This document shows positions 1 through 45,615 of a stretch of 45,615 nt of DNA, in pieces. Positions within the stretch are counted from its first letter, which is position 1. The number at the start of each line of letters is the position of its first letter. The stretch lies in assembly GCF_018704065.1 (NCBI RefSeq), contig NZ_JAGUQP010000023.1, positions 1-45,615 of the forward strand, read 5' to 3'. The DNA comes from Desulfovulcanus ferrireducens. Lineage in GTDB: Bacteria > Desulfobacterota > Desulfovibrionia > Desulfovibrionales > Desulfonatronovibrionaceae. The notes beneath the pieces were generated by a model. It saw nothing but the letters and a program-made list of their open reading frames with translations. It was not told where the DNA came from and did no database searches. Made by a program: the position numbers and the translations under genes.

Positions 1-64
1 AAAATTGTTCTTGAAAACAAAATAAACTAACCAATAAATTTTAACCATTAACTATTGACAAAAA

Positions 65-359
65 ACACAGTTGCTGAGTTAATTTGCGAGCGCATTTTCT
101 TCAATGCTGACAAAGACTTGGACACATCTAAGGCTTGCTTGCGGGCTGTGCATAATGGGGTTAGTCAATAGAATGTTACTTAATGCCTTTTCTGTTGTTA
201 TGATGGGTTTCGAAAGTTCGATGGAATAACCTCCCTATGCACAGCACTTCCGCAATCTTCGCCAAGATGTTTTACCCAACCCGTTTGTAATGCATTTCAG
301 AAAATGCACTCTTCAATTGTGTGGTAATTTGAGGATGTTAATCGTGTCAGAAAGTTGAG
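65..359 (+). repeat. Repeat family A, copy 1 (295 bp, MITE-like)
   Basis: This stretch recurs almost intact in inverted orientation at 16281-16575 and, more diverged, at 16624-16890. Its right end carries the family terminal repeat as TCAGAAAGTTGAG; the left end (65-80) is a degenerate version of CTCAACTTTCTGA. It contains no convincing gene. Copies 1 and 2 have the same inferred length of 295 bp, so this is a discrete element and not random similarity. No clear target duplication remains around this copy. It occupies most of the gene-free stretch upstream of pilD. Confidence 0.8.
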
Positions 360-395
360 TAATAATTGTTGCAAAACTGAAACTAGAGGAGACTC

Positions 396-1157
396 ATGTC
401 CGAATATTTTGGGTTGGGATTTTCTTTTGTCCTTGGTTTAGTGTTGGGAAGTTTTTATAATGTCTGTATTCACAGGTACCTGTCGGGTGTGTCCATTGTC
501 TGGCCAAGTTCTCATTGCCCAAAATGCCAGCATAAATTATCTTGGTGGGAGAATATTCCAATAATAAGTTATATAATTTTGCGTGGCAAGTGCCGTTCTT
601 GCAGGCAAAATATTAACATAAGATATCCCGTAGTTGAATTAATTTCAGGTTTTTTGTCATTGGGGCTGGCGGTTAAGTTTGGTCTGGGAGTTTATTTTTT
701 TGTTTATTTGTTTTTTTTCGGGTTACTTATCGTGGCCAGTTTTATTGACCTGGACAGTTTTATCTTGCCGGATATCATTACTCTGCCCGGTGCGGTTCTG
801 GCCTTCGGCGCCAGTTTCATCTTGCCCGTTGCTTGGCAAGACTCGCTCCTAGGCGCTCTTCTTGGTAGTGGGTGTTTTTGGTTGTTGCAAAAAGGTTATA
901 AAATATTAAAAGGTATAGATGGCCTTGGAACTGGAGATGTTAAGCTTATGCTCATGCTGGGAGCCCTTATTGGCTGGCAAGGGTTGCCAGCCATGATTTT
1001 TATTTCAGCTTTAACCGGCTTGATAGCAAGTTTGTATTATCTTAAGAAGAACAAAACTAACGTTGCTCAAACCCCTATACCTTTTGGTCCTTTTTTAAGT
1101 CTGGGGACCATTACTTATATTTTGGCCGGGGATATATTGGTAAAGTTTGGATTTTAA
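396..1157 (+). CDS. pilD: Type IV prepilin peptidase / N-methyltransferase
   Basis: Membrane-embedded aspartic protease that removes the leader of type IV prepilins or pseudopilins and methylates the new N-terminus. The 253-residue protein has the family layout: an N-terminal cytoplasmic zinc-binding region with two CxxC pairs (CPKC and CRSC, residues about 40-70), followed by several hydrophobic helices. The two catalytic aspartates sit in DLDSFILPD and GTGDVKL. The start is supported by an AGAGGAG Shine-Dalgarno upstream of ATG. The pilT/pilU pair 4 kb downstream shows that the organism has a type IV pilus system, though no pilin gene is present here. Family assignment is secure; its substrates are inferred. 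Confidence 0.93.
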   Translation: MSEYFGLGFSFVLGLVLGSFYNVCIHRYLSGVSIVWPSSHCPKCQHKLSWWENIPIISYIILRGKCRSCRQNINIRYPVVELISGFLSLGLAVKFGLGVYFFVYLFFFGLLIVASFIDLDSFILPDIITLPGAVLAFGASFILPVAWQDSLLGALLGSGCFWLLQKGYKILKGIDGLGTGDVKLMLMLGALIGWQGLPAMIFISALTGLIASLYYLKKNKTNVAQTPIPFGPFLSLGTITYILAGDILVKFGF

Positions 1158-1361
1158 AGTTTAGATTTTGGTGGTTTTGAAGTCATCGGGACCAGGAAGC
1201 TTTCCAGTTTAGCACATAGCTGAAAAATATAATAGCTTGTAGGGTTTTTTGGTTACGGTGTTTTTTATTTAACTAGACAAACAATACAAGCAGAGATACC
1301 AATCAATCCCTCATTATTCACCGCGCCATACTTTAAAATTAAAAGTTAAAAAGGAGCAGTT
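1158..1361. other. Intergenic region between pilD and fdhE
   Basis: About 200 bases, AT-rich, with no coding pattern on either strand and no strong hairpin that I can see. It presumably holds the fdhE promoter, but I cannot point to convincing -35/-10 boxes. The fdhE ribosome-binding site AAAAAGGAG lies at its right edge. Confidence 0.4.
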
Positions 1362-2249
1362 ATGGACAAAGATGTGCAAAGAGAGCTAGGCCGTTTTGAA
1401 AGACGTATGGGTATGCTCAAAAAGAAGGGAACAGTCCCTGACGATCTCTTAAAGTTAATTGATTTTATATATAAGAAACAGTTGAATTCTTTTGCCTTGC
1501 TTAAAGATGTCCTGGATAAAGGGCTGGACTTCCCTCAGACGGAAGATGTGTTAAAGGGAAAGCCAATGCTGCCCAGACAAAATTTTCCCTATGACTTCGA
1601 TGCGACTCAGAAGCTTTTTTCTGAATTACTTGGTTTTTTGCAGGAACAAGAGGGGCATCTTGGTCAGGCAGCAGAAATTGTTACCCAGGATATAAGTAAT
1701 GGAGAACTTGATTTGTCTGAAGCTTACGCCAAATATCTGACCGGAGACGATCACTTTTTTCGCTTATATGGGGAAAAAACTCCCACTGCTCCGAGAACTC
1801 TCAATTTTTTGATTCAGGCCAGCATAACCCCTAGCCTGGTTAAAACAGGTTATAGTATCAGCTTGCTTTTGCCGGCGGACCAAGTCTGGAATACCGGTCA
1901 CTGTCCGGTGTGCGGTAGTTTGCCCCTAATTAGTGAGCTTAAGGATAAACAAGGTTTTCGCTACGTTACATGCTCTTTTTGCCAGACTAGGTATCGAGTT
2001 CCCAGAATGTCTTGTGTGTTCTGCCAGGAGGATAAAAAAGAGAAATTGGAGTATTTTCAGGTTAGTGAAGAGCCAGGATTTCGGGTAGATGTGTGCAAGT
2101 CCTGCAAAATGTACATCAAAACCGTTGATTTTAGAGAAATGGACAAGCAGTCTATTCCAGCTGTTGATGATCTGGAGTCTCTGCCCTTAGATGTTCTGGC
2201 CAGAAAACAAGGATACACCAGACCAACTCTTAGTGCTTGGGGGTTTTGA
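1362..2249 (+). CDS. fdhE: Formate dehydrogenase accessory protein FdhE
   Basis: Cytoplasmic rubredoxin-like iron-binding protein needed for maturation of Mo/W formate dehydrogenases. The 295-residue protein has an N-terminal helical half and a C-terminal metal region with four CxxC pairs (CPVC, CSFC, CVFC, CKSC, about residues 180-250), the hallmark of FdhE. ATG is preceded by AAAAAGGAG. Its stop overlaps the fdhD start (ATGA), so the two are translationally coupled. With mobA close by, this forms a small formate dehydrogenase/molybdenum cofactor maturation group. The formate dehydrogenase structural genes are not in the window. Confidence 0.9.
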   Translation: MDKDVQRELGRFERRMGMLKKKGTVPDDLLKLIDFIYKKQLNSFALLKDVLDKGLDFPQTEDVLKGKPMLPRQNFPYDFDATQKLFSELLGFLQEQEGHLGQAAEIVTQDISNGELDLSEAYAKYLTGDDHFFRLYGEKTPTAPRTLNFLIQASITPSLVKTGYSISLLLPADQVWNTGHCPVCGSLPLISELKDKQGFRYVTCSFCQTRYRVPRMSCVFCQEDKKEKLEYFQVSEEPGFRVDVCKSCKMYIKTVDFREMDKQSIPAVDDLESLPLDVLARKQGYTRPTLSAWGF

Positions 2250-2938
2250 TGAGTAAGATTTTACAATTACCCTGTAGACAGTATAAAAATGGTCAATGGC
2301 GACAAATCGATGATCTTGTTAGCCTCGAAGAAAAGATACATATTCATTGGCCAGGTCAGGAGGTTAAAACACTGTGGGCCTATCCAGAGGATTTAACTTC
2401 GTTGGTTATTGGCCATTGTGCCATAGAACTATGTGCACCTGATGAGCGGCCAGAGCTAGTCAAAAAGGAAGGGTGCGAATTTCATTTGAAGCCAGTACCA
2501 ATTGAGCCTGACAATGATACGGAACTTCCGAAGCTTTCTAAGGCATTAATTTTGGAGAATATGGCCCGGTTTATGGCTTTGGATGGTAAGTGGGAGAAAA
2601 CAGGCTGCTTTCATCGCGCAGCTTTATATGAGCCCGGGAAGAATGATTTTGTGCACTACGTGGAAGACATTGGTCGGCATAATTGTCTTGATCGATTAAA
2701 AGGGTGGGCCGTAAAGAATAATAAATCTATGGGCAGCTTAATCCTTTTTGTCTCAGCCAGGGGAACTGCTTCACTTATACTTAAGGCTGTTAAGGCCGGA
2801 TTGCAGGCTGTGGTTTCCAGGTCTGCCTTGACGTCTGCCAGTATTGAATTGGCCTTAAAGAAAGGTCTAACCTTGATCGGTTTTGCTAGAGAGAACAGGT
2901 TTTCAGTTTTTACAGATCCCAAAGGTCTTGTAATTTAA
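2249..2938 (+). CDS. fdhD: FdhD-family formate dehydrogenase sulfurtransferase, divergent
   Basis: FdhD moves sulfur to the bis-MGD cofactor of formate dehydrogenase. I chose the ATG overlapping the fdhE stop (ATGA), giving 229 residues, shorter than the usual 260-280. The C-terminal half is clearly FdhD: TGCFHRAAL near 118-126, EDIGRHNCLDRL, and SARGTASLILKA. The CxxC motif, which in E. coli FdhD carries the sulfur-relay cysteines just upstream of the TGGxH block, is not visible. Cysteines instead occur singly (57, 62, 76, 120). It may use another cysteine, such as C120 in TGCFH, or act only as a cofactor-binding chaperone. The fold is secure; the mechanism is uncertain. Confidence 0.85.
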   Translation: MSKILQLPCRQYKNGQWRQIDDLVSLEEKIHIHWPGQEVKTLWAYPEDLTSLVIGHCAIELCAPDERPELVKKEGCEFHLKPVPIEPDNDTELPKLSKALILENMARFMALDGKWEKTGCFHRAALYEPGKNDFVHYVEDIGRHNCLDRLKGWAVKNNKSMGSLILFVSARGTASLILKAVKAGLQAVVSRSALTSASIELALKKGLTLIGFARENRFSVFTDPKGLVI

Positions 2939-2955
2939 GACGCAAGCTTAAGTGG

Positions 2956-2997
2956 TTGCGTGGTTGAATAGCAGAGCAACCGTTTTTAACCACGCAA
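2956..2997. repeat. Intergenic hairpin after fdhD
   Basis: A 10-bp perfect stem, TTGCGTGGTT (2956-2965) with AACCACGCAA (2988-2997), encloses a 22-base loop. It lies 17 bases after fdhD and is followed by no T-run, so it is a weak terminator candidate. It resembles other low-complexity intergenic hairpins in this window (25913-25995, 35754-35791, 37905-37968, 43364-43424). Confidence 0.6.
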
Positions 2998-3074
2998 TCC
3001 CGAAATAGTAGTTGGCAGTAAACAGTAGATAGAAAGGTTAACCTATTTTACCTTTTGAATTTGGGTAGTTAGCT

Positions 3075-3665
3075 TTGAATACGATTTGCGGAGTGGTCTT
3101 GGCTGGGGGAAAAAGTTCCCGTCTTGGACAGGACAAGGCCAAGTTGCGTTTTAAGGGCCAGGACTTGTTGCAAAGAAGTGTTGCTTTGGTTCAGGAGTTT
3201 TGTCCTGTAACTTATGTAGTTGGCAGGGATGCCAGGGAGCATGAATTGAATGTGCCCTGGATGTTGGATGATATTCCAGGCATAGGCCCAATGGGTGGAA
3301 TTTTGACTGCACTTAAAAGGCTCAAGCGGCCATGCCTGGTTCTTTCTTGCGACTTGCCACTTTTATCCAGAGATATACTGGCGAGACTTATTGAAGTCAG
3401 GAATAGAATTGGATACCAAAAGTTAATGACCACTTACTTACAGGGAGAAACAGGTTTTATTGAGGCCTTGGTAGCCATCTATGAATATAAATGCGTAGAA
3501 TTTTTGCAAAGGTCTTTTAAACGAGGTTGTTATAAACTCAGTCAAGCCATTGAATCAGAGAATCGTCACCATATCCCTTACAGTGAGGCAGAGAGAAAAT
3601 ATTTCTTAAATATAAATTATCCCCGGGATATTCAGTTGTTGAAAGTGTTGGATAGTAAAGGATAA
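3075..3665 (+). CDS. mobA: Molybdenum cofactor guanylyltransferase MobA
   Basis: Transfers GMP from GTP to Mo-molybdopterin to make the guanine dinucleotide cofactor used by formate dehydrogenases and related enzymes. The 196-residue protein opens with the nucleotide-binding signature VVLAGGKSSRLGQDKAKL, then has DDIPGIGPMGGI and the metal-binding LSCDLPLL. The start appears to be TTG at 3075; no nearby in-frame ATG preserves the N-terminal motif, and the Shine-Dalgarno is weak. Its position after fdhE-fdhD fits a role in formate dehydrogenase maturation. Confidence 0.9.
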   Translation: MNTICGVVLAGGKSSRLGQDKAKLRFKGQDLLQRSVALVQEFCPVTYVVGRDAREHELNVPWMLDDIPGIGPMGGILTALKRLKRPCLVLSCDLPLLSRDILARLIEVRNRIGYQKLMTTYLQGETGFIEALVAIYEYKCVEFLQRSFKRGCYKLSQAIESENRHHIPYSEAERKYFLNINYPRDIQLLKVLDSKG

Positions 3666-3755
3666 GCAAAAAGATAAAAAAATATGAGTGCTTGGTGAGT
3701 GATGGGCGTCCCGCGTGCCAGGTTTCGTGCATTACAGATTAAGAATCGCGAAATT

Positions 3756-4322
3756 ATGAAGTTAAATTTAATATTCGTGGCTTGGATATTTTTCGTTCTT
3801 GTTGGCTTGGAGAATTTGGACGCAGGAGCCATCTATTATTTTTGTGATGAAAATGGTGTTTTTCACTTTACCGATTTGCCCTCTTCTGACTTATATCGGC
3901 CTTTTATTATTTTCAGCGACAAAAAGAATGACCAGACAAAAATCAATGAGATGATTAAGGTTTACAGTAAGCGCTATGGTCTGGATTATGATTTGGTGCG
4001 GGCAGTGGTCCAGGTGGAATCAGCTTATAAGCCAGAAGTCGAGTCCAGGGCCGGAGCGCAAGGGTTGATGCAGATTATGCCTCAGACCCAGGAGGAACTA
4101 GGGCTCAAATATCCCTTTGACCCCGCTTCCAATCTTGAAGCCGGGGTTCGCTATCTGCGGAGTCTAATTGACCGGTTTGGGGATGTCAGATTGGCCTTGG
4201 CGGCTTACAATGCTGGGCCGTCTAAAGTTGAAAAGTATAATGGTATTCCACCTTATGCAGAAACAAAACGATATGTACAGAAAGTGTTAAATATTTATTC
4301 GAAATTTAAAAGAAAAAGATAG
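3756..4322 (+). CDS. Lytic transglycosylase (SLT domain) with DUF4124-like N-terminus
   Basis: Predicted exported murein-cleaving enzyme. The ATG at 3756 gives 188 residues starting with a clear signal peptide (MKLNLIFVAWIFFVLVG...). A short DUF4124-like segment follows (IYYFCDENGVFHFTDLP), then the SLT domain with catalytic Glu in VVQVESAYKPEVESRAGAQG and the signatures GLMQIMPQT and ALAAYNAGP. Upstream in-frame codons back to 3699 would mask the signal peptide, so I prefer the internal start even though its Shine-Dalgarno is poor. Such proteins are often linked to pilus, secretion or division functions; the partner here is not evident. Confidence 0.88.
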   Translation: MKLNLIFVAWIFFVLVGLENLDAGAIYYFCDENGVFHFTDLPSSDLYRPFIIFSDKKNDQTKINEMIKVYSKRYGLDYDLVRAVVQVESAYKPEVESRAGAQGLMQIMPQTQEELGLKYPFDPASNLEAGVRYLRSLIDRFGDVRLALAAYNAGPSKVEKYNGIPPYAETKRYVQKVLNIYSKFKRKR

Positions 4323-4452
4323 TCTTATGGAGTGTGGGAACTAAATCGTGATGTATTGGAAAGATTATAGTAGTATATTTTCTGATGCATAATGATGACA
4401 GATGGTCTCTAAATTATAACAACAACTTCTAGTTTTCAGAGATGAGATATTT

Positions 4453-4995
4453 ATGTTTAATCTGGCAAACAATTTAACTTTTTTGCGTATAGCCTGTATC
4501 CCACTTTTAGTCCTGCTTTTATATTTTCCAAGCAAAATATCCTGTCTGATAGCCATGTTTATTTTTATTGGTGCTTCTTTAACTGACTTGGTAGATGGTA
4601 TTATCGCTCGCAGGTATAATTTAGTAACCAATATGGGAAAATTTTTAGATCCACTGGCCGATAAACTGCTGGTGGCATCGGCTTTGATTATGCTTGTAAA
4701 GCTGGGATGGGTTGAGGCCTGGATAAGTATAACTATTGTTAGCCGGGAGATACTGGTTACAGGCCTGAGGGCTATTGCTGCTGACCAAGGACTAGTGATT
4801 GCTGCAGATAAATACGGTAAGTTAAAGACCATTGTTCAGACAGTGGCTTTGTGTCCGCTGATTCTACACTATAAATGGTGGGGATTTGATCCTAACCTCC
4901 TGGGACAGGTCCTCATCTACCTGGCTTTGATTTTGACTTTGTTCTCAGGTGTCAACTATTTACGCAATTTTTATAGGAAGGTTTTAACTAATTAA
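4453..4995 (+). CDS. pgsA: CDP-diacylglycerol--glycerol-3-phosphate 3-phosphatidyltransferase
   Basis: Membrane enzyme of phosphatidylglycerol synthesis that joins CDP-diacylglycerol and glycerol-3-phosphate. The 180-residue protein carries the CDP-alcohol phosphotransferase signature D-G-x2-A-R-x8-G-x3-D-x3-D, seen in DLVDGIIARRY and GKFLDPLADK, and several hydrophobic helices. Length is normal for PgsA. It lies 16 bases upstream of the pilT-like gene and may be co-transcribed with it. Phosphatidylserine synthase relatives share the motif, but N-terminal and overall similarity favour PgsA. Confidence 0.9.
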   Translation: MFNLANNLTFLRIACIPLLVLLLYFPSKISCLIAMFIFIGASLTDLVDGIIARRYNLVTNMGKFLDPLADKLLVASALIMLVKLGWVEAWISITIVSREILVTGLRAIAADQGLVIAADKYGKLKTIVQTVALCPLILHYKWWGFDPNLLGQVLIYLALILTLFSGVNYLRNFYRKVLTN

Positions 4996-5010
4996 CCTGG
5001 GGGGAAGCTC

Positions 5011-6093
5011 ATGGCCCAAATAGATGCTTTTTTTAAAATGATGCATGAGTTGGGAGCATCAGATCTGCATTTATCTTCAGGTTCCCAACCGATTATTCGT
5101 TTGCACGGCGATTTGCAACGGGTCAAATACAAGGAGTTGGAGCACAATGAGCTAAAAAAATTGCTTTACGAGATTACTCCTGAGAGCAAGATCAAAATTT
5201 TTGAAGAAAGCGGGGACGTTGATTTTTCCTATGAAGTTCCGAATTTGGCGAGGTACAGAGCAAATTTTTTCTTGCAACGTCGTGGCATTGCTGCTGTTTT
5301 TAGAGAGATTCCGCAGAAGATTTTGACCATAGACGATCTTGGGCTACCCCCTATTTTAAAAAATCTGGCCATGTTGCCAAAAGGTCTGGTTTTGGTCACT
5401 GGACCTACCGGCAGTGGTAAGTCAACGACTCTTGCGGCCATAATCGATTATGCCAACAGGATGCGCAAAGATCATATTCTAACCATTGAGGATCCCATTG
5501 AATTTGTCCACGAGCCTATAAATTGTCTGATTAACCAGAGAGAGGTGGGGCGAGATACCTTGAGTTTTCAGGCAGCACTGCGCGGGGCCTTGCGCGAAGA
5601 TCCAGACATTATTCTGGTCGGTGAGATGCGGGACCTCGAAACGATTAAATTAGCTTTGGAGGCAGCGGAAACAGGTCATCTGGTTTTTGGCACTTTGCAT
5701 ACTATTTCTGCGTCCAAAACCATTGACCGGATTATTGAGGTTTTTCCAGCGGAAATGCAGGGTCAGATCCGGTCCGGCCTGGCGGATTCTTTGCGGGCCA
5801 TCATTGCTCAAAACTTGTTTAAGCGAATTGATAAGCCTGGTCGGGTGGCAGCCTTAGAAATCCTTATTGCCACACCCGCTGTGCGCAACCTGATCAGGGA
5901 GAATAAGATTTTTCAAATTAATTCTGTTATTGAAACTGGTAAGAAGTTTGGCATGCAGGCCCTTGATGATGCTATTATGCAGCTTTTGCAGCAGAACATT
6001 ATTTCACCTGAGGCTGCGTACAACAAGGCAGTGAATAAATCCAAATTCAGGCAATTTTTATCAGAGCCGCCGCAAGATTTTACCGAGGTATAA
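5011..6093 (+). CDS. pilT: Type IV pilus retraction ATPase PilT
   Basis: Hexameric cytoplasmic ATPase that powers pilus retraction and twitching. The 360-residue protein has an N-terminal PAS-like region (SDLHLSSGSQP), Walker A GPTGSGKST at about 131-139, Asp-box residues in TIEDPIEFVH, Walker B in PDIILVGEMRD, the His-box (GHLVFGTLHT) and an AIIAQNL motif typical of PilT. RBS GGGGGAAG precedes ATG. The stop codon directly abuts the start of a second PilT-family gene, so the pair is one transcription and translation unit. Confidence 0.93.
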   Translation: MAQIDAFFKMMHELGASDLHLSSGSQPIIRLHGDLQRVKYKELEHNELKKLLYEITPESKIKIFEESGDVDFSYEVPNLARYRANFFLQRRGIAAVFREIPQKILTIDDLGLPPILKNLAMLPKGLVLVTGPTGSGKSTTLAAIIDYANRMRKDHILTIEDPIEFVHEPINCLINQREVGRDTLSFQAALRGALREDPDIILVGEMRDLETIKLALEAAETGHLVFGTLHTISASKTIDRIIEVFPAEMQGQIRSGLADSLRAIIAQNLFKRIDKPGRVAALEILIATPAVRNLIRENKIFQINSVIETGKKFGMQALDDAIMQLLQQNIISPEAAYNKAVNKSKFRQFLSEPPQDFTEV

Positions 6094-7260
6094 ATGCTTC
6101 GTTCACAAATGGATCACATAGTGGGGCAGATCTTGGATCAGGCCCCGGATACATCTGATATAATTTTTACTGTGGGAAAGCCTATCCAGGCCGAGGTGCA
6201 TGGTGAATTGCAGGATATAAAAATAAATCCGCCTTTGGGCCGGTTAGTACCCTTTCAAGTAGAGGCCATGGCTATGGCCATGATGGGCCGAAATTTGCGT
6301 CTATACAAGGATCAATTGCAAACAGGATCCTGTGATCTCTCTTATGAACTACCCGGACGGGCCAGATTCAGGGTGAATGTGTTCGGGCAAAAAGGGTCTC
6401 TGGCCATTGTTATGCGCAAATTGTCTATGCAAGTGCCAACTCTGGAACAACTTAACCTCCCTGAGATTTTTAAGGAAATAGCCAGAGAAAAGTATGGTCT
6501 TATCCTGGTCACAGGTGGTACCGGAACAGGTAAGTCTACATCTCTGGCCGCGCTCATAGATCGTATCAATTCCCAATTTAGAAAGCATATTATCACACTG
6601 GAAGATCCTATTGAATTTGTACATGTACACAAAAAAGGTGTGGTCAATCAAAGGGAACTCGGTATTGACTTTGATACCTTTGCCTCAGGACTTAGAGCTG
6701 CTCTTAGACAGGCGCCTAAAGTAATTTTGGTGGGCGAGATAAGAGACCGGGAGACCATGGCAATAGCTCTTGAAGCAGCAGAAACAGGACATCTTGTCCT
6801 GGGTACTTTACACACAAGTGATGCCGGTCAGACCATTAACCGTATCATCGGTATGTTTGAATTATCTGAAGAGAGATTGATCAGGGCCCGGCTGGTTGAG
6901 AGTTTGAAATATGTTATCTCTCAACGTCTTATGCCCAAGATTGGAGGCGGCCGAGTGGCAGCATTTGAAATTTTGCGCAAAAATTTACGTATTAGAGAAT
7001 TGATTTTAAAAGGAGAATCCGAAGACAAGACATTTTATAACGTTATTTCCGAGGGTGGTACCTATGGCATGGTCACTTTTGACCAGTATCTAAGCAACTT
7101 ATTTGAGCAAGGAGTTATCACCGAGGAAATTGCTATGCTTAATGCTTCGGACAGGTCACGTTTGAAACAAATGATCGATAAGATTAAGGCCAGGCGCGGG
7201 GAAAAGATTACAGATATTGAGGGGCTTGAATTGGATCTGGATTATGGCCGTGACTTTTAA
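6094..7260 (+). CDS. pilU: PilT/PilU-family twitching ATPase
   Basis: Paralogue of the upstream PilT, 388 residues, starting immediately after its stop (TAA-ATG). It has Walker A GGTGTGKST at about 141-149, TLEDPIEFVH, PKVILVGEIRDRE and GHLVLGTLHTSD. The C-terminus is longer than in PilT and acidic, as in PilU. In known systems PilU works as an accessory retraction motor dependent on PilT. The symbol is assigned by position and relative similarity; orthology to the Pseudomonas protein is inferred. Confidence 0.85.
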   Translation: MLRSQMDHIVGQILDQAPDTSDIIFTVGKPIQAEVHGELQDIKINPPLGRLVPFQVEAMAMAMMGRNLRLYKDQLQTGSCDLSYELPGRARFRVNVFGQKGSLAIVMRKLSMQVPTLEQLNLPEIFKEIAREKYGLILVTGGTGTGKSTSLAALIDRINSQFRKHIITLEDPIEFVHVHKKGVVNQRELGIDFDTFASGLRAALRQAPKVILVGEIRDRETMAIALEAAETGHLVLGTLHTSDAGQTINRIIGMFELSEERLIRARLVESLKYVISQRLMPKIGGGRVAAFEILRKNLRIRELILKGESEDKTFYNVISEGGTYGMVTFDQYLSNLFEQGVITEEIAMLNASDRSRLKQMIDKIKARRGEKITDIEGLELDLDYGRDF

Positions 7261-7277
7261 TATTGTAGAGGTGAACT

Positions 7278-7895
7278 ATGGACCTTACATGCGCAAATTG
7301 TCAGAAAGAAATTTTTTTACCTCCTGAAAAAATTCCGAATGTACCGCGTTTTGCTTTAAAATGTCCCGGATGTGGTGAGAGGATCGTAGTGGAAAACGAG
7401 GCCTATGCGAAAGAGAACAAGACCGCTGTCGATAAGGAGCAAGTCAGGCAGACTAAAAGTATTGAACCTGATTTCTTTCCACCAGGTGCGAATGTAGCCT
7501 TTTTATTTACCATTAACGAGGAAATAGGACTGAAGGTCAGCGAATTTTTTCAGGAAAAGGAATTTTATATAAGCACGGCCGAAGATGTTCAAGAGGGAGT
7601 ACTTAAGCTGAGACTTAACGACTACCAGTTAATTTTACTTGAGGATAGAGAAGAGATCGCCCCATTACTTACTGAAATACATTCCTGGCCAGGCAAGAAA
7701 AGAAGAAATGTCAACTGTTTGCTCATTGGTGACAGAGCTCCCAGTATGCATCAACAGGAGGCTTTTTACCGCGGGGTAAATTTTTACCTGCATATAAATG
7801 ATAAAGATAGGATTGATGACTTGCTCGAGCAATGTTTAAATGGTTTTGTCCTCTATAATGAACCTTGGACCATGGCTTTAATGGTAGAGGAGTGA
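7278..7895 (+). CDS. Zinc-ribbon protein with receiver-like domain
   Basis: A 205-residue protein of unknown function. The N-terminus is a zinc ribbon of the MJ0042 type (CANC at 5-8 and CPGC at 29-32). The rest, from about residue 70, has an alternating hydrophobic pattern like a degenerate response-regulator receiver domain (NVAFLFTINEEIGLKV..., YQLILLEDREE, NCLLIGD). It follows the pilT/pilU pair by 17 bases with a GAGGTGA RBS and probably belongs to the same operon, which would fit a regulatory role in pilus function. That role is inference. Confidence 0.75.
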   Translation: MDLTCANCQKEIFLPPEKIPNVPRFALKCPGCGERIVVENEAYAKENKTAVDKEQVRQTKSIEPDFFPPGANVAFLFTINEEIGLKVSEFFQEKEFYISTAEDVQEGVLKLRLNDYQLILLEDREEIAPLLTEIHSWPGKKRRNVNCLLIGDRAPSMHQQEAFYRGVNFYLHINDKDRIDDLLEQCLNGFVLYNEPWTMALMVEE

Positions 7896-7897
7896 AG

Positions 7898-8167
7898 ATG
7901 GGAAACAGGCAAACCCTTCAGGCCAGAGTCTTAAATTGTCTTTTGACCATAGTCGAATTGGAGCCCTTGATAAAAAAGTTGCCCCTTGATTCTGATTTGA
8001 GAGCAGAGTTTAAGTTTATTAAAAGTATAGTTAATCAAGTCAATGAGTTTGACTTATCCGAGAATGACGTTTCGCGTATTGAAAGGGCAACGGCTACATT
8101 TCTCGATGAGATCAGCGTCCCATTGTCTATTTTTTATAAAGATTTTAAAAAACAAAAGTTGCAATAA
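7898..8167 (+). CDS. Small conserved helical protein of unknown function
   Basis: An 89-residue protein whose ATG lies 2 bases after the preceding stop, with GAGGAG as RBS. It looks mostly alpha-helical (LNCLLTIVELEPLIKKLP..., FIKSIVNQVNEFDLSENDVSRIERATATFLDE) with no membrane segment, cysteine motif or recognisable domain. Tight packing with the zinc-ribbon gene and the FtsB-like gene indicates one operon. I do not recognise the family. Confidence 0.65.
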   Translation: MGNRQTLQARVLNCLLTIVELEPLIKKLPLDSDLRAEFKFIKSIVNQVNEFDLSENDVSRIERATATFLDEISVPLSIFYKDFKKQKLQ

Positions 8168-8170
8168 ATT

Positions 8171-8455
8171 ATGTTTTTCCGAGCCGTGTTCCTTCTTTTT
8201 TTGCTAGTAAACATTTTTTTAATTTGTAGAATAATTTGGTCAGATAGTGGAATAATTGCATATTTAAAGGTAAAGGATACGTACACTAAATTATATGAGG
8301 AGAATGAGAAGATAAAGAACGAAAATGTAAAATTAAGTAATGATATCAGAATGCTTAAATCTGACACTGAATACTTGGCTGATGTCATCCGTAAAGAAAT
8401 GCATTATGTCAAGAAGAAAGAACTAATATATATATTTCCTACAAGTGGAAGGTAG
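8171..8455 (+). CDS. FtsB/DivIC-like septum formation protein
   Basis: A 94-residue bitopic membrane protein: one N-terminal transmembrane helix (VFLLFLLVNIFLICRIIW, about 6-23) followed by a coiled coil (YEENEKIKNENVKLSNDIRMLKS). A short tail contains EMHYVKKKELIYIF, which resembles the conserved R-x-E-x-G-x-V/I end of FtsB. Size and layout match the FtsB/DivIC family that bridges FtsL and FtsQ at the division site. It sits 3 bases after the previous gene. Other small membrane coiled-coil proteins could look similar, so the assignment is probable and not certain. Confidence 0.75.
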   Translation: MFFRAVFLLFLLVNIFLICRIIWSDSGIIAYLKVKDTYTKLYEENEKIKNENVKLSNDIRMLKSDTEYLADVIRKEMHYVKKKELIYIFPTSGR

Positions 8456-8477
8456 TCGAGTTTTAGGAGTTTAGTAC

Positions 8478-9506
8478 ATGCAGGACAAAATTGATTTTTA
8501 CGAAGAAGTTTTGGCGCTTGATCCCCATTCCAAACTGTTTTTTCCCTTGGCTAGGTTGTATCTGGAAAGTAAACAGACTCAAAAAGCCCTTGAGGTTTTG
8601 CAAGCAGGGCTTGAAAAATATCCGGAACATTTAGAGGCCAGACTTTTATTGGCCAATATATACTTTTGGCAAGGGCTAGAGGAACAGGGAGAAAAGATTT
8701 GCGTCGAAATCTTTGAACTTTTGAAGAAAAATAGTTTTTTTTGGACTACTCTAGAGCATTTTTGGGCACGAAAGAGCCAGGAAGATCTGGCCTTGGCTTT
8801 TAAATTTATAGCTGAACATGCACAGGGACAGGAACTAACCTGGAGCAGTGTTTTAAAGGCGGGTCTCTTGGCGTTGGAGAAAAGGCCTGAAGTGAACGCT
8901 AAAGGTCTTACAGAAGGAGAGGGAGTAGAGAACAGGTCCGAACAGGAGACCTTAACTTCGAGCCCAAAATCAATTCAAGAAAGGGTATCAACATCTGCCA
9001 AAGACCTAAGTTTAGAACATGAGCAATTAAGTGAACAGGAAACTGACGATAAAGGGCCAGAGGGGGCTCAAGCTGAAGAAATTTTCGCTCGGACCGGGAC
9101 TTATCAAGACGGAACAAGAGCTGTTGTTGCTGTCGATAAGGAGCCGGATGGGGAATTCGAGGAAGTTGAGGAAGTTGAGGAACTGAACTTTGAAGAGGAG
9201 GCCCGGACCAGATCTCTGGCTGATCTTTTGTTCGAGCAGGAAGAATATGTAAAAGCCTTGGACATTTATGAAGAATTATGGCGGTCCAGCTTGCCCGGAA
9301 CAGAGCGTAAAGAAATAGAAGAACGCATTAAAGAAATAAAGGAATTACTTGCCAGCCAAGAAAACAGACCAGAGCAGGAGGTATCTGGAGAAACTGCTGG
9401 TAGTGAAGAGGCTAGCTCAGGGGAGAATATTGAGCAAGCTGAAGTTGTCGATTTTTTATCTAGCCTAGCAGAGCGCCTAGAGGCTAGGGCTGAAAAGCAA
9501 AGTTAA
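8478..9506 (+). CDS. Tetratricopeptide repeat protein
   Basis: A 342-residue soluble protein. Residues about 10-75 form TPR-like helices (SKLFFPLARLYLESKQTQKALEVLQ..., HLEARLLLANIYFWQG). A low-complexity acidic linker (EEVEEVEELNFEEE) precedes another TPR unit near 235-260 (LADLLFEQEEYVKALDIYEELW) and a Glu-rich tail. It is probably a scaffold; the partner is unknown. It is likely the last gene of the pilT-ftsB-like group. Its TAA stop lies inside the TTAAGT target duplication of the mobile element that follows. Confidence 0.8.
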   Translation: MQDKIDFYEEVLALDPHSKLFFPLARLYLESKQTQKALEVLQAGLEKYPEHLEARLLLANIYFWQGLEEQGEKICVEIFELLKKNSFFWTTLEHFWARKSQEDLALAFKFIAEHAQGQELTWSSVLKAGLLALEKRPEVNAKGLTEGEGVENRSEQETLTSSPKSIQERVSTSAKDLSLEHEQLSEQETDDKGPEGAQAEEIFARTGTYQDGTRAVVAVDKEPDGEFEEVEEVEELNFEEEARTRSLADLLFEQEEYVKALDIYEELWRSSLPGTERKEIEERIKEIKELLASQENRPEQEVSGETAGSEEASSGENIEQAEVVDFLSSLAERLEARAEKQS

Positions 9507-9508
9507 GT

Positions 9509-9796
9509 CCTGAATCCGTGAAAGTGAGTAAATTTTGTTTATTGACAGTTAGCAATCCGGAACTTTTGTCAAACAGGCGAAAAAACTCCCTCGTAGGCAG
9601 CCTAAATAAAAATTTTAACACGATTCGTTGGATTTATGGGGCATTATATTTTCAGGTTTTTAAGCAAATTTTGGAGCTAACGATTTAAAAAGATTTTAAT
9701 TGAGGCTGCCTAACTCGGTCAGACAGTTTTCGCTGTTTTGCAAAAGCCTCGGATTGTTACAGGAATCGTTGTTGAGTCAATTTTCACGGAGCCAGG
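9509..9796. mobile_element. Foldback MITE-like element with 6-bp target duplication
   Basis: A 288-bp gene-free element whose two halves are long imperfect inverted repeats. Ends are CCTGAATCCGTGAAAGTGA and the complement of TCAATTTTCACGGAGCCAGG; inside the arms, TAGGCAGCCT (9594-9603) pairs with AGGCTGCCTA (9703-9712), so the arms run to about 107 bp. TTAAGT occurs directly on both sides (9503-9508 and 9797-9802) as an exact target-site duplication. The terminal sequence CCTGAATCCGTGAA also begins the repeats at 17417 and 19879. No transposase is encoded, so movement would need one in trans. As an RNA it would fold into a long hairpin and may terminate both convergent genes. Confidence 0.87.
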
Positions 9797-10054
9797 TTAA
9801 GTATTTTGTTCATTCTTTATCTTTTCGTGCTCAGCTTGCAGTTTTTTTAATTCTGCCTCAAGGTATTTAATTTCTTTTTGCAGTTGTTCTTTGATTTTAT
9901 TTAATCCTTCTATTTGATATTTTCTTTTAGAACGGATTATCGCTAAGCTATTTTCTTTGGCTGTGATTTGATTTTGTCTTTTAACATATATATAACCGAT
10001 GAACCAGAAAGAGATAAAGCTTAAAATGATAATGTAGTATAATAGAGAATTCAT
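9797..10054 (-). CDS. Small membrane coiled-coil protein of unknown function
   Basis: An 85-residue protein read on the minus strand: an N-terminal transmembrane helix (YYIIILSFISFWFIGYIYV) followed by a highly charged coiled coil (IKEQLQKEIKYLEAELKKLQAEHEKIKNEQ). I do not recognise a family. It lies 20 bases downstream of a second protein of similar architecture, so the two may form a complex. Its stop codon is formed by the TTAAGT duplicated by the neighbouring mobile element. It is very AT-rich. Confidence 0.65.
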   Translation of the reverse strand: MNSLLYYIIILSFISFWFIGYIYVKRQNQITAKENSLAIIRSKRKYQIEGLNKIKEQLQKEIKYLEAELKKLQAEHEKIKNEQNT

Positions 10055-10074
10055 TTTTCTAAAGATAAAACGTT

Positions 10075-10506
10075 TTACTCTTCAATTTTGTTCTTGGCCC
10101 AGGTTAGTTTATCTTTATCTAAATATCCAAGGACTACCAAAGCATCGATTAATTCGAGATTGGAATTGGCTTTTTTGATGTAGTTTTTGGCTTTTTCAAG
10201 CTGTTCATTTGTTATTAATCCTTCGAATTTGAGTAAGTTAATGGGGTCGGTCTTTTCTTTTTGGGTTGATTTTGTAGTAAGCTGTTCGACTTTTTTTTCT
10301 TCAGTTAATTTTGTTTTTAGGTTGTTTGCCTGTTTTTTTAGAGCTTCAACTTCAGCTTTTAACTTGCGATATTTTTCTGTTAGGTTTTTCTCTTCTTCTT
10401 TTAAGGTCTGTAATCGGGATTGAGCCTGCGAGTTGATCTGGACATAAAGCAGGGCGTTAATAATTGCGAAGATGAGAAAGATAAGAAGATATAAAAGCAA
10501 AGTCAT
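10075..10506 (-). CDS. Membrane-anchored coiled-coil protein with C-terminal helical domain
   Basis: A 143-residue minus-strand protein with one N-terminal transmembrane helix (LLLYLLIFLIFAIINALLYV), a Lys/Glu-rich coiled coil to about residue 80, and a small C-terminal domain. That domain (INLLKFEGLITNEQLEKAKNYIKKA..., LIDALVVLGYLDKDKLTWA) resembles the helical units at the N-termini of type II secretion/type IV pilus assembly ATPases (GspE/MshE N-terminal type). A link to the pilus machinery is therefore possible but is inference. It is first of a two-gene unit with the 85-residue protein. Confidence 0.65.
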   Translation of the reverse strand: MTLLLYLLIFLIFAIINALLYVQINSQAQSRLQTLKEEEKNLTEKYRKLKAEVEALKKQANNLKTKLTEEKKVEQLTTKSTQKEKTDPINLLKFEGLITNEQLEKAKNYIKKANSNLELIDALVVLGYLDKDKLTWAKNKIEE

Positions 10507-10888
10507 TGTTGTTATTTTTTTTTGAACTATTTGCTTGGAAAGTTTATGATTTCCCTTTGCCTCTTCGCTGGAATATGAGGTTTAAAAGTAGGCAAATCGC
10601 TGGCCAACCCAAGAAAATGTTTTCTTAAATAAAAACGTTATATAATATTCCAGCTTGATAGACAAGAGCAGGTTAGCAAGAAACAATAATTAAAAGTTTA
10701 GGTTTAAAGAGTTTATTAGTGTCGTGTCGGTAGTAGTTTCTTTCGTCGCTATGAAGATTTAGGGTGAGTTTAAATAGAGAATGTTTGTTTTCTCCCGTGT
10801 GTTTTTTTACATAATATGTTTAAAAAAAATTATAAAATCAATAAGCTAAACTACCTAAAGCCTGTTTAAGATAAAGGAGAATAAAAAA
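10507..10888. other. Divergent intergenic region
   Basis: About 380 AT-rich bases between the minus-strand membrane protein gene and the plus-strand lipoprotein gene. It must carry both promoters. A TATAAT string occurs near 10640, but I do not see a good -35 box at proper spacing. No hairpin, repeat copy or coding pattern stands out. The lipoprotein RBS AAAGGAG is at 10875-10881. Confidence 0.4.
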
Positions 10889-11638
10889 ATGTACAAGTTG
10901 ATTATTAATTTAATAATGGTTTGTCTTTTTATCACCGGATGTACAGCGTGGAAGTCAACAAAAAATTTTTACAAAGAATATATAAATTCAGATCCGGAAA
11001 TTGATCTACAAGCCAATGGGTTGGATAATAAACAAGAGGAATATTTTGCAAAGATTTTATATCCTATGGATAGGCAGTTAAGCGATGTTTTGCACAGGTT
11101 AGATGTTCAGGATAGTTATCCCGACGAAGTCTGGTTTGAGCAAATGTTGAAGGACTTTCCCTGGTTAAATGGTGTGGCCGCTATTGATAGAAATGGTCAT
11201 ATTTTGTTTAAACGTTCTGCCTATTCCATGAAGGCATTGGATTTTAGTGTGCTATTTACAAAGAGATTACGAGTAAATGAGCCAAAAGTTCGGGTTTGTG
11301 TCCAAGATTCGGTTTTGGGCCCGGAAGTATACCTAGGCCGACCTTTTTTTAGAAATAACCAAGTTCAGGGGTTCCTGGTGGTACATTTTGATCCCAGAAC
11401 ATGGGCAAGTTTAAGTCCCAGGCCTGAAGAATTGGCGATTATTGCAGAGGGGAAACTTATTTGGGCCGGTAAGTACGGAGAATTGAGTAAATTGTTTACG
11501 CAAAGAAATAGGACCGAGATGCTTAAAAACAGTGTCTTTGGTAAGTTGGAGGTCAAGGATAGGAATTTTTATTGGTTCTCTAGAGCACTGGAGGAAAATT
11601 GGCTCATATACTTGATGGCAGAATCTAAAGGGGGATGA
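10889..11638 (+). CDS. Lipoprotein with Cache-like sensor domain
   Basis: A 249-residue exported protein with a lipoprotein signal (lipobox LFITGC, lipidated Cys at 18). The mature part looks like a single Cache/PDC-type extracellular sensor fold: helical start with [15 protein letters not shown], then strands in [17 protein letters not shown] and a C-terminal half with [17 protein letters not shown]. There is no output domain, so it may bind a ligand and pass it to a partner, or be a structural envelope protein. Its stop lies 1 base before the fbp start (TGAG-ATG), so it is co-transcribed with fbp. The functional link between the two is not obvious. Confidence 0.72.
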
Positions 11639-11639
11639 G

Positions 11640-12647
11640 ATGCGTCAAATTACTGTTACAGAACATTTACTTGTGCATCAAAAAGCAAGTGCAATGGCCA
11701 CCGGTCGATTCACTCGGCTTTTAAATGAATTAATATTAGCAGCTAAGATAATATCCAGAGAAGTAAACAAGGCAGGTTTGGTAGATGTTCTGGGGTTTAC
11801 CGGGGAGGTAAATGTCCAGGGAGAACAGGTGAAAAAGCTGGATGAGTACGCCAACAGGGTCATTATCCATCGTATGGAGAGAGCAGGGGTTTTGTGTGCC
11901 ATGGCCTCTGAGGAGAATGCCGATTTAATAGAGATCCCGGCAAAATTTGGCCAGGGAGATTATATTTTGATCTTTGATCCCCTGGATGGCTCGTCAAATA
12001 TAGATGTCAATGTAAGTATAGGCACTATTTTTTCCATTTACAGGCGTAAAGATGGCACTCGGCCAGTAGTTTTGAGTGATGTGCTCCAAAAGGGAGCAGA
12101 GCAAGTGGCTGCCGGTTATTTTATTTATGGTTCATCAACAATGATGGTTTATACGACAGGAAATGGAGTGCATGGTTTTACTTTGGATCCCAGTGTGGGC
12201 GAATTTTTGCTTTCTCATCCGGATATTAAGATTCCGGAACAAGGCAAGATATATTCAATTAATGAAAGTTACTGGCACTACTGGGATGAACCTACCAAAC
12301 AAGTTGTTTCTTACTTTAAATCCCCTGAAAATGAGATTAAAAGACCATACTCCTTACGTTATATAGGTTCCCTGGTTGCTGATTTTCACCGCAATTTGCT
12401 CTATGGTGGTATTTTCATGTATCCAGCCGATTCAAGAGACCCCAAAAAACCTTCCGGAAAGCTCAGGTTACTATGCGAGGCCAATCCCATGGCCTTTATT
12501 GCCGAGCAGGCAGGAGGAATGGCAATTGATGGGCAGAGAAGGATTTTAGATATTGAGCCACAAGAACTGCATCAGCGGGTGCCTCTGTTCGTAGGGTCGA
12601 AAAAGGATGTCCAGAAAGTAGCTGACATTTACAAGTGTAGTACATAG
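11640..12647 (+). CDS. fbp: Fructose-1,6-bisphosphatase, class I
   Basis: Hydrolyses fructose-1,6-bisphosphate to fructose-6-phosphate in gluconeogenesis; cytoplasmic, Mg2+-dependent. The 335-residue length is typical of class I enzymes. Metal and phosphate-binding signatures are present: [20 protein letters not shown] from about residue 113, SEENAD upstream, and the substrate region [20 protein letters not shown] followed by [17 protein letters not shown] is tightly coupled to the upstream lipoprotein gene. In an organism fixing CO2 by the reductive TCA cycle this enzyme is needed to make hexose phosphates. Confidence 0.95.
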
Positions 12648-12983
12648 CAAGCTGAGAAATTGAACGGAACAATTTAAGAAAAGTTTATAGATAGGTTCTA
12701 CTGGTTTTGAAACGGAGGCTATTCATTTTTCTCGCGAAGAAAGAGAATCTATATTAATGTACCTTCAAGCTTGGATAAGGCAAAATTTTTGGCCTGAGGA
12801 TGACCTTTCTTGACCTAGGCATTATGGGCTATCATTAAAGGTGCTTGTGGAAGTTTTATTATTCTTAAGGGAAGTAGTATGAGCCTTAAGGCTGGATTGA
12901 AGTCCGGGGAAAATATGTCTGATATGATTTGATTTGCTGAAATTTTTTTAGTTTACTTAATTTTTGTACTTTTGCTAAGTAAC
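12648..12983. other. Intergenic region, possible gene remnant
   Basis: This stretch between fbp and the chemoreceptor has no intact gene. One frame near 12715-12812 reads AIHFSREERESILMYLQAW and continues plausibly to a stop. A second short run, HYGLSLKVLVEVLLFLREV, follows in another segment. These may be fragments of a dead gene, but I cannot name a family. No repeat copy is evident. Confidence 0.3.
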
Positions 12984-13034
12984 TCGACCGGCAATGCTAG
13001 CAACCAGTGGTAGCATTGCCGGTCGACTTTTTTT
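12984..13034 (+). terminator. Strong hairpin with T-run upstream of the chemoreceptor gene
   Basis: A perfect 16-bp stem, TCGACCGGCAATGCTA (12984-12999) with TAGCATTGCCGGTCGA (13011-13026), an 11-base loop, then a T-run (CTTTTTTTGGG). It looks like an intrinsic terminator. It ends only about 50 bases before the chemoreceptor start, so it may instead act as an attenuator in that gene's leader if the promoter lies upstream. Confidence 0.85.
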
Positions 13035-13079
13035 GGGATAAAATTATAAATTTTCAGATTAAAAAACAGGAGTGGGAAA

Positions 13080-14906
13080 TTGAAAAGGAGATTTATGCTG
13101 TTTATGCTTCCATGTGTTTTATTGGGAGGGGTAATTTTAGCCTTTTTGATTGGTTTCCAATTAAACAAAGAGTTTGAGGAACAGTTCCGTCAGAGAGCGG
13201 AATTGTTGATGTACAGCATGAAAGCCGTACGTAAGCACATTGGAGCGGTAGTTAGGCCGAAGGCAGAAGAGTTACTAGGCAGTGATGAATTTGTGCTTGA
13301 GCTACAGTCAACTTCTTATGCCGCTAACAATGTTTTTGCTATGATTCCAAAGGAATATAAAGATGGGCTTAGCTGGAGAACCCCATCAATTAAGCCGATG
13401 AATCCAGCTAACAAGGCCACTGCTATGGAAGCAGAGTTGATTAACAAGTTAGACGAAATGCATTCGAGAGGCCAGAAGCCAGTTTGGAAAGGAGTGAAGA
13501 CGATTAATGGGATTGAAAGTTATGTTATAGCTTTGGGCACGGTTAACAAGGCTAAATGTATTAGATGTCATAGTACGCCAGAGAGGGCACCTAAATCCGT
13601 ACGCAATCGATATCCTTTTGATAGTCCAGCACGGATAGTGGGGCGTGTAGAAGCTGCCGAAATTGTGACAGTTCCGATATCCATTATTTCCGAAAAAATT
13701 GCTTATTTTAATTATATTATCTTGGGTTTTATTTTAACAGGCTCGTTTTTATTGGTAGTTATTGTTTATATTTTATTCAATAGGATGATTAGTAATCCTA
13801 TACAACATTTGTGCAAATTGACTCAACAAATAGGTAGTGGAAATTTTGATTATAGAGTCAATGGCAAGTTTAAAGGTGAATTGGTGACTTTGTATAACGC
13901 AATTAGAGGGATGGCTAAAACTATAAAAAGCAAGATTGAAGAGGCTGATAATGAAAAAAGTAGGGCCGAAGAACATACTTTGCGGGCAGAACAGGCATTG
14001 AAACAGGCCGAAGAAGCCATGCACAGGGCTGAGCAAGCCAGAAAAGAAGGGTTACAGGAGGCAGCTTGTAAATTGGAGAAGGTGGTTGAGAGTTTGGCTT
14101 CGGCATCCGAACAGCTTTCAGCCCAGTCCGAACAGGTTGCTAATGGAGCCGAGACACAAAAGCAGCGTACAGAAGAGACAGCAATGGCTATGCAAGAGAT
14201 GAACGCCACGGTTCTAGAGGTCGCCAAAAATGCTTCGCAAGCTGCAAAAGAGGCTGATCAGGCCAAGAGCAAAGCAGAACAGGGAGCTAAAATTGTGGAT
14301 CATGTCGTTGGAGCTATAAACCAGATCAACGAACTGGCAGAGCAGTTAAAGGAAAACATGGGACAGCTTAAGAAAAAGGCAGGTGCTATATCCCAGGTAA
14401 TGACCGTGATTTCAGATATTGCTGATCAGACAAATTTACTGGCCCTTAATGCAGCTATTGAGGCAGCCAGAGCAGGTGAGGCCGGTCGTGGTTTTGCTGT
14501 AGTGGCCGATGAGGTGCGCAAACTAGCGGAGAAGACTATTCAAGCAACCAAGGAAGTGGGCGGGGCTATATCTGAGATCCAAAATGAGGTAGAAAAAAAT
14601 GTTACCGATATGGATAATGTTGCAACATCAGTGCAAAAAGGAAAAGCCCTGGCAAAGGAATCCAAACAGGCATTGCAGGGGATTGTGCAATTAGTCATTT
14701 TGGTAACTGACCAGATTAGAGCCATTGCTACAGCATCAGAAGAGCAAGCTGCTGCAACTGAAGAGATAAGTCAGGGAGTAGAAGATATAAAGCAGATTTC
14801 CGAAGAAACGGCATCGGGGGTGAGCGAGACCAAAGAGGCTATAAGGGATTTGGTAAGGCTGGCTGAGGAACTTAAGGCTTTGATCAAGGAACTGTCGCAG
14901 GGGTGA
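13080..14906 (+). CDS. Methyl-accepting chemotaxis protein with haem-binding (CxxCH) sensor domain
   Basis: Transmembrane chemoreceptor of 608 residues signalling to CheA. The order is: TM1 (about 6-26), a periplasmic domain of the Tll0287-like/DUF3365 type ending near 200 with a c-type haem motif CIRCH at 160-164, TM2 (about 209-235), HAMP (about 236-290), then a long coiled coil. The signalling tip [20 protein letters not shown] lies around 455-475. The haem site suggests sensing of redox state or a small gas such as O2 or NO. The start is TTG at 13080 with CAGGAG upstream. The gene stands alone between a hairpin and a terminator. Ligand and any covalent haem are inferred from the motif. 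Confidence 0.9.
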
Positions 14907-14961
14907 TAGAAGCAATTTAGATTGGAATTTTTGAGAAGAGGTAGTATCTAATAGAAGTTAA

Positions 14962-14998
14962 ATAAAATCCCGCTTTAGGCGGGATTTTATTTTTTTAA
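14962..14998 (+). terminator. Intrinsic terminator after the chemoreceptor gene
   Basis: A perfect 12-bp stem, ATAAAATCCCGC (14962-14973) with GCGGGATTTTAT (14979-14990), a 5-base loop, and a following T-run. It lies 56 bases after the chemoreceptor stop and separates it from tsaD. The A-tract before the stem could let it work on the other strand too. Confidence 0.93.
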
Positions 14999-15176
14999 TT
15001 ATTGTTTATTGACTGTTTGTTTCCAATTCGGTAATTCTCTGAAATTCTTAGAATAATTATATGGACGGGATTTAATTCGGACTTTAGATGTAATTTGTTA
15101 TTCTTTTTTTTGTGAGATATTAAAATTATGTGAGAACTTTTAATATTGAGACCCTCAAACTACAATCTATGGAATA

Positions 15177-16232
15177 ATGCTCTGTTTAGGAATTGAGACT
15201 TCATGCGATGAAACGGCTTTGGCCTTGGTGGATAAGGGAAAGCTGATTGGCGAAAGTATTGCTTCGCAAATAGATATCCACTCAATATTTGGGGGGATTG
15301 TGCCGGAAATAGCTTCCAGGGAACACCTGCGCACATTAGTCCCCTTGTTTGATGATCTGCTCCAAAAGTGTGGAGTGGAGACAAAAGATATAGACCTAAT
15401 TGCTGTTGCAAGAGGACCAGGCCTTCTTGGTAGTCTTTTAGTCGGCTTGGGTTTTGCCAAGGGTTTGGCCTTAGCCCTAGATAAGCCTCTGGTTGGGGTT
15501 AATCATCTATATGCCCACTTGCTGGCAGCTGGTCTGGAGCAAGAAATCGAGTTCCCGTCTTTGGGGCTTTTGGTCTCAGGCGGACATACGCATATTTATT
15601 TCATCCGATCGCCGTTTGATTTTGAACTGCTGGGCAAAACCCTTGATGACGCTGCCGGTGAGGCTTTTGATAAGGTGGCTAAGTTCTTGAATTTGCCATA
15701 CCCGGGAGGGGTTTATATTGACCGGTTCGCACAGGAGGCTGATCCTGATCCTGGTCTTTTCCCCAGGCCTTATGTTGACAACGACAATTTAGACTTTAGT
15801 TTTAGTGGTTTAAAGACTGCGGTGGCCAATTTTCTTAAAAAGAATGATCATTTGGTATTGAAAAGCATGGATGAAGTTGCTCCCGGATTTACGCCTGGCC
15901 TTGAATTGGCAGCGGTTTGTGCCTCCTTTAACTGGACTATAGCAGAAACTTTAAAGATTAAGTTAAGCCGAGCCTTAAAAAGAGTTAAACCTAGAAGTAT
16001 TATTTTAGCTGGAGGAGTTGCGGCCAACACTTTGATTCGCCAGACTATAGAAGATTTGTGCCAGAAAGAGAATCTGCCCCTGGTTCTCCCAAGTAAAAAA
16101 CTATGTACTGATAATGGGGCCATGATAGCTTACTATGGAGAAATATTGGGGGTGGCGGGGTTGAAGCATGGCTTGGATCTTGAGGCAATTCCTAGAGGCA
16201 AGAAGATCCCCTGGGATTATATAAAAGATTGA
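15177..16232 (+). CDS. tsaD: tRNA N6-adenosine threonylcarbamoyltransferase
   Basis: Catalytic subunit of the complex that makes t6A at position 37 of ANN-decoding tRNAs, transferring threonylcarbamoyl from TC-AMP. The 351-residue protein begins [17 protein letters not shown] and has the iron/metal-binding HLYAH (near 110), [25 protein letters not shown] and [10 protein letters not shown], all diagnostic of the Kae1/TsaD family. The RBS is weak; a 9-bp inverted repeat (ATATTAAAA/TTTTAATAT) lies about 30-60 bases upstream. The gene is single and ordinary. Confidence 0.95.
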
Positions 16233-16280
16233 AAGAGTGCCCGTCAGCAAAGGTTTTTTTAAAAATGGTCTTTTTAAGAC

Positions 16281-16575
16281 CTCAACTTTCTGACATGATT
16301 AACATCCTCAAATTACTACACAATTGAAGAGTGCATTTTCTGAAATGCATTACAAACGGGTTGGGGAACACATCTTGGCGAAGATTGCGGAAGTGCTGTG
16401 CATAGGGAGGTTATTCCATCGAACTTTCGAAACCCATCATAACAACAGAAAAGGCATGAAGTAATATTCTCATGACTAACCCCATTATGCACAGCCCGCA
16501 AGCAAGCCTTAGATGTGTCCAAGTCTTTGTTAGCATTGAAGAAAATGCGCTCGCAAATTAACTCAGAAAGTTGAG
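16281..16575 (-). mobile_element. Repeat family A, copy 2 (295-bp MITE-like, with target duplication)
   Basis: Near-identical inverted copy of 65-359. Both ends carry the 13-bp terminal inverted repeat: CTCAACTTTCTGA at 16281-16293 and TCAGAAAGTTGAG at 16563-16575. The flanks share an exact direct repeat TTAAGAC (16274-16280 and 16576-16582), the expected mark of transposition. It has no coding capacity. With copy 1 it forms a 16-kb inverted pair that spans pilD to tsaD and could recombine to invert that region. Confidence 0.88.
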
Positions 16576-16623
16576 TTAAGACTCCGAAACTATCGCTAAA
16601 GAGACTGTGGCCGGACCTTTTAT

Positions 16624-16890
16624 CAACTCAATTTCCAAGGTTTATTTCAGTCTTGGTTTCTTTCATGCTGGTACAAATACTTGGACCTGATTCTCAAAAC
16701 TTGCTTGCGGCCATAGCATAATGGGACACTTTGGGTAAACAAAATATTCTTTTATTATCGATAGTTATGGCAAATAGTCCCCGATATTTAGCTTTGTCGC
16801 CCCGAGGCTCTGTTCTTTCACAAGCATCACTAAGATTGGGTTACCCAAGCCGTTTGTAATGCATTTCAGAAACCAGGACTTTCAATCAGC
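16624..16890 (+). repeat. Repeat family A, diverged copy 3
   Basis: A decayed copy in the orientation of copy 1. Matching landmarks include ACTTGCTTGCGG, GCATAATGGG and CCGTTTGTAATGCATTTCAG (16849-16868), which also occur in copies 1 and 2 in the same order. The ends are poorly conserved, so boundaries are approximate. It is an older insertion in the accessory patch upstream of icd. Confidence 0.7.
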
Positions 16891-16949
16891 GCTTAAAATG
16901 TGGTTTAGCCACAGACTCTTAAGATATTACCCAGTACCAAAATATGGCT

Positions 16950-17110
16950 CAATGAGCGTTTTTGTAGAAAAATTGATTAAAGTAGGCATTGCCCTGACCA
17001 GAACCAGGGAACTGGAAAATTTTTTGGAGCTCATCCTGGGGGCTAGGGCTGGAATTTGTGCGGACTATGGTTTTAGGGGGGATAATAACTATACTTATTT
17101 CAATGCCAGG
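16950..17110 (+). pseudogene. Fragment of a GAF-type sensor domain gene
   Basis: The plus-strand reading FVEKLIKVGIALTRTRELENFL followed by LELILGARAGICADYGF resembles the start of a GAF domain as found in sensor kinases and HD-GYP proteins, where the helix is followed by a segment ending in ADxGTLY. The reading then degenerates, with no start or downstream domain. I interpret it as a broken remnant. An open frame runs from 16859 to 17176, but its first part lies in the repeat family A copy. Confidence 0.4.
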
Positions 17111-17140
17111 CCTAATGACTGGCGCTATTTGTCCTGCGAG

Positions 17141-17345
17141 CGGTTAAAATTCTCAACTATTTTCCAGTATAATTGATTTGTACCTTTTATCACTTTTTTT
17201 GTACCTCATATCGAATTTGAGGTGCAAATTTTCAAGAAGGTTTATATTAACTTTTTGAAATTCCACAAGGAAAAATTGACAAGACAAGCTATTGGCTAAA
17301 ACCTTGACCCCAAAAATTCTGCAAAATCAACTGGTGGTGGCATTT
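17141..17345 (+). repeat. Second copy of the acn upstream region and gene start
   Basis: Aligns without gaps over most of its length to 20611-20815, at a constant offset of 3470 bases. Landmarks: TTTGTACCTTTTATCACTTT, the palindrome at 17198-17228, AAATTTTCAAGAA and ATTCCACAAGGAAAAA. It runs through the acn start codon into the first 16 codons or so. This shows that a segment upstream of acn was duplicated. The copies now bracket icd and its flanking repeats. Confidence 0.88.
17198..17228. promoter_or_regulatory. Palindrome in the duplicated acn upstream region
   Basis: Inverted repeat TTTGTACCTCA-N9-TGAGGTGCAAA, the counterpart of the palindrome at 20668-20698 upstream of acn. Both half-sites are kept in the two copies despite sequence drift around them. 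It could be an operator; no regulator is known here. Confidence 0.45.
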
Positions 17346-17393
17346 TTGAGTAAACTGGTGAGGGCGTATTTAACTCAAAAAAGTGAAAATTAG
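17292..17393 (+). pseudogene. Truncated acn remnant
   Basis: Starting from TTG at the position of the acn ATG, this reads MAKTLTPKILQNQLVV, matching the aconitase N-terminus MAKTLTQKILESHLVV. It then jumps to a stretch containing ACTGGTGAGGGCGTA, which in intact acn lies about 580 bases further in (21345-21359) and in another frame. The interior has therefore been lost, and the frame ends at TAG 17391-17393. This is a dead, internally deleted partial copy. Confidence 0.8.
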
Positions 17394-17416
17394 TTACGAC
17401 TTACTATATTTATAAG

Positions 17417-17621
17417 CCTGAATCCGTGAATTGAATCCTTACCTCGTTATAACACTGACCATGTTGAACGCCAGAGCGGACTACTTCTTTCGCACGTGCA
17501 CGGACACAACTATTATGACATTGTGTTCGGCTTTCAAAGCAATAGGCATTTTTTTTGCTGAGGTGCGGGAGCCCTGTCAGAGCTTTGGGGCGTTTGACAT
17601 GAAGTAATTCACGGATGGAGG
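17417..17621 (+). mobile_element. Repeat family B element upstream of icd (205 bp)
   Basis: Begins CCTGAATCCGTGAATT and ends AATTCACGGATGGAGG, imperfect terminal inverted repeats matching those of the 9509-9796 element. The interior is related to 19879-20069 (shared order of motifs such as TTATAAC, CAATAGG and a GCGGGAG/GCGGGGAG block). Its right end lies 26 bases before the icd start, so it inserted directly upstream of the icd ribosome-binding site. Flanking TTATAAG and TTAAAAC are only a weak target duplication. A minus-strand reading frame inside is probably not a gene. Confidence 0.7.
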
Positions 17622-17647
17622 TTAAAACCTTTTCAAGGAGGACATGT

Positions 17648-19870
17648 ATGTCTAAAAAAGCGACTATCGCGTGGACCAAGGTCGATGAAGCTCCAGCTCT
17701 TGCAACATATTCTTTATTGCCGATAGTACGGGCAATGACCAAAGACGCCAACCTGGAAATTGAGCTTAGAGATATTTCATTGGCTGGAAGAGTTTTGGCT
17801 CAGTTTCCTGATTACCTGCCAGAAGAGCAAAGAGTGCCTGATGATTTAGCCTTTCTTGGTGAGCTTGTCTTTAAGCCGGAAGCAAATATTATGAAGCTCC
17901 CCAACATCTCAGCATCTTTGCCCCAACTTAAAGAAACCATTCGTGAGCTTCAATCTCAGGGTTATGCTTTGCCAGATTACCCAGAAGACCCAAAAACTGA
18001 AAAGGAAAAAGAAATAAAAGCACGCTATGATAAATGTATAGGTAGTGTGGTTAATCCTGTTTTAAGACAGGGGAATTCAGATCGAAGACTGGCTCAGGTT
18101 GTCAAAGAGTTCGCCAAAAAACATCCTCATAGAATGAGAGATGTCGATGCTAAATCCAAAAGTTATCTTGCTCATATGGTTAGTGGGGATTTTTATGAAA
18201 ATGAAAAATCTGTAACAATTGAAAAAGACACTAAAATTAAGTATGTTTTTACAGATAATAGTGGTCAGGAAACAGTTTTAAAAGAAGTTGAGATTGGAAA
18301 GGGAGATGTTGTTGATGCAACTTTCATGAATAGACAAAAGCTGCGTGATTTCTTTTCTCAGGTAGTTGAAGATGCTAGAGAAAAAGATATTCTTTTTTCC
18401 TTGCACGTCAAAGCTACAATGATGAGAGTTTCTGATCCTGTTATCTTTGGTGACGCTATCAGGGTTTACTATAAAGAATTGTTTGAGAAATACAATAAAG
18501 AGTTGGAGGAGATTGGATTTAATCCTAACAATGGATTGTCAGATCTTGAGGCAAGATTAAGCAAATTGCCAGAAGATAAGCAAGGCGAGATCAAGAAAAC
18601 TTTAGAAGATATTTATGCCAGGCAACCAAGGCTGTATATGGTTGACTCAGATAATGGAATTACCAACTTGCATAGACCTAATGATGTAATTATTGATGCT
18701 TCTATACCTGCAGTTATTAAAAATGGTTTAAAAGGCTGGGGGCCATCTGGAGAAGTTGACGATTGTGTTATTACTGTCCCTGATAGAAGTTATGCTACAA
18801 TGTATCGTGAAATAGTGGAAGATGTTAAAGTGAGAGGGCAGTTTGATCCAACTAAAGTAGGTAGTGTTGCTAATGTTGGCTTAATGGCAATGAAAGCTGA
18901 GGAATATGGTTCGCACGATAAAACATTTTTTCCTCCTGCAGATGGCACCATAAAAGTTGTTGATGGAGATGGAAAAGTATTACTCGAGCATTCTGTAAAT
19001 GAAGGAGATATTTATAGAAGCTGTATTACCAAAGATAAGGCAATTAGAAATTGGGTTAAGCTTGCTGTAGATAGAGCGGAAGAGAGTGGGTGGACTTTAG
19101 TTTTTTGGCTTGATTCATTTAGAGCCCACGATAGAGAAATCATTAAGAAGGTTAAAGAAGAATTACCTAAATATAACCTTGACAATATTGATTATTACAT
19201 CAAACCACCTCAAGATGCTATGAAGTTTACTTTAGAAAGGTTTAGAAATGGTGAAGATACTATTGCAGCAACAGGTAATGTCTTAAGAGATTATTTAACA
19301 GACTTGTTTCCCATTATTGAGGTTGGAACAAGCGCTAGGAGCCTTTCTATTGTTCCACTTATTGCCGGAGGAGGGGTGTATGAGACAGGTGCTGGAGGTA
19401 GTGCGCCCAAGCATGTTCAACAGTTTGTCAAAGAAGGACATTTGAGATGGGATAGTTTAGGAGAGTTCTTGGCTTTTGCTGAATCATTACAACTTGCTTA
19501 TAAGCAGTCTGAAGATAAAAAATTGCTTATTATAGCAAATGCTTTGTCTAAAGCTATTGGTAAATATCTTCATAACGATAAAACACCAAAGAGAAAGGTA
19601 GGAGAACTTGACACCAGAGGAAGCCATTTCTATCTTGCACTTTACTGGGCCCAGGCTCTGGCTGAACAAACTGAAGATGAGCAACTGGCACAAAAATATG
19701 CCAAAGTAGCTAAAGAGCTGGAAACAAATGAAGCAAAAATATTAGAAGAGATCCAGGCAACAGAAAGATCTCCTAAAGACATTGGCGGATATTATCATCC
19801 TGATAAAGAGAAAACTGAACAAGCCATGCGGCCAAGTAAAATTTTTAGGGATATTATTGACGCCCTTTAA
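17648..19870 (+). CDS. icd: Monomeric NADP-type isocitrate dehydrogenase
   Basis: Interconverts isocitrate and 2-oxoglutarate + CO2 with NADP(H); in a reductive TCA cycle it would run as a carboxylase. The 740-residue length, the N-terminus KKATIAWTKVDEAPALATYSLLPI and internal stretches such as TRGSHFYLALYWAQALA identify the large monomeric (type II) family, unrelated in length to the usual 400-residue dimers. AAGGAGG at 17635-17641 supports ATG at 17648. The gene is flanked by two same-orientation repeat elements and a duplicated acn leader. Its codon use (AAA, TTA, GAT, ATT) looks more AT-rich than that of acn/acl, consistent with separate acquisition. NADP specificity is family inference. 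Confidence 0.95.
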   Translation: MSKKATIAWTKVDEAPALATYSLLPIVRAMTKDANLEIELRDISLAGRVLAQFPDYLPEEQRVPDDLAFLGELVFKPEANIMKLPNISASLPQLKETIRELQSQGYALPDYPEDPKTEKEKEIKARYDKCIGSVVNPVLRQGNSDRRLAQVVKEFAKKHPHRMRDVDAKSKSYLAHMVSGDFYENEKSVTIEKDTKIKYVFTDNSGQETVLKEVEIGKGDVVDATFMNRQKLRDFFSQVVEDAREKDILFSLHVKATMMRVSDPVIFGDAIRVYYKELFEKYNKELEEIGFNPNNGLSDLEARLSKLPEDKQGEIKKTLEDIYARQPRLYMVDSDNGITNLHRPNDVIIDASIPAVIKNGLKGWGPSGEVDDCVITVPDRSYATMYREIVEDVKVRGQFDPTKVGSVANVGLMAMKAEEYGSHDKTFFPPADGTIKVVDGDGKVLLEHSVNEGDIYRSCITKDKAIRNWVKLAVDRAEESGWTLVFWLDSFRAHDREIIKKVKEELPKYNLDNIDYYIKPPQDAMKFTLERFRNGEDTIAATGNVLRDYLTDLFPIIEVGTSARSLSIVPLIAGGGVYETGAGGSAPKHVQQFVKEGHLRWDSLGEFLAFAESLQLAYKQSEDKKLLIIANALSKAIGKYLHNDKTPKRKVGELDTRGSHFYLALYWAQALAEQTEDEQLAQKYAKVAKELETNEAKILEEIQATERSPKDIGGYYHPDKEKTEQAMRPSKIFRDIIDAL

Positions 19871-19878
19871 ATTAATTC

Positions 19879-20069
19879 CCTGAATCCGTGAATTTATCTA
19901 AATCATAACCGTTTTGAATATCAGAAAGAGGGCTGTCCTTCCCGCAGCTAATAGAATACGGCTGTATTAAATGAGTTTCAGTTTTAAAACAATAGGGCTT
20001 CTTCCCTGGGTAGCGGGGAGACAGTTCCAACTCAGACGGTATAGATTTGAAATGATTCGCGGCTTCATG
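19879..20069 (+). mobile_element. Repeat family B element downstream of icd (about 191 bp)
   Basis: Starts 8 bases after the icd stop with CCTGAATCCGTGAATT, identical over 16 bases to the start of the 17417 element and in the same orientation. The right end (GATTCGCGGCTTCATG, 20054-20069) is a degraded inverted match. Read on the minus strand, both copies give short frames with similar blocks (KKNAYCF versus GKKPYCF, both ending FTDSG); this shows relatedness but is not evidence of a gene. No clear target duplication is seen. Confidence 0.68.
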
Positions 20070-20078
20070 TTGATAAGC

Positions 20079-20125
20079 TAGACAAAGCACTTCCTTTCAA
20101 AGGAAGTGCTTTGTCTATTTTTTTT
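20079..20125 (+). terminator. Intrinsic terminator of icd
   Basis: A perfect 18-bp stem, TAGACAAAGCACTTCCTT (20079-20096) with AAGGAAGTGCTTTGTCTA (20100-20117), a 3-base loop and a following run of T residues. It lies just past the right end of the family B repeat, about 210 bases after the icd stop. It should separate icd transcription from the acn operon. Confidence 0.92.
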
Positions 20126-20159
20126 AACTTTTTGTTTAAGTGTTAGTTTTATTTAGCTT

Positions 20160-20235
20160 AACTCCTTGAGTTTTCTTGTGCTTCGTTATAATCCTTGACC
20201 ATTCTGAACACCTGAGGGGGACTGTCCCTGTGCAC
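20160..20235 (+). repeat. Partial family B repeat
   Basis: Contains TTCGTTATAAT, TTGACCATTCTGAAC and GGGGGACTGTCCC in the same order as the left half of the 17417 element (TCGTTATAAC, TGACCATGTTGAAC, GAGCGGACT). Only this half is recognisable, so it is a truncated or diverged copy. Boundaries are approximate. Confidence 0.5.
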
Positions 20236-20296
20236 CAATATATTCGTCAGAAAATGGAATTTTAAAGAAAGTATATAGCTCTACATGGTGTTAATT

Positions 20297-20567
20297 GTGC
20301 AGTCGGGTAAGACTATTAGACTTGGTGCTTCGGATGACAGTTTGGTCATTGAAGCGCAGCTCCCCATGCAAGATGTGCTTTATGTGCAGCCCGGATGCTT
20401 TTACCTGTAACTTTAATACGGGATTATCTTGAATGGGAATGACAAAAATATCGCCATTTCCCGGTATGATTGTGCTGGTCAATACTAAGACAGGCGAGCG
20501 TACCATCCTGGAATATCTACCTGATCCCTACCTGGAACGATTTCCCCACGCTTTTACTGAAAGCTGA
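20297..20567 (+). pseudogene. Remnant of an HlyD-family type I secretion adaptor (C-terminal part)
   Basis: Two plus-strand frames together resemble the C-terminus of HlyD-type membrane fusion proteins. The first reads GKTIRLGASDDSLVIEAQL followed by PMQDVLYVQPG; the second reads PGMIVLVNTKTGERTILEYL and continues to a natural TGA at 20565-20567. The match to the family pattern (LVIEA..., PGM...TG.RT.LEYL) is good, but the region between is frameshifted and shortened, and nothing upstream encodes the rest. It is the debris of a lost type I secretion system. Confidence 0.6.
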
Positions 20568-20610
20568 ATTGTAACCAACCAAAATGACCGGAGCTAATTG
20601 TCCCGTGAAC

Positions 20611-20762
20611 GGTAAAAATTCACAACTATTTTTCCTGCATAATAGGTTTGTACCTTTTATCACTTTTTTTGCACCTCATATCGAATTTGAAGTGCAAATT
20701 TTCAAGAATGTTAATATTAATTTTATTAAATTCCACAAGGAAAAAAATGAGGAGAGAAACTA
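20611..20762 (+). promoter_or_regulatory. acn leader region, duplicated at 17141
   Basis: The 150 bases before acn are conserved in the decayed copy 3470 bases upstream, which marks them as one functional unit. They contain a palindrome (20668-20698), an AT-rich stretch TTAATATTAATTTTATT that could hold a -10 region, and a GAGGAGAG ribosome-binding site in front of ATG. No unambiguous sigma-70 pair can be assigned by eye. Confidence 0.55.
20668..20698. promoter_or_regulatory. Palindromic candidate operator upstream of acn
   Basis: Inverted repeat TTTGCACCTCA-N9-TGAAGTGCAAA, centred about 80 bases upstream of the acn start. The half-sites TTTG(C/T)ACCTCA and TGA(A/G)GTGCAAA persist in both the live and the dead copy. 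A -35-like TTGAAG overlaps its right half. It could bind a dimeric regulator of the rTCA operon. Confidence 0.5.
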
Positions 20763-22700
20763 ATGGCCAAAACCTTGACCCAAAAAATTCTGGAAAGTCA
20801 TCTGGTCGTGGGCGAGTATGAGCCTGGGAAAGAAATAGGCATTCGCATTGACCAGACTTTGACTCAGGATGCCACTGGCACCATGTGTAACCTTCAGTTT
20901 GAGGCTATGGGTATCCCCCGGGTAAAGACTGAACTTTCGGTTAGTTATGTTGACCACAACACTATTCAGGCTGGTTTTGAGAATCCTGATGATCACAAGT
21001 ACCTACAAACAATGGCAGCAAAATACGGGATGATTTATTCCCGGCCTGGCAATGGTATTTGTCATCAGGTACATCTGGAGAGGTTTGCTGCTCCTGGCAA
21101 AACTCTGCTTGGTTCTGACAGTCACACTCCTACGGGTGGCGGCATTGGTATGGTCAGCATCGGCGCTGGTGGTCTGGATGTTGCCGTGGCCATGGCAGGC
21201 GGGCCTTTTTATTTAACATGTCCCAGGGTGATTCGCATTAACCTTACAGGTAAGCTGCCTGAGTGGGTAAGTGCTAAAGATGTAATTTTAAAAGTATTGG
21301 AGATCTTTGGTAGCAAAGGCAACGTTGGTTGCGTTTTCGAATATACTGGTGAGGGCGTAAAGACGCTAAGCGTACCTGAACGCGCAACGATTACCAATAT
21401 GGGGGCAGAGTGCGGTGTAACATTTTCTATTTTCCCCAGCGATGAAGTGACCAGAGAATTTCTAAGGGCACAGGCCAGGGAAACGGATTGGGTGCCACTG
21501 GCTGCTGATGAAGGCGCTGTTTATGAAAAAGAGGTGGAAATCAATTTAAGTGAGCTGGAGCCGATGATTGCCTGTCCGCACAACCCTGGTAATGTGAAGA
21601 AGCTGGCAGAAGTGGAAGGACTGGCTGTTGATCAGGTTTGCATTGGAAGTTGCACCAATTCTTCTTACCGCGATCTTATGATCGTTGCTGAAATGCTGGA
21701 TGGCAAGGTTTGTCATCCGGATGTGAGCTTTGTTGTTGCTCCTGGTTCCAGGCAGGTTATGCGTATGCTGGCAGAGAACGGCGCTCTGGATAAATTGATT
21801 GCTGCTGGCGCCAGGATAGCAGAAAGTGCGTGTGGTTTTTGTATCGGCAATAGTTGTGCCCCGCGTAGTAACGGCGTGTCCTTGCGGACCAGCAACCGCA
21901 ATTTTCTGGGGCGTTGTGGGACAAAGTCAGCAGATGTTTATCTGGTTAGTCCTGAAGCTGCTGCTGCTGCCGTTATTACCGGCAAAGTTACTGACCCGCG
22001 TGCTCTGGAGATAAGCTATCCTGAGATTGTTCAACCAGAGATGTTCTTGATTGACGACACCATGTTTATCGCTCCGTCACCAGAGCCGGAGAAGATTGAA
22101 ATTTATCGTGGCCCAAATATTGGCGAGCCTCCAGTAAATGACCCCATGCCGGAAAAGATAGATGGCGTGGTAACCATCAAGGTTGGTGATGAGATTACCA
22201 CCGACCATATCATTCCTGCGGGCAGCCGGATGAAATATCGTTCCAACGTGCCCAAATACGCAGAATTTGTCTTTGAGGTCCTGGACCCTGAATTTCATAT
22301 CAGGGCCAAGGCCTATAAAGAGAAGAACAAACACAATATAATCGTTGGTGGTCTGAGTTATGGTCAAGGTTCTTCCAGAGAACATGCGGCAATTTGTCCC
22401 ATGTATCTGGGAGTTAAGGCCGTTATTGCCAGATCTTTTGAACGCATCCACGCGGCTAATCTGGTGAATTTTGGTATTGCTCCGCTGTTATTTATCAATG
22501 AGGCCGATTACGAGGATGTTGCTCAGGGTGACGAATTGGAGATAGCGGATATGCGGGAAAAGATTAAGGCTGGCCAGGATCTGACAGTTGTGAATAAAAC
22601 CAAAGGTAAAAGTTTTACCGTAACTTATCAGCTCTCAGACCGTCAGAAAGAGATCCTTTTGGCTGGTGGAACACTTAGCTATATGAAAATGAAAGCGTAA
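20763..22700 (+). CDS. acn: Aconitate hydratase, Aquifex-type
   Basis: Isomerises citrate and isocitrate through a [4Fe-4S] cluster. The 645-residue length corresponds to the shorter aconitase type found in Aquifex and related bacteria, not the 850-900-residue AcnA/AcnB. Cluster cysteines are visible as CIGSC (293-297) and CGFC (357-360), with the substrate block DSHTPTGGGIGMVSIGAGG and the C-terminal swivel domain GGLSYGQGSSREHAA. RBS GGAGAG precedes ATG. It is first in an operon with aclB and aclA, so its product chemistry feeds citrate straight to ATP-citrate lyase. Confidence 0.95.
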   Translation: MAKTLTQKILESHLVVGEYEPGKEIGIRIDQTLTQDATGTMCNLQFEAMGIPRVKTELSVSYVDHNTIQAGFENPDDHKYLQTMAAKYGMIYSRPGNGICHQVHLERFAAPGKTLLGSDSHTPTGGGIGMVSIGAGGLDVAVAMAGGPFYLTCPRVIRINLTGKLPEWVSAKDVILKVLEIFGSKGNVGCVFEYTGEGVKTLSVPERATITNMGAECGVTFSIFPSDEVTREFLRAQARETDWVPLAADEGAVYEKEVEINLSELEPMIACPHNPGNVKKLAEVEGLAVDQVCIGSCTNSSYRDLMIVAEMLDGKVCHPDVSFVVAPGSRQVMRMLAENGALDKLIAAGARIAESACGFCIGNSCAPRSNGVSLRTSNRNFLGRCGTKSADVYLVSPEAAAAAVITGKVTDPRALEISYPEIVQPEMFLIDDTMFIAPSPEPEKIEIYRGPNIGEPPVNDPMPEKIDGVVTIKVGDEITTDHIIPAGSRMKYRSNVPKYAEFVFEVLDPEFHIRAKAYKEKNKHNIIVGGLSYGQGSSREHAAICPMYLGVKAVIARSFERIHAANLVNFGIAPLLFINEADYEDVAQGDELEIADMREKIKAGQDLTVVNKTKGKSFTVTYQLSDRQKEILLAGGTLSYMKMKA

Positions 22701-22710
22701 GGAGAGTATC

Positions 22711-23985
22711 ATGGCACAACGCGGCATTAGAGAATATGATGCAAAAAGAATGCTGGCAAATTATCTGAAAGATAATCTGCCGGAGATTGCTTTTGAATTT
22801 AAGGGCGTTTTGGTTACACCTGAAACAGATTGGGACGTCCTGGTAAAAGAAAATCCGTGGCTGACTACTGAAAAGTTGGTAGCCAAGCCGGACCAATTGT
22901 TCGGAAAGCGAGGCAAGCATGGTCTGGTCCTGGTAAATGCAAGCCTGGATGAGGTAAAGGCCTGGATTGGCGAAAGAATGAACAAGGACGTGACCATAGG
23001 CCAGGTGACCAATGAGTTGAACTGCTTTTTGGTCGAGCCATGTGTTCCACATGAGAAGGAATATTATCTGGCCATGACCACGGAAAGAGAAGGGGATAAG
23101 ATTTTTATCTCTGCTCATGGCGGAGTAGATATCGAAGAGGTTTGGGATACAGTCAATGAAGTATTTATTCCAATTCTTGCCAAAGAAAATATTGAGGAAA
23201 AGATTGCTCAGGCCATTCCAGAAGAAATAGAGGATAAAGAAGCTGTGACTCGTCTTGTAAAGGCACTATATGACTTCTTCGTTGATTATCATTTTACCTA
23301 CCTAGAGTTTAACCCCTTTGTTTTAGAGGGGAACAAGTTTTTCCCATTGGATGCAGTTGCCCGCCTGGACGATACCGCTCAGTTCGAGTGTGTGGAGAAG
23401 TGGGGCGATCTTACCTTCCCAACACCTTTTGGACGCAAGAGCACTCCGGAAGAGGCATATGTCAAGCAGTTGGATGCCAAGAGCGGTTCATCAATGAAAC
23501 TTACCGTGCTTAATCCTAAAGGGCGGATCTGGACAATGGTGGCCGGCGGGGGCGCCAGTGTTGTTTATACCGATACCATTTCTGATCTTGGTGGAGCGCA
23601 GGAACTGGGCAACTACGGTGAATATAGCGGTAACCCCACCACAGACGAGACCTATGAATATGCAAAGACACTTCTTGATCTTATGACCAGGGAAAAAGAT
23701 CCCCAGGGCAGGCCCAAGGTGCTGATTATAGGCGGTGGTATTGCCAATTTTACTGACGTGGCCAAGACCTTTGACGGCATTGTTAAGGCCTTGGAAGATT
23801 ATACCGAGAAGTTAAAGGCCGTGAATGCCAAGATTTTTGTACGCAGGGGTGGCCCCAACTATGAAAAGGGTCTCGCCAAAATCAAGGATGCGGGCGAAAG
23901 GTTAGGTCTTAGCATTGAAGTTTACGGTCCAGAGGCCCACATGACCAGAGTTGTTAAACTGGCCTTGGAAGAACAAGCTGCTTAA
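22711..23985 (+). CDS. aclB: ATP-citrate lyase, small (beta) subunit
   Basis: With AclA, cleaves citrate + CoA + ATP to acetyl-CoA and oxaloacetate, the defining step of the reductive TCA cycle. The 424-residue protein resembles the ATP-grasp/SucC half of the enzyme: an N-terminal ATP-grasp region (REYDAKRMLANYL, KPDQLFGKRGKHGLV) and a C-terminal CoA-ligase-like part (MVAGGGASVVYTDTISDLGG, YGEYSGNPTTDETYEYAKTL). It starts 10 bases after acn with AAGGAGAG. Size and order match the green sulfur bacterial aclB-aclA arrangement. The GGGASVVYTD block is ACL-specific and argues against plain succinyl-CoA synthetase, which is encoded separately at 35834-37873. Confidence 0.94.
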   Translation: MAQRGIREYDAKRMLANYLKDNLPEIAFEFKGVLVTPETDWDVLVKENPWLTTEKLVAKPDQLFGKRGKHGLVLVNASLDEVKAWIGERMNKDVTIGQVTNELNCFLVEPCVPHEKEYYLAMTTEREGDKIFISAHGGVDIEEVWDTVNEVFIPILAKENIEEKIAQAIPEEIEDKEAVTRLVKALYDFFVDYHFTYLEFNPFVLEGNKFFPLDAVARLDDTAQFECVEKWGDLTFPTPFGRKSTPEEAYVKQLDAKSGSSMKLTVLNPKGRIWTMVAGGGASVVYTDTISDLGGAQELGNYGEYSGNPTTDETYEYAKTLLDLMTREKDPQGRPKVLIIGGGIANFTDVAKTFDGIVKALEDYTEKLKAVNAKIFVRRGGPNYEKGLAKIKDAGERLGLSIEVYGPEAHMTRVVKLALEEQAA

Positions 23986-23995
23986 GGAGGACACA

Positions 23996-25849
23996 ATGTC
24001 AAAACCGGAATATTGTTTGTTTGATAGAAATACCCAGGCCATTATTTATGGCTATCAGCAAAGGGCAATCCAGCGGATGCTGGACTTTGACTATATCTGT
24101 AGGCGCGAGACCCCCAGTGTGGCCGCCATTGTGGCTCCAACGCGTAAGAACGGTTACCATAAATGTTTTTTTGGCAACAAGGAAATCTTGATCCCAATTT
24201 ACAGGGAGTTTGATGAAGCTGTTGAAAAGCATGCAAATGCTGATGTAGTGGTCAATTTTTCATCCTATCGTTCTGCCTATCCCACCACTATGGATGCTCT
24301 GGCCAAGGACACCATCCGTACTGTGGCTATTATTGCTGAAGGCATCCCCGAAAGATATGCCCGTATAATCGCGGCTACAGCCAAAGAGATGAACAAGTGC
24401 GTTATTGGCCCAGCCACAGTAGGCGGAATTGCTGCCGGAGCCTTTAAAATAGGAAACTCAGCAGGAACCCTGGAAAATATTATTCGTTGCAAACTCTATC
24501 GTCCTGGCAGCGTTGCTTTTGTTTCTACATCAGGTGGTCTGTTTAACGAGTTGAATAATATTATTTCTCAGGCCACAAATGGAGTTTATGAAGGAATAGC
24601 TGTCGGTGGCGATTTATATCCTGGCTCGACCTTTATTGATCATTGTTTGCGTTATGAAGCCAATCCGGACATCAAGATGATGGTAGTCCTTGGTGAGCTG
24701 GGTGGTAAGAAAGAGTATGAAGTAATAGAGGCCATGAAGGCCGGTAGAATTACCAAGCCTGTTGTTGCATGGTGTACAGGTACCTGTGCCAAGCTTTTCC
24801 CGGGCGAGGTACAATTTGGTCATGCAGGCGCGAGGGCCGGCGATGATTCCGAGACCGCAGAGGCCAAAAACAGGGCCTTTAAGGAAGCTGGTGCCATTGT
24901 CCCCAAATCATTTGATGAGCTCAGGAAGGTCATCAGGGAAACTTTTGAGGACTTGAAGGCCAAGGGGGTTATTCCTGAGTTAGAGGAGCCTGAAGTTCCA
25001 CCTGTTCCTGAAGATTTTGCCGAGGCTAAAGCTAAAGGCAAGGTGCGCCGCGCAACCAGTTTTATCTGTACCATCAGCGATGATAGCGGCGAAGAAGCTA
25101 CATATAATGATATTCCCATTAGCTCGGTTGTCGAGCAGGGGATGGGTATTGGAGATGTCATTGGTTTGCTTTGGCTAAAATGCCGTTTACCGAAATGGGC
25201 TAGCGAATATATCGAAATGTGTATAAAGATTGTTGCTGATCATGGCCCCTGTGTCTCTGGTGCCCACAATGCTATCGTTGCTTCCAGAGCTGGAAAGGAT
25301 CTGGTTTCCTCACTGGCAAGCGGACTCCTGACGATTGGACCCAGATTTGGCGGGGCTATTGACGGCGCTGCCTATTATTTCCGCAAGTTCTGTGACGAAG
25401 GGAAAACTCCCAGGCAGATGGTTAACGAGATGAAGGCTGCCGGTACCTTGATTCAAGGTATTGGACATAAAATCAAGAGTGTACGTAATCCTGACAAGCG
25501 GGTTGAACTGCTTAAGAATTATGCCAAAGAGAACTTCCCTTCGACCAAATATCTGGACTATGCCCTTGAAGTAGAAAAGGTGACCACGGCTAAGAGGGGC
25601 AACCTGATTTTGAATGTAGATGGATGTATTGGGGTTTTGTTTGTGGATTTGCTGGCGAACTTAGGGTTCAGTTCAGAGGAAATCGGCGAAATCATTGATG
25701 CCGGAACATTGAATGCAGTTTTTGTTCTTGGCCGCAGTATTGGCATAATCGGTCATATTCTGGACCAAAAACGGCTCAAAGCCGGGCTTTATCGCCATCC
25801 AATGGATGATATCTTATATGCTACAGAGCCCCCACGCGAAGTACGCTAA
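23996..25849 (+). CDS. aclA: ATP-citrate lyase, large (alpha) subunit
   Basis: Carries the phosphohistidine and the citryl-CoA-cleaving domain. The chosen ATG (23996) follows AAGGAGG and gives 617 residues. The N-terminal part is SucD-like with the active-site His in FGHAGA (H276). The C-terminal part from about 360 is citrate-synthase-like, with DHGPCVSGAHNAIVASRAG, GPRFGGAIDGAAYYF and GIGHKIKSVRNPDKRVELL. The aclB stop is 10 bases upstream, so the subunits are made from one message. A perfect 11-bp hairpin 33 bases past the stop suggests that the acn-aclBA unit ends here. Length agrees with the roughly 608-residue Chlorobium AclA. Confidence 0.95.
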   Translation: MSKPEYCLFDRNTQAIIYGYQQRAIQRMLDFDYICRRETPSVAAIVAPTRKNGYHKCFFGNKEILIPIYREFDEAVEKHANADVVVNFSSYRSAYPTTMDALAKDTIRTVAIIAEGIPERYARIIAATAKEMNKCVIGPATVGGIAAGAFKIGNSAGTLENIIRCKLYRPGSVAFVSTSGGLFNELNNIISQATNGVYEGIAVGGDLYPGSTFIDHCLRYEANPDIKMMVVLGELGGKKEYEVIEAMKAGRITKPVVAWCTGTCAKLFPGEVQFGHAGARAGDDSETAEAKNRAFKEAGAIVPKSFDELRKVIRETFEDLKAKGVIPELEEPEVPPVPEDFAEAKAKGKVRRATSFICTISDDSGEEATYNDIPISSVVEQGMGIGDVIGLLWLKCRLPKWASEYIEMCIKIVADHGPCVSGAHNAIVASRAGKDLVSSLASGLLTIGPRFGGAIDGAAYYFRKFCDEGKTPRQMVNEMKAAGTLIQGIGHKIKSVRNPDKRVELLKNYAKENFPSTKYLDYALEVEKVTTAKRGNLILNVDGCIGVLFVDLLANLGFSSEEIGEIIDAGTLNAVFVLGRSIGIIGHILDQKRLKAGLYRHPMDDILYATEPPREVR

Positions 25850-25881
25850 TAAACATTCAATGTTAGGCTAGGCTATAAAAG

Positions 25882-25908
25882 CAATGCGGGGGATACTCCC
25901 CCGCATTG
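25882..25908 (+). terminator. Hairpin at the end of acn-aclBA
   Basis: Perfect 11-bp stem CAATGCGGGGG (25882-25892) with CCCCCGCATTG (25898-25908) and a 5-base loop. It is followed by only a short T-rich stretch (TATAAGTTTT), so termination may be partial. Confidence 0.7.
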
Positions 25909-25912
25909 TATA

Positions 25913-25995
25913 AGTTTTAAGTGTTAAGTTTTAGGTGTTAAGGGTGGAGATATGTATACGGTCCACACTACACTTAAAACTTAACACTTAAAACT
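25913..25995. repeat. Long intergenic hairpin between aclA and mdh
   Basis: Two 26-base arms (25913-25938 and 25970-25995) pair with one G-U exception across a 31-base loop. The arm is built of short repeating units, AGTTTTAAGTGTTAAGTT and so on. It immediately follows the GC-rich hairpin and ends about 25 bases before the mdh start. Similar low-complexity hairpins occur in other gaps of the window. Confidence 0.8.
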
Positions 25996-26019
25996 CTATA
26001 AAATAAAAAGAGGAGAAAG

Positions 26020-26952
26020 ATGCGCAGACATAAGGTATCGATTATTGGTGCTGGAATGGTAGGTTCTACAACTGCTCATTGTTTAGCTCAAAAAGATATA
26101 GCAGACATAGTATTATTGGACATCAAAGACGGCCTCGCTGCGGGCAAGGGTCTGGATCTATTTGAAGCCTCCCCAATTAATGCATTTCATGGTCAAATTC
26201 AGGGAACAACGGATTTTGCCCAGACCAAGGGCTCAGATTTAGTGGTGATAACAGCTGGTTTGCCACGTAAGCCTGGCATGTCCAGAAAGGAATTGATAGG
26301 AATTAACGGTAAAATTGTTGTCAATGCTGTTAAAGAGTGTATAAACTACTCACCAGAAGCAAAAATTATTATTGTCACTAATCCTGTTGATGCCTTGACC
26401 TATGCAGCCAAGAAACTAGTAGGTTTGCCACATTCTCAGATTATGGGTATGTCAGGGATGTTAGATTCTAGCCGGTTACGTACCTTTATCGCTATGGAAT
26501 TAGATGTTTCCCCTCAGGATGTTAAAGCAATGGTAATCGGAGCCCACACAGGGTCAAATATGATTCCTTTGCTTCGTCTAGCCAATGTTAATACAGTTCC
26601 ATTGCCTGAATTGCTGGAACAGGAAAAGTGGCCAAAGATAATAGATAGGACAAAGAACGCAGGAGCCGAGATAGTTAGTTTATTACAGATCGGTAGCGCC
26701 TATTATGCTCCAGCTGAAGCAACAACAGAGATGGTTGATGCAATTTTGCGTGATAAGAAGCGCCTTATGCCATGTTCCGTATGCCTGGAAGGAGAATATG
26801 GTTTGTCAGATTGTGCTCTTTGCGTACCTGTAATTTTAGGAAAAGAAGGGGTCGAGAAGGTTGTTGAGATAAAACTCACTGATGAAGAAATGCAAGAAAT
26901 GGTCAAAGGTGCTAATGTAATTAAAGAGATGATTGAGTGTATCGAGGTTTGA
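26020..26952 (+). CDS. mdh: Malate dehydrogenase
   Basis: NAD-linked oxaloacetate/malate interconversion; in the reductive direction it makes malate. The 310-residue protein is of the LDH-like MDH group: Rossmann GAGMVGSTTA, Asp34 at the end of beta-2 (VLLDI, favouring NAD), substrate arginines in LPRKPGMSRKEL (R83, R89) and SRLR, Asn in TNPVD. The catalytic His176 sits in VIGAHTGSNM instead of the usual GGHGDTM, so the flanking residues are atypical. RBS AGAGGAG. The hdrC-like gene begins 21 bases downstream, so mdh may lead the long operon that follows. Confidence 0.93.
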   Translation: MRRHKVSIIGAGMVGSTTAHCLAQKDIADIVLLDIKDGLAAGKGLDLFEASPINAFHGQIQGTTDFAQTKGSDLVVITAGLPRKPGMSRKELIGINGKIVVNAVKECINYSPEAKIIIVTNPVDALTYAAKKLVGLPHSQIMGMSGMLDSSRLRTFIAMELDVSPQDVKAMVIGAHTGSNMIPLLRLANVNTVPLPELLEQEKWPKIIDRTKNAGAEIVSLLQIGSAYYAPAEATTEMVDAILRDKKRLMPCSVCLEGEYGLSDCALCVPVILGKEGVEKVVEIKLTDEEMQEMVKGANVIKEMIECIEV

Positions 26953-26973
26953 TTAAATTCAAGGAGAAGAAAA

Positions 26974-27366
26974 TTGCGCGTTGCCTTAAATCTTCAGGAC
27001 AATTTACTGAAAAAGGTCGAGGAAATAAGTGGCGAAAATGTTTTTGCCTGCTACCAGTGCGGTAAGTGTTCTGCAGGCTGTCCAATGGTTGCAGAAATGG
27101 ACCTCTTACCCAATCAGGTGATCCGTTTTCTGCAGATTGGCGCGGGTGAGGCAGTATTAGAAAAGCGCACTATATGGCTTTGCGCCAGTTGTTTTACTTG
27201 CGCAGCTCGCTGTCCTAAGGGTGTAAATTTAGCCAGGATGATGGAAGGAGTACGTGTGACTATCTTGCGCCAGAGTAATGCCGATCAGGTTACCCCACCT
27301 GAAATGGTCAAAGAGCCACTTCCTCAGATAGCGTTAATCAGTGCCCTGCGCAAATTTACAACTTAG
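26974..27366 (+). CDS. hdrC: Heterodisulfide reductase subunit C-like iron-sulfur protein
   Basis: Cytoplasmic electron-transfer subunit with two [4Fe-4S] motifs: CYQCGKCSAGCP and CASCFTCAARCP. The 130-residue length is shorter than methanogen HdrC but normal for bacterial soluble versions. The start is TTG at 26974, preceded by AAGGAGA. With hdrB and hdrA following, it forms a complete HdrABC set with no MvhD or hydrogenase genes beside it. In this context its acceptor is more likely fumarate reductase or another rTCA redox enzyme than CoM-S-S-CoB; that is inference. Confidence 0.88.
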   Translation: MRVALNLQDNLLKKVEEISGENVFACYQCGKCSAGCPMVAEMDLLPNQVIRFLQIGAGEAVLEKRTIWLCASCFTCAARCPKGVNLARMMEGVRVTILRQSNADQVTPPEMVKEPLPQIALISALRKFTT

Positions 27367-27470
27367 ATGCTGGAAGACGCTGAAGGTCAAAGCCTAAAGA
27401 AATTTTTGTGGTAAACTGTTTTTTTAGCTTTTACCATCCAGCATTGAGCCAAATAAGAAGGAAGGCAGAT
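27367..27470. other. Gap between hdrC and hdrB with inverted repeat
   Basis: A 104-base gap whose outer parts pair: ATGCTGGA (27367-27374) with TCCAGCAT (27437-27444), and further inside TGGTAAA with TTTTACCA. The loop contains a T-run. This could tune hdrC versus hdrBA expression by partial termination or mRNA processing. Confidence 0.4.
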
Positions 27471-28292
27471 ATGGAGATTGCTTATTTTCCCGGATGCACG
27501 TTGAAGACGACAGCAAAATCTTTTGAGACATCAGCCTTAGCTATAGCCGAGTCATTAGGTCTTGATATTAAAGAACTGCCAGAATGGACTTGTTGTGGAA
27601 CAGTCTATTCATTGGCCGAAGACGATTTAATGAAGCAGTTAGGTCCGATAAGGACTCTGGCTAGGGCAGAAGGCTTAGGTTATAGCACACTGACAACTCT
27701 TTGCTCAATGTGTTATAACACACTAGTTCAGGCGAAGCAATTTGTTGCAGGAGACTCGGTTCGGCTCCAGAAGATAAATAATTTTATGGAAGAAGAGTCT
27801 GACTATACGGGTACGGTGGAGATTAAACATTTTTTGACTCTTCTCATGGAGCTGGGCTTAGATAGGCTTAAGGAAGCAGTGCAAAGGGATTTGGCGGGCA
27901 GAAAAATTGCCTGTTATTATGGATGTTTACTATTGCGTCCAGAGAGTGCATCAATTGATGATTGCGAACAGCCACAAATTTTAGAGCAGCTCATGCAAGC
28001 CTTAGGCGCTGAACCGGTATTTTTCCCGTACCAGGTTGAATGCTGTGGTAGTTATTTAACAGCGGTAAAACCTGATATTGTGGCCAGGCGCGCATACAGG
28101 ATTTTAGAGAATGCGAGAGAAAATGGTGCGGAGGCGATCATAACAAGTTGTCCTTTATGTTCGTTTAATCTCAAAGACCGCCAAAAAAATATTAAGGCCA
28201 TTTATCCAGGTTTTAAAGATATACCTGTGTATTATTTTACGGAAATTATGTCCGAAGCATTAGGAATTACAAAAACAGTGGAGAACAGCTAA
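27471..28292 (+). CDS. hdrB: Heterodisulfide reductase subunit B-like protein
   Basis: Catalytic CCG-domain subunit. The ATG at 27471, after AAGGAAGG, gives 273 residues beginning MEIAYFPGC. Both CCG motifs are complete: C9...CCG (WTCCGT)...CSMC in the first half and YYGCLLL...ECCGSY...CPLC in the second. These hold the paired noncubane [4Fe-4S] clusters that reduce disulfides in methanogens. An upstream in-frame extension to 27408 lacks an RBS and similarity. The stop overlaps the hdrA ATG by one base (TAATG). The physiological disulfide or other acceptor is unknown. Confidence 0.92.
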   Translation: MEIAYFPGCTLKTTAKSFETSALAIAESLGLDIKELPEWTCCGTVYSLAEDDLMKQLGPIRTLARAEGLGYSTLTTLCSMCYNTLVQAKQFVAGDSVRLQKINNFMEEESDYTGTVEIKHFLTLLMELGLDRLKEAVQRDLAGRKIACYYGCLLLRPESASIDDCEQPQILEQLMQALGAEPVFFPYQVECCGSYLTAVKPDIVARRAYRILENARENGAEAIITSCPLCSFNLKDRQKNIKAIYPGFKDIPVYYFTEIMSEALGITKTVENS

Positions 28293-30256
28293 TGCGCATT
28301 GGAGTATTTATCTGTCATTGCGGTAAGAATATAGCCGGGGTAATAGATATAAAAAGGCTGACTAGTTCTGTATCCGAATTAGAAGAAGTCTATTACGCAA
28401 CCGATTATGTGTACCTTTGTAGTGAACCCGGCCAAAAAGCAATCCAGGATCAGATCAAGGAACTAGGCTTAACCCATATAGTTGTAGCAGCCTGTAGTCC
28501 CAAGATGCATGCTGCAACTTTTGCGCAGGCCTTGGAAGATGCAGGAGTAAATGCTTACCTGCTTGAGATTGCTAACATCAGGGAGCAATGCTCCTGGGTT
28601 CATCCTCATGAGCCCGAAGAGGCTACCGACAAAGCTTTTGAACTGATCAAGGCAGGTGTGGCCAAGGTCGGTCAGGCTGTTCCTTTGCAACCCCTAAGCG
28701 TTCCTTTAAACCGAAAAGTAATGGTAGTTGGGGGAGGTATAGCCGGGATTCAAGCTGCTTTGGATATCGCCAATGGCGGTTTTGAGGTATACCTCGTAGA
28801 AAGGACACCATCCCTGGGTGGTCATATGGCCCAATTAAGCGAGACCTTTCCTACCCTGGACTGCTCATCATGTATTCTCACACCACGTATGGTAGAAGCA
28901 GCCAAACATCCTAAGATTCATCTATACACCTATTCCGAGGTCAAGGAAGTCCAGGGAGTAGTGGGGCAATACAAAGTAAAGATAGAGCAAAAACCCCGCT
29001 ATGTTGACCCGGTGAAATGTACCGGATGTGGGGATTGTACCGAAGTATGCCCGGTGATTGTGCCCAACGAGTTTGAGCAAAGTCTAGGTGGGCGTAAAGC
29101 CATTTATGTTCCCTTTTCCCAGGCAGTACCTCTTAAATACACAATTGACTTGGAAAACTGTCTGAATACCAGAGAACTTGTTGTCTGCGACCAATGTTAT
29201 AGGGCTTGTGGCCCCAAAGCAATAAATTATCTGATGGAGCCAAAAGAGGAAGAGATTGAGGTCGGGGCCATTGTGGTGGCAACCGGATATGATCTCATGC
29301 CTGTTGAGGATTTGAAAGAGTATGGCGGAGGATTGTATCCGGATGTTGTGTCAGGCCTTGAATTTGAACGACTGGTTACGGCTTCCGGACCAACAAGCGG
29401 TGTAGTCAGGCGTCCATCCGACGGCAAAATCCCTAAGCGAATCGTCTTTATTCAATGTGCTGGCTCGCGTGATCCTGAACACGGTTGTGCTTACTGTTCA
29501 AAGATTTGTTGTATGTATACTGCAAAACATGCCTTTATGTTTAAGCATGCTGTGCCCGACGGGGAGGTATTTGTATTTTATATTGATGTGCGGGCTGCGG
29601 GCAAAGGCTATGAGGAATTTGTGCAACGGGTTATGGAGGAAGAGAGGATTGCCTATTTGCGGGGCAAGGTATCTAAAGTATTTCAGCGTGATGATAAATT
29701 AATTGTATGGGGATCTGATACATTAACTGGTATGGCAGTGGAAATCGAAGCTGATATGGTTGTGTTGGCTCCAGCGGTTGTGCCAAGTAAAGGAGCAAAA
29801 GAGCTGGCCAAGCTTTTTAAGACGCCAGTTAATGAATATGGATTTTTAGATGAAGTTCATCCAAAACTCAGGCCTGTTGAGTCTTCGGCTATGGGGGTTT
29901 ATCTGGCCGGAGCAGCTCAGGCGCCCAAGGATATCCCTGATAGCGTATCTCAGGCTAGTGCGGCTGCAAGCAAAGTCCTGGGTCTCTTTTCTCAAGAAGA
30001 GTTGGCTCTAGAACCGATCAAGGCAGAAGTTAATCTTGATAATTGTGACGGATGTGCGCTTTGCGTCGGAGTTTGTCCCTATGGGGCAATATCTTTGGTT
30101 CAGGATGAGCCTGACGGTCCGAGGCATATCCAGGTACATAAGGCCTTATGTCAGGGCTGTGGAGTGTGTATGGCTACCTGCCCGAAGGAAGGAGTCAATG
30201 TTGCTGGATTTACCTTAGCGCAACTGCGAGAGCAATTAAGGGCTATGTTGAAATAG
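28292..30256 (+). CDS. hdrA: Heterodisulfide reductase subunit A-like flavoprotein
   Basis: FAD- and iron-sulfur-containing subunit which, in Hdr complexes, performs flavin-based electron bifurcation between ferredoxin and the HdrBC branch. The 654-residue protein shows an N-terminal domain with FICHCGKN, the FAD site GGGIAGIQAALDIANGG near 146, the cysteine block FPTLDCSSCILTPRM, a [4Fe-4S] motif CTGCGDCTEVCP, and CAGSRDPEHGCAYCSKICC. Two C-terminal ferredoxin motifs, CDGCALCVGVCP and CQGCGVCMATCP, lie at about 585 and 620. No MvhD or FlxABCD genes are adjacent. The nearest candidate NAD(P)H input is the flavoprotein at 38509-40314. Confidence 0.93.
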   Translation: MRIGVFICHCGKNIAGVIDIKRLTSSVSELEEVYYATDYVYLCSEPGQKAIQDQIKELGLTHIVVAACSPKMHAATFAQALEDAGVNAYLLEIANIREQCSWVHPHEPEEATDKAFELIKAGVAKVGQAVPLQPLSVPLNRKVMVVGGGIAGIQAALDIANGGFEVYLVERTPSLGGHMAQLSETFPTLDCSSCILTPRMVEAAKHPKIHLYTYSEVKEVQGVVGQYKVKIEQKPRYVDPVKCTGCGDCTEVCPVIVPNEFEQSLGGRKAIYVPFSQAVPLKYTIDLENCLNTRELVVCDQCYRACGPKAINYLMEPKEEEIEVGAIVVATGYDLMPVEDLKEYGGGLYPDVVSGLEFERLVTASGPTSGVVRRPSDGKIPKRIVFIQCAGSRDPEHGCAYCSKICCMYTAKHAFMFKHAVPDGEVFVFYIDVRAAGKGYEEFVQRVMEEERIAYLRGKVSKVFQRDDKLIVWGSDTLTGMAVEIEADMVVLAPAVVPSKGAKELAKLFKTPVNEYGFLDEVHPKLRPVESSAMGVYLAGAAQAPKDIPDSVSQASAAASKVLGLFSQEELALEPIKAEVNLDNCDGCALCVGVCPYGAISLVQDEPDGPRHIQVHKALCQGCGVCMATCPKEGVNVAGFTLAQLREQLRAMLK

Positions 30257-30311
30257 GCGAGGGGTTAAGGGGTGAATAATTAAAGTAAATTTTGATTTAA
30301 GGACGGATAAG

Positions 30312-30581
30312 ATGCTTAAAGCAAAAAGAAAATTATTAAATGCGGACAAGTTACAGGTTCCTTGTGGCCGGCCTGTTGTTTTTGAGGAAAGATGTAAAGG
30401 GTGCAGGCTGTGTGTAGAGTATTGTCCAAAACAGGTTTTAGAGATGTCAAAAGATTTTAATGAAAAAGGGTATCATTACCCACAGCTTAAGCAGGGTCAG
30501 GAAAAAGATTGTATTAATTGCGGTTATTGCCAGGAAGTATGTCCTGATTTTGCGATATATGTAGAGAAAGTAACCAGTTAG
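30312..30581 (+). CDS. korD: 2-oxoglutarate:ferredoxin oxidoreductase, ferredoxin-like delta subunit
   Basis: An 89-residue 2x[4Fe-4S] protein (CKGCRLCVEYCP and CINCGYCQEVCP) placed directly before korA. This size and position are characteristic of the delta subunit of multi-subunit 2-oxoacid:ferredoxin oxidoreductases, which wires the TPP site to external ferredoxin. It starts 55 bases after hdrA, so Hdr and Kor genes are probably on the same transcript. Confidence 0.88.
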   Translation: MLKAKRKLLNADKLQVPCGRPVVFEERCKGCRLCVEYCPKQVLEMSKDFNEKGYHYPQLKQGQEKDCINCGYCQEVCPDFAIYVEKVTS

Positions 30582-30599
30582 CGGAGCGAGGGACAAAAT

Positions 30600-31754
30600 A
30601 TGGGAAAGGATGTTTTAACAGGGGTACATTTTATGAGTGGCAACCATGCCTGTGCTGAGGGTGCGATAGCAGCAGGCTGCCGTTATTATGCAGGCTATCC
30701 GATTACACCTTCAAATGAAATAGCCGAGAGAATGTCATGGCGTCTTCCGCAGGTAGGTGGTATTTATATTCAAATGGAAGATGAGATTGCTTCAATGGCC
30801 GCCATCGTCGGAGCTTCATGGGGAGGGGCAAAGTCCATGACAGCAACCTCCGGACCAGGTTTTAGCCTCATGCAGGAAAATCTTGGGCTTGCTGTTATGA
30901 CGGAAGCTCCATGTGTCATTGTTGACGTTCAGAGGGGGGCTCCTTCAACAGGACTGCCAACTCTGGTTGCACAGGCTGATGTGATGCAGGCCAGGTGGGG
31001 CAGTCATGGAGATTATGCTACAATATCCATTTCTCCTTCTTCACCGCAGGAATGTTTTGATTTTATGATTAAGGCCTTCAATTTGGCAGAGACCTGGCGG
31101 GTTCCAGTTGTTATGTTAAGTGATGAGAGCATTGCGCACTTGTCCGAACGAGTAGTGATTCCTGAGAAAAAGGAAATAAAGACTGTTTTTAGAAAAGTGG
31201 CGACCGGTCCTAAAGAAGGATTTTTGCCTTTTAAGGTGGGAGATGATCTTGTTCCTGAGATGCCCATAGCAGGGAGTGGCTATAGGGTACATGTGACTGG
31301 TCTTACCCACGATGAGCGGGGATATCCGGATTTAAGCCACCGGATGCATGAGCAACTTGTGCCCAGGCTAGTCAACAAGATAAAACAGAATGCTGAAAAG
31401 ATTATTGAATATGAAGAATTTATGATTGATGATGCCGAAGTAGTACTAATAACATTTGGTGTGTCCACAAGGATCTGCCGCGCTGTGGTTAAACGGGCCA
31501 GGATGGATGGTTTAAAGTTGGGCATGCTACGTTTGATAACTGTATGGCCATTTCCAGAGAAGAGAGTGATTGAACTTTCAAATCAGGTCAAGGCGCTGGT
31601 TACAGTAGAGATTAACCTGGGGCAGCTGGCATTGGAAGTAGAAAGAGTGGTCAAAGGCAGATGTGAGACATACCTTATTCCCAATGCTGGCGGAGAAGTC
31701 CATGATCCAGAGATGGTATATGCCAGGGTAAAAGAGATTGCTCAAAATAGTTAG
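30600..31754 (+). CDS. korA: 2-oxoglutarate:ferredoxin oxidoreductase alpha subunit
   Basis: Part of the enzyme that reductively carboxylates succinyl-CoA to 2-oxoglutarate using reduced ferredoxin. The 384-residue protein has the alpha-subunit landmarks GNHACAEGAIAAGCRYYAGY, YPITPSNEIAE, ATSGPGFSLMQENLG and the CoA/domain III region after about 260. YPITPS is shared by Kor and Por alpha chains; separate short korD and the rTCA neighbourhood (sucCD, acl) favour the 2-oxoglutarate enzyme. RBS GAGGGA, 18 bases after korD. Confidence 0.92.
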   Translation: MGKDVLTGVHFMSGNHACAEGAIAAGCRYYAGYPITPSNEIAERMSWRLPQVGGIYIQMEDEIASMAAIVGASWGGAKSMTATSGPGFSLMQENLGLAVMTEAPCVIVDVQRGAPSTGLPTLVAQADVMQARWGSHGDYATISISPSSPQECFDFMIKAFNLAETWRVPVVMLSDESIAHLSERVVIPEKKEIKTVFRKVATGPKEGFLPFKVGDDLVPEMPIAGSGYRVHVTGLTHDERGYPDLSHRMHEQLVPRLVNKIKQNAEKIIEYEEFMIDDAEVVLITFGVSTRICRAVVKRARMDGLKLGMLRLITVWPFPEKRVIELSNQVKALVTVEINLGQLALEVERVVKGRCETYLIPNAGGEVHDPEMVYARVKEIAQNS

Positions 31755-31774
31755 TTTAAGATGGAGAGAATAAA

Positions 31775-33238
31775 ATGTCAGAAATAAAGCATCCTTCAGG
31801 GAAATTAGTCAGAGAAGATCGTATGCCCCATATTTTTTGTCCGGGGTGCGGAATTGGGGGTACGATTAGCAATATAGCAGAGGCCCTGCTGGAGAGCGGT
31901 CAAGACCTGGATAAGTTTACCGTTGTATCGGGTATTGGTTGCTCCGGCCGAGCAGCGGGCTATTTTAAGCTGGATGGGTTTCACACCACACACGGACGGC
32001 CTGTAGCTTATGCTACCGGGCAGAAATTGGCCAACCCTGATCTGAATGTGATAGTTTTCAGTGGCGATGGCGATTTGACCACCATTGGGGGTAACCACTT
32101 GATCCATGCTGCTCGCCGTAACATGGATTTGATTGTCATCTGTATCAATAATTTTAACTACGGCATGACAGGCGGGCAGATGGGCGGAACCACACCGACT
32201 TTGACCAAGACGACTACATGTGTCTACGGAAATTTTGAGACTCCGTTTAATGTGCCGTTGCTTATGACTGCTTGCGGAGCCAATTATGTGGCTCGCTGGA
32301 CTTCAGCCCATTCTCATTACATAAAAAAATCTTTTCACGAAGCCTTGGAGAGGGAAGGGTTCAGGTTCATAGAGGTCATTTCCGCCTGCCCGATAAACTG
32401 GGGACGAAGAAACAAGATGCGCACGGGCATAGATCTGGTTAAATTTTTCCTTAATCAAACTGTGGTGAAGGAAAATCCTGATCCCCAGGATGCGCTTATC
32501 CAGATGGATACGCCTATTTTGTGCGGTGTGTTTGCAGACGAGGGACGTCCTGGTCTTTTACGCTCTATGCATGAGGTGCTGTCTCCCAAGGTGAAAGTTG
32601 AGAAGTTCAGAGGTGACGGAAAGATTCAAGTACCAGAGACTAAGGAGGAAGAAGCTCCGGAGATCGTCAGCAGTCCGAAGAAGGTGGAGCAGGTCAAGAT
32701 AAAGCTTGGTGGTCTTGGCGGACAGGGAATTGCTCTTCTGGGCCTGATTATGGGCCGTGCGACGTGTATTTTTGATGGTAATGAGGCAGTGTACTCCCAG
32801 GAATACGGAGCAGAAGCAAGGGGTGGTGCGTCGGCATCAAGCGTTATTATTTCGTCAGAGAAGATAGATTACCCTTATATTAAAGTTCCCGATGTTATGG
32901 TGCTCATGGCCCAGGCTGCTTTTCGCAAATATAAGTCTGAGATACAACCGGGTTGTACATTGTTTATTGATAAAGACTTGGTGAAACCAGAAGACTTGCC
33001 GGAAGATGTAAAAGTGTATGCTGTGCCTGCAACGCGTATGGCCGAAGAGGTAGGGCGTAAAGTAGTTGCCAATATAGTCATGCTAGGATTTATCTCCGCT
33101 TTGACTGACTATATCAGCCTGGATGCAGTACAGTCAGCTCTGAAAATGTCAGTGCCCAAAGGAACAGAAGAATTTAACCTGAAGGCCTTTCAGGCTGGTT
33201 ATGAATACGGGGAAAAGTTGAAGAAGGAAGAATCATAG
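31775..33238 (+). CDS. korB: 2-oxoglutarate:ferredoxin oxidoreductase, fused beta-gamma subunit
   Basis: A 487-residue fusion. Residues 1 to about 275 are the TPP-binding beta subunit: FCPGCGIGGT near the N-terminus, SGIGCSGRAAGYF, the TPP/Mg2+ motif GDGDLTTIGGNH (97-108) and NNFNYGMTGGQ. A charged linker (about 280-306, KEEEAPEI...) leads to the gamma domain from 307: KLGGLGGQGIALLGLIMG, AVYSQEYGAEARGGASASS. In most bacteria korB and korC are separate genes, so the covalent link is notable. There is no frameshift; the reading frame is continuous. Starts 20 bases after korA. Confidence 0.93.
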   Translation: MSEIKHPSGKLVREDRMPHIFCPGCGIGGTISNIAEALLESGQDLDKFTVVSGIGCSGRAAGYFKLDGFHTTHGRPVAYATGQKLANPDLNVIVFSGDGDLTTIGGNHLIHAARRNMDLIVICINNFNYGMTGGQMGGTTPTLTKTTTCVYGNFETPFNVPLLMTACGANYVARWTSAHSHYIKKSFHEALEREGFRFIEVISACPINWGRRNKMRTGIDLVKFFLNQTVVKENPDPQDALIQMDTPILCGVFADEGRPGLLRSMHEVLSPKVKVEKFRGDGKIQVPETKEEEAPEIVSSPKKVEQVKIKLGGLGGQGIALLGLIMGRATCIFDGNEAVYSQEYGAEARGGASASSVIISSEKIDYPYIKVPDVMVLMAQAAFRKYKSEIQPGCTLFIDKDLVKPEDLPEDVKVYAVPATRMAEEVGRKVVANIVMLGFISALTDYISLDAVQSALKMSVPKGTEEFNLKAFQAGYEYGEKLKKEES

Positions 33239-33247
33239 GAGGCCGAG

Positions 33248-34024
33248 ATGGCAGAACAGGAATATACCATTGGTGAAAAGACCATTGTTTTAGAGGGCAC
33301 AAAGAGGATACCCATTTATATAATGGGTAAACGCTATGAGGTCCTGGAAGGGCTTACTATTATGAAGGCCCTGGAGTTTGCCGGTTATCAAATCAAAAGG
33401 GGTTGCGGCTGTAGAGCAGGTATTTGTGGCGCTTGTGCCACGGTTTACCGCCTTAAAGATGATTACCGGCTTCGTTTTGGTCTGGCATGTCAGACCACTG
33501 TTGAGCCGGACATGTACCTGACACAGATTCCCTTTGTTCCTGCTAACAAGACTGCTTACAATATGGAGGAAATAACTCCTGATGTAGGTACAATCGAGAA
33601 ACTGTACCCCGAAACATTTCGCTGTTTGGCCTGTAATACCTGTACCAAAGCCTGTCCCATGGAGATTCCGGTAATGGATTATATACAGGCTTTGATGCGT
33701 GGCGATATTGCAAAAGCTGCTGAGTTATCGCACAGTTGTATCATGTGTGGCATGTGTAGCATGCGTTGCCCGGCAGAGATACAGCATTTTCATGTGGCCA
33801 TGCTCGCACGACGATTGTACGGCAAGTATATTCAGCCAAAGGCCAAGCACCTGGCCAAAAGAGTTGAGCAGATTGAGGCAGGTAAATTTGAGTGGATGCT
33901 GGATGAACTAGAAGGCCTCTCTGATGAGGAATTAAAACAGAGGTATAAAGATAGAGAATGGGAGCCGGAACCATACGATCCGGCCTGGAAGCCTCAAGAT
34001 ACTAAATATTTGATTCTGGAATAA
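33248..34024 (+). CDS. frdB: Soluble fumarate reductase/succinate dehydrogenase iron-sulfur subunit
   Basis: Passes electrons to the flavoprotein encoded next. The 258-residue protein has an N-terminal [2Fe-2S] domain (CGCRAGICGACATVYRL...C) and a C-terminal dicluster domain with CLACNTCTKACP and CIMCGMCSMRCP. Both motifs keep all four cysteines, so two [4Fe-4S] clusters are expected; membrane SdhB/FrdB proteins normally carry a [3Fe-4S] centre near the quinone. No membrane anchor gene is present, which fits a soluble enzyme as in thiol:fumarate reductases. There is no fused HdrB-like domain, unlike methanogen TfrB; hdrB lies 5 kb upstream instead. RBS AGGAGG precedes ATG. Confidence 0.87.
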   Translation: MAEQEYTIGEKTIVLEGTKRIPIYIMGKRYEVLEGLTIMKALEFAGYQIKRGCGCRAGICGACATVYRLKDDYRLRFGLACQTTVEPDMYLTQIPFVPANKTAYNMEEITPDVGTIEKLYPETFRCLACNTCTKACPMEIPVMDYIQALMRGDIAKAAELSHSCIMCGMCSMRCPAEIQHFHVAMLARRLYGKYIQPKAKHLAKRVEQIEAGKFEWMLDELEGLSDEELKQRYKDREWEPEPYDPAWKPQDTKYLILE

Positions 34025-34085
34025 TTGAATTTAGAGAGAAGAAGGCTACCTGCTACGAACTACGAGCTATTAAAAGGGGAAAGAG

Positions 34086-35738
34086 ATGAAAAAATCTGGA
34101 TATCCGGAAAGTTTGCAGGAGACGTTGGCCAAGGTAGAAGAAACCAGGTCAGAGCGTCTGAAGGAAGCAAAAAAACAAAAATATTTTCCAAAATTATCGC
34201 CGGATGAATACAGGGGTGTATTGGAGAAATATCACCCTGATTATAAGCCAGAAGGTCGAAAGCCATTGCAAGTAGGGCCGAATAAGGGAGATTTGTTGCA
34301 ACCCGAACTGATTGAAGTCTTACAGGGACGGCCTTGGATTGAACCGGCTACCTTTGCCTCAAGGCTTAAATCTCCTGATTTTAGCACTGATGTATTGATC
34401 ATTGGTGGAGGCGGTGCAGGCAGCGCTGCTGCTATTTTGGCCACAGAGCAAGGTGCTGACGTTATCATGGCTACCAAATTACGTCATGGTGATGCCAATA
34501 CTGTGATGGCTGAAGGCGGGATACAGGCTGCTGATTTGCCTTATGATTCACCATATTTTCATTTTTTGGATACCATTGGTGGCGGCCATTTTACCAACGA
34601 TAAAAAGTTGGTTCGTGCCCTGGTAACAGACGGTCCTCTGGTCATGAAGTGGCTGGAAGATCTCGGGGCAATGTTTGACAAGGAACCAGACGGGACCATG
34701 AAGGAACTCAAAGGTGGCGGGCTCTGCCGGCGTAGGATGCACTCCTCAGCAGATATGACCGGCTCAGAAATTATGCGTGTCTTGCGAGATGAAGTCCGCA
34801 ACCGCGAAGACAAGATCAGAATTTTGGAATTTTGTGCTGCTGTTGAATTGCTGCTCGATGAAAGTGGGGCTATCGGCGGAGCAGTACTCTATAATTTGGA
34901 TACTGAAGAATTTATCGTGGTTCAGGCCAAGGCCGTGATTTTGGCCACAGGTGGTTCAGGCCGCTTACATTTGCATGGTTATGCCACCACCAATCATTAC
35001 GGAGCTACGGGAGATGGTCTTGCCCTGGCTTATCGTTTGGGCGTGCCTCTGCGTAATTTGAAATACGCCCAGTTTCATCCCACTGGAGCTGTATATCCCG
35101 AGCAGTGCGTGGGTATGCTTATCACAGAAAAGGTAAGAACATTAGGCGGTGAGCCTGTAAATTATAACGGTGAGAGGTTTTGCTATCCACTGGAACCAAG
35201 GGATGTCGAGGCCGCTCTGTTTATCCGTGAATGTTTGGAGCGTGGCAACGGTATTGTAACCCCCACCGGCAGAGTTGGTATCTGGCTTGATTCACCAATG
35301 ATCGATATGTTGCATGGTGAAGGCACAGTAGCCAAAGCCCTGGCCGGTAAATATTTGCAATTTAAACGCTATGGTATTGATATAGCTAAAGAGCCCATGC
35401 TTATTTTTCCCACTTTGCATTACCAGAATGGTGGACTGGAGATTAATGAATACGGAGAAACCAGGATTCCAGGGTTGTTTGCAGCGGGAGAAGTATCTGG
35501 CGGAGTGCACGGCGATAACCGATTGATGGGCAACTCTTTACTCGATACCAATGTATTTGGCCGTCGTGCAGGAGCAAAAGCCGCCCAGTTTGCCACCCAG
35601 AGAAAGGAAGTCAAGTCTCTAACCCTTAAGCATATAGAAAATTACTTAAAAGAGCTGAAGCAGGCCGGTGTTGAACCTGAGATGAAATCTCCTGTGGTAT
35701 TACCAGATTATAGAAACCCCAAGATAGTTCAGAATTAG
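34086..35738 (+). CDS. frdA: Fumarate reductase/succinate dehydrogenase flavoprotein subunit
   Basis: FAD protein reducing fumarate to succinate. It is 550 residues, with an unusual N-terminal extension of about 100 residues (charged, ETRSERLKEAKKQKYFPKL) before the FAD motif DVLIIGGGGAGSAAAILA. Catalytic-domain landmarks are HGDANTVMAEGGIQAA, QFHPTGAV, the active-site Arg region LEPRDVEAA, and HGDNRLMGNSLLDTNVFGRRAG. The C-terminal helical domain is short compared with SdhA. ATG is preceded by AAAAGGGGAAAG. FrdBA with no anchor subunit indicates a cytoplasmic enzyme whose donor could be Hdr-type proteins. Confidence 0.9.
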   Translation: MKKSGYPESLQETLAKVEETRSERLKEAKKQKYFPKLSPDEYRGVLEKYHPDYKPEGRKPLQVGPNKGDLLQPELIEVLQGRPWIEPATFASRLKSPDFSTDVLIIGGGGAGSAAAILATEQGADVIMATKLRHGDANTVMAEGGIQAADLPYDSPYFHFLDTIGGGHFTNDKKLVRALVTDGPLVMKWLEDLGAMFDKEPDGTMKELKGGGLCRRRMHSSADMTGSEIMRVLRDEVRNREDKIRILEFCAAVELLLDESGAIGGAVLYNLDTEEFIVVQAKAVILATGGSGRLHLHGYATTNHYGATGDGLALAYRLGVPLRNLKYAQFHPTGAVYPEQCVGMLITEKVRTLGGEPVNYNGERFCYPLEPRDVEAALFIRECLERGNGIVTPTGRVGIWLDSPMIDMLHGEGTVAKALAGKYLQFKRYGIDIAKEPMLIFPTLHYQNGGLEINEYGETRIPGLFAAGEVSGGVHGDNRLMGNSLLDTNVFGRRAGAKAAQFATQRKEVKSLTLKHIENYLKELKQAGVEPEMKSPVVLPDYRNPKIVQN

Positions 35739-35753
35739 TTGAATAGTCAAACG

Positions 35754-35791
35754 GTTAAATGGTTGAGTAGGTTGATACATAACTATTTAAC
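35754..35791. repeat. Intergenic hairpin between frdA and sucC
   Basis: GTTAAATGGTT (35754-35764) pairs with AACTATTTAAC (35781-35791), 10 of 11 positions, in the 95-base frdA-sucC gap. No T-run follows. It resembles the other low-complexity hairpins between transcription units here. Confidence 0.5.
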
Positions 35792-35833
35792 TAGTACACC
35801 GACAAACCAATAAATTAAAAAAGGTGTTGGCTG

Positions 35834-36982
35834 ATGAAAGTCCATGAGTATCAAGCAAAGGAATTATTTGCCCGGTATGGTATCCCAGTGCCAAAGGGCA
35901 AATTAGTAACTCAGGTGCAAGAGGTTGAGGATGCAGTTAACGAGCTGGGGTTGCCAGTGGTTATCAAGGCTCAGATCCATGCCGGGGGACGTGGTAAGGC
36001 CGGAGGTGTTAAACTAGCCAAGACCCTGGATGAAGCACGCGAAATCACCCGGAAAATGTTGGGCAAGCCCCTGGTTACTCACCAGACCGGAGGTCAGGGA
36101 ACAATAGTGCGCAAAGTCCTGGTGGAAGAGGCCGCGGCCATTAAAAAAGAATTTTACGTAGGCATGGTCATTGACAGGGCTAAACGCTGTCCGGTTATGA
36201 TGGTCAGCCCGGCTGGTGGAATGGAGATCGAAGAACTGGCAAAAGAAAAACCGGAGTTGATTTTTAAAGAGCCGATAGATCCGTTTTTAGGGCTACTTCC
36301 TTTCCAGTGTCGTTCCTTGGCATTTAAGCTTGGCGTGGATATTAAGACTGGAGGTAAACTCCTTGCTGCCTTGTATAAGCTTTTCATCAGCCTGGATTGC
36401 TCTCTGGCAGAGATCAATCCCCTTATTTTGACCGAAGATGGACGGCTTTTGGCCATTGATGCAAAATTGAACTTTGATGACTCAGCTCTGTTCAGACACC
36501 CTGATGTAAAGGAAATGCTTGATCCTGATGAATTGGATCCGCTGGAATATGAGGCTTCAAAATACAATCTTAACTATGTTAGACTGGATGGAAACGTAGG
36601 TATTATGGTCAATGGAGCCGGCCTGGCCATGGCAACCATGGATGTTATTAAATTGGCAGGCGCTGATCCGGCAAATTTTCTTGATGTGGGCGGAAGTGCC
36701 AATGCAGAAATGATTGCGCAAGGGTTTAAGATTATTCTTTCCGATCCGAACGTAAAACTCATTTTTATTAATATTTTCGGAGGAATTTTACGCTGTGACG
36801 TTCTAGCCCAGGGTGTAATCGAGGCCGCCAAGCAGGTGGATATTCCTGTGCCCATTTTGGTCAGGCTTGAAGGGACCAACGTGGAGCAAGGACGTGAAAT
36901 GCTGGCGAAGTCAGGCTTGAATTTTGTTGTTGGTAAAGATCTTAGTGATGCAGCCAGGAAAATTGTAGATATTTTGGGTTAA
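35834..36982 (+). CDS. sucC: Succinate--CoA ligase, beta subunit
   Basis: ATP-grasp subunit of succinyl-CoA synthetase, converting succinate, CoA and ATP to succinyl-CoA in the reductive cycle. The 382-residue protein starts MKVHEYQAKELFARYGIPVP and shows AQIHAGGRGKAGGVKLA, SLAEINPLILTEDG, LNFDDSALFRHPD and the CoA-ligase part GLAMATMDVIKLAGADPANFLDVGG. Length is normal. It is separate from the ACL subunits, so both reactions are covered by dedicated enzymes. sucD follows after 12 bases. Confidence 0.95.
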   Translation: MKVHEYQAKELFARYGIPVPKGKLVTQVQEVEDAVNELGLPVVIKAQIHAGGRGKAGGVKLAKTLDEAREITRKMLGKPLVTHQTGGQGTIVRKVLVEEAAAIKKEFYVGMVIDRAKRCPVMMVSPAGGMEIEELAKEKPELIFKEPIDPFLGLLPFQCRSLAFKLGVDIKTGGKLLAALYKLFISLDCSLAEINPLILTEDGRLLAIDAKLNFDDSALFRHPDVKEMLDPDELDPLEYEASKYNLNYVRLDGNVGIMVNGAGLAMATMDVIKLAGADPANFLDVGGSANAEMIAQGFKIILSDPNVKLIFINIFGGILRCDVLAQGVIEAAKQVDIPVPILVRLEGTNVEQGREMLAKSGLNFVVGKDLSDAARKIVDILG

Positions 36983-36994
36983 AGGAGTGTGGAA

Positions 36995-37873
36995 ATGGGT
37001 ATCTTGGTCAATAAAGAGACGCGTGTCCTGGTTCAGGGAATAACAGGTAGAGAAGGTGTTTTTCATACAACACAGATGCTGGCCTATGGGACTAAAGTAG
37101 TCGCAGGCGTAACACCAGGCAAGGCTGGTCAGCAAGTAGAAGGCGTGCCGGTATTTAATACGGTTGAAGATGCCGTGCAGGAAACCGGGGCCAATGCATC
37201 GGTAATTTTTGTTCCCGCGGCCTTTGCCTGTGATGCTATTTTTGAAGCTGTTTCTGCAGGAATCAAGTTGGTAGTTTGTATTACCGAGGGCATTCCAACT
37301 CTGGACATGATGAAGGTTAAACGCTACTTAGCCGGCCACCCGGACGTCGTTGTGATCGGACCGAACTGTCCAGGGCTTATTGCGCCACCAGTACAGTGCA
37401 AAATGGGCATTATGCCGGGCCATATTCACACACCCGGACCTATTGGCGTGATTTCGCGCAGTGGAACCCTGACCTACGAAATTGATTATCAATTGACTCA
37501 GGCAGGATTAGGTCAGAGCACTTGTATAGGAATTGGCGGAGATCAGATTCCAGGGACCAATTTTATAGATTTACTTAAGCGTTTTAAAGATGATGATGAA
37601 ACCCAAGGTGTGGTCATGGTTGGCGAGATTGGAGGGACTGCTGAGGAAGAAGCAGCCGAGTGGATAAAACAAAATTTTAATAAACCAGTTGTCGCCTTTA
37701 TTGCTGGAAGAACCGCTCCTCCTGGTAAGCGTATGGGCCATGCCGGAGCAATTATTTCTGGAGGCCAGGGTACTGCCGAAAGTAAAATGGAAGCTTTAAG
37801 AGCCGCGGGAATTTATGTGGCAGAGGATTTAGGCACTTTGGGCCGGACAGTGAAGGAAGTAATGGGCTTGTAG
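36995..37873 (+). CDS. sucD: Succinate--CoA ligase, alpha subunit
   Basis: Phosphohistidine-bearing subunit of succinyl-CoA synthetase. I chose ATG at 36995, 7 bases after GGAG, giving 292 residues; a GTG two codons earlier overlaps that RBS. Landmarks are [48 protein letters not shown] and the active-site His in [12 protein letters not shown] (H249). Together with SucC it supplies succinyl-CoA for the Kor carboxylation. Confidence 0.95.
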
Positions 37874-37904
37874 TTGTTTAATGACAACGAACATCGATAT
37901 TTAG

Positions 37905-37979
37905 AAGGCATAAGGCATAAGGAGAGAGTCAAATTAATCTGGACACTTGAACCTTAGCCTTACGCCTTTAGTTTTTTTA
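37905..37979 (+). terminator. Hairpin with T-run after sucD
   Basis: AAGGCATAAGGCATAAGG (37905-37922) pairs imperfectly with CCTTAGCCTTACGCCTT (37952-37968) and is followed by TAGTTTTTTT. It has the same low-complexity character as the hairpin at 25913-25995 but a proper T-run. It probably ends the sucCD transcript and lies just before the carbonic anhydrase start. Confidence 0.65.
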
Positions 37980-37991
37980 ACAGTAAAACAT

Positions 37992-38534
37992 ATGATCCTA
38001 CCATTTTTAGATAAGTCCCCTCAGATTCATCCCAGCGCATATATTTTTGAGAGTGCAGATATTATTGGTGACGTTACCATTGGGGCGCAATCCAGTATTT
38101 GGTTTAAGGCCGTTGTTCGAGGTGATGTTCACTATATCAGAATAGGGGATAGGACGAATGTTCAGGATGGGGCTCTCTTGCATGTGACACGTGACACACA
38201 TCCTTTGGTTATTGGAAACGATGTAACTATTGCTCATGGTGTTGTCCTCCATGGATGTACTGTAAAAGACAGGGTACTGATTGGGATGGGGGCTATTGTT
38301 CTGGATGGGGCGGTAATAAATGAAGACAGCATTGTTGGGGCTGGAGCTTTGGTGCCACCGAATATGGAAGTGCCATCACGTACTTTGGTTGTTGGAGTTC
38401 CAGCTAAGATAGTAAGGGAATTGAAGGAGTCAGAAGTTAAGCATATCCAGCAATCTGCAAAAAATTATATACGATATGTAGAAAACTACAGGAAGTCAGG
38501 GGTGAAAAATGTCAACACAAGCAAAAAAGAATAA
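37992..38534 (+). CDS. Gamma-class carbonic anhydrase-like left-handed beta-helix protein
   Basis: Predicted 180-residue trimeric hexapeptide-repeat protein. Zinc-ligand histidines of gamma carbonic anhydrases are recognisable in LLHVTRDTH and AHGVVLHGC, along with VRGDVHYIRIGDRTNVQDG. The ATG at 37992 gives MILPFLDKSPQIHPSAYIF, the usual family start; further upstream the frame runs into the terminator hairpin. The RBS is poor. It overlaps the next gene by 26 bases, so the two are coupled. Beside CO2-fixing enzymes it could balance CO2 and bicarbonate, but many YrdA-type relatives have no proven activity. Confidence 0.85.
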   Translation: MILPFLDKSPQIHPSAYIFESADIIGDVTIGAQSSIWFKAVVRGDVHYIRIGDRTNVQDGALLHVTRDTHPLVIGNDVTIAHGVVLHGCTVKDRVLIGMGAIVLDGAVINEDSIVGAGALVPPNMEVPSRTLVVGVPAKIVRELKESEVKHIQQSAKNYIRYVENYRKSGVKNVNTSKKE

Positions 38535-40314
38535 AAAGAAGAAAAAAATTCCCAGATGGGCATTTGTGAAGTGTCGTGGTGGTGAGCGGGCTCCCCGCTC
38601 TTTTTTTTACCCTGATGATATAAAAGATTGTACTCAAGCGGTCGAGAAACTTGGCTCAAACTTGGTGTGTAAGATCGGTTGCCTGGGTATGGGGACTTGT
38701 ACTCGCGTTTGCCGTTTTGAAGCCATATCCATGGGCGAAAATGGTGTGCCAGTAATTGACCAGGAAAAATGCACTGGTTGCGGCAAATGTGTTAGAACCT
38801 GTCCGCAAAATGTATTGGAGCTTACATCAGCCTTATCTATGCTTTTTAGATTTAATCGCGGAGATGACTGTCTTGCTCCTTGCCAGCAAGCCTGTCCTGC
38901 TCAGATTGATATTCCTCGTTTTATCAAGGCAATAGAGGTTGGGGATTTTACTCGTGCTCTTATGATTATCAAGGAGCATATGCCCATGCCCCTTACCCTG
39001 GGACGCGTATGTCCGAGGCCTTGTGAAGACAGCTGTCGTCGTCAGCAAGTGGATGAGGCTGTGGCTATAAATTATTTAAAACGTTTTGTTGCAGACCTGG
39101 AGTGGAAGAGTAAAAAGCGCGTTCCTCTTTATGTAGCGCCTGATACCGGTCATAAGGTCGCAATAATAGGGGGCGGTCCTGGAGGACTGTCTTGTGCGTA
39201 TTTTTTACGCAGGTTTGGACATTCGGTAAAGATTTTTGAATCCATGCCCAGGCTTGGAGGCATGTTGCGGTACGGCATTCCTGACTATCGTTTGCCGCCC
39301 GAAATTTTGGACTGGGAGATAGAAGGAATACTTGACTTGGGGATAGAAGTCGAAACCGAAGTGGCTTTAGGCCGTGATTTTACCTTACAGGATCTGAAGG
39401 ATAGAGGCTATGAAGCTATCTTTCTGGCTACAGGAGCATGGAAAACCTGGGCCCCTCGTATGGAAGGAAATGATGCTAGGGGTGTGATGTCTGGGGTAGA
39501 GTTTTTGCGTAAAGTGGCCGAGGGGAATCCGCCTAGCTTGGGCAAAAGAGTAATGATAGTTGGTGGTGGCAACGTGGCCATGGATGCTGCCCGGACAGCC
39601 CTGCGTCTGGGAGCAGAAGATGTCTGCGTTATCTACAGGCGTAGCAGACAGGAGATGCCCGCCCTGGAAGAAGAGATAGAAGCTGCCGAGGCAGAAGGCA
39701 TAAAATTTTTGTTTCTGACCAATCCTGTAAGATGCGTGAAATGCGAGAGAGGGTCATTACGTGAGGTTGAGTGCATCCATATGGAATTGGGAGAACCTGA
39801 TGCAAGCGGCCGCAGAAGACCTCAGCCCAAGGAAGGGTCTGAATTTTGTTTACAGGCTGACAATTTGATTTTGGCCATTGGGCAGTATCCTGATACGGAA
39901 ATTTTTAAGGAAGATCCTTTAGGAAAGGGACTGGAAATTACTAAGTGGGATACTATTACTGTTGATCCTGCCACTTGTCAGACTATTATTCCAGGAGTCT
40001 TTGCCGGAGGAGATCTGGTCATTGGCCCCATGCGCGTGGTGGATGCTATTGGCATGGGCAGGCTGGCGGCTAGAAGTATTGACATGTATCTGCGAGAGGG
40101 CATTGTCAAGCCAGTGGAAAAGATGTTACACAATCCTTTTCCGGAGATTAAGGTGGAAAAAAATATTGAGAAGGCAAAGCGCCAGTCCATGCCTCATCTT
40201 GAGGTAAAAGAGAGAGTAACTAATTTTGCCGAAGTTGAACTTGGCTATGATGAAGATGCCGCCCTTGCCGAAGCCAAAAGATGTCTTGATTGCGGTCTGC
40301 AATGCTACGGATGA
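38509..40314 (+). CDS. NAD(P)H-dependent iron-sulfur flavoprotein, NfnB/GltD-like with ferredoxin domain
   Basis: A 601-residue pyridine nucleotide-linked electron-transfer protein. After a Lys-rich start there is a ferredoxin-like domain (CKIGCLGMGTCTRVC and CTGCGKCVRTCP, about 50-100). Next comes a GltD-type cluster domain (CLAPCQQACPAQIDIPRFI, CPRPCEDSCRR), an FAD site IIGGGPGGLSCAYFLRR near 220, an NAD(P)H site VGGGNVAMDAARTALRLG near 352, and a C-terminal CLDCGLQC. RnfB-like and NfnB-like parts are combined in one chain, as if to pass electrons between NAD(P)H and ferredoxin-type partners. It has no GltB or NfnA partner here. Linkage to Hdr, Frd or Kor is inferred from location. Confidence 0.85.
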   Translation: MSTQAKKNKKKKKIPRWAFVKCRGGERAPRSFFYPDDIKDCTQAVEKLGSNLVCKIGCLGMGTCTRVCRFEAISMGENGVPVIDQEKCTGCGKCVRTCPQNVLELTSALSMLFRFNRGDDCLAPCQQACPAQIDIPRFIKAIEVGDFTRALMIIKEHMPMPLTLGRVCPRPCEDSCRRQQVDEAVAINYLKRFVADLEWKSKKRVPLYVAPDTGHKVAIIGGGPGGLSCAYFLRRFGHSVKIFESMPRLGGMLRYGIPDYRLPPEILDWEIEGILDLGIEVETEVALGRDFTLQDLKDRGYEAIFLATGAWKTWAPRMEGNDARGVMSGVEFLRKVAEGNPPSLGKRVMIVGGGNVAMDAARTALRLGAEDVCVIYRRSRQEMPALEEEIEAAEAEGIKFLFLTNPVRCVKCERGSLREVECIHMELGEPDASGRRRPQPKEGSEFCLQADNLILAIGQYPDTEIFKEDPLGKGLEITKWDTITVDPATCQTIIPGVFAGGDLVIGPMRVVDAIGMGRLAARSIDMYLREGIVKPVEKMLHNPFPEIKVEKNIEKAKRQSMPHLEVKERVTNFAEVELGYDEDAALAEAKRCLDCGLQCYG

Positions 40315-40319
40315 GAAGC

Positions 40320-40348
40320 TTGACAGGGATAAGTCAGGGCACTATTTA
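40320..40348 (+). promoter_or_regulatory. Sigma-70-type promoter upstream of trxA
   Basis: TTGACA (40320-40325) and TATTTA (40343-40348) are separated by exactly 17 bases, lying 36-64 bases before the trxA start. It is the best sigma-70 match I see in the window and suggests trxA-trxB can be transcribed independently of the upstream flavoprotein gene. Confidence 0.6.
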
Positions 40349-40383
40349 TGAATCTTATAATAAAAATTGAGGAGGAGAATTAA

Positions 40384-40704
40384 ATGGCTACGCAATTAAC
40401 AGACAGTAACTTTGAGGCCGAAGTTTTGAGAAGTGATATTCCGGTATTGGTTGATTTCTGGGCTCCGTGGTGTGGACCGTGCCGGGCTATTGCCCCTGTG
40501 ATTGATGAGTTGGCTCAGGAATATGCCGGACAGGTAAAAATAGTTAAAATGAACGTGGATGAGAATCCGTCAACCCCGGGTAAATATGGCATCCGGGCTA
40601 TCCCAACGCTGATTCTTTTTAAGGGCGGTGAAGTTGTCGAACAGATAACCGGAGCTGTTTCCAAGGCCAGTCTCAAGCAGATGATAAATGACAAAGCACT
40701 ATAA
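40384..40704 (+). CDS. trxA: Thioredoxin
   Basis: 106-residue cytoplasmic dithiol protein with the canonical active site WCGPC (C30, C33), [11 protein letters not shown], the cis-proline segment RAIPTLILF and [22 protein letters not shown]. It forms a pair with trxB, whose start is 4 bases downstream. Confidence 0.97.
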
Positions 40705-40708
40705 GTAG

Positions 40709-41632
40709 ATGAAAATATACGACGCCCTGGTCATTGGCGCAGGACCAGCGGGGACCACTGCTGCCTTATATCTCTTGCGTTCAGGTGTATCTTTGGCCTG
40801 GGCCGAAAAGTTGTCACCTGGCGGCCAGATGCTTTTGACCGAGCGGGTTGATAACTATCCAGGCTTCCCCAGAGGAGTGACAGGCTACGAACTCGCGGAG
40901 ACATTTGCCCAGCACCTCCAGGGCTTTTCCTATGATCGTTTTCAAGACGAAGTCCTGGAAATGAAATTAAAACCAGGGGCCAGTCAGATAAAAATAGGAG
41001 ACCAATGGATTGAGGCCAAGACTGTTATTATCTGTTCTGGCGTTAAGTGGAAGAAGCTGGGTGTTAAAGGTGAAGACAGGTTTGTTGGCCGAGGCCTGTC
41101 TTATTGTGCCCTTTGCGATGGTAATTTTTTTAAAGACCAGGTCGTGGCTTGTATTGGAGGAGGGAACACTGCTCTTGAGGAATCTTTGTATTTATCCAAG
41201 ATCGTTAAAAAAGTATATTTGATTCATCGCCGGGATAAGTTTAGAGGGGCTAAGATTTATCAGGAAAAAGTTTTTCAAAATCCCAAGATTGAGATTATCT
41301 GGAATACCGTAGTCCAGGAATTTGTAGGTGAGAATGAATTGCAGGCCTTGCGACTAAAAAATGTAAAAACAAGCAAAGAATCAATGTTGCCAGTAAGTGG
41401 GGCTTTTATTTTTATAGGTGTTGCACCACAGGCTGATTTTGTGACGGAAGAAATTAAAAGAGATGCAGACGGCTTTATTATAACAGATGCAGAAATGAGG
41501 ACCAATATACCTGGGATTTTTGCAGCAGGTGATATACGTTCTAAATTATGTCGTCAGATATCTACAGCTGTCGGTGATGGGACCACGGCCGCGAATAGTG
41601 CAAATTTATATCTGGAAGGGTTTGATGGATAA
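40709..41632 (+). CDS. trxB: Thioredoxin reductase
   Basis: FAD-containing reductase of thioredoxin, 307 residues. It has the FAD motif VIGAGPAGTTAALYLLRSG, the redox pair CALC (C133, C136, followed by DG) and the nucleotide site CIGGGNTALEESLYL. HRRDKFRGA after it favours NADPH. The C-terminal FAD block is PGIFAAGDIRSK. The end overlaps the start of the BamD-like gene by 8 bases, so trxA-trxB-bamD probably form one transcript. Confidence 0.95.
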   Translation: MKIYDALVIGAGPAGTTAALYLLRSGVSLAWAEKLSPGGQMLLTERVDNYPGFPRGVTGYELAETFAQHLQGFSYDRFQDEVLEMKLKPGASQIKIGDQWIEAKTVIICSGVKWKKLGVKGEDRFVGRGLSYCALCDGNFFKDQVVACIGGGNTALEESLYLSKIVKKVYLIHRRDKFRGAKIYQEKVFQNPKIEIIWNTVVQEFVGENELQALRLKNVKTSKESMLPVSGAFIFIGVAPQADFVTEEIKRDADGFIITDAEMRTNIPGIFAAGDIRSKLCRQISTAVGDGTTAANSANLYLEGFDG

Positions 41633-42356
41633 GCTAAGATTCCGTTTTATATTTATTTTGCTGTTCGTGTTTTTGTGTTCGGGATGTGGAGTTATCGATT
41701 ATTTTTTCTTGAGTCCACCTGAAGACACTGCCCAGGAACTGGCTGAGGCAGGTTACGAGGCCATGCAGGCTAAAGATTACAGCAAGGCCATCGAGTACTT
41801 TACTAAGTTGAGGGATCGCTATCCTTTTAGTCCTTATACGCCAATGGCCGAAATCAGTCTTGGCGATGCCTATTTCCTAGATGAGCAGTATAAAGCTGCC
41901 GTAGAAATCTACAAGGAATTTGAATCCTTGCACCCCAGGCACGAAGCAATCCCATATGTTCTCTTTCAGATAGGAGTAGCTAATTTCAAACAATTTAAAT
42001 CTATTGACCGACCTCAGAGCAATATGACTGAGGCTCTGGAATATTTTTATCGGGTCAAGGAGACATTCCCTGACACAAAATACGCTAAAGAAGCGGATCA
42101 GTATATTCTAAAGTGTCGCAGATATCAGGCCGAGCATGAAATTTTTGTGGCTGACTTTTACTGGCGCACGGAAAAATATCTTTCCGCCTGGAAGAGATAT
42201 GAGTATGTAGTTGAAAACTATAAAGATTTGCCTGATATAATTCAATATGCCCGGAGAAGAGGAAAATTGGCCTATTTCTTATATCAGAAAAAAAATTCAG
42301 AGCAAAAAATGGAACAGGAACAGGGCAGTTGGAAGAAATGGTTTGACTGGCTGTGA
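41625..42356 (+). CDS. bamD: BamD-like outer membrane assembly lipoprotein
   Basis: A 243-residue lipoprotein of the BAM complex that inserts beta-barrel proteins in the outer membrane. The signal peptide ends with lipobox LCSGC (Cys21). The mature part consists of TPR-like repeats typical of BamD/YfiO: AEAGYEAMQAKDYSKAIEYF, YPFSPYTPMAEISLGDAYF, DEQYKAAVEIYKEFESLHP, and FPDTKYAKEADQYI. The ATG lies inside the trxB end and keeps the signal peptide; an earlier in-frame start would bury it. A terminator follows at 42453. Confidence 0.9.
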   Translation: MDKLRFRFIFILLFVFLCSGCGVIDYFFLSPPEDTAQELAEAGYEAMQAKDYSKAIEYFTKLRDRYPFSPYTPMAEISLGDAYFLDEQYKAAVEIYKEFESLHPRHEAIPYVLFQIGVANFKQFKSIDRPQSNMTEALEYFYRVKETFPDTKYAKEADQYILKCRRYQAEHEIFVADFYWRTEKYLSAWKRYEYVVENYKDLPDIIQYARRRGKLAYFLYQKKNSEQKMEQEQGSWKKWFDWL

Positions 42357-42452
42357 TTTGAGTGCAAAGTTTTGGGTTTTGAGTAAAAATTTTCTTGCCT
42401 GCAAACTAATATCATGGATGTTTAAACTACAGCAAATTTTTGCAGAATTTTT

Positions 42453-42479
42453 AAGCGGTCCTCTGGGCCGCTTTTTTTG
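42453..42479 (+). terminator. Intrinsic terminator after bamD
   Basis: AAGCGGTCC (42453-42461) pairs with GGGCCGCTT (42465-42473) with one G-U pair and a 3-base loop, running into TTTTTTT. It lies about 97 bases after the bamD stop and about 20 bases before the next start, so the next gene either needs readthrough or has its promoter upstream of the hairpin. Confidence 0.88.
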
Positions 42480-42496
42480 TATTTGGAGGATGGTAA

Positions 42497-43348
42497 ATGC
42501 AGTTGGATAATTGGCTGGAGCGATTTGCATTAGATGACCAAGTTCTTGGTCAGGCGTATGAGCAATTGGGAGCATTAAAAAGGTCCTGGTTAAAGAAACT
42601 CATAGCCAATCTTTACAACTATTATGGACGTGAAGAGGTTCAGGAAAAGGTTGTGAGCCTGGCTCAGGGCCAGGGGCTTAAAAGTTATGTTCAGATTACC
42701 CCTTGGAATCGACTGGTTTGCGTCATTGATAACCAATTTAAGGCAGCCAACAAGGTCTTGGCAGCTATTATGCCAGCCATAATGACCGGAACAAAAGAGA
42801 TTCTTGCTATCGTAGAGAACTGGGAAGAAAATGAACCTCCTGAACAGATTTTAGTGGGTCTGGAACTTATGGGGGTGGAAAGCATTATGGCCATGAGCAG
42901 GGAGAATATTTTAAATTTTATTCAGGAATCAGAGAATAACAACGCTCTAAACGGTTTGTTTTATTTAGGTCCCAAACAAATCCTTTCTCAGGCACTTGGT
43001 CAAAAAAAGGGTTATTTTTTCTGGGCACCGCGCCAAATCAAGTTGGCAGGACTAGTACTTGATGCTAGCAAAGAATGGAATATAGATGTGTTGGGTTGGG
43101 CCAATCCAGAGTTAGAATTTATCGTTCTTGGTGATAGAAAAGGGAATTGGCCGCAGAATTTTCGTCAGTTTACGGGTGATAAAGAAAGTTTTTGGTCAAA
43201 GGATTTTGATGTTTTATTTGCGTCAGAGAAGGAATTTGTAAAAAATAAGCAGATAAGCCTGGGGTTTGGACCAGGCCAGGAGAGTAGTTGGATCTGGCCG
43301 GACCTGGACAAGGCACTCTTTTATCAAAGGAGGGTGTTTTGGAAATAA
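42497..43348 (+). CDS. Conserved protein of unknown function
   Basis: A 283-residue soluble protein with no signal peptide or transmembrane helix. The segment FKAANKVLAAIMPAIMTGTKEILAIV is reminiscent of the nucleotide-binding part of the histidinol dehydrogenase/aldehyde dehydrogenase-like proteins, but catalytic residues of those families are not evident. The C-terminal part (LGFGPGQESSWIWPDLDKALFYQRR) is distinctive. A TTGGAGGATGG RBS supports ATG at 42497. It sits between bamD and an EF-G gene with a hairpin on each side, so it appears to be a single-gene unit. I do not assign a function. Confidence 0.75.
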   Translation: MQLDNWLERFALDDQVLGQAYEQLGALKRSWLKKLIANLYNYYGREEVQEKVVSLAQGQGLKSYVQITPWNRLVCVIDNQFKAANKVLAAIMPAIMTGTKEILAIVENWEENEPPEQILVGLELMGVESIMAMSRENILNFIQESENNNALNGLFYLGPKQILSQALGQKKGYFFWAPRQIKLAGLVLDASKEWNIDVLGWANPELEFIVLGDRKGNWPQNFRQFTGDKESFWSKDFDVLFASEKEFVKNKQISLGFGPGQESSWIWPDLDKALFYQRRVFWK

Positions 43349-43363
43349 AGTATAAGGCTAAAC

Positions 43364-43424
43364 GGTTGAAAGGTAAAAGGTGAAGAATACAGACTTAAAG
43401 CCCTAGCCTCTTAACCTGTCAACC
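43364..43424. repeat. Intergenic hairpin before the EF-G gene
   Basis: GGTTGAAAGGTAAAAGG (43364-43380) pairs imperfectly with CCTCTTAACCTGTCAACC (43407-43424). No T-run follows and the EF-G RBS GGAGGAG begins about 8 bases later. It is the same style as the hairpins at 2956, 25913, 35754 and 37905. Confidence 0.55.
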
Positions 43425-43439
43425 ATTATTGGAGGAGAG

Positions 43440-45491
43440 ATGAAAACCAGTGCTCTTCCGGGAAACTATTTGGAAAAGATAAGAAATATAGGCATTATTG
43501 CCCATATTGATGCAGGAAAGACTACTTTAACTGAGAGAATCTTATTTTATGCCAAAAAGATTCACCGGATGGGAGAAGTACATGAGGGAACAGCGACCAT
43601 GGATTATCTGCCTGCAGAACAGGAAAGAGGCATAACTATTGTTTCCGCATGTACAACCTGTGGGTGGAAAGATAAAGTTATCAATATAATTGATACTCCG
43701 GGGCATGTGGACTTTACTATAGAAGTGGATCGGGCATTGAGAGTCCTTGATGGAGTGGTTGCTGTTTTTTGCGCAGTCGGAGGAGTAGAACCTCAAAGTG
43801 AAACCGTGTGGAAACAATCTGAAAAATATCATATACCCAAGATTGCCTTTATCAATAAGATGGACCGGATAGGCGCCAGTTTCGAAGCAGTTCTTGAGGC
43901 CATGCGTCAAAAACTGCAGGTTGTTCCGGTGCCTATCCAGGTGCCCTTGGGCGAGGGGGAAGATTTCAAGGGTGTTATAGATATTTTACGCATGCAAAAG
44001 CTTAAATTTAACCCCCAGGACCAGGGGCAGACTTTTGAGCGTTTACCACTAGACAAGGAAGAAAATGAATATGCTCTCAAGTGGAGAGAGTATTTGTTTG
44101 AACACCTGGCAGAGATAGATGATAGTGTTTTGGAATCCTATCTTGAGGGACAGGAAGTCTCCCTTGATGAGGTGAACAGGGTCCTGCGCAAGGCAACCCT
44201 GGATTTAAAGCTTGTACCAGTGCTTGCTGGTTCGGCTTTAAAAAATACAGGGGTGCAACCTGCTCTGGATGCCGTGTGTAATTATTTGCCTTCCCCGGCT
44301 GATGTTCCTCAGATTGAGGGTATTGATCCTTCAACAAAGGAGAAAAAGTTTTTTCCCATATCTCCAAAGTCTCCATTGTCCGCCCTGGCTTTCAAGGTGA
44401 CAATGGAGACTGGTCGCAAGCTGGTTTTGCTACGAGTGTATTCGGGCAAGATAGTTTCCGGCCAGACAGTATATAATGTCAGCCAAAAGGTGGAGGAGCG
44501 GGTGGCCCGTCTATTCAGGTTGCATGCAGACCATAAAGAAAAGATAGAAGAGGCTGTTGCCGGGCAAATAGTTGCCGCTGCCGGATTAAAAAATACCAAA
44601 ACCGGGGACACCCTGTGTTTACGAGAAAATCCTATTCTTTTGGAAAAGATTTCAGAATATAAGCCAGTTATATCTATGGCTCTGGAACCTAAAAATAACG
44701 CTGAAGAGGAAAAGCTTCTCCATGCACTGGATAAAGTGCTTCAGGAAGACCCTACCCTTTTTGTTGAACGGGATAAAGATACTGAGCAGCTAATTATTTC
44801 GGGCATGGGCGAATTGCACCTGGAGGTAGTACTGGATCGGATAAGAAAAGATTTTGGGGTGGAGTTTCGGGCCGGACAGCCCCAGGTTGTCTATCAAGAA
44901 ACTATTGCTGACGAGGCTTTTGGTGAGGCAGAATTTGCCAAGGAATTGGGTGAGGATGTCCATTATGGTTATGTTCGACTTATGGTTGAACCTTTGTCCA
45001 GAAATAGCGGAAGAGAGATAAGATTTGAGATCGATAAGCAAGCCTGGCCAACTGAATGGATAGAGGCTGTGTATAATGGTATTGAAGACGGCCTGCAGGC
45101 AGGAACTATCAAGGGGTTTCCTGTTCAGGACATTCGCGTTGTGGTTCTAGAGTTAAAAAGCGCAGAACAAGGGTCAAGTCCTGTAGGGTATAGAATGGCT
45201 GCGGTTATGGCTTTGAAAGAGGCTCTGAGCAAAGCCAAACCAATGCTTTTAGAACCTATCATGTGGGTAGAAATTTATACTCCTGAAGAGTTTGTTGGTG
45301 AGTGTATTAGCCTGCTTGGGGCAAAAGGTGGACGTATTGAAAATATGTTTGATCGGCATGGTCAAAAAATTATACAGTCTCTAACTCCTTTGCGAAAAAT
45401 GTTTGGGTTTTCTACTGATCTGCGTTCAGTTACCCAGGGACGGGCTGCTCTAAGTATGAAGTTTGAACGGTTCGATACATTTGATTCTTAA
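43440..45491 (+). CDS. fusA: Elongation factor G, second-type (EF-G2-like)
   Basis: Ribosomal translocase-type GTPase of 683 residues with G1 AHIDAGKTTL, switch II DTPGHVDFTIEVDRALRVLDG, NKMD, and all five EF-G domains to the C-terminal TQGRAALSMKFERFD. It is not next to rpsL-rpsG-tuf, and several positions differ from canonical EF-G (for example SACTTCGWKDKVINIIDTPG and an extended insertion around 200-220). I therefore take it for the additional EF-G copy common in these bacteria. Its role may be translocation, ribosome recycling or stress. RBS GGAGGAG. The TAA stop at 45489-45491 abuts a repeat family A terminus. Confidence 0.85.
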   Translation: MKTSALPGNYLEKIRNIGIIAHIDAGKTTLTERILFYAKKIHRMGEVHEGTATMDYLPAEQERGITIVSACTTCGWKDKVINIIDTPGHVDFTIEVDRALRVLDGVVAVFCAVGGVEPQSETVWKQSEKYHIPKIAFINKMDRIGASFEAVLEAMRQKLQVVPVPIQVPLGEGEDFKGVIDILRMQKLKFNPQDQGQTFERLPLDKEENEYALKWREYLFEHLAEIDDSVLESYLEGQEVSLDEVNRVLRKATLDLKLVPVLAGSALKNTGVQPALDAVCNYLPSPADVPQIEGIDPSTKEKKFFPISPKSPLSALAFKVTMETGRKLVLLRVYSGKIVSGQTVYNVSQKVEERVARLFRLHADHKEKIEEAVAGQIVAAAGLKNTKTGDTLCLRENPILLEKISEYKPVISMALEPKNNAEEEKLLHALDKVLQEDPTLFVERDKDTEQLIISGMGELHLEVVLDRIRKDFGVEFRAGQPQVVYQETIADEAFGEAEFAKELGEDVHYGYVRLMVEPLSRNSGREIRFEIDKQAWPTEWIEAVYNGIEDGLQAGTIKGFPVQDIRVVVLELKSAEQGSSPVGYRMAAVMALKEALSKAKPMLLEPIMWVEIYTPEEFVGECISLLGAKGGRIENMFDRHGQKIIQSLTPLRKMFGFSTDLRSVTQGRAALSMKFERFDTFDS

Positions 45492-45615
45492 CTCAACTTT
45501 CTCGTATGTTTACATCACCTGTTTTCAAATTTAAGAGATAAAGAAATAAGAATTTAGGCGTGACAGACCGTTCAACTTTCTGGTGCATCAAGACACCGTA
45601 ACTCAGCTTTTGGTC
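45492..45615 (-). repeat. Possible partial copy of repeat family A at the window edge
   Basis: Starts CTCAACTTTCT followed by CGTATGTTTACATCA, which resembles the beginning of copy 2 (CTCAACTTTCTGACATGATTAACATC) for about 26 bases, and sits against TTAA like the other elements. A second GTTCAACTTTCTGG follows at about 45570. Beyond this the match is poor and the window ends, so the call is tentative. Confidence 0.4.

Follow-up and report, generated by a model that had tools for sequence, protein, structure and literature searches.

A probable scar of tandem duplication and complementary gene loss in a reordered reductive-TCA operon of Desulfovulcanus ferrireducens

The icd-acn locus and its two leaders

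The window, the whole stretch of DNA analysed here, is a 45.6-kb contig (45,615 nucleotides) of the 2.59-Mb genome of Desulfovulcanus ferrireducens (G000). Five of its genes, icd, acn, aclB, aclA and mdh, form the core of the ATP-citrate-lyase reductive TCA (rTCA) cycle. The genus was compared through this genome and a Desulfohalobiaceae metagenome-assembled genome (MAG), G001. In the available part of PMC11287216, the Wood-Ljungdahl pathway, not rTCA, is described in a Desulfohalobiaceae MAG. Comparison with G001 shows purifying selection on both icd and acn (icd, dN 0.087, dS 1.73, dN/dS about 0.05; acn, dN/dS about 0.04), and icd and the acn of this cassette type are each single-copy in G000.

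Table 1. Features of the window from tsaD to mdh.
Feature	Positions	Strand	Evidence or remark
tsaD	15177-16232		
MITE-like high-copy repeat, about 295 bp, with terminal inverted repeats of about 20 bp	16281-16575		Between tsaD and the scar; inverted repeat I6
Putative N-terminal remnant of a GAF/HD-domain gene, left edge of the rTCA island	16964-17113	+	tblastn; syntenic position
Leader 1, upstream copy of the acn leader (core 17160-17240)	17114-17291	+	blastn, 86% to 20583-20762; three-way alignment with the G001 leader
acn scar: acn codons 1-16 (TTG start), deletion, counterpart of acn 21332-21359	17292-17368	+	
Stretch between scar and icd, imperfect inverted ends GAATCCGTGAATT / AATTCACGGAT	17417-17622		
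icd, monomeric NADP isocitrate dehydrogenase, intact	17615-19870	+	PF03971, TIGR00178 above cut-off
Intrinsic terminator-like hairpin closing the icd unit	20079-20117	+	18-bp stem, T8
HlyD debris: C-terminal part with internal deletion	20230-20567	+	68% and 81% nucleotide identity to intact HlyD of G001
Leader 2, intact acn leader	20583-20762	+	blastn; three-way alignment
acn, aconitase	20763-22700	+	PF00330; NF005558, TIGR01342 above cut-off
aclB, ATP citrate lyase citrate-binding/ATP-grasp subunit	22711-23985	+	PF16114, PF24948
aclA, ATP citrate lyase CoA-ligase/citrate synthase-like subunit	23951-25849	+	PF00549, PF00285
aclA-mdh gap, site of icd in outgroups	25850-26019	+	Same adjacency in G001 contig C115
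mdh, malate dehydrogenase	26020-26952	+	TIGR01763, NF004863 above cut-off

A blastn comparison of the window with itself aligns positions 17114-17340 to 20583-20811 at 85.6% identity over 229 nt (E 7e-69) and positions 17321-17368 to acn positions 21313-21359 at 81% over 48 nt (E 3e-4). The scar upstream of icd is made up of the acn leader with 16 acn codons, a deletion, and then an inner piece of acn; the deletion skips about 520 bases of acn and shifts the offset from 3471 to 3991. The original prediction of an acn leader and start repeated at a constant offset (spacing of the leader copies, 3470/3471), with a jump to an inner acn piece and with icd bracketed by the two copies, is borne out by these alignments. 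The leader and acn-start pair reaches a local alignment score of 161, against a maximum of 30.5 among 200 dinucleotide shuffles, and the inner piece a score of 29 against a shuffle maximum of 21 (n = 500); once its overlap is removed (17341-17400), the inner piece is weaker, its score being reached by 1 of 500 shuffles. The E values and shuffle scores rule out a chance likeness of AT-rich DNA, as had been anticipated.

The copied start codon, also part of that prediction, holds for the acn start region as a duplicated segment and not for the codon itself, which is now TTG where acn has ATG (the M of MAKTLTPK). The Shine-Dalgarno-like GAGGAGA of acn is broken to GACAAGA in the scar, whose open frame runs from TTG (17292) to TAG (17393), 33 codons. 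The stretch at 17417-17622, which separates the scar from icd, has a left end that recurs at 19879-19894 and in two further places of the genome.

Substantial matches to the leader were found, among 41 genomes searched, only in G000 (two places) and G001 (one place, 84%); three others of the 41 contain pieces of 32-53 bases. Having two places only in G000, the leader is neither a mobile nor a multi-copy element, and the lack of any Rfam match in 15000-27000 makes it no known RNA family there. A conserved palindromic operator was considered and set aside: an imperfect 14-base inverted repeat is present in both window copies and by eye is not kept in the G001 copy. Changes private to leader 1 occur at 1 of 80 core sites versus 13 of 133 sites outside the core (p 0.019, the core boundaries having been chosen after the alignment was viewed), and no plus-strand terminator-like site was found between leader 1 and icd. 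Given the conserved core and the clear path to icd, leader 1 may still drive icd as a candidate promoter, so that this earlier suggestion stays plausible. A sigma-70-like match at 17144-17173 is by itself no evidence for it, since 17 such sites are observed versus 11.9 expected. Most likely, icd with leader 1 now forms one unit and acn-aclB-aclA with leader 2 another, each under a copy of one control region.

Gene order in outgroups, the island and the sister genome

The ancestral order was sought in a scan of named genome contigs carrying acn, which gave 80 loci. In 39 of them aclA shares the strand of acn, in 31 it is complete, and 30 are testable, having besides a complete aclA an icd match or 800 or more bases beyond it (L045 was left out of the order count as too short). 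In 22 of the 30, from Desulfofervidaceae, Thermoplasmatota and Cloacimonadota, icd is the next cassette gene after acn-aclB-aclA; the eight without it are L055, L061, L068, L082, L086, L114, L121 and L122. Spacing between aclA and icd is mostly 3-99 bases, with one 8-base overlap and with 554-572 bases in the Desulfofervidaceae loci L046 and L047. In these two, the Desulfofervidaceae loci long enough to tell, mdh comes after icd.

Trees of acn, aclA and icd group the window with Desulfofervidaceae (support 100 or 100/100), and G001 joins this group in the acn and icd trees; aclB, compared by identity only, gives 77-79%. The acn tree was built without L116 (343 residues; length limit), and in the icd tree L204, L217 and L223 lie on very long branches outside the group of interest and are probably wrongly picked frames. 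In a sample of 395 genomes from the phylum, the closest icd sequences are 75% and 72% identical, both from one family (f44) and coinciding in the tree with those of L046 and L047; the next is 59%. Within the family of D. ferrireducens, icd of the window type occurs in 2 of 18 genomes, G000 and G001 only, and acn in the rest of the 18 is 52-56% identical at best, G010 and G017 having only weaker matches. The genus carries a foreign-looking acn-aclBA (20763-25849) nearest to Desulfofervidaceae, and the 52-56% family-type acn was not found in G000.

Because outgroups place icd after aclA, with concordant phylogeny, the order icd / acn-aclB-aclA-mdh of the window is, on this comparison, derived, and the cassette is best read as having arrived in one piece, icd following aclA. 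The original prediction that the duplication opened a site for icd fails at this point, given that outgroups already carry icd after aclA (followed by mdh in L046 and L047).

The left edge of the rTCA island was placed by synteny. A GAF/HD-domain gene stands between tsaD and a trxA homologue in two other genomes (G004, G007; the G007 protein has Pfam GAF and HD domains). Positions 16964-17113 match about the first 60 codons of this gene by tblastn (E 0.001-0.002, 35-37% identity); the match extends to 17167-17170, which was taken as overextension into the leader. The stretch 16924-17113, with no Pfam match, had seemed unrelated before the comparison with that gene. Leader 1 starts where the remnant ends, and the trxA side resumes near 40319-40350. 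By this alignment an rTCA island of about 23 kb interrupts the tsaD-trxA locus in G000. The island (within 16232-40350) also carries 2-oxoacid:ferredoxin oxidoreductase-type genes.

The MITE-like repeat beside tsaD, its ends set by alignment of six copies, recurs in at least 39 other places of G000 at 95-97% identity (40 of 254 candidates scored). It has a second window copy at 71-359 on the reverse strand and apparent target duplications of about 7 bp. Seven contigs, the window's included, begin with this repeat; G001 has only weaker or short matches to it.

In G000 this HlyD survives only as the debris before leader 2. The debris stops, at its own stop codon, about 16 bases before leader 2 and is separated from icd by about 360 bases that include the terminator and repeats. 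This debris, lying between icd and leader 2, fits a reading as the duplication junction. No HlyD was found upstream of leader 1, as is explained by the left edge of the island, which cuts into the GAF/HD gene there; a search of 16924-17111 for remnants of HlyD or ABC genes gave none.

In G001, an intact HlyD precedes icd (contig C152), leader-acn-aclB-aclA lies on contig C40, and aclA adjoins mdh without icd on contig C115. If the duplicated unit had HlyD ahead of its leader, both the HlyD debris at leader 2 and the intact HlyD before icd in G001 would be expected. The HlyD-icd gap of G001, 204 bases long, is collinear with the G001 leader, with a score reached by 0 of 500 shuffles. Against 1158 GC-matched intergenic windows, the gap score is reached by 0, 32 (strict) and 0 windows under three scorings, and the scores summed over three leaders by 3, 53 and 3. 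A nhmmer profile search did not find a leader remnant in this gap, so the claim is one of pairwise scores, which are suggestive of a remnant. For the duplication sought in relatives, G001 offers one substantial leader match and this suggestive second trace.

Two REP-associated tyrosine transposase-like genes, 71% alike, lie beside the acn and icd loci of G001 (L007 5463-6380, L036 4583-4826; NF047646 is below cut-off for the L007 gene) and may have moved these loci. A frame after tsaD in G001 (L190 3180-4069) has by eye a GCCTGCAAAAAGGGACTTTTTGCAGGC-like repeat at both ends.

A route by duplication and loss, and its rivals

Direct observations are the repeated leader with its acn scar, the order of the genes in outgroups, the HlyD debris and the aclA-mdh adjacency common to both genomes. 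We consider it probable, at roughly two chances in three, that the scar was left by a tandem duplication followed by complementary gene loss, which reordered the rTCA operon. In the proposed history, an ancestor of the genus would have carried HlyD-leader-acn-aclB-aclA-icd-mdh, a cassette also carried by Desulfofervidaceae, and a segment from within HlyD through icd would have been duplicated in tandem. Copy 1 would then have shed aclB and aclA entirely and acn for the most part, retaining its leader and icd, and copy 2 would have shed icd, retaining leader-acn-aclB-aclA beside mdh. The order leader 1-icd / HlyD debris / leader 2-acn-aclB-aclA-mdh would finally have become fixed, in G000 inside the former GAF/HD gene.

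Given the outgroup order, deletion of acn-aclBA from one copy places the leader directly before icd, and a doubled [HlyD 3' end-leader-acn-aclB-aclA-icd] with alternate loss gives exactly the order of the window, each gene being intact once afterwards. A second direct copy of part of the segment persists (17114-17368 versus 20583-20811 and 21313-21359). We infer the tandem state, the order of events and the promotion of icd transcription by leader 1. The lost genes are represented by the acn piece in copy 1; complete deletion would leave no remnant elsewhere. No aclB or aclA remnant was found between scar and icd, in neither G000 nor G001 does a trace of icd remain between aclA and mdh (the G000 gap score against icd is reached by 413 of 500 shuffles), and no undecayed tandem duplication is known among the genus genomes compared (G000, G001). 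A fuller account, in which the duplication and complementary loss split the operon, selection keeps the duplicated leader and with it a control element common to icd and acn-aclBA as separate units, and the two species resolved the same duplication differently, one keeping the leader and the other nearly erasing it, is possible and is offered tentatively.

The dates suggested by the leaders and by the gene order conflict. Over 213 aligned sites, leaders 1 and 2 differ at 29, leader 2 and the G001 leader at 43, and leader 1 and the G001 leader at 46. The contrast of 29 with 43 gives p 0.09, and outside the core 16 versus 23 of 84 sites differ (p 0.27). Private changes number 26 in the G001 leader versus 11 in leader 2 (p 0.02). 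The small divergence between the leaders and the more numerous private changes of G001 suggest a duplication after the split of G000 and G001, and the evidence leans toward one no older than that split, whereas the loss of icd from between aclA and mdh, common to both genomes, suggests one before it. Gene conversion between the tandem copies could reconcile the two.

The same divergences bear on the other routes by which this locus could have formed. The leader and the first ~600 bases of acn might have been copied to a place before icd after icd had moved upstream by some other route, so that icd captured the acn promoter. The closer likeness of the two leaders to each other would fit copying that took place after icd was lost from between aclA and mdh, and no piece of aclB or aclA survives before icd. 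This route leaves unexplained, however, both the HlyD debris after icd, directly before leader 2, and the putative trace of a leader ahead of icd in G001, and it requires two events where duplication requires one and deletions; we regard it as unlikely. Still less probable is that another cassette copy, different in part, came in from a relative and recombined beside the first, with decay of both. The cassette groups with another family, the region is repeat-rich, and the cassette interrupts the tsaD-trxA locus in G000, all in keeping with such arrivals. Against them, the two leaders of G000 resemble each other more than either resembles the G001 leader, which is what copying inside the lineage should give, and acn of the cassette type and icd are each present once.

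The original prediction had the start of acn duplicated first and icd inserted later between the copies, which do bracket it. With icd following aclA in most of the outgroup loci, and with matching phylogeny, icd would instead have been a member of the duplicated unit, and we give its later insertion very little credence. It is better seen as the gene retained from copy 1. As for the duplication or reciprocal exchange originally proposed, the former is supported and the latter finds no specific support. Tandem duplication with complementary loss is the reading carried forward below.

Comparison with known systems

Gene order in bacteria changes fast, and the route of a change is usually inferred from the orders before and after it. 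At this locus, scar, junction debris and ancestral order can be set beside a sister genome that was resolved differently, which makes a duplication-loss route testable step by step. Such a route offers an operon a way to split with both halves retaining the same promoter. No operon scar of this kind was found described in a limited literature search, which says little beyond its reach.

A close parallel is the SNAP model (Selection during Niche Adaptation; Brandis and Hughes 2020, PMC7055797), outlined in the available part of the paper as duplication, different losses from each copy and a rearranged order; of these, that part gives only the first two steps (duplication and divergence) as reported in natural isolates. 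In a follow-up on 163 order changes (PMC8046335), as far as its available text goes, the precise mechanisms could not be determined. The locus resembles SNAP, so outlined, in its duplication, differing gene loss from the two copies and new gene order. The difference is one of scale and of evidence: SNAP, in that same outline, involves large segments and positive selection, whereas here a single small operon appears with its end state and scar, known from sequence alone. The scar is, in our reading of the alignments, a sequence footprint of this duplication/asymmetric-loss model.

The Desulfofervidaceae-type cassette acn-aclB-aclA-icd(-mdh), found in L046, L047 and 20 further loci, has the same genes and the same phylogeny, all intact; in the window, by contrast, icd precedes acn as a separate unit, headed by a copied acn leader and closed by a terminator. 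In mitochondrial tandem duplication-random loss, residual duplicated control sequence accompanies a change of gene order by complementary loss. The window shares with it the leftover duplicated control sequence and the reordering of genes by complementary loss, and differs in that the setting is a bacterial operon and the duplicate that survives is a leader instead of a tRNA or control region.
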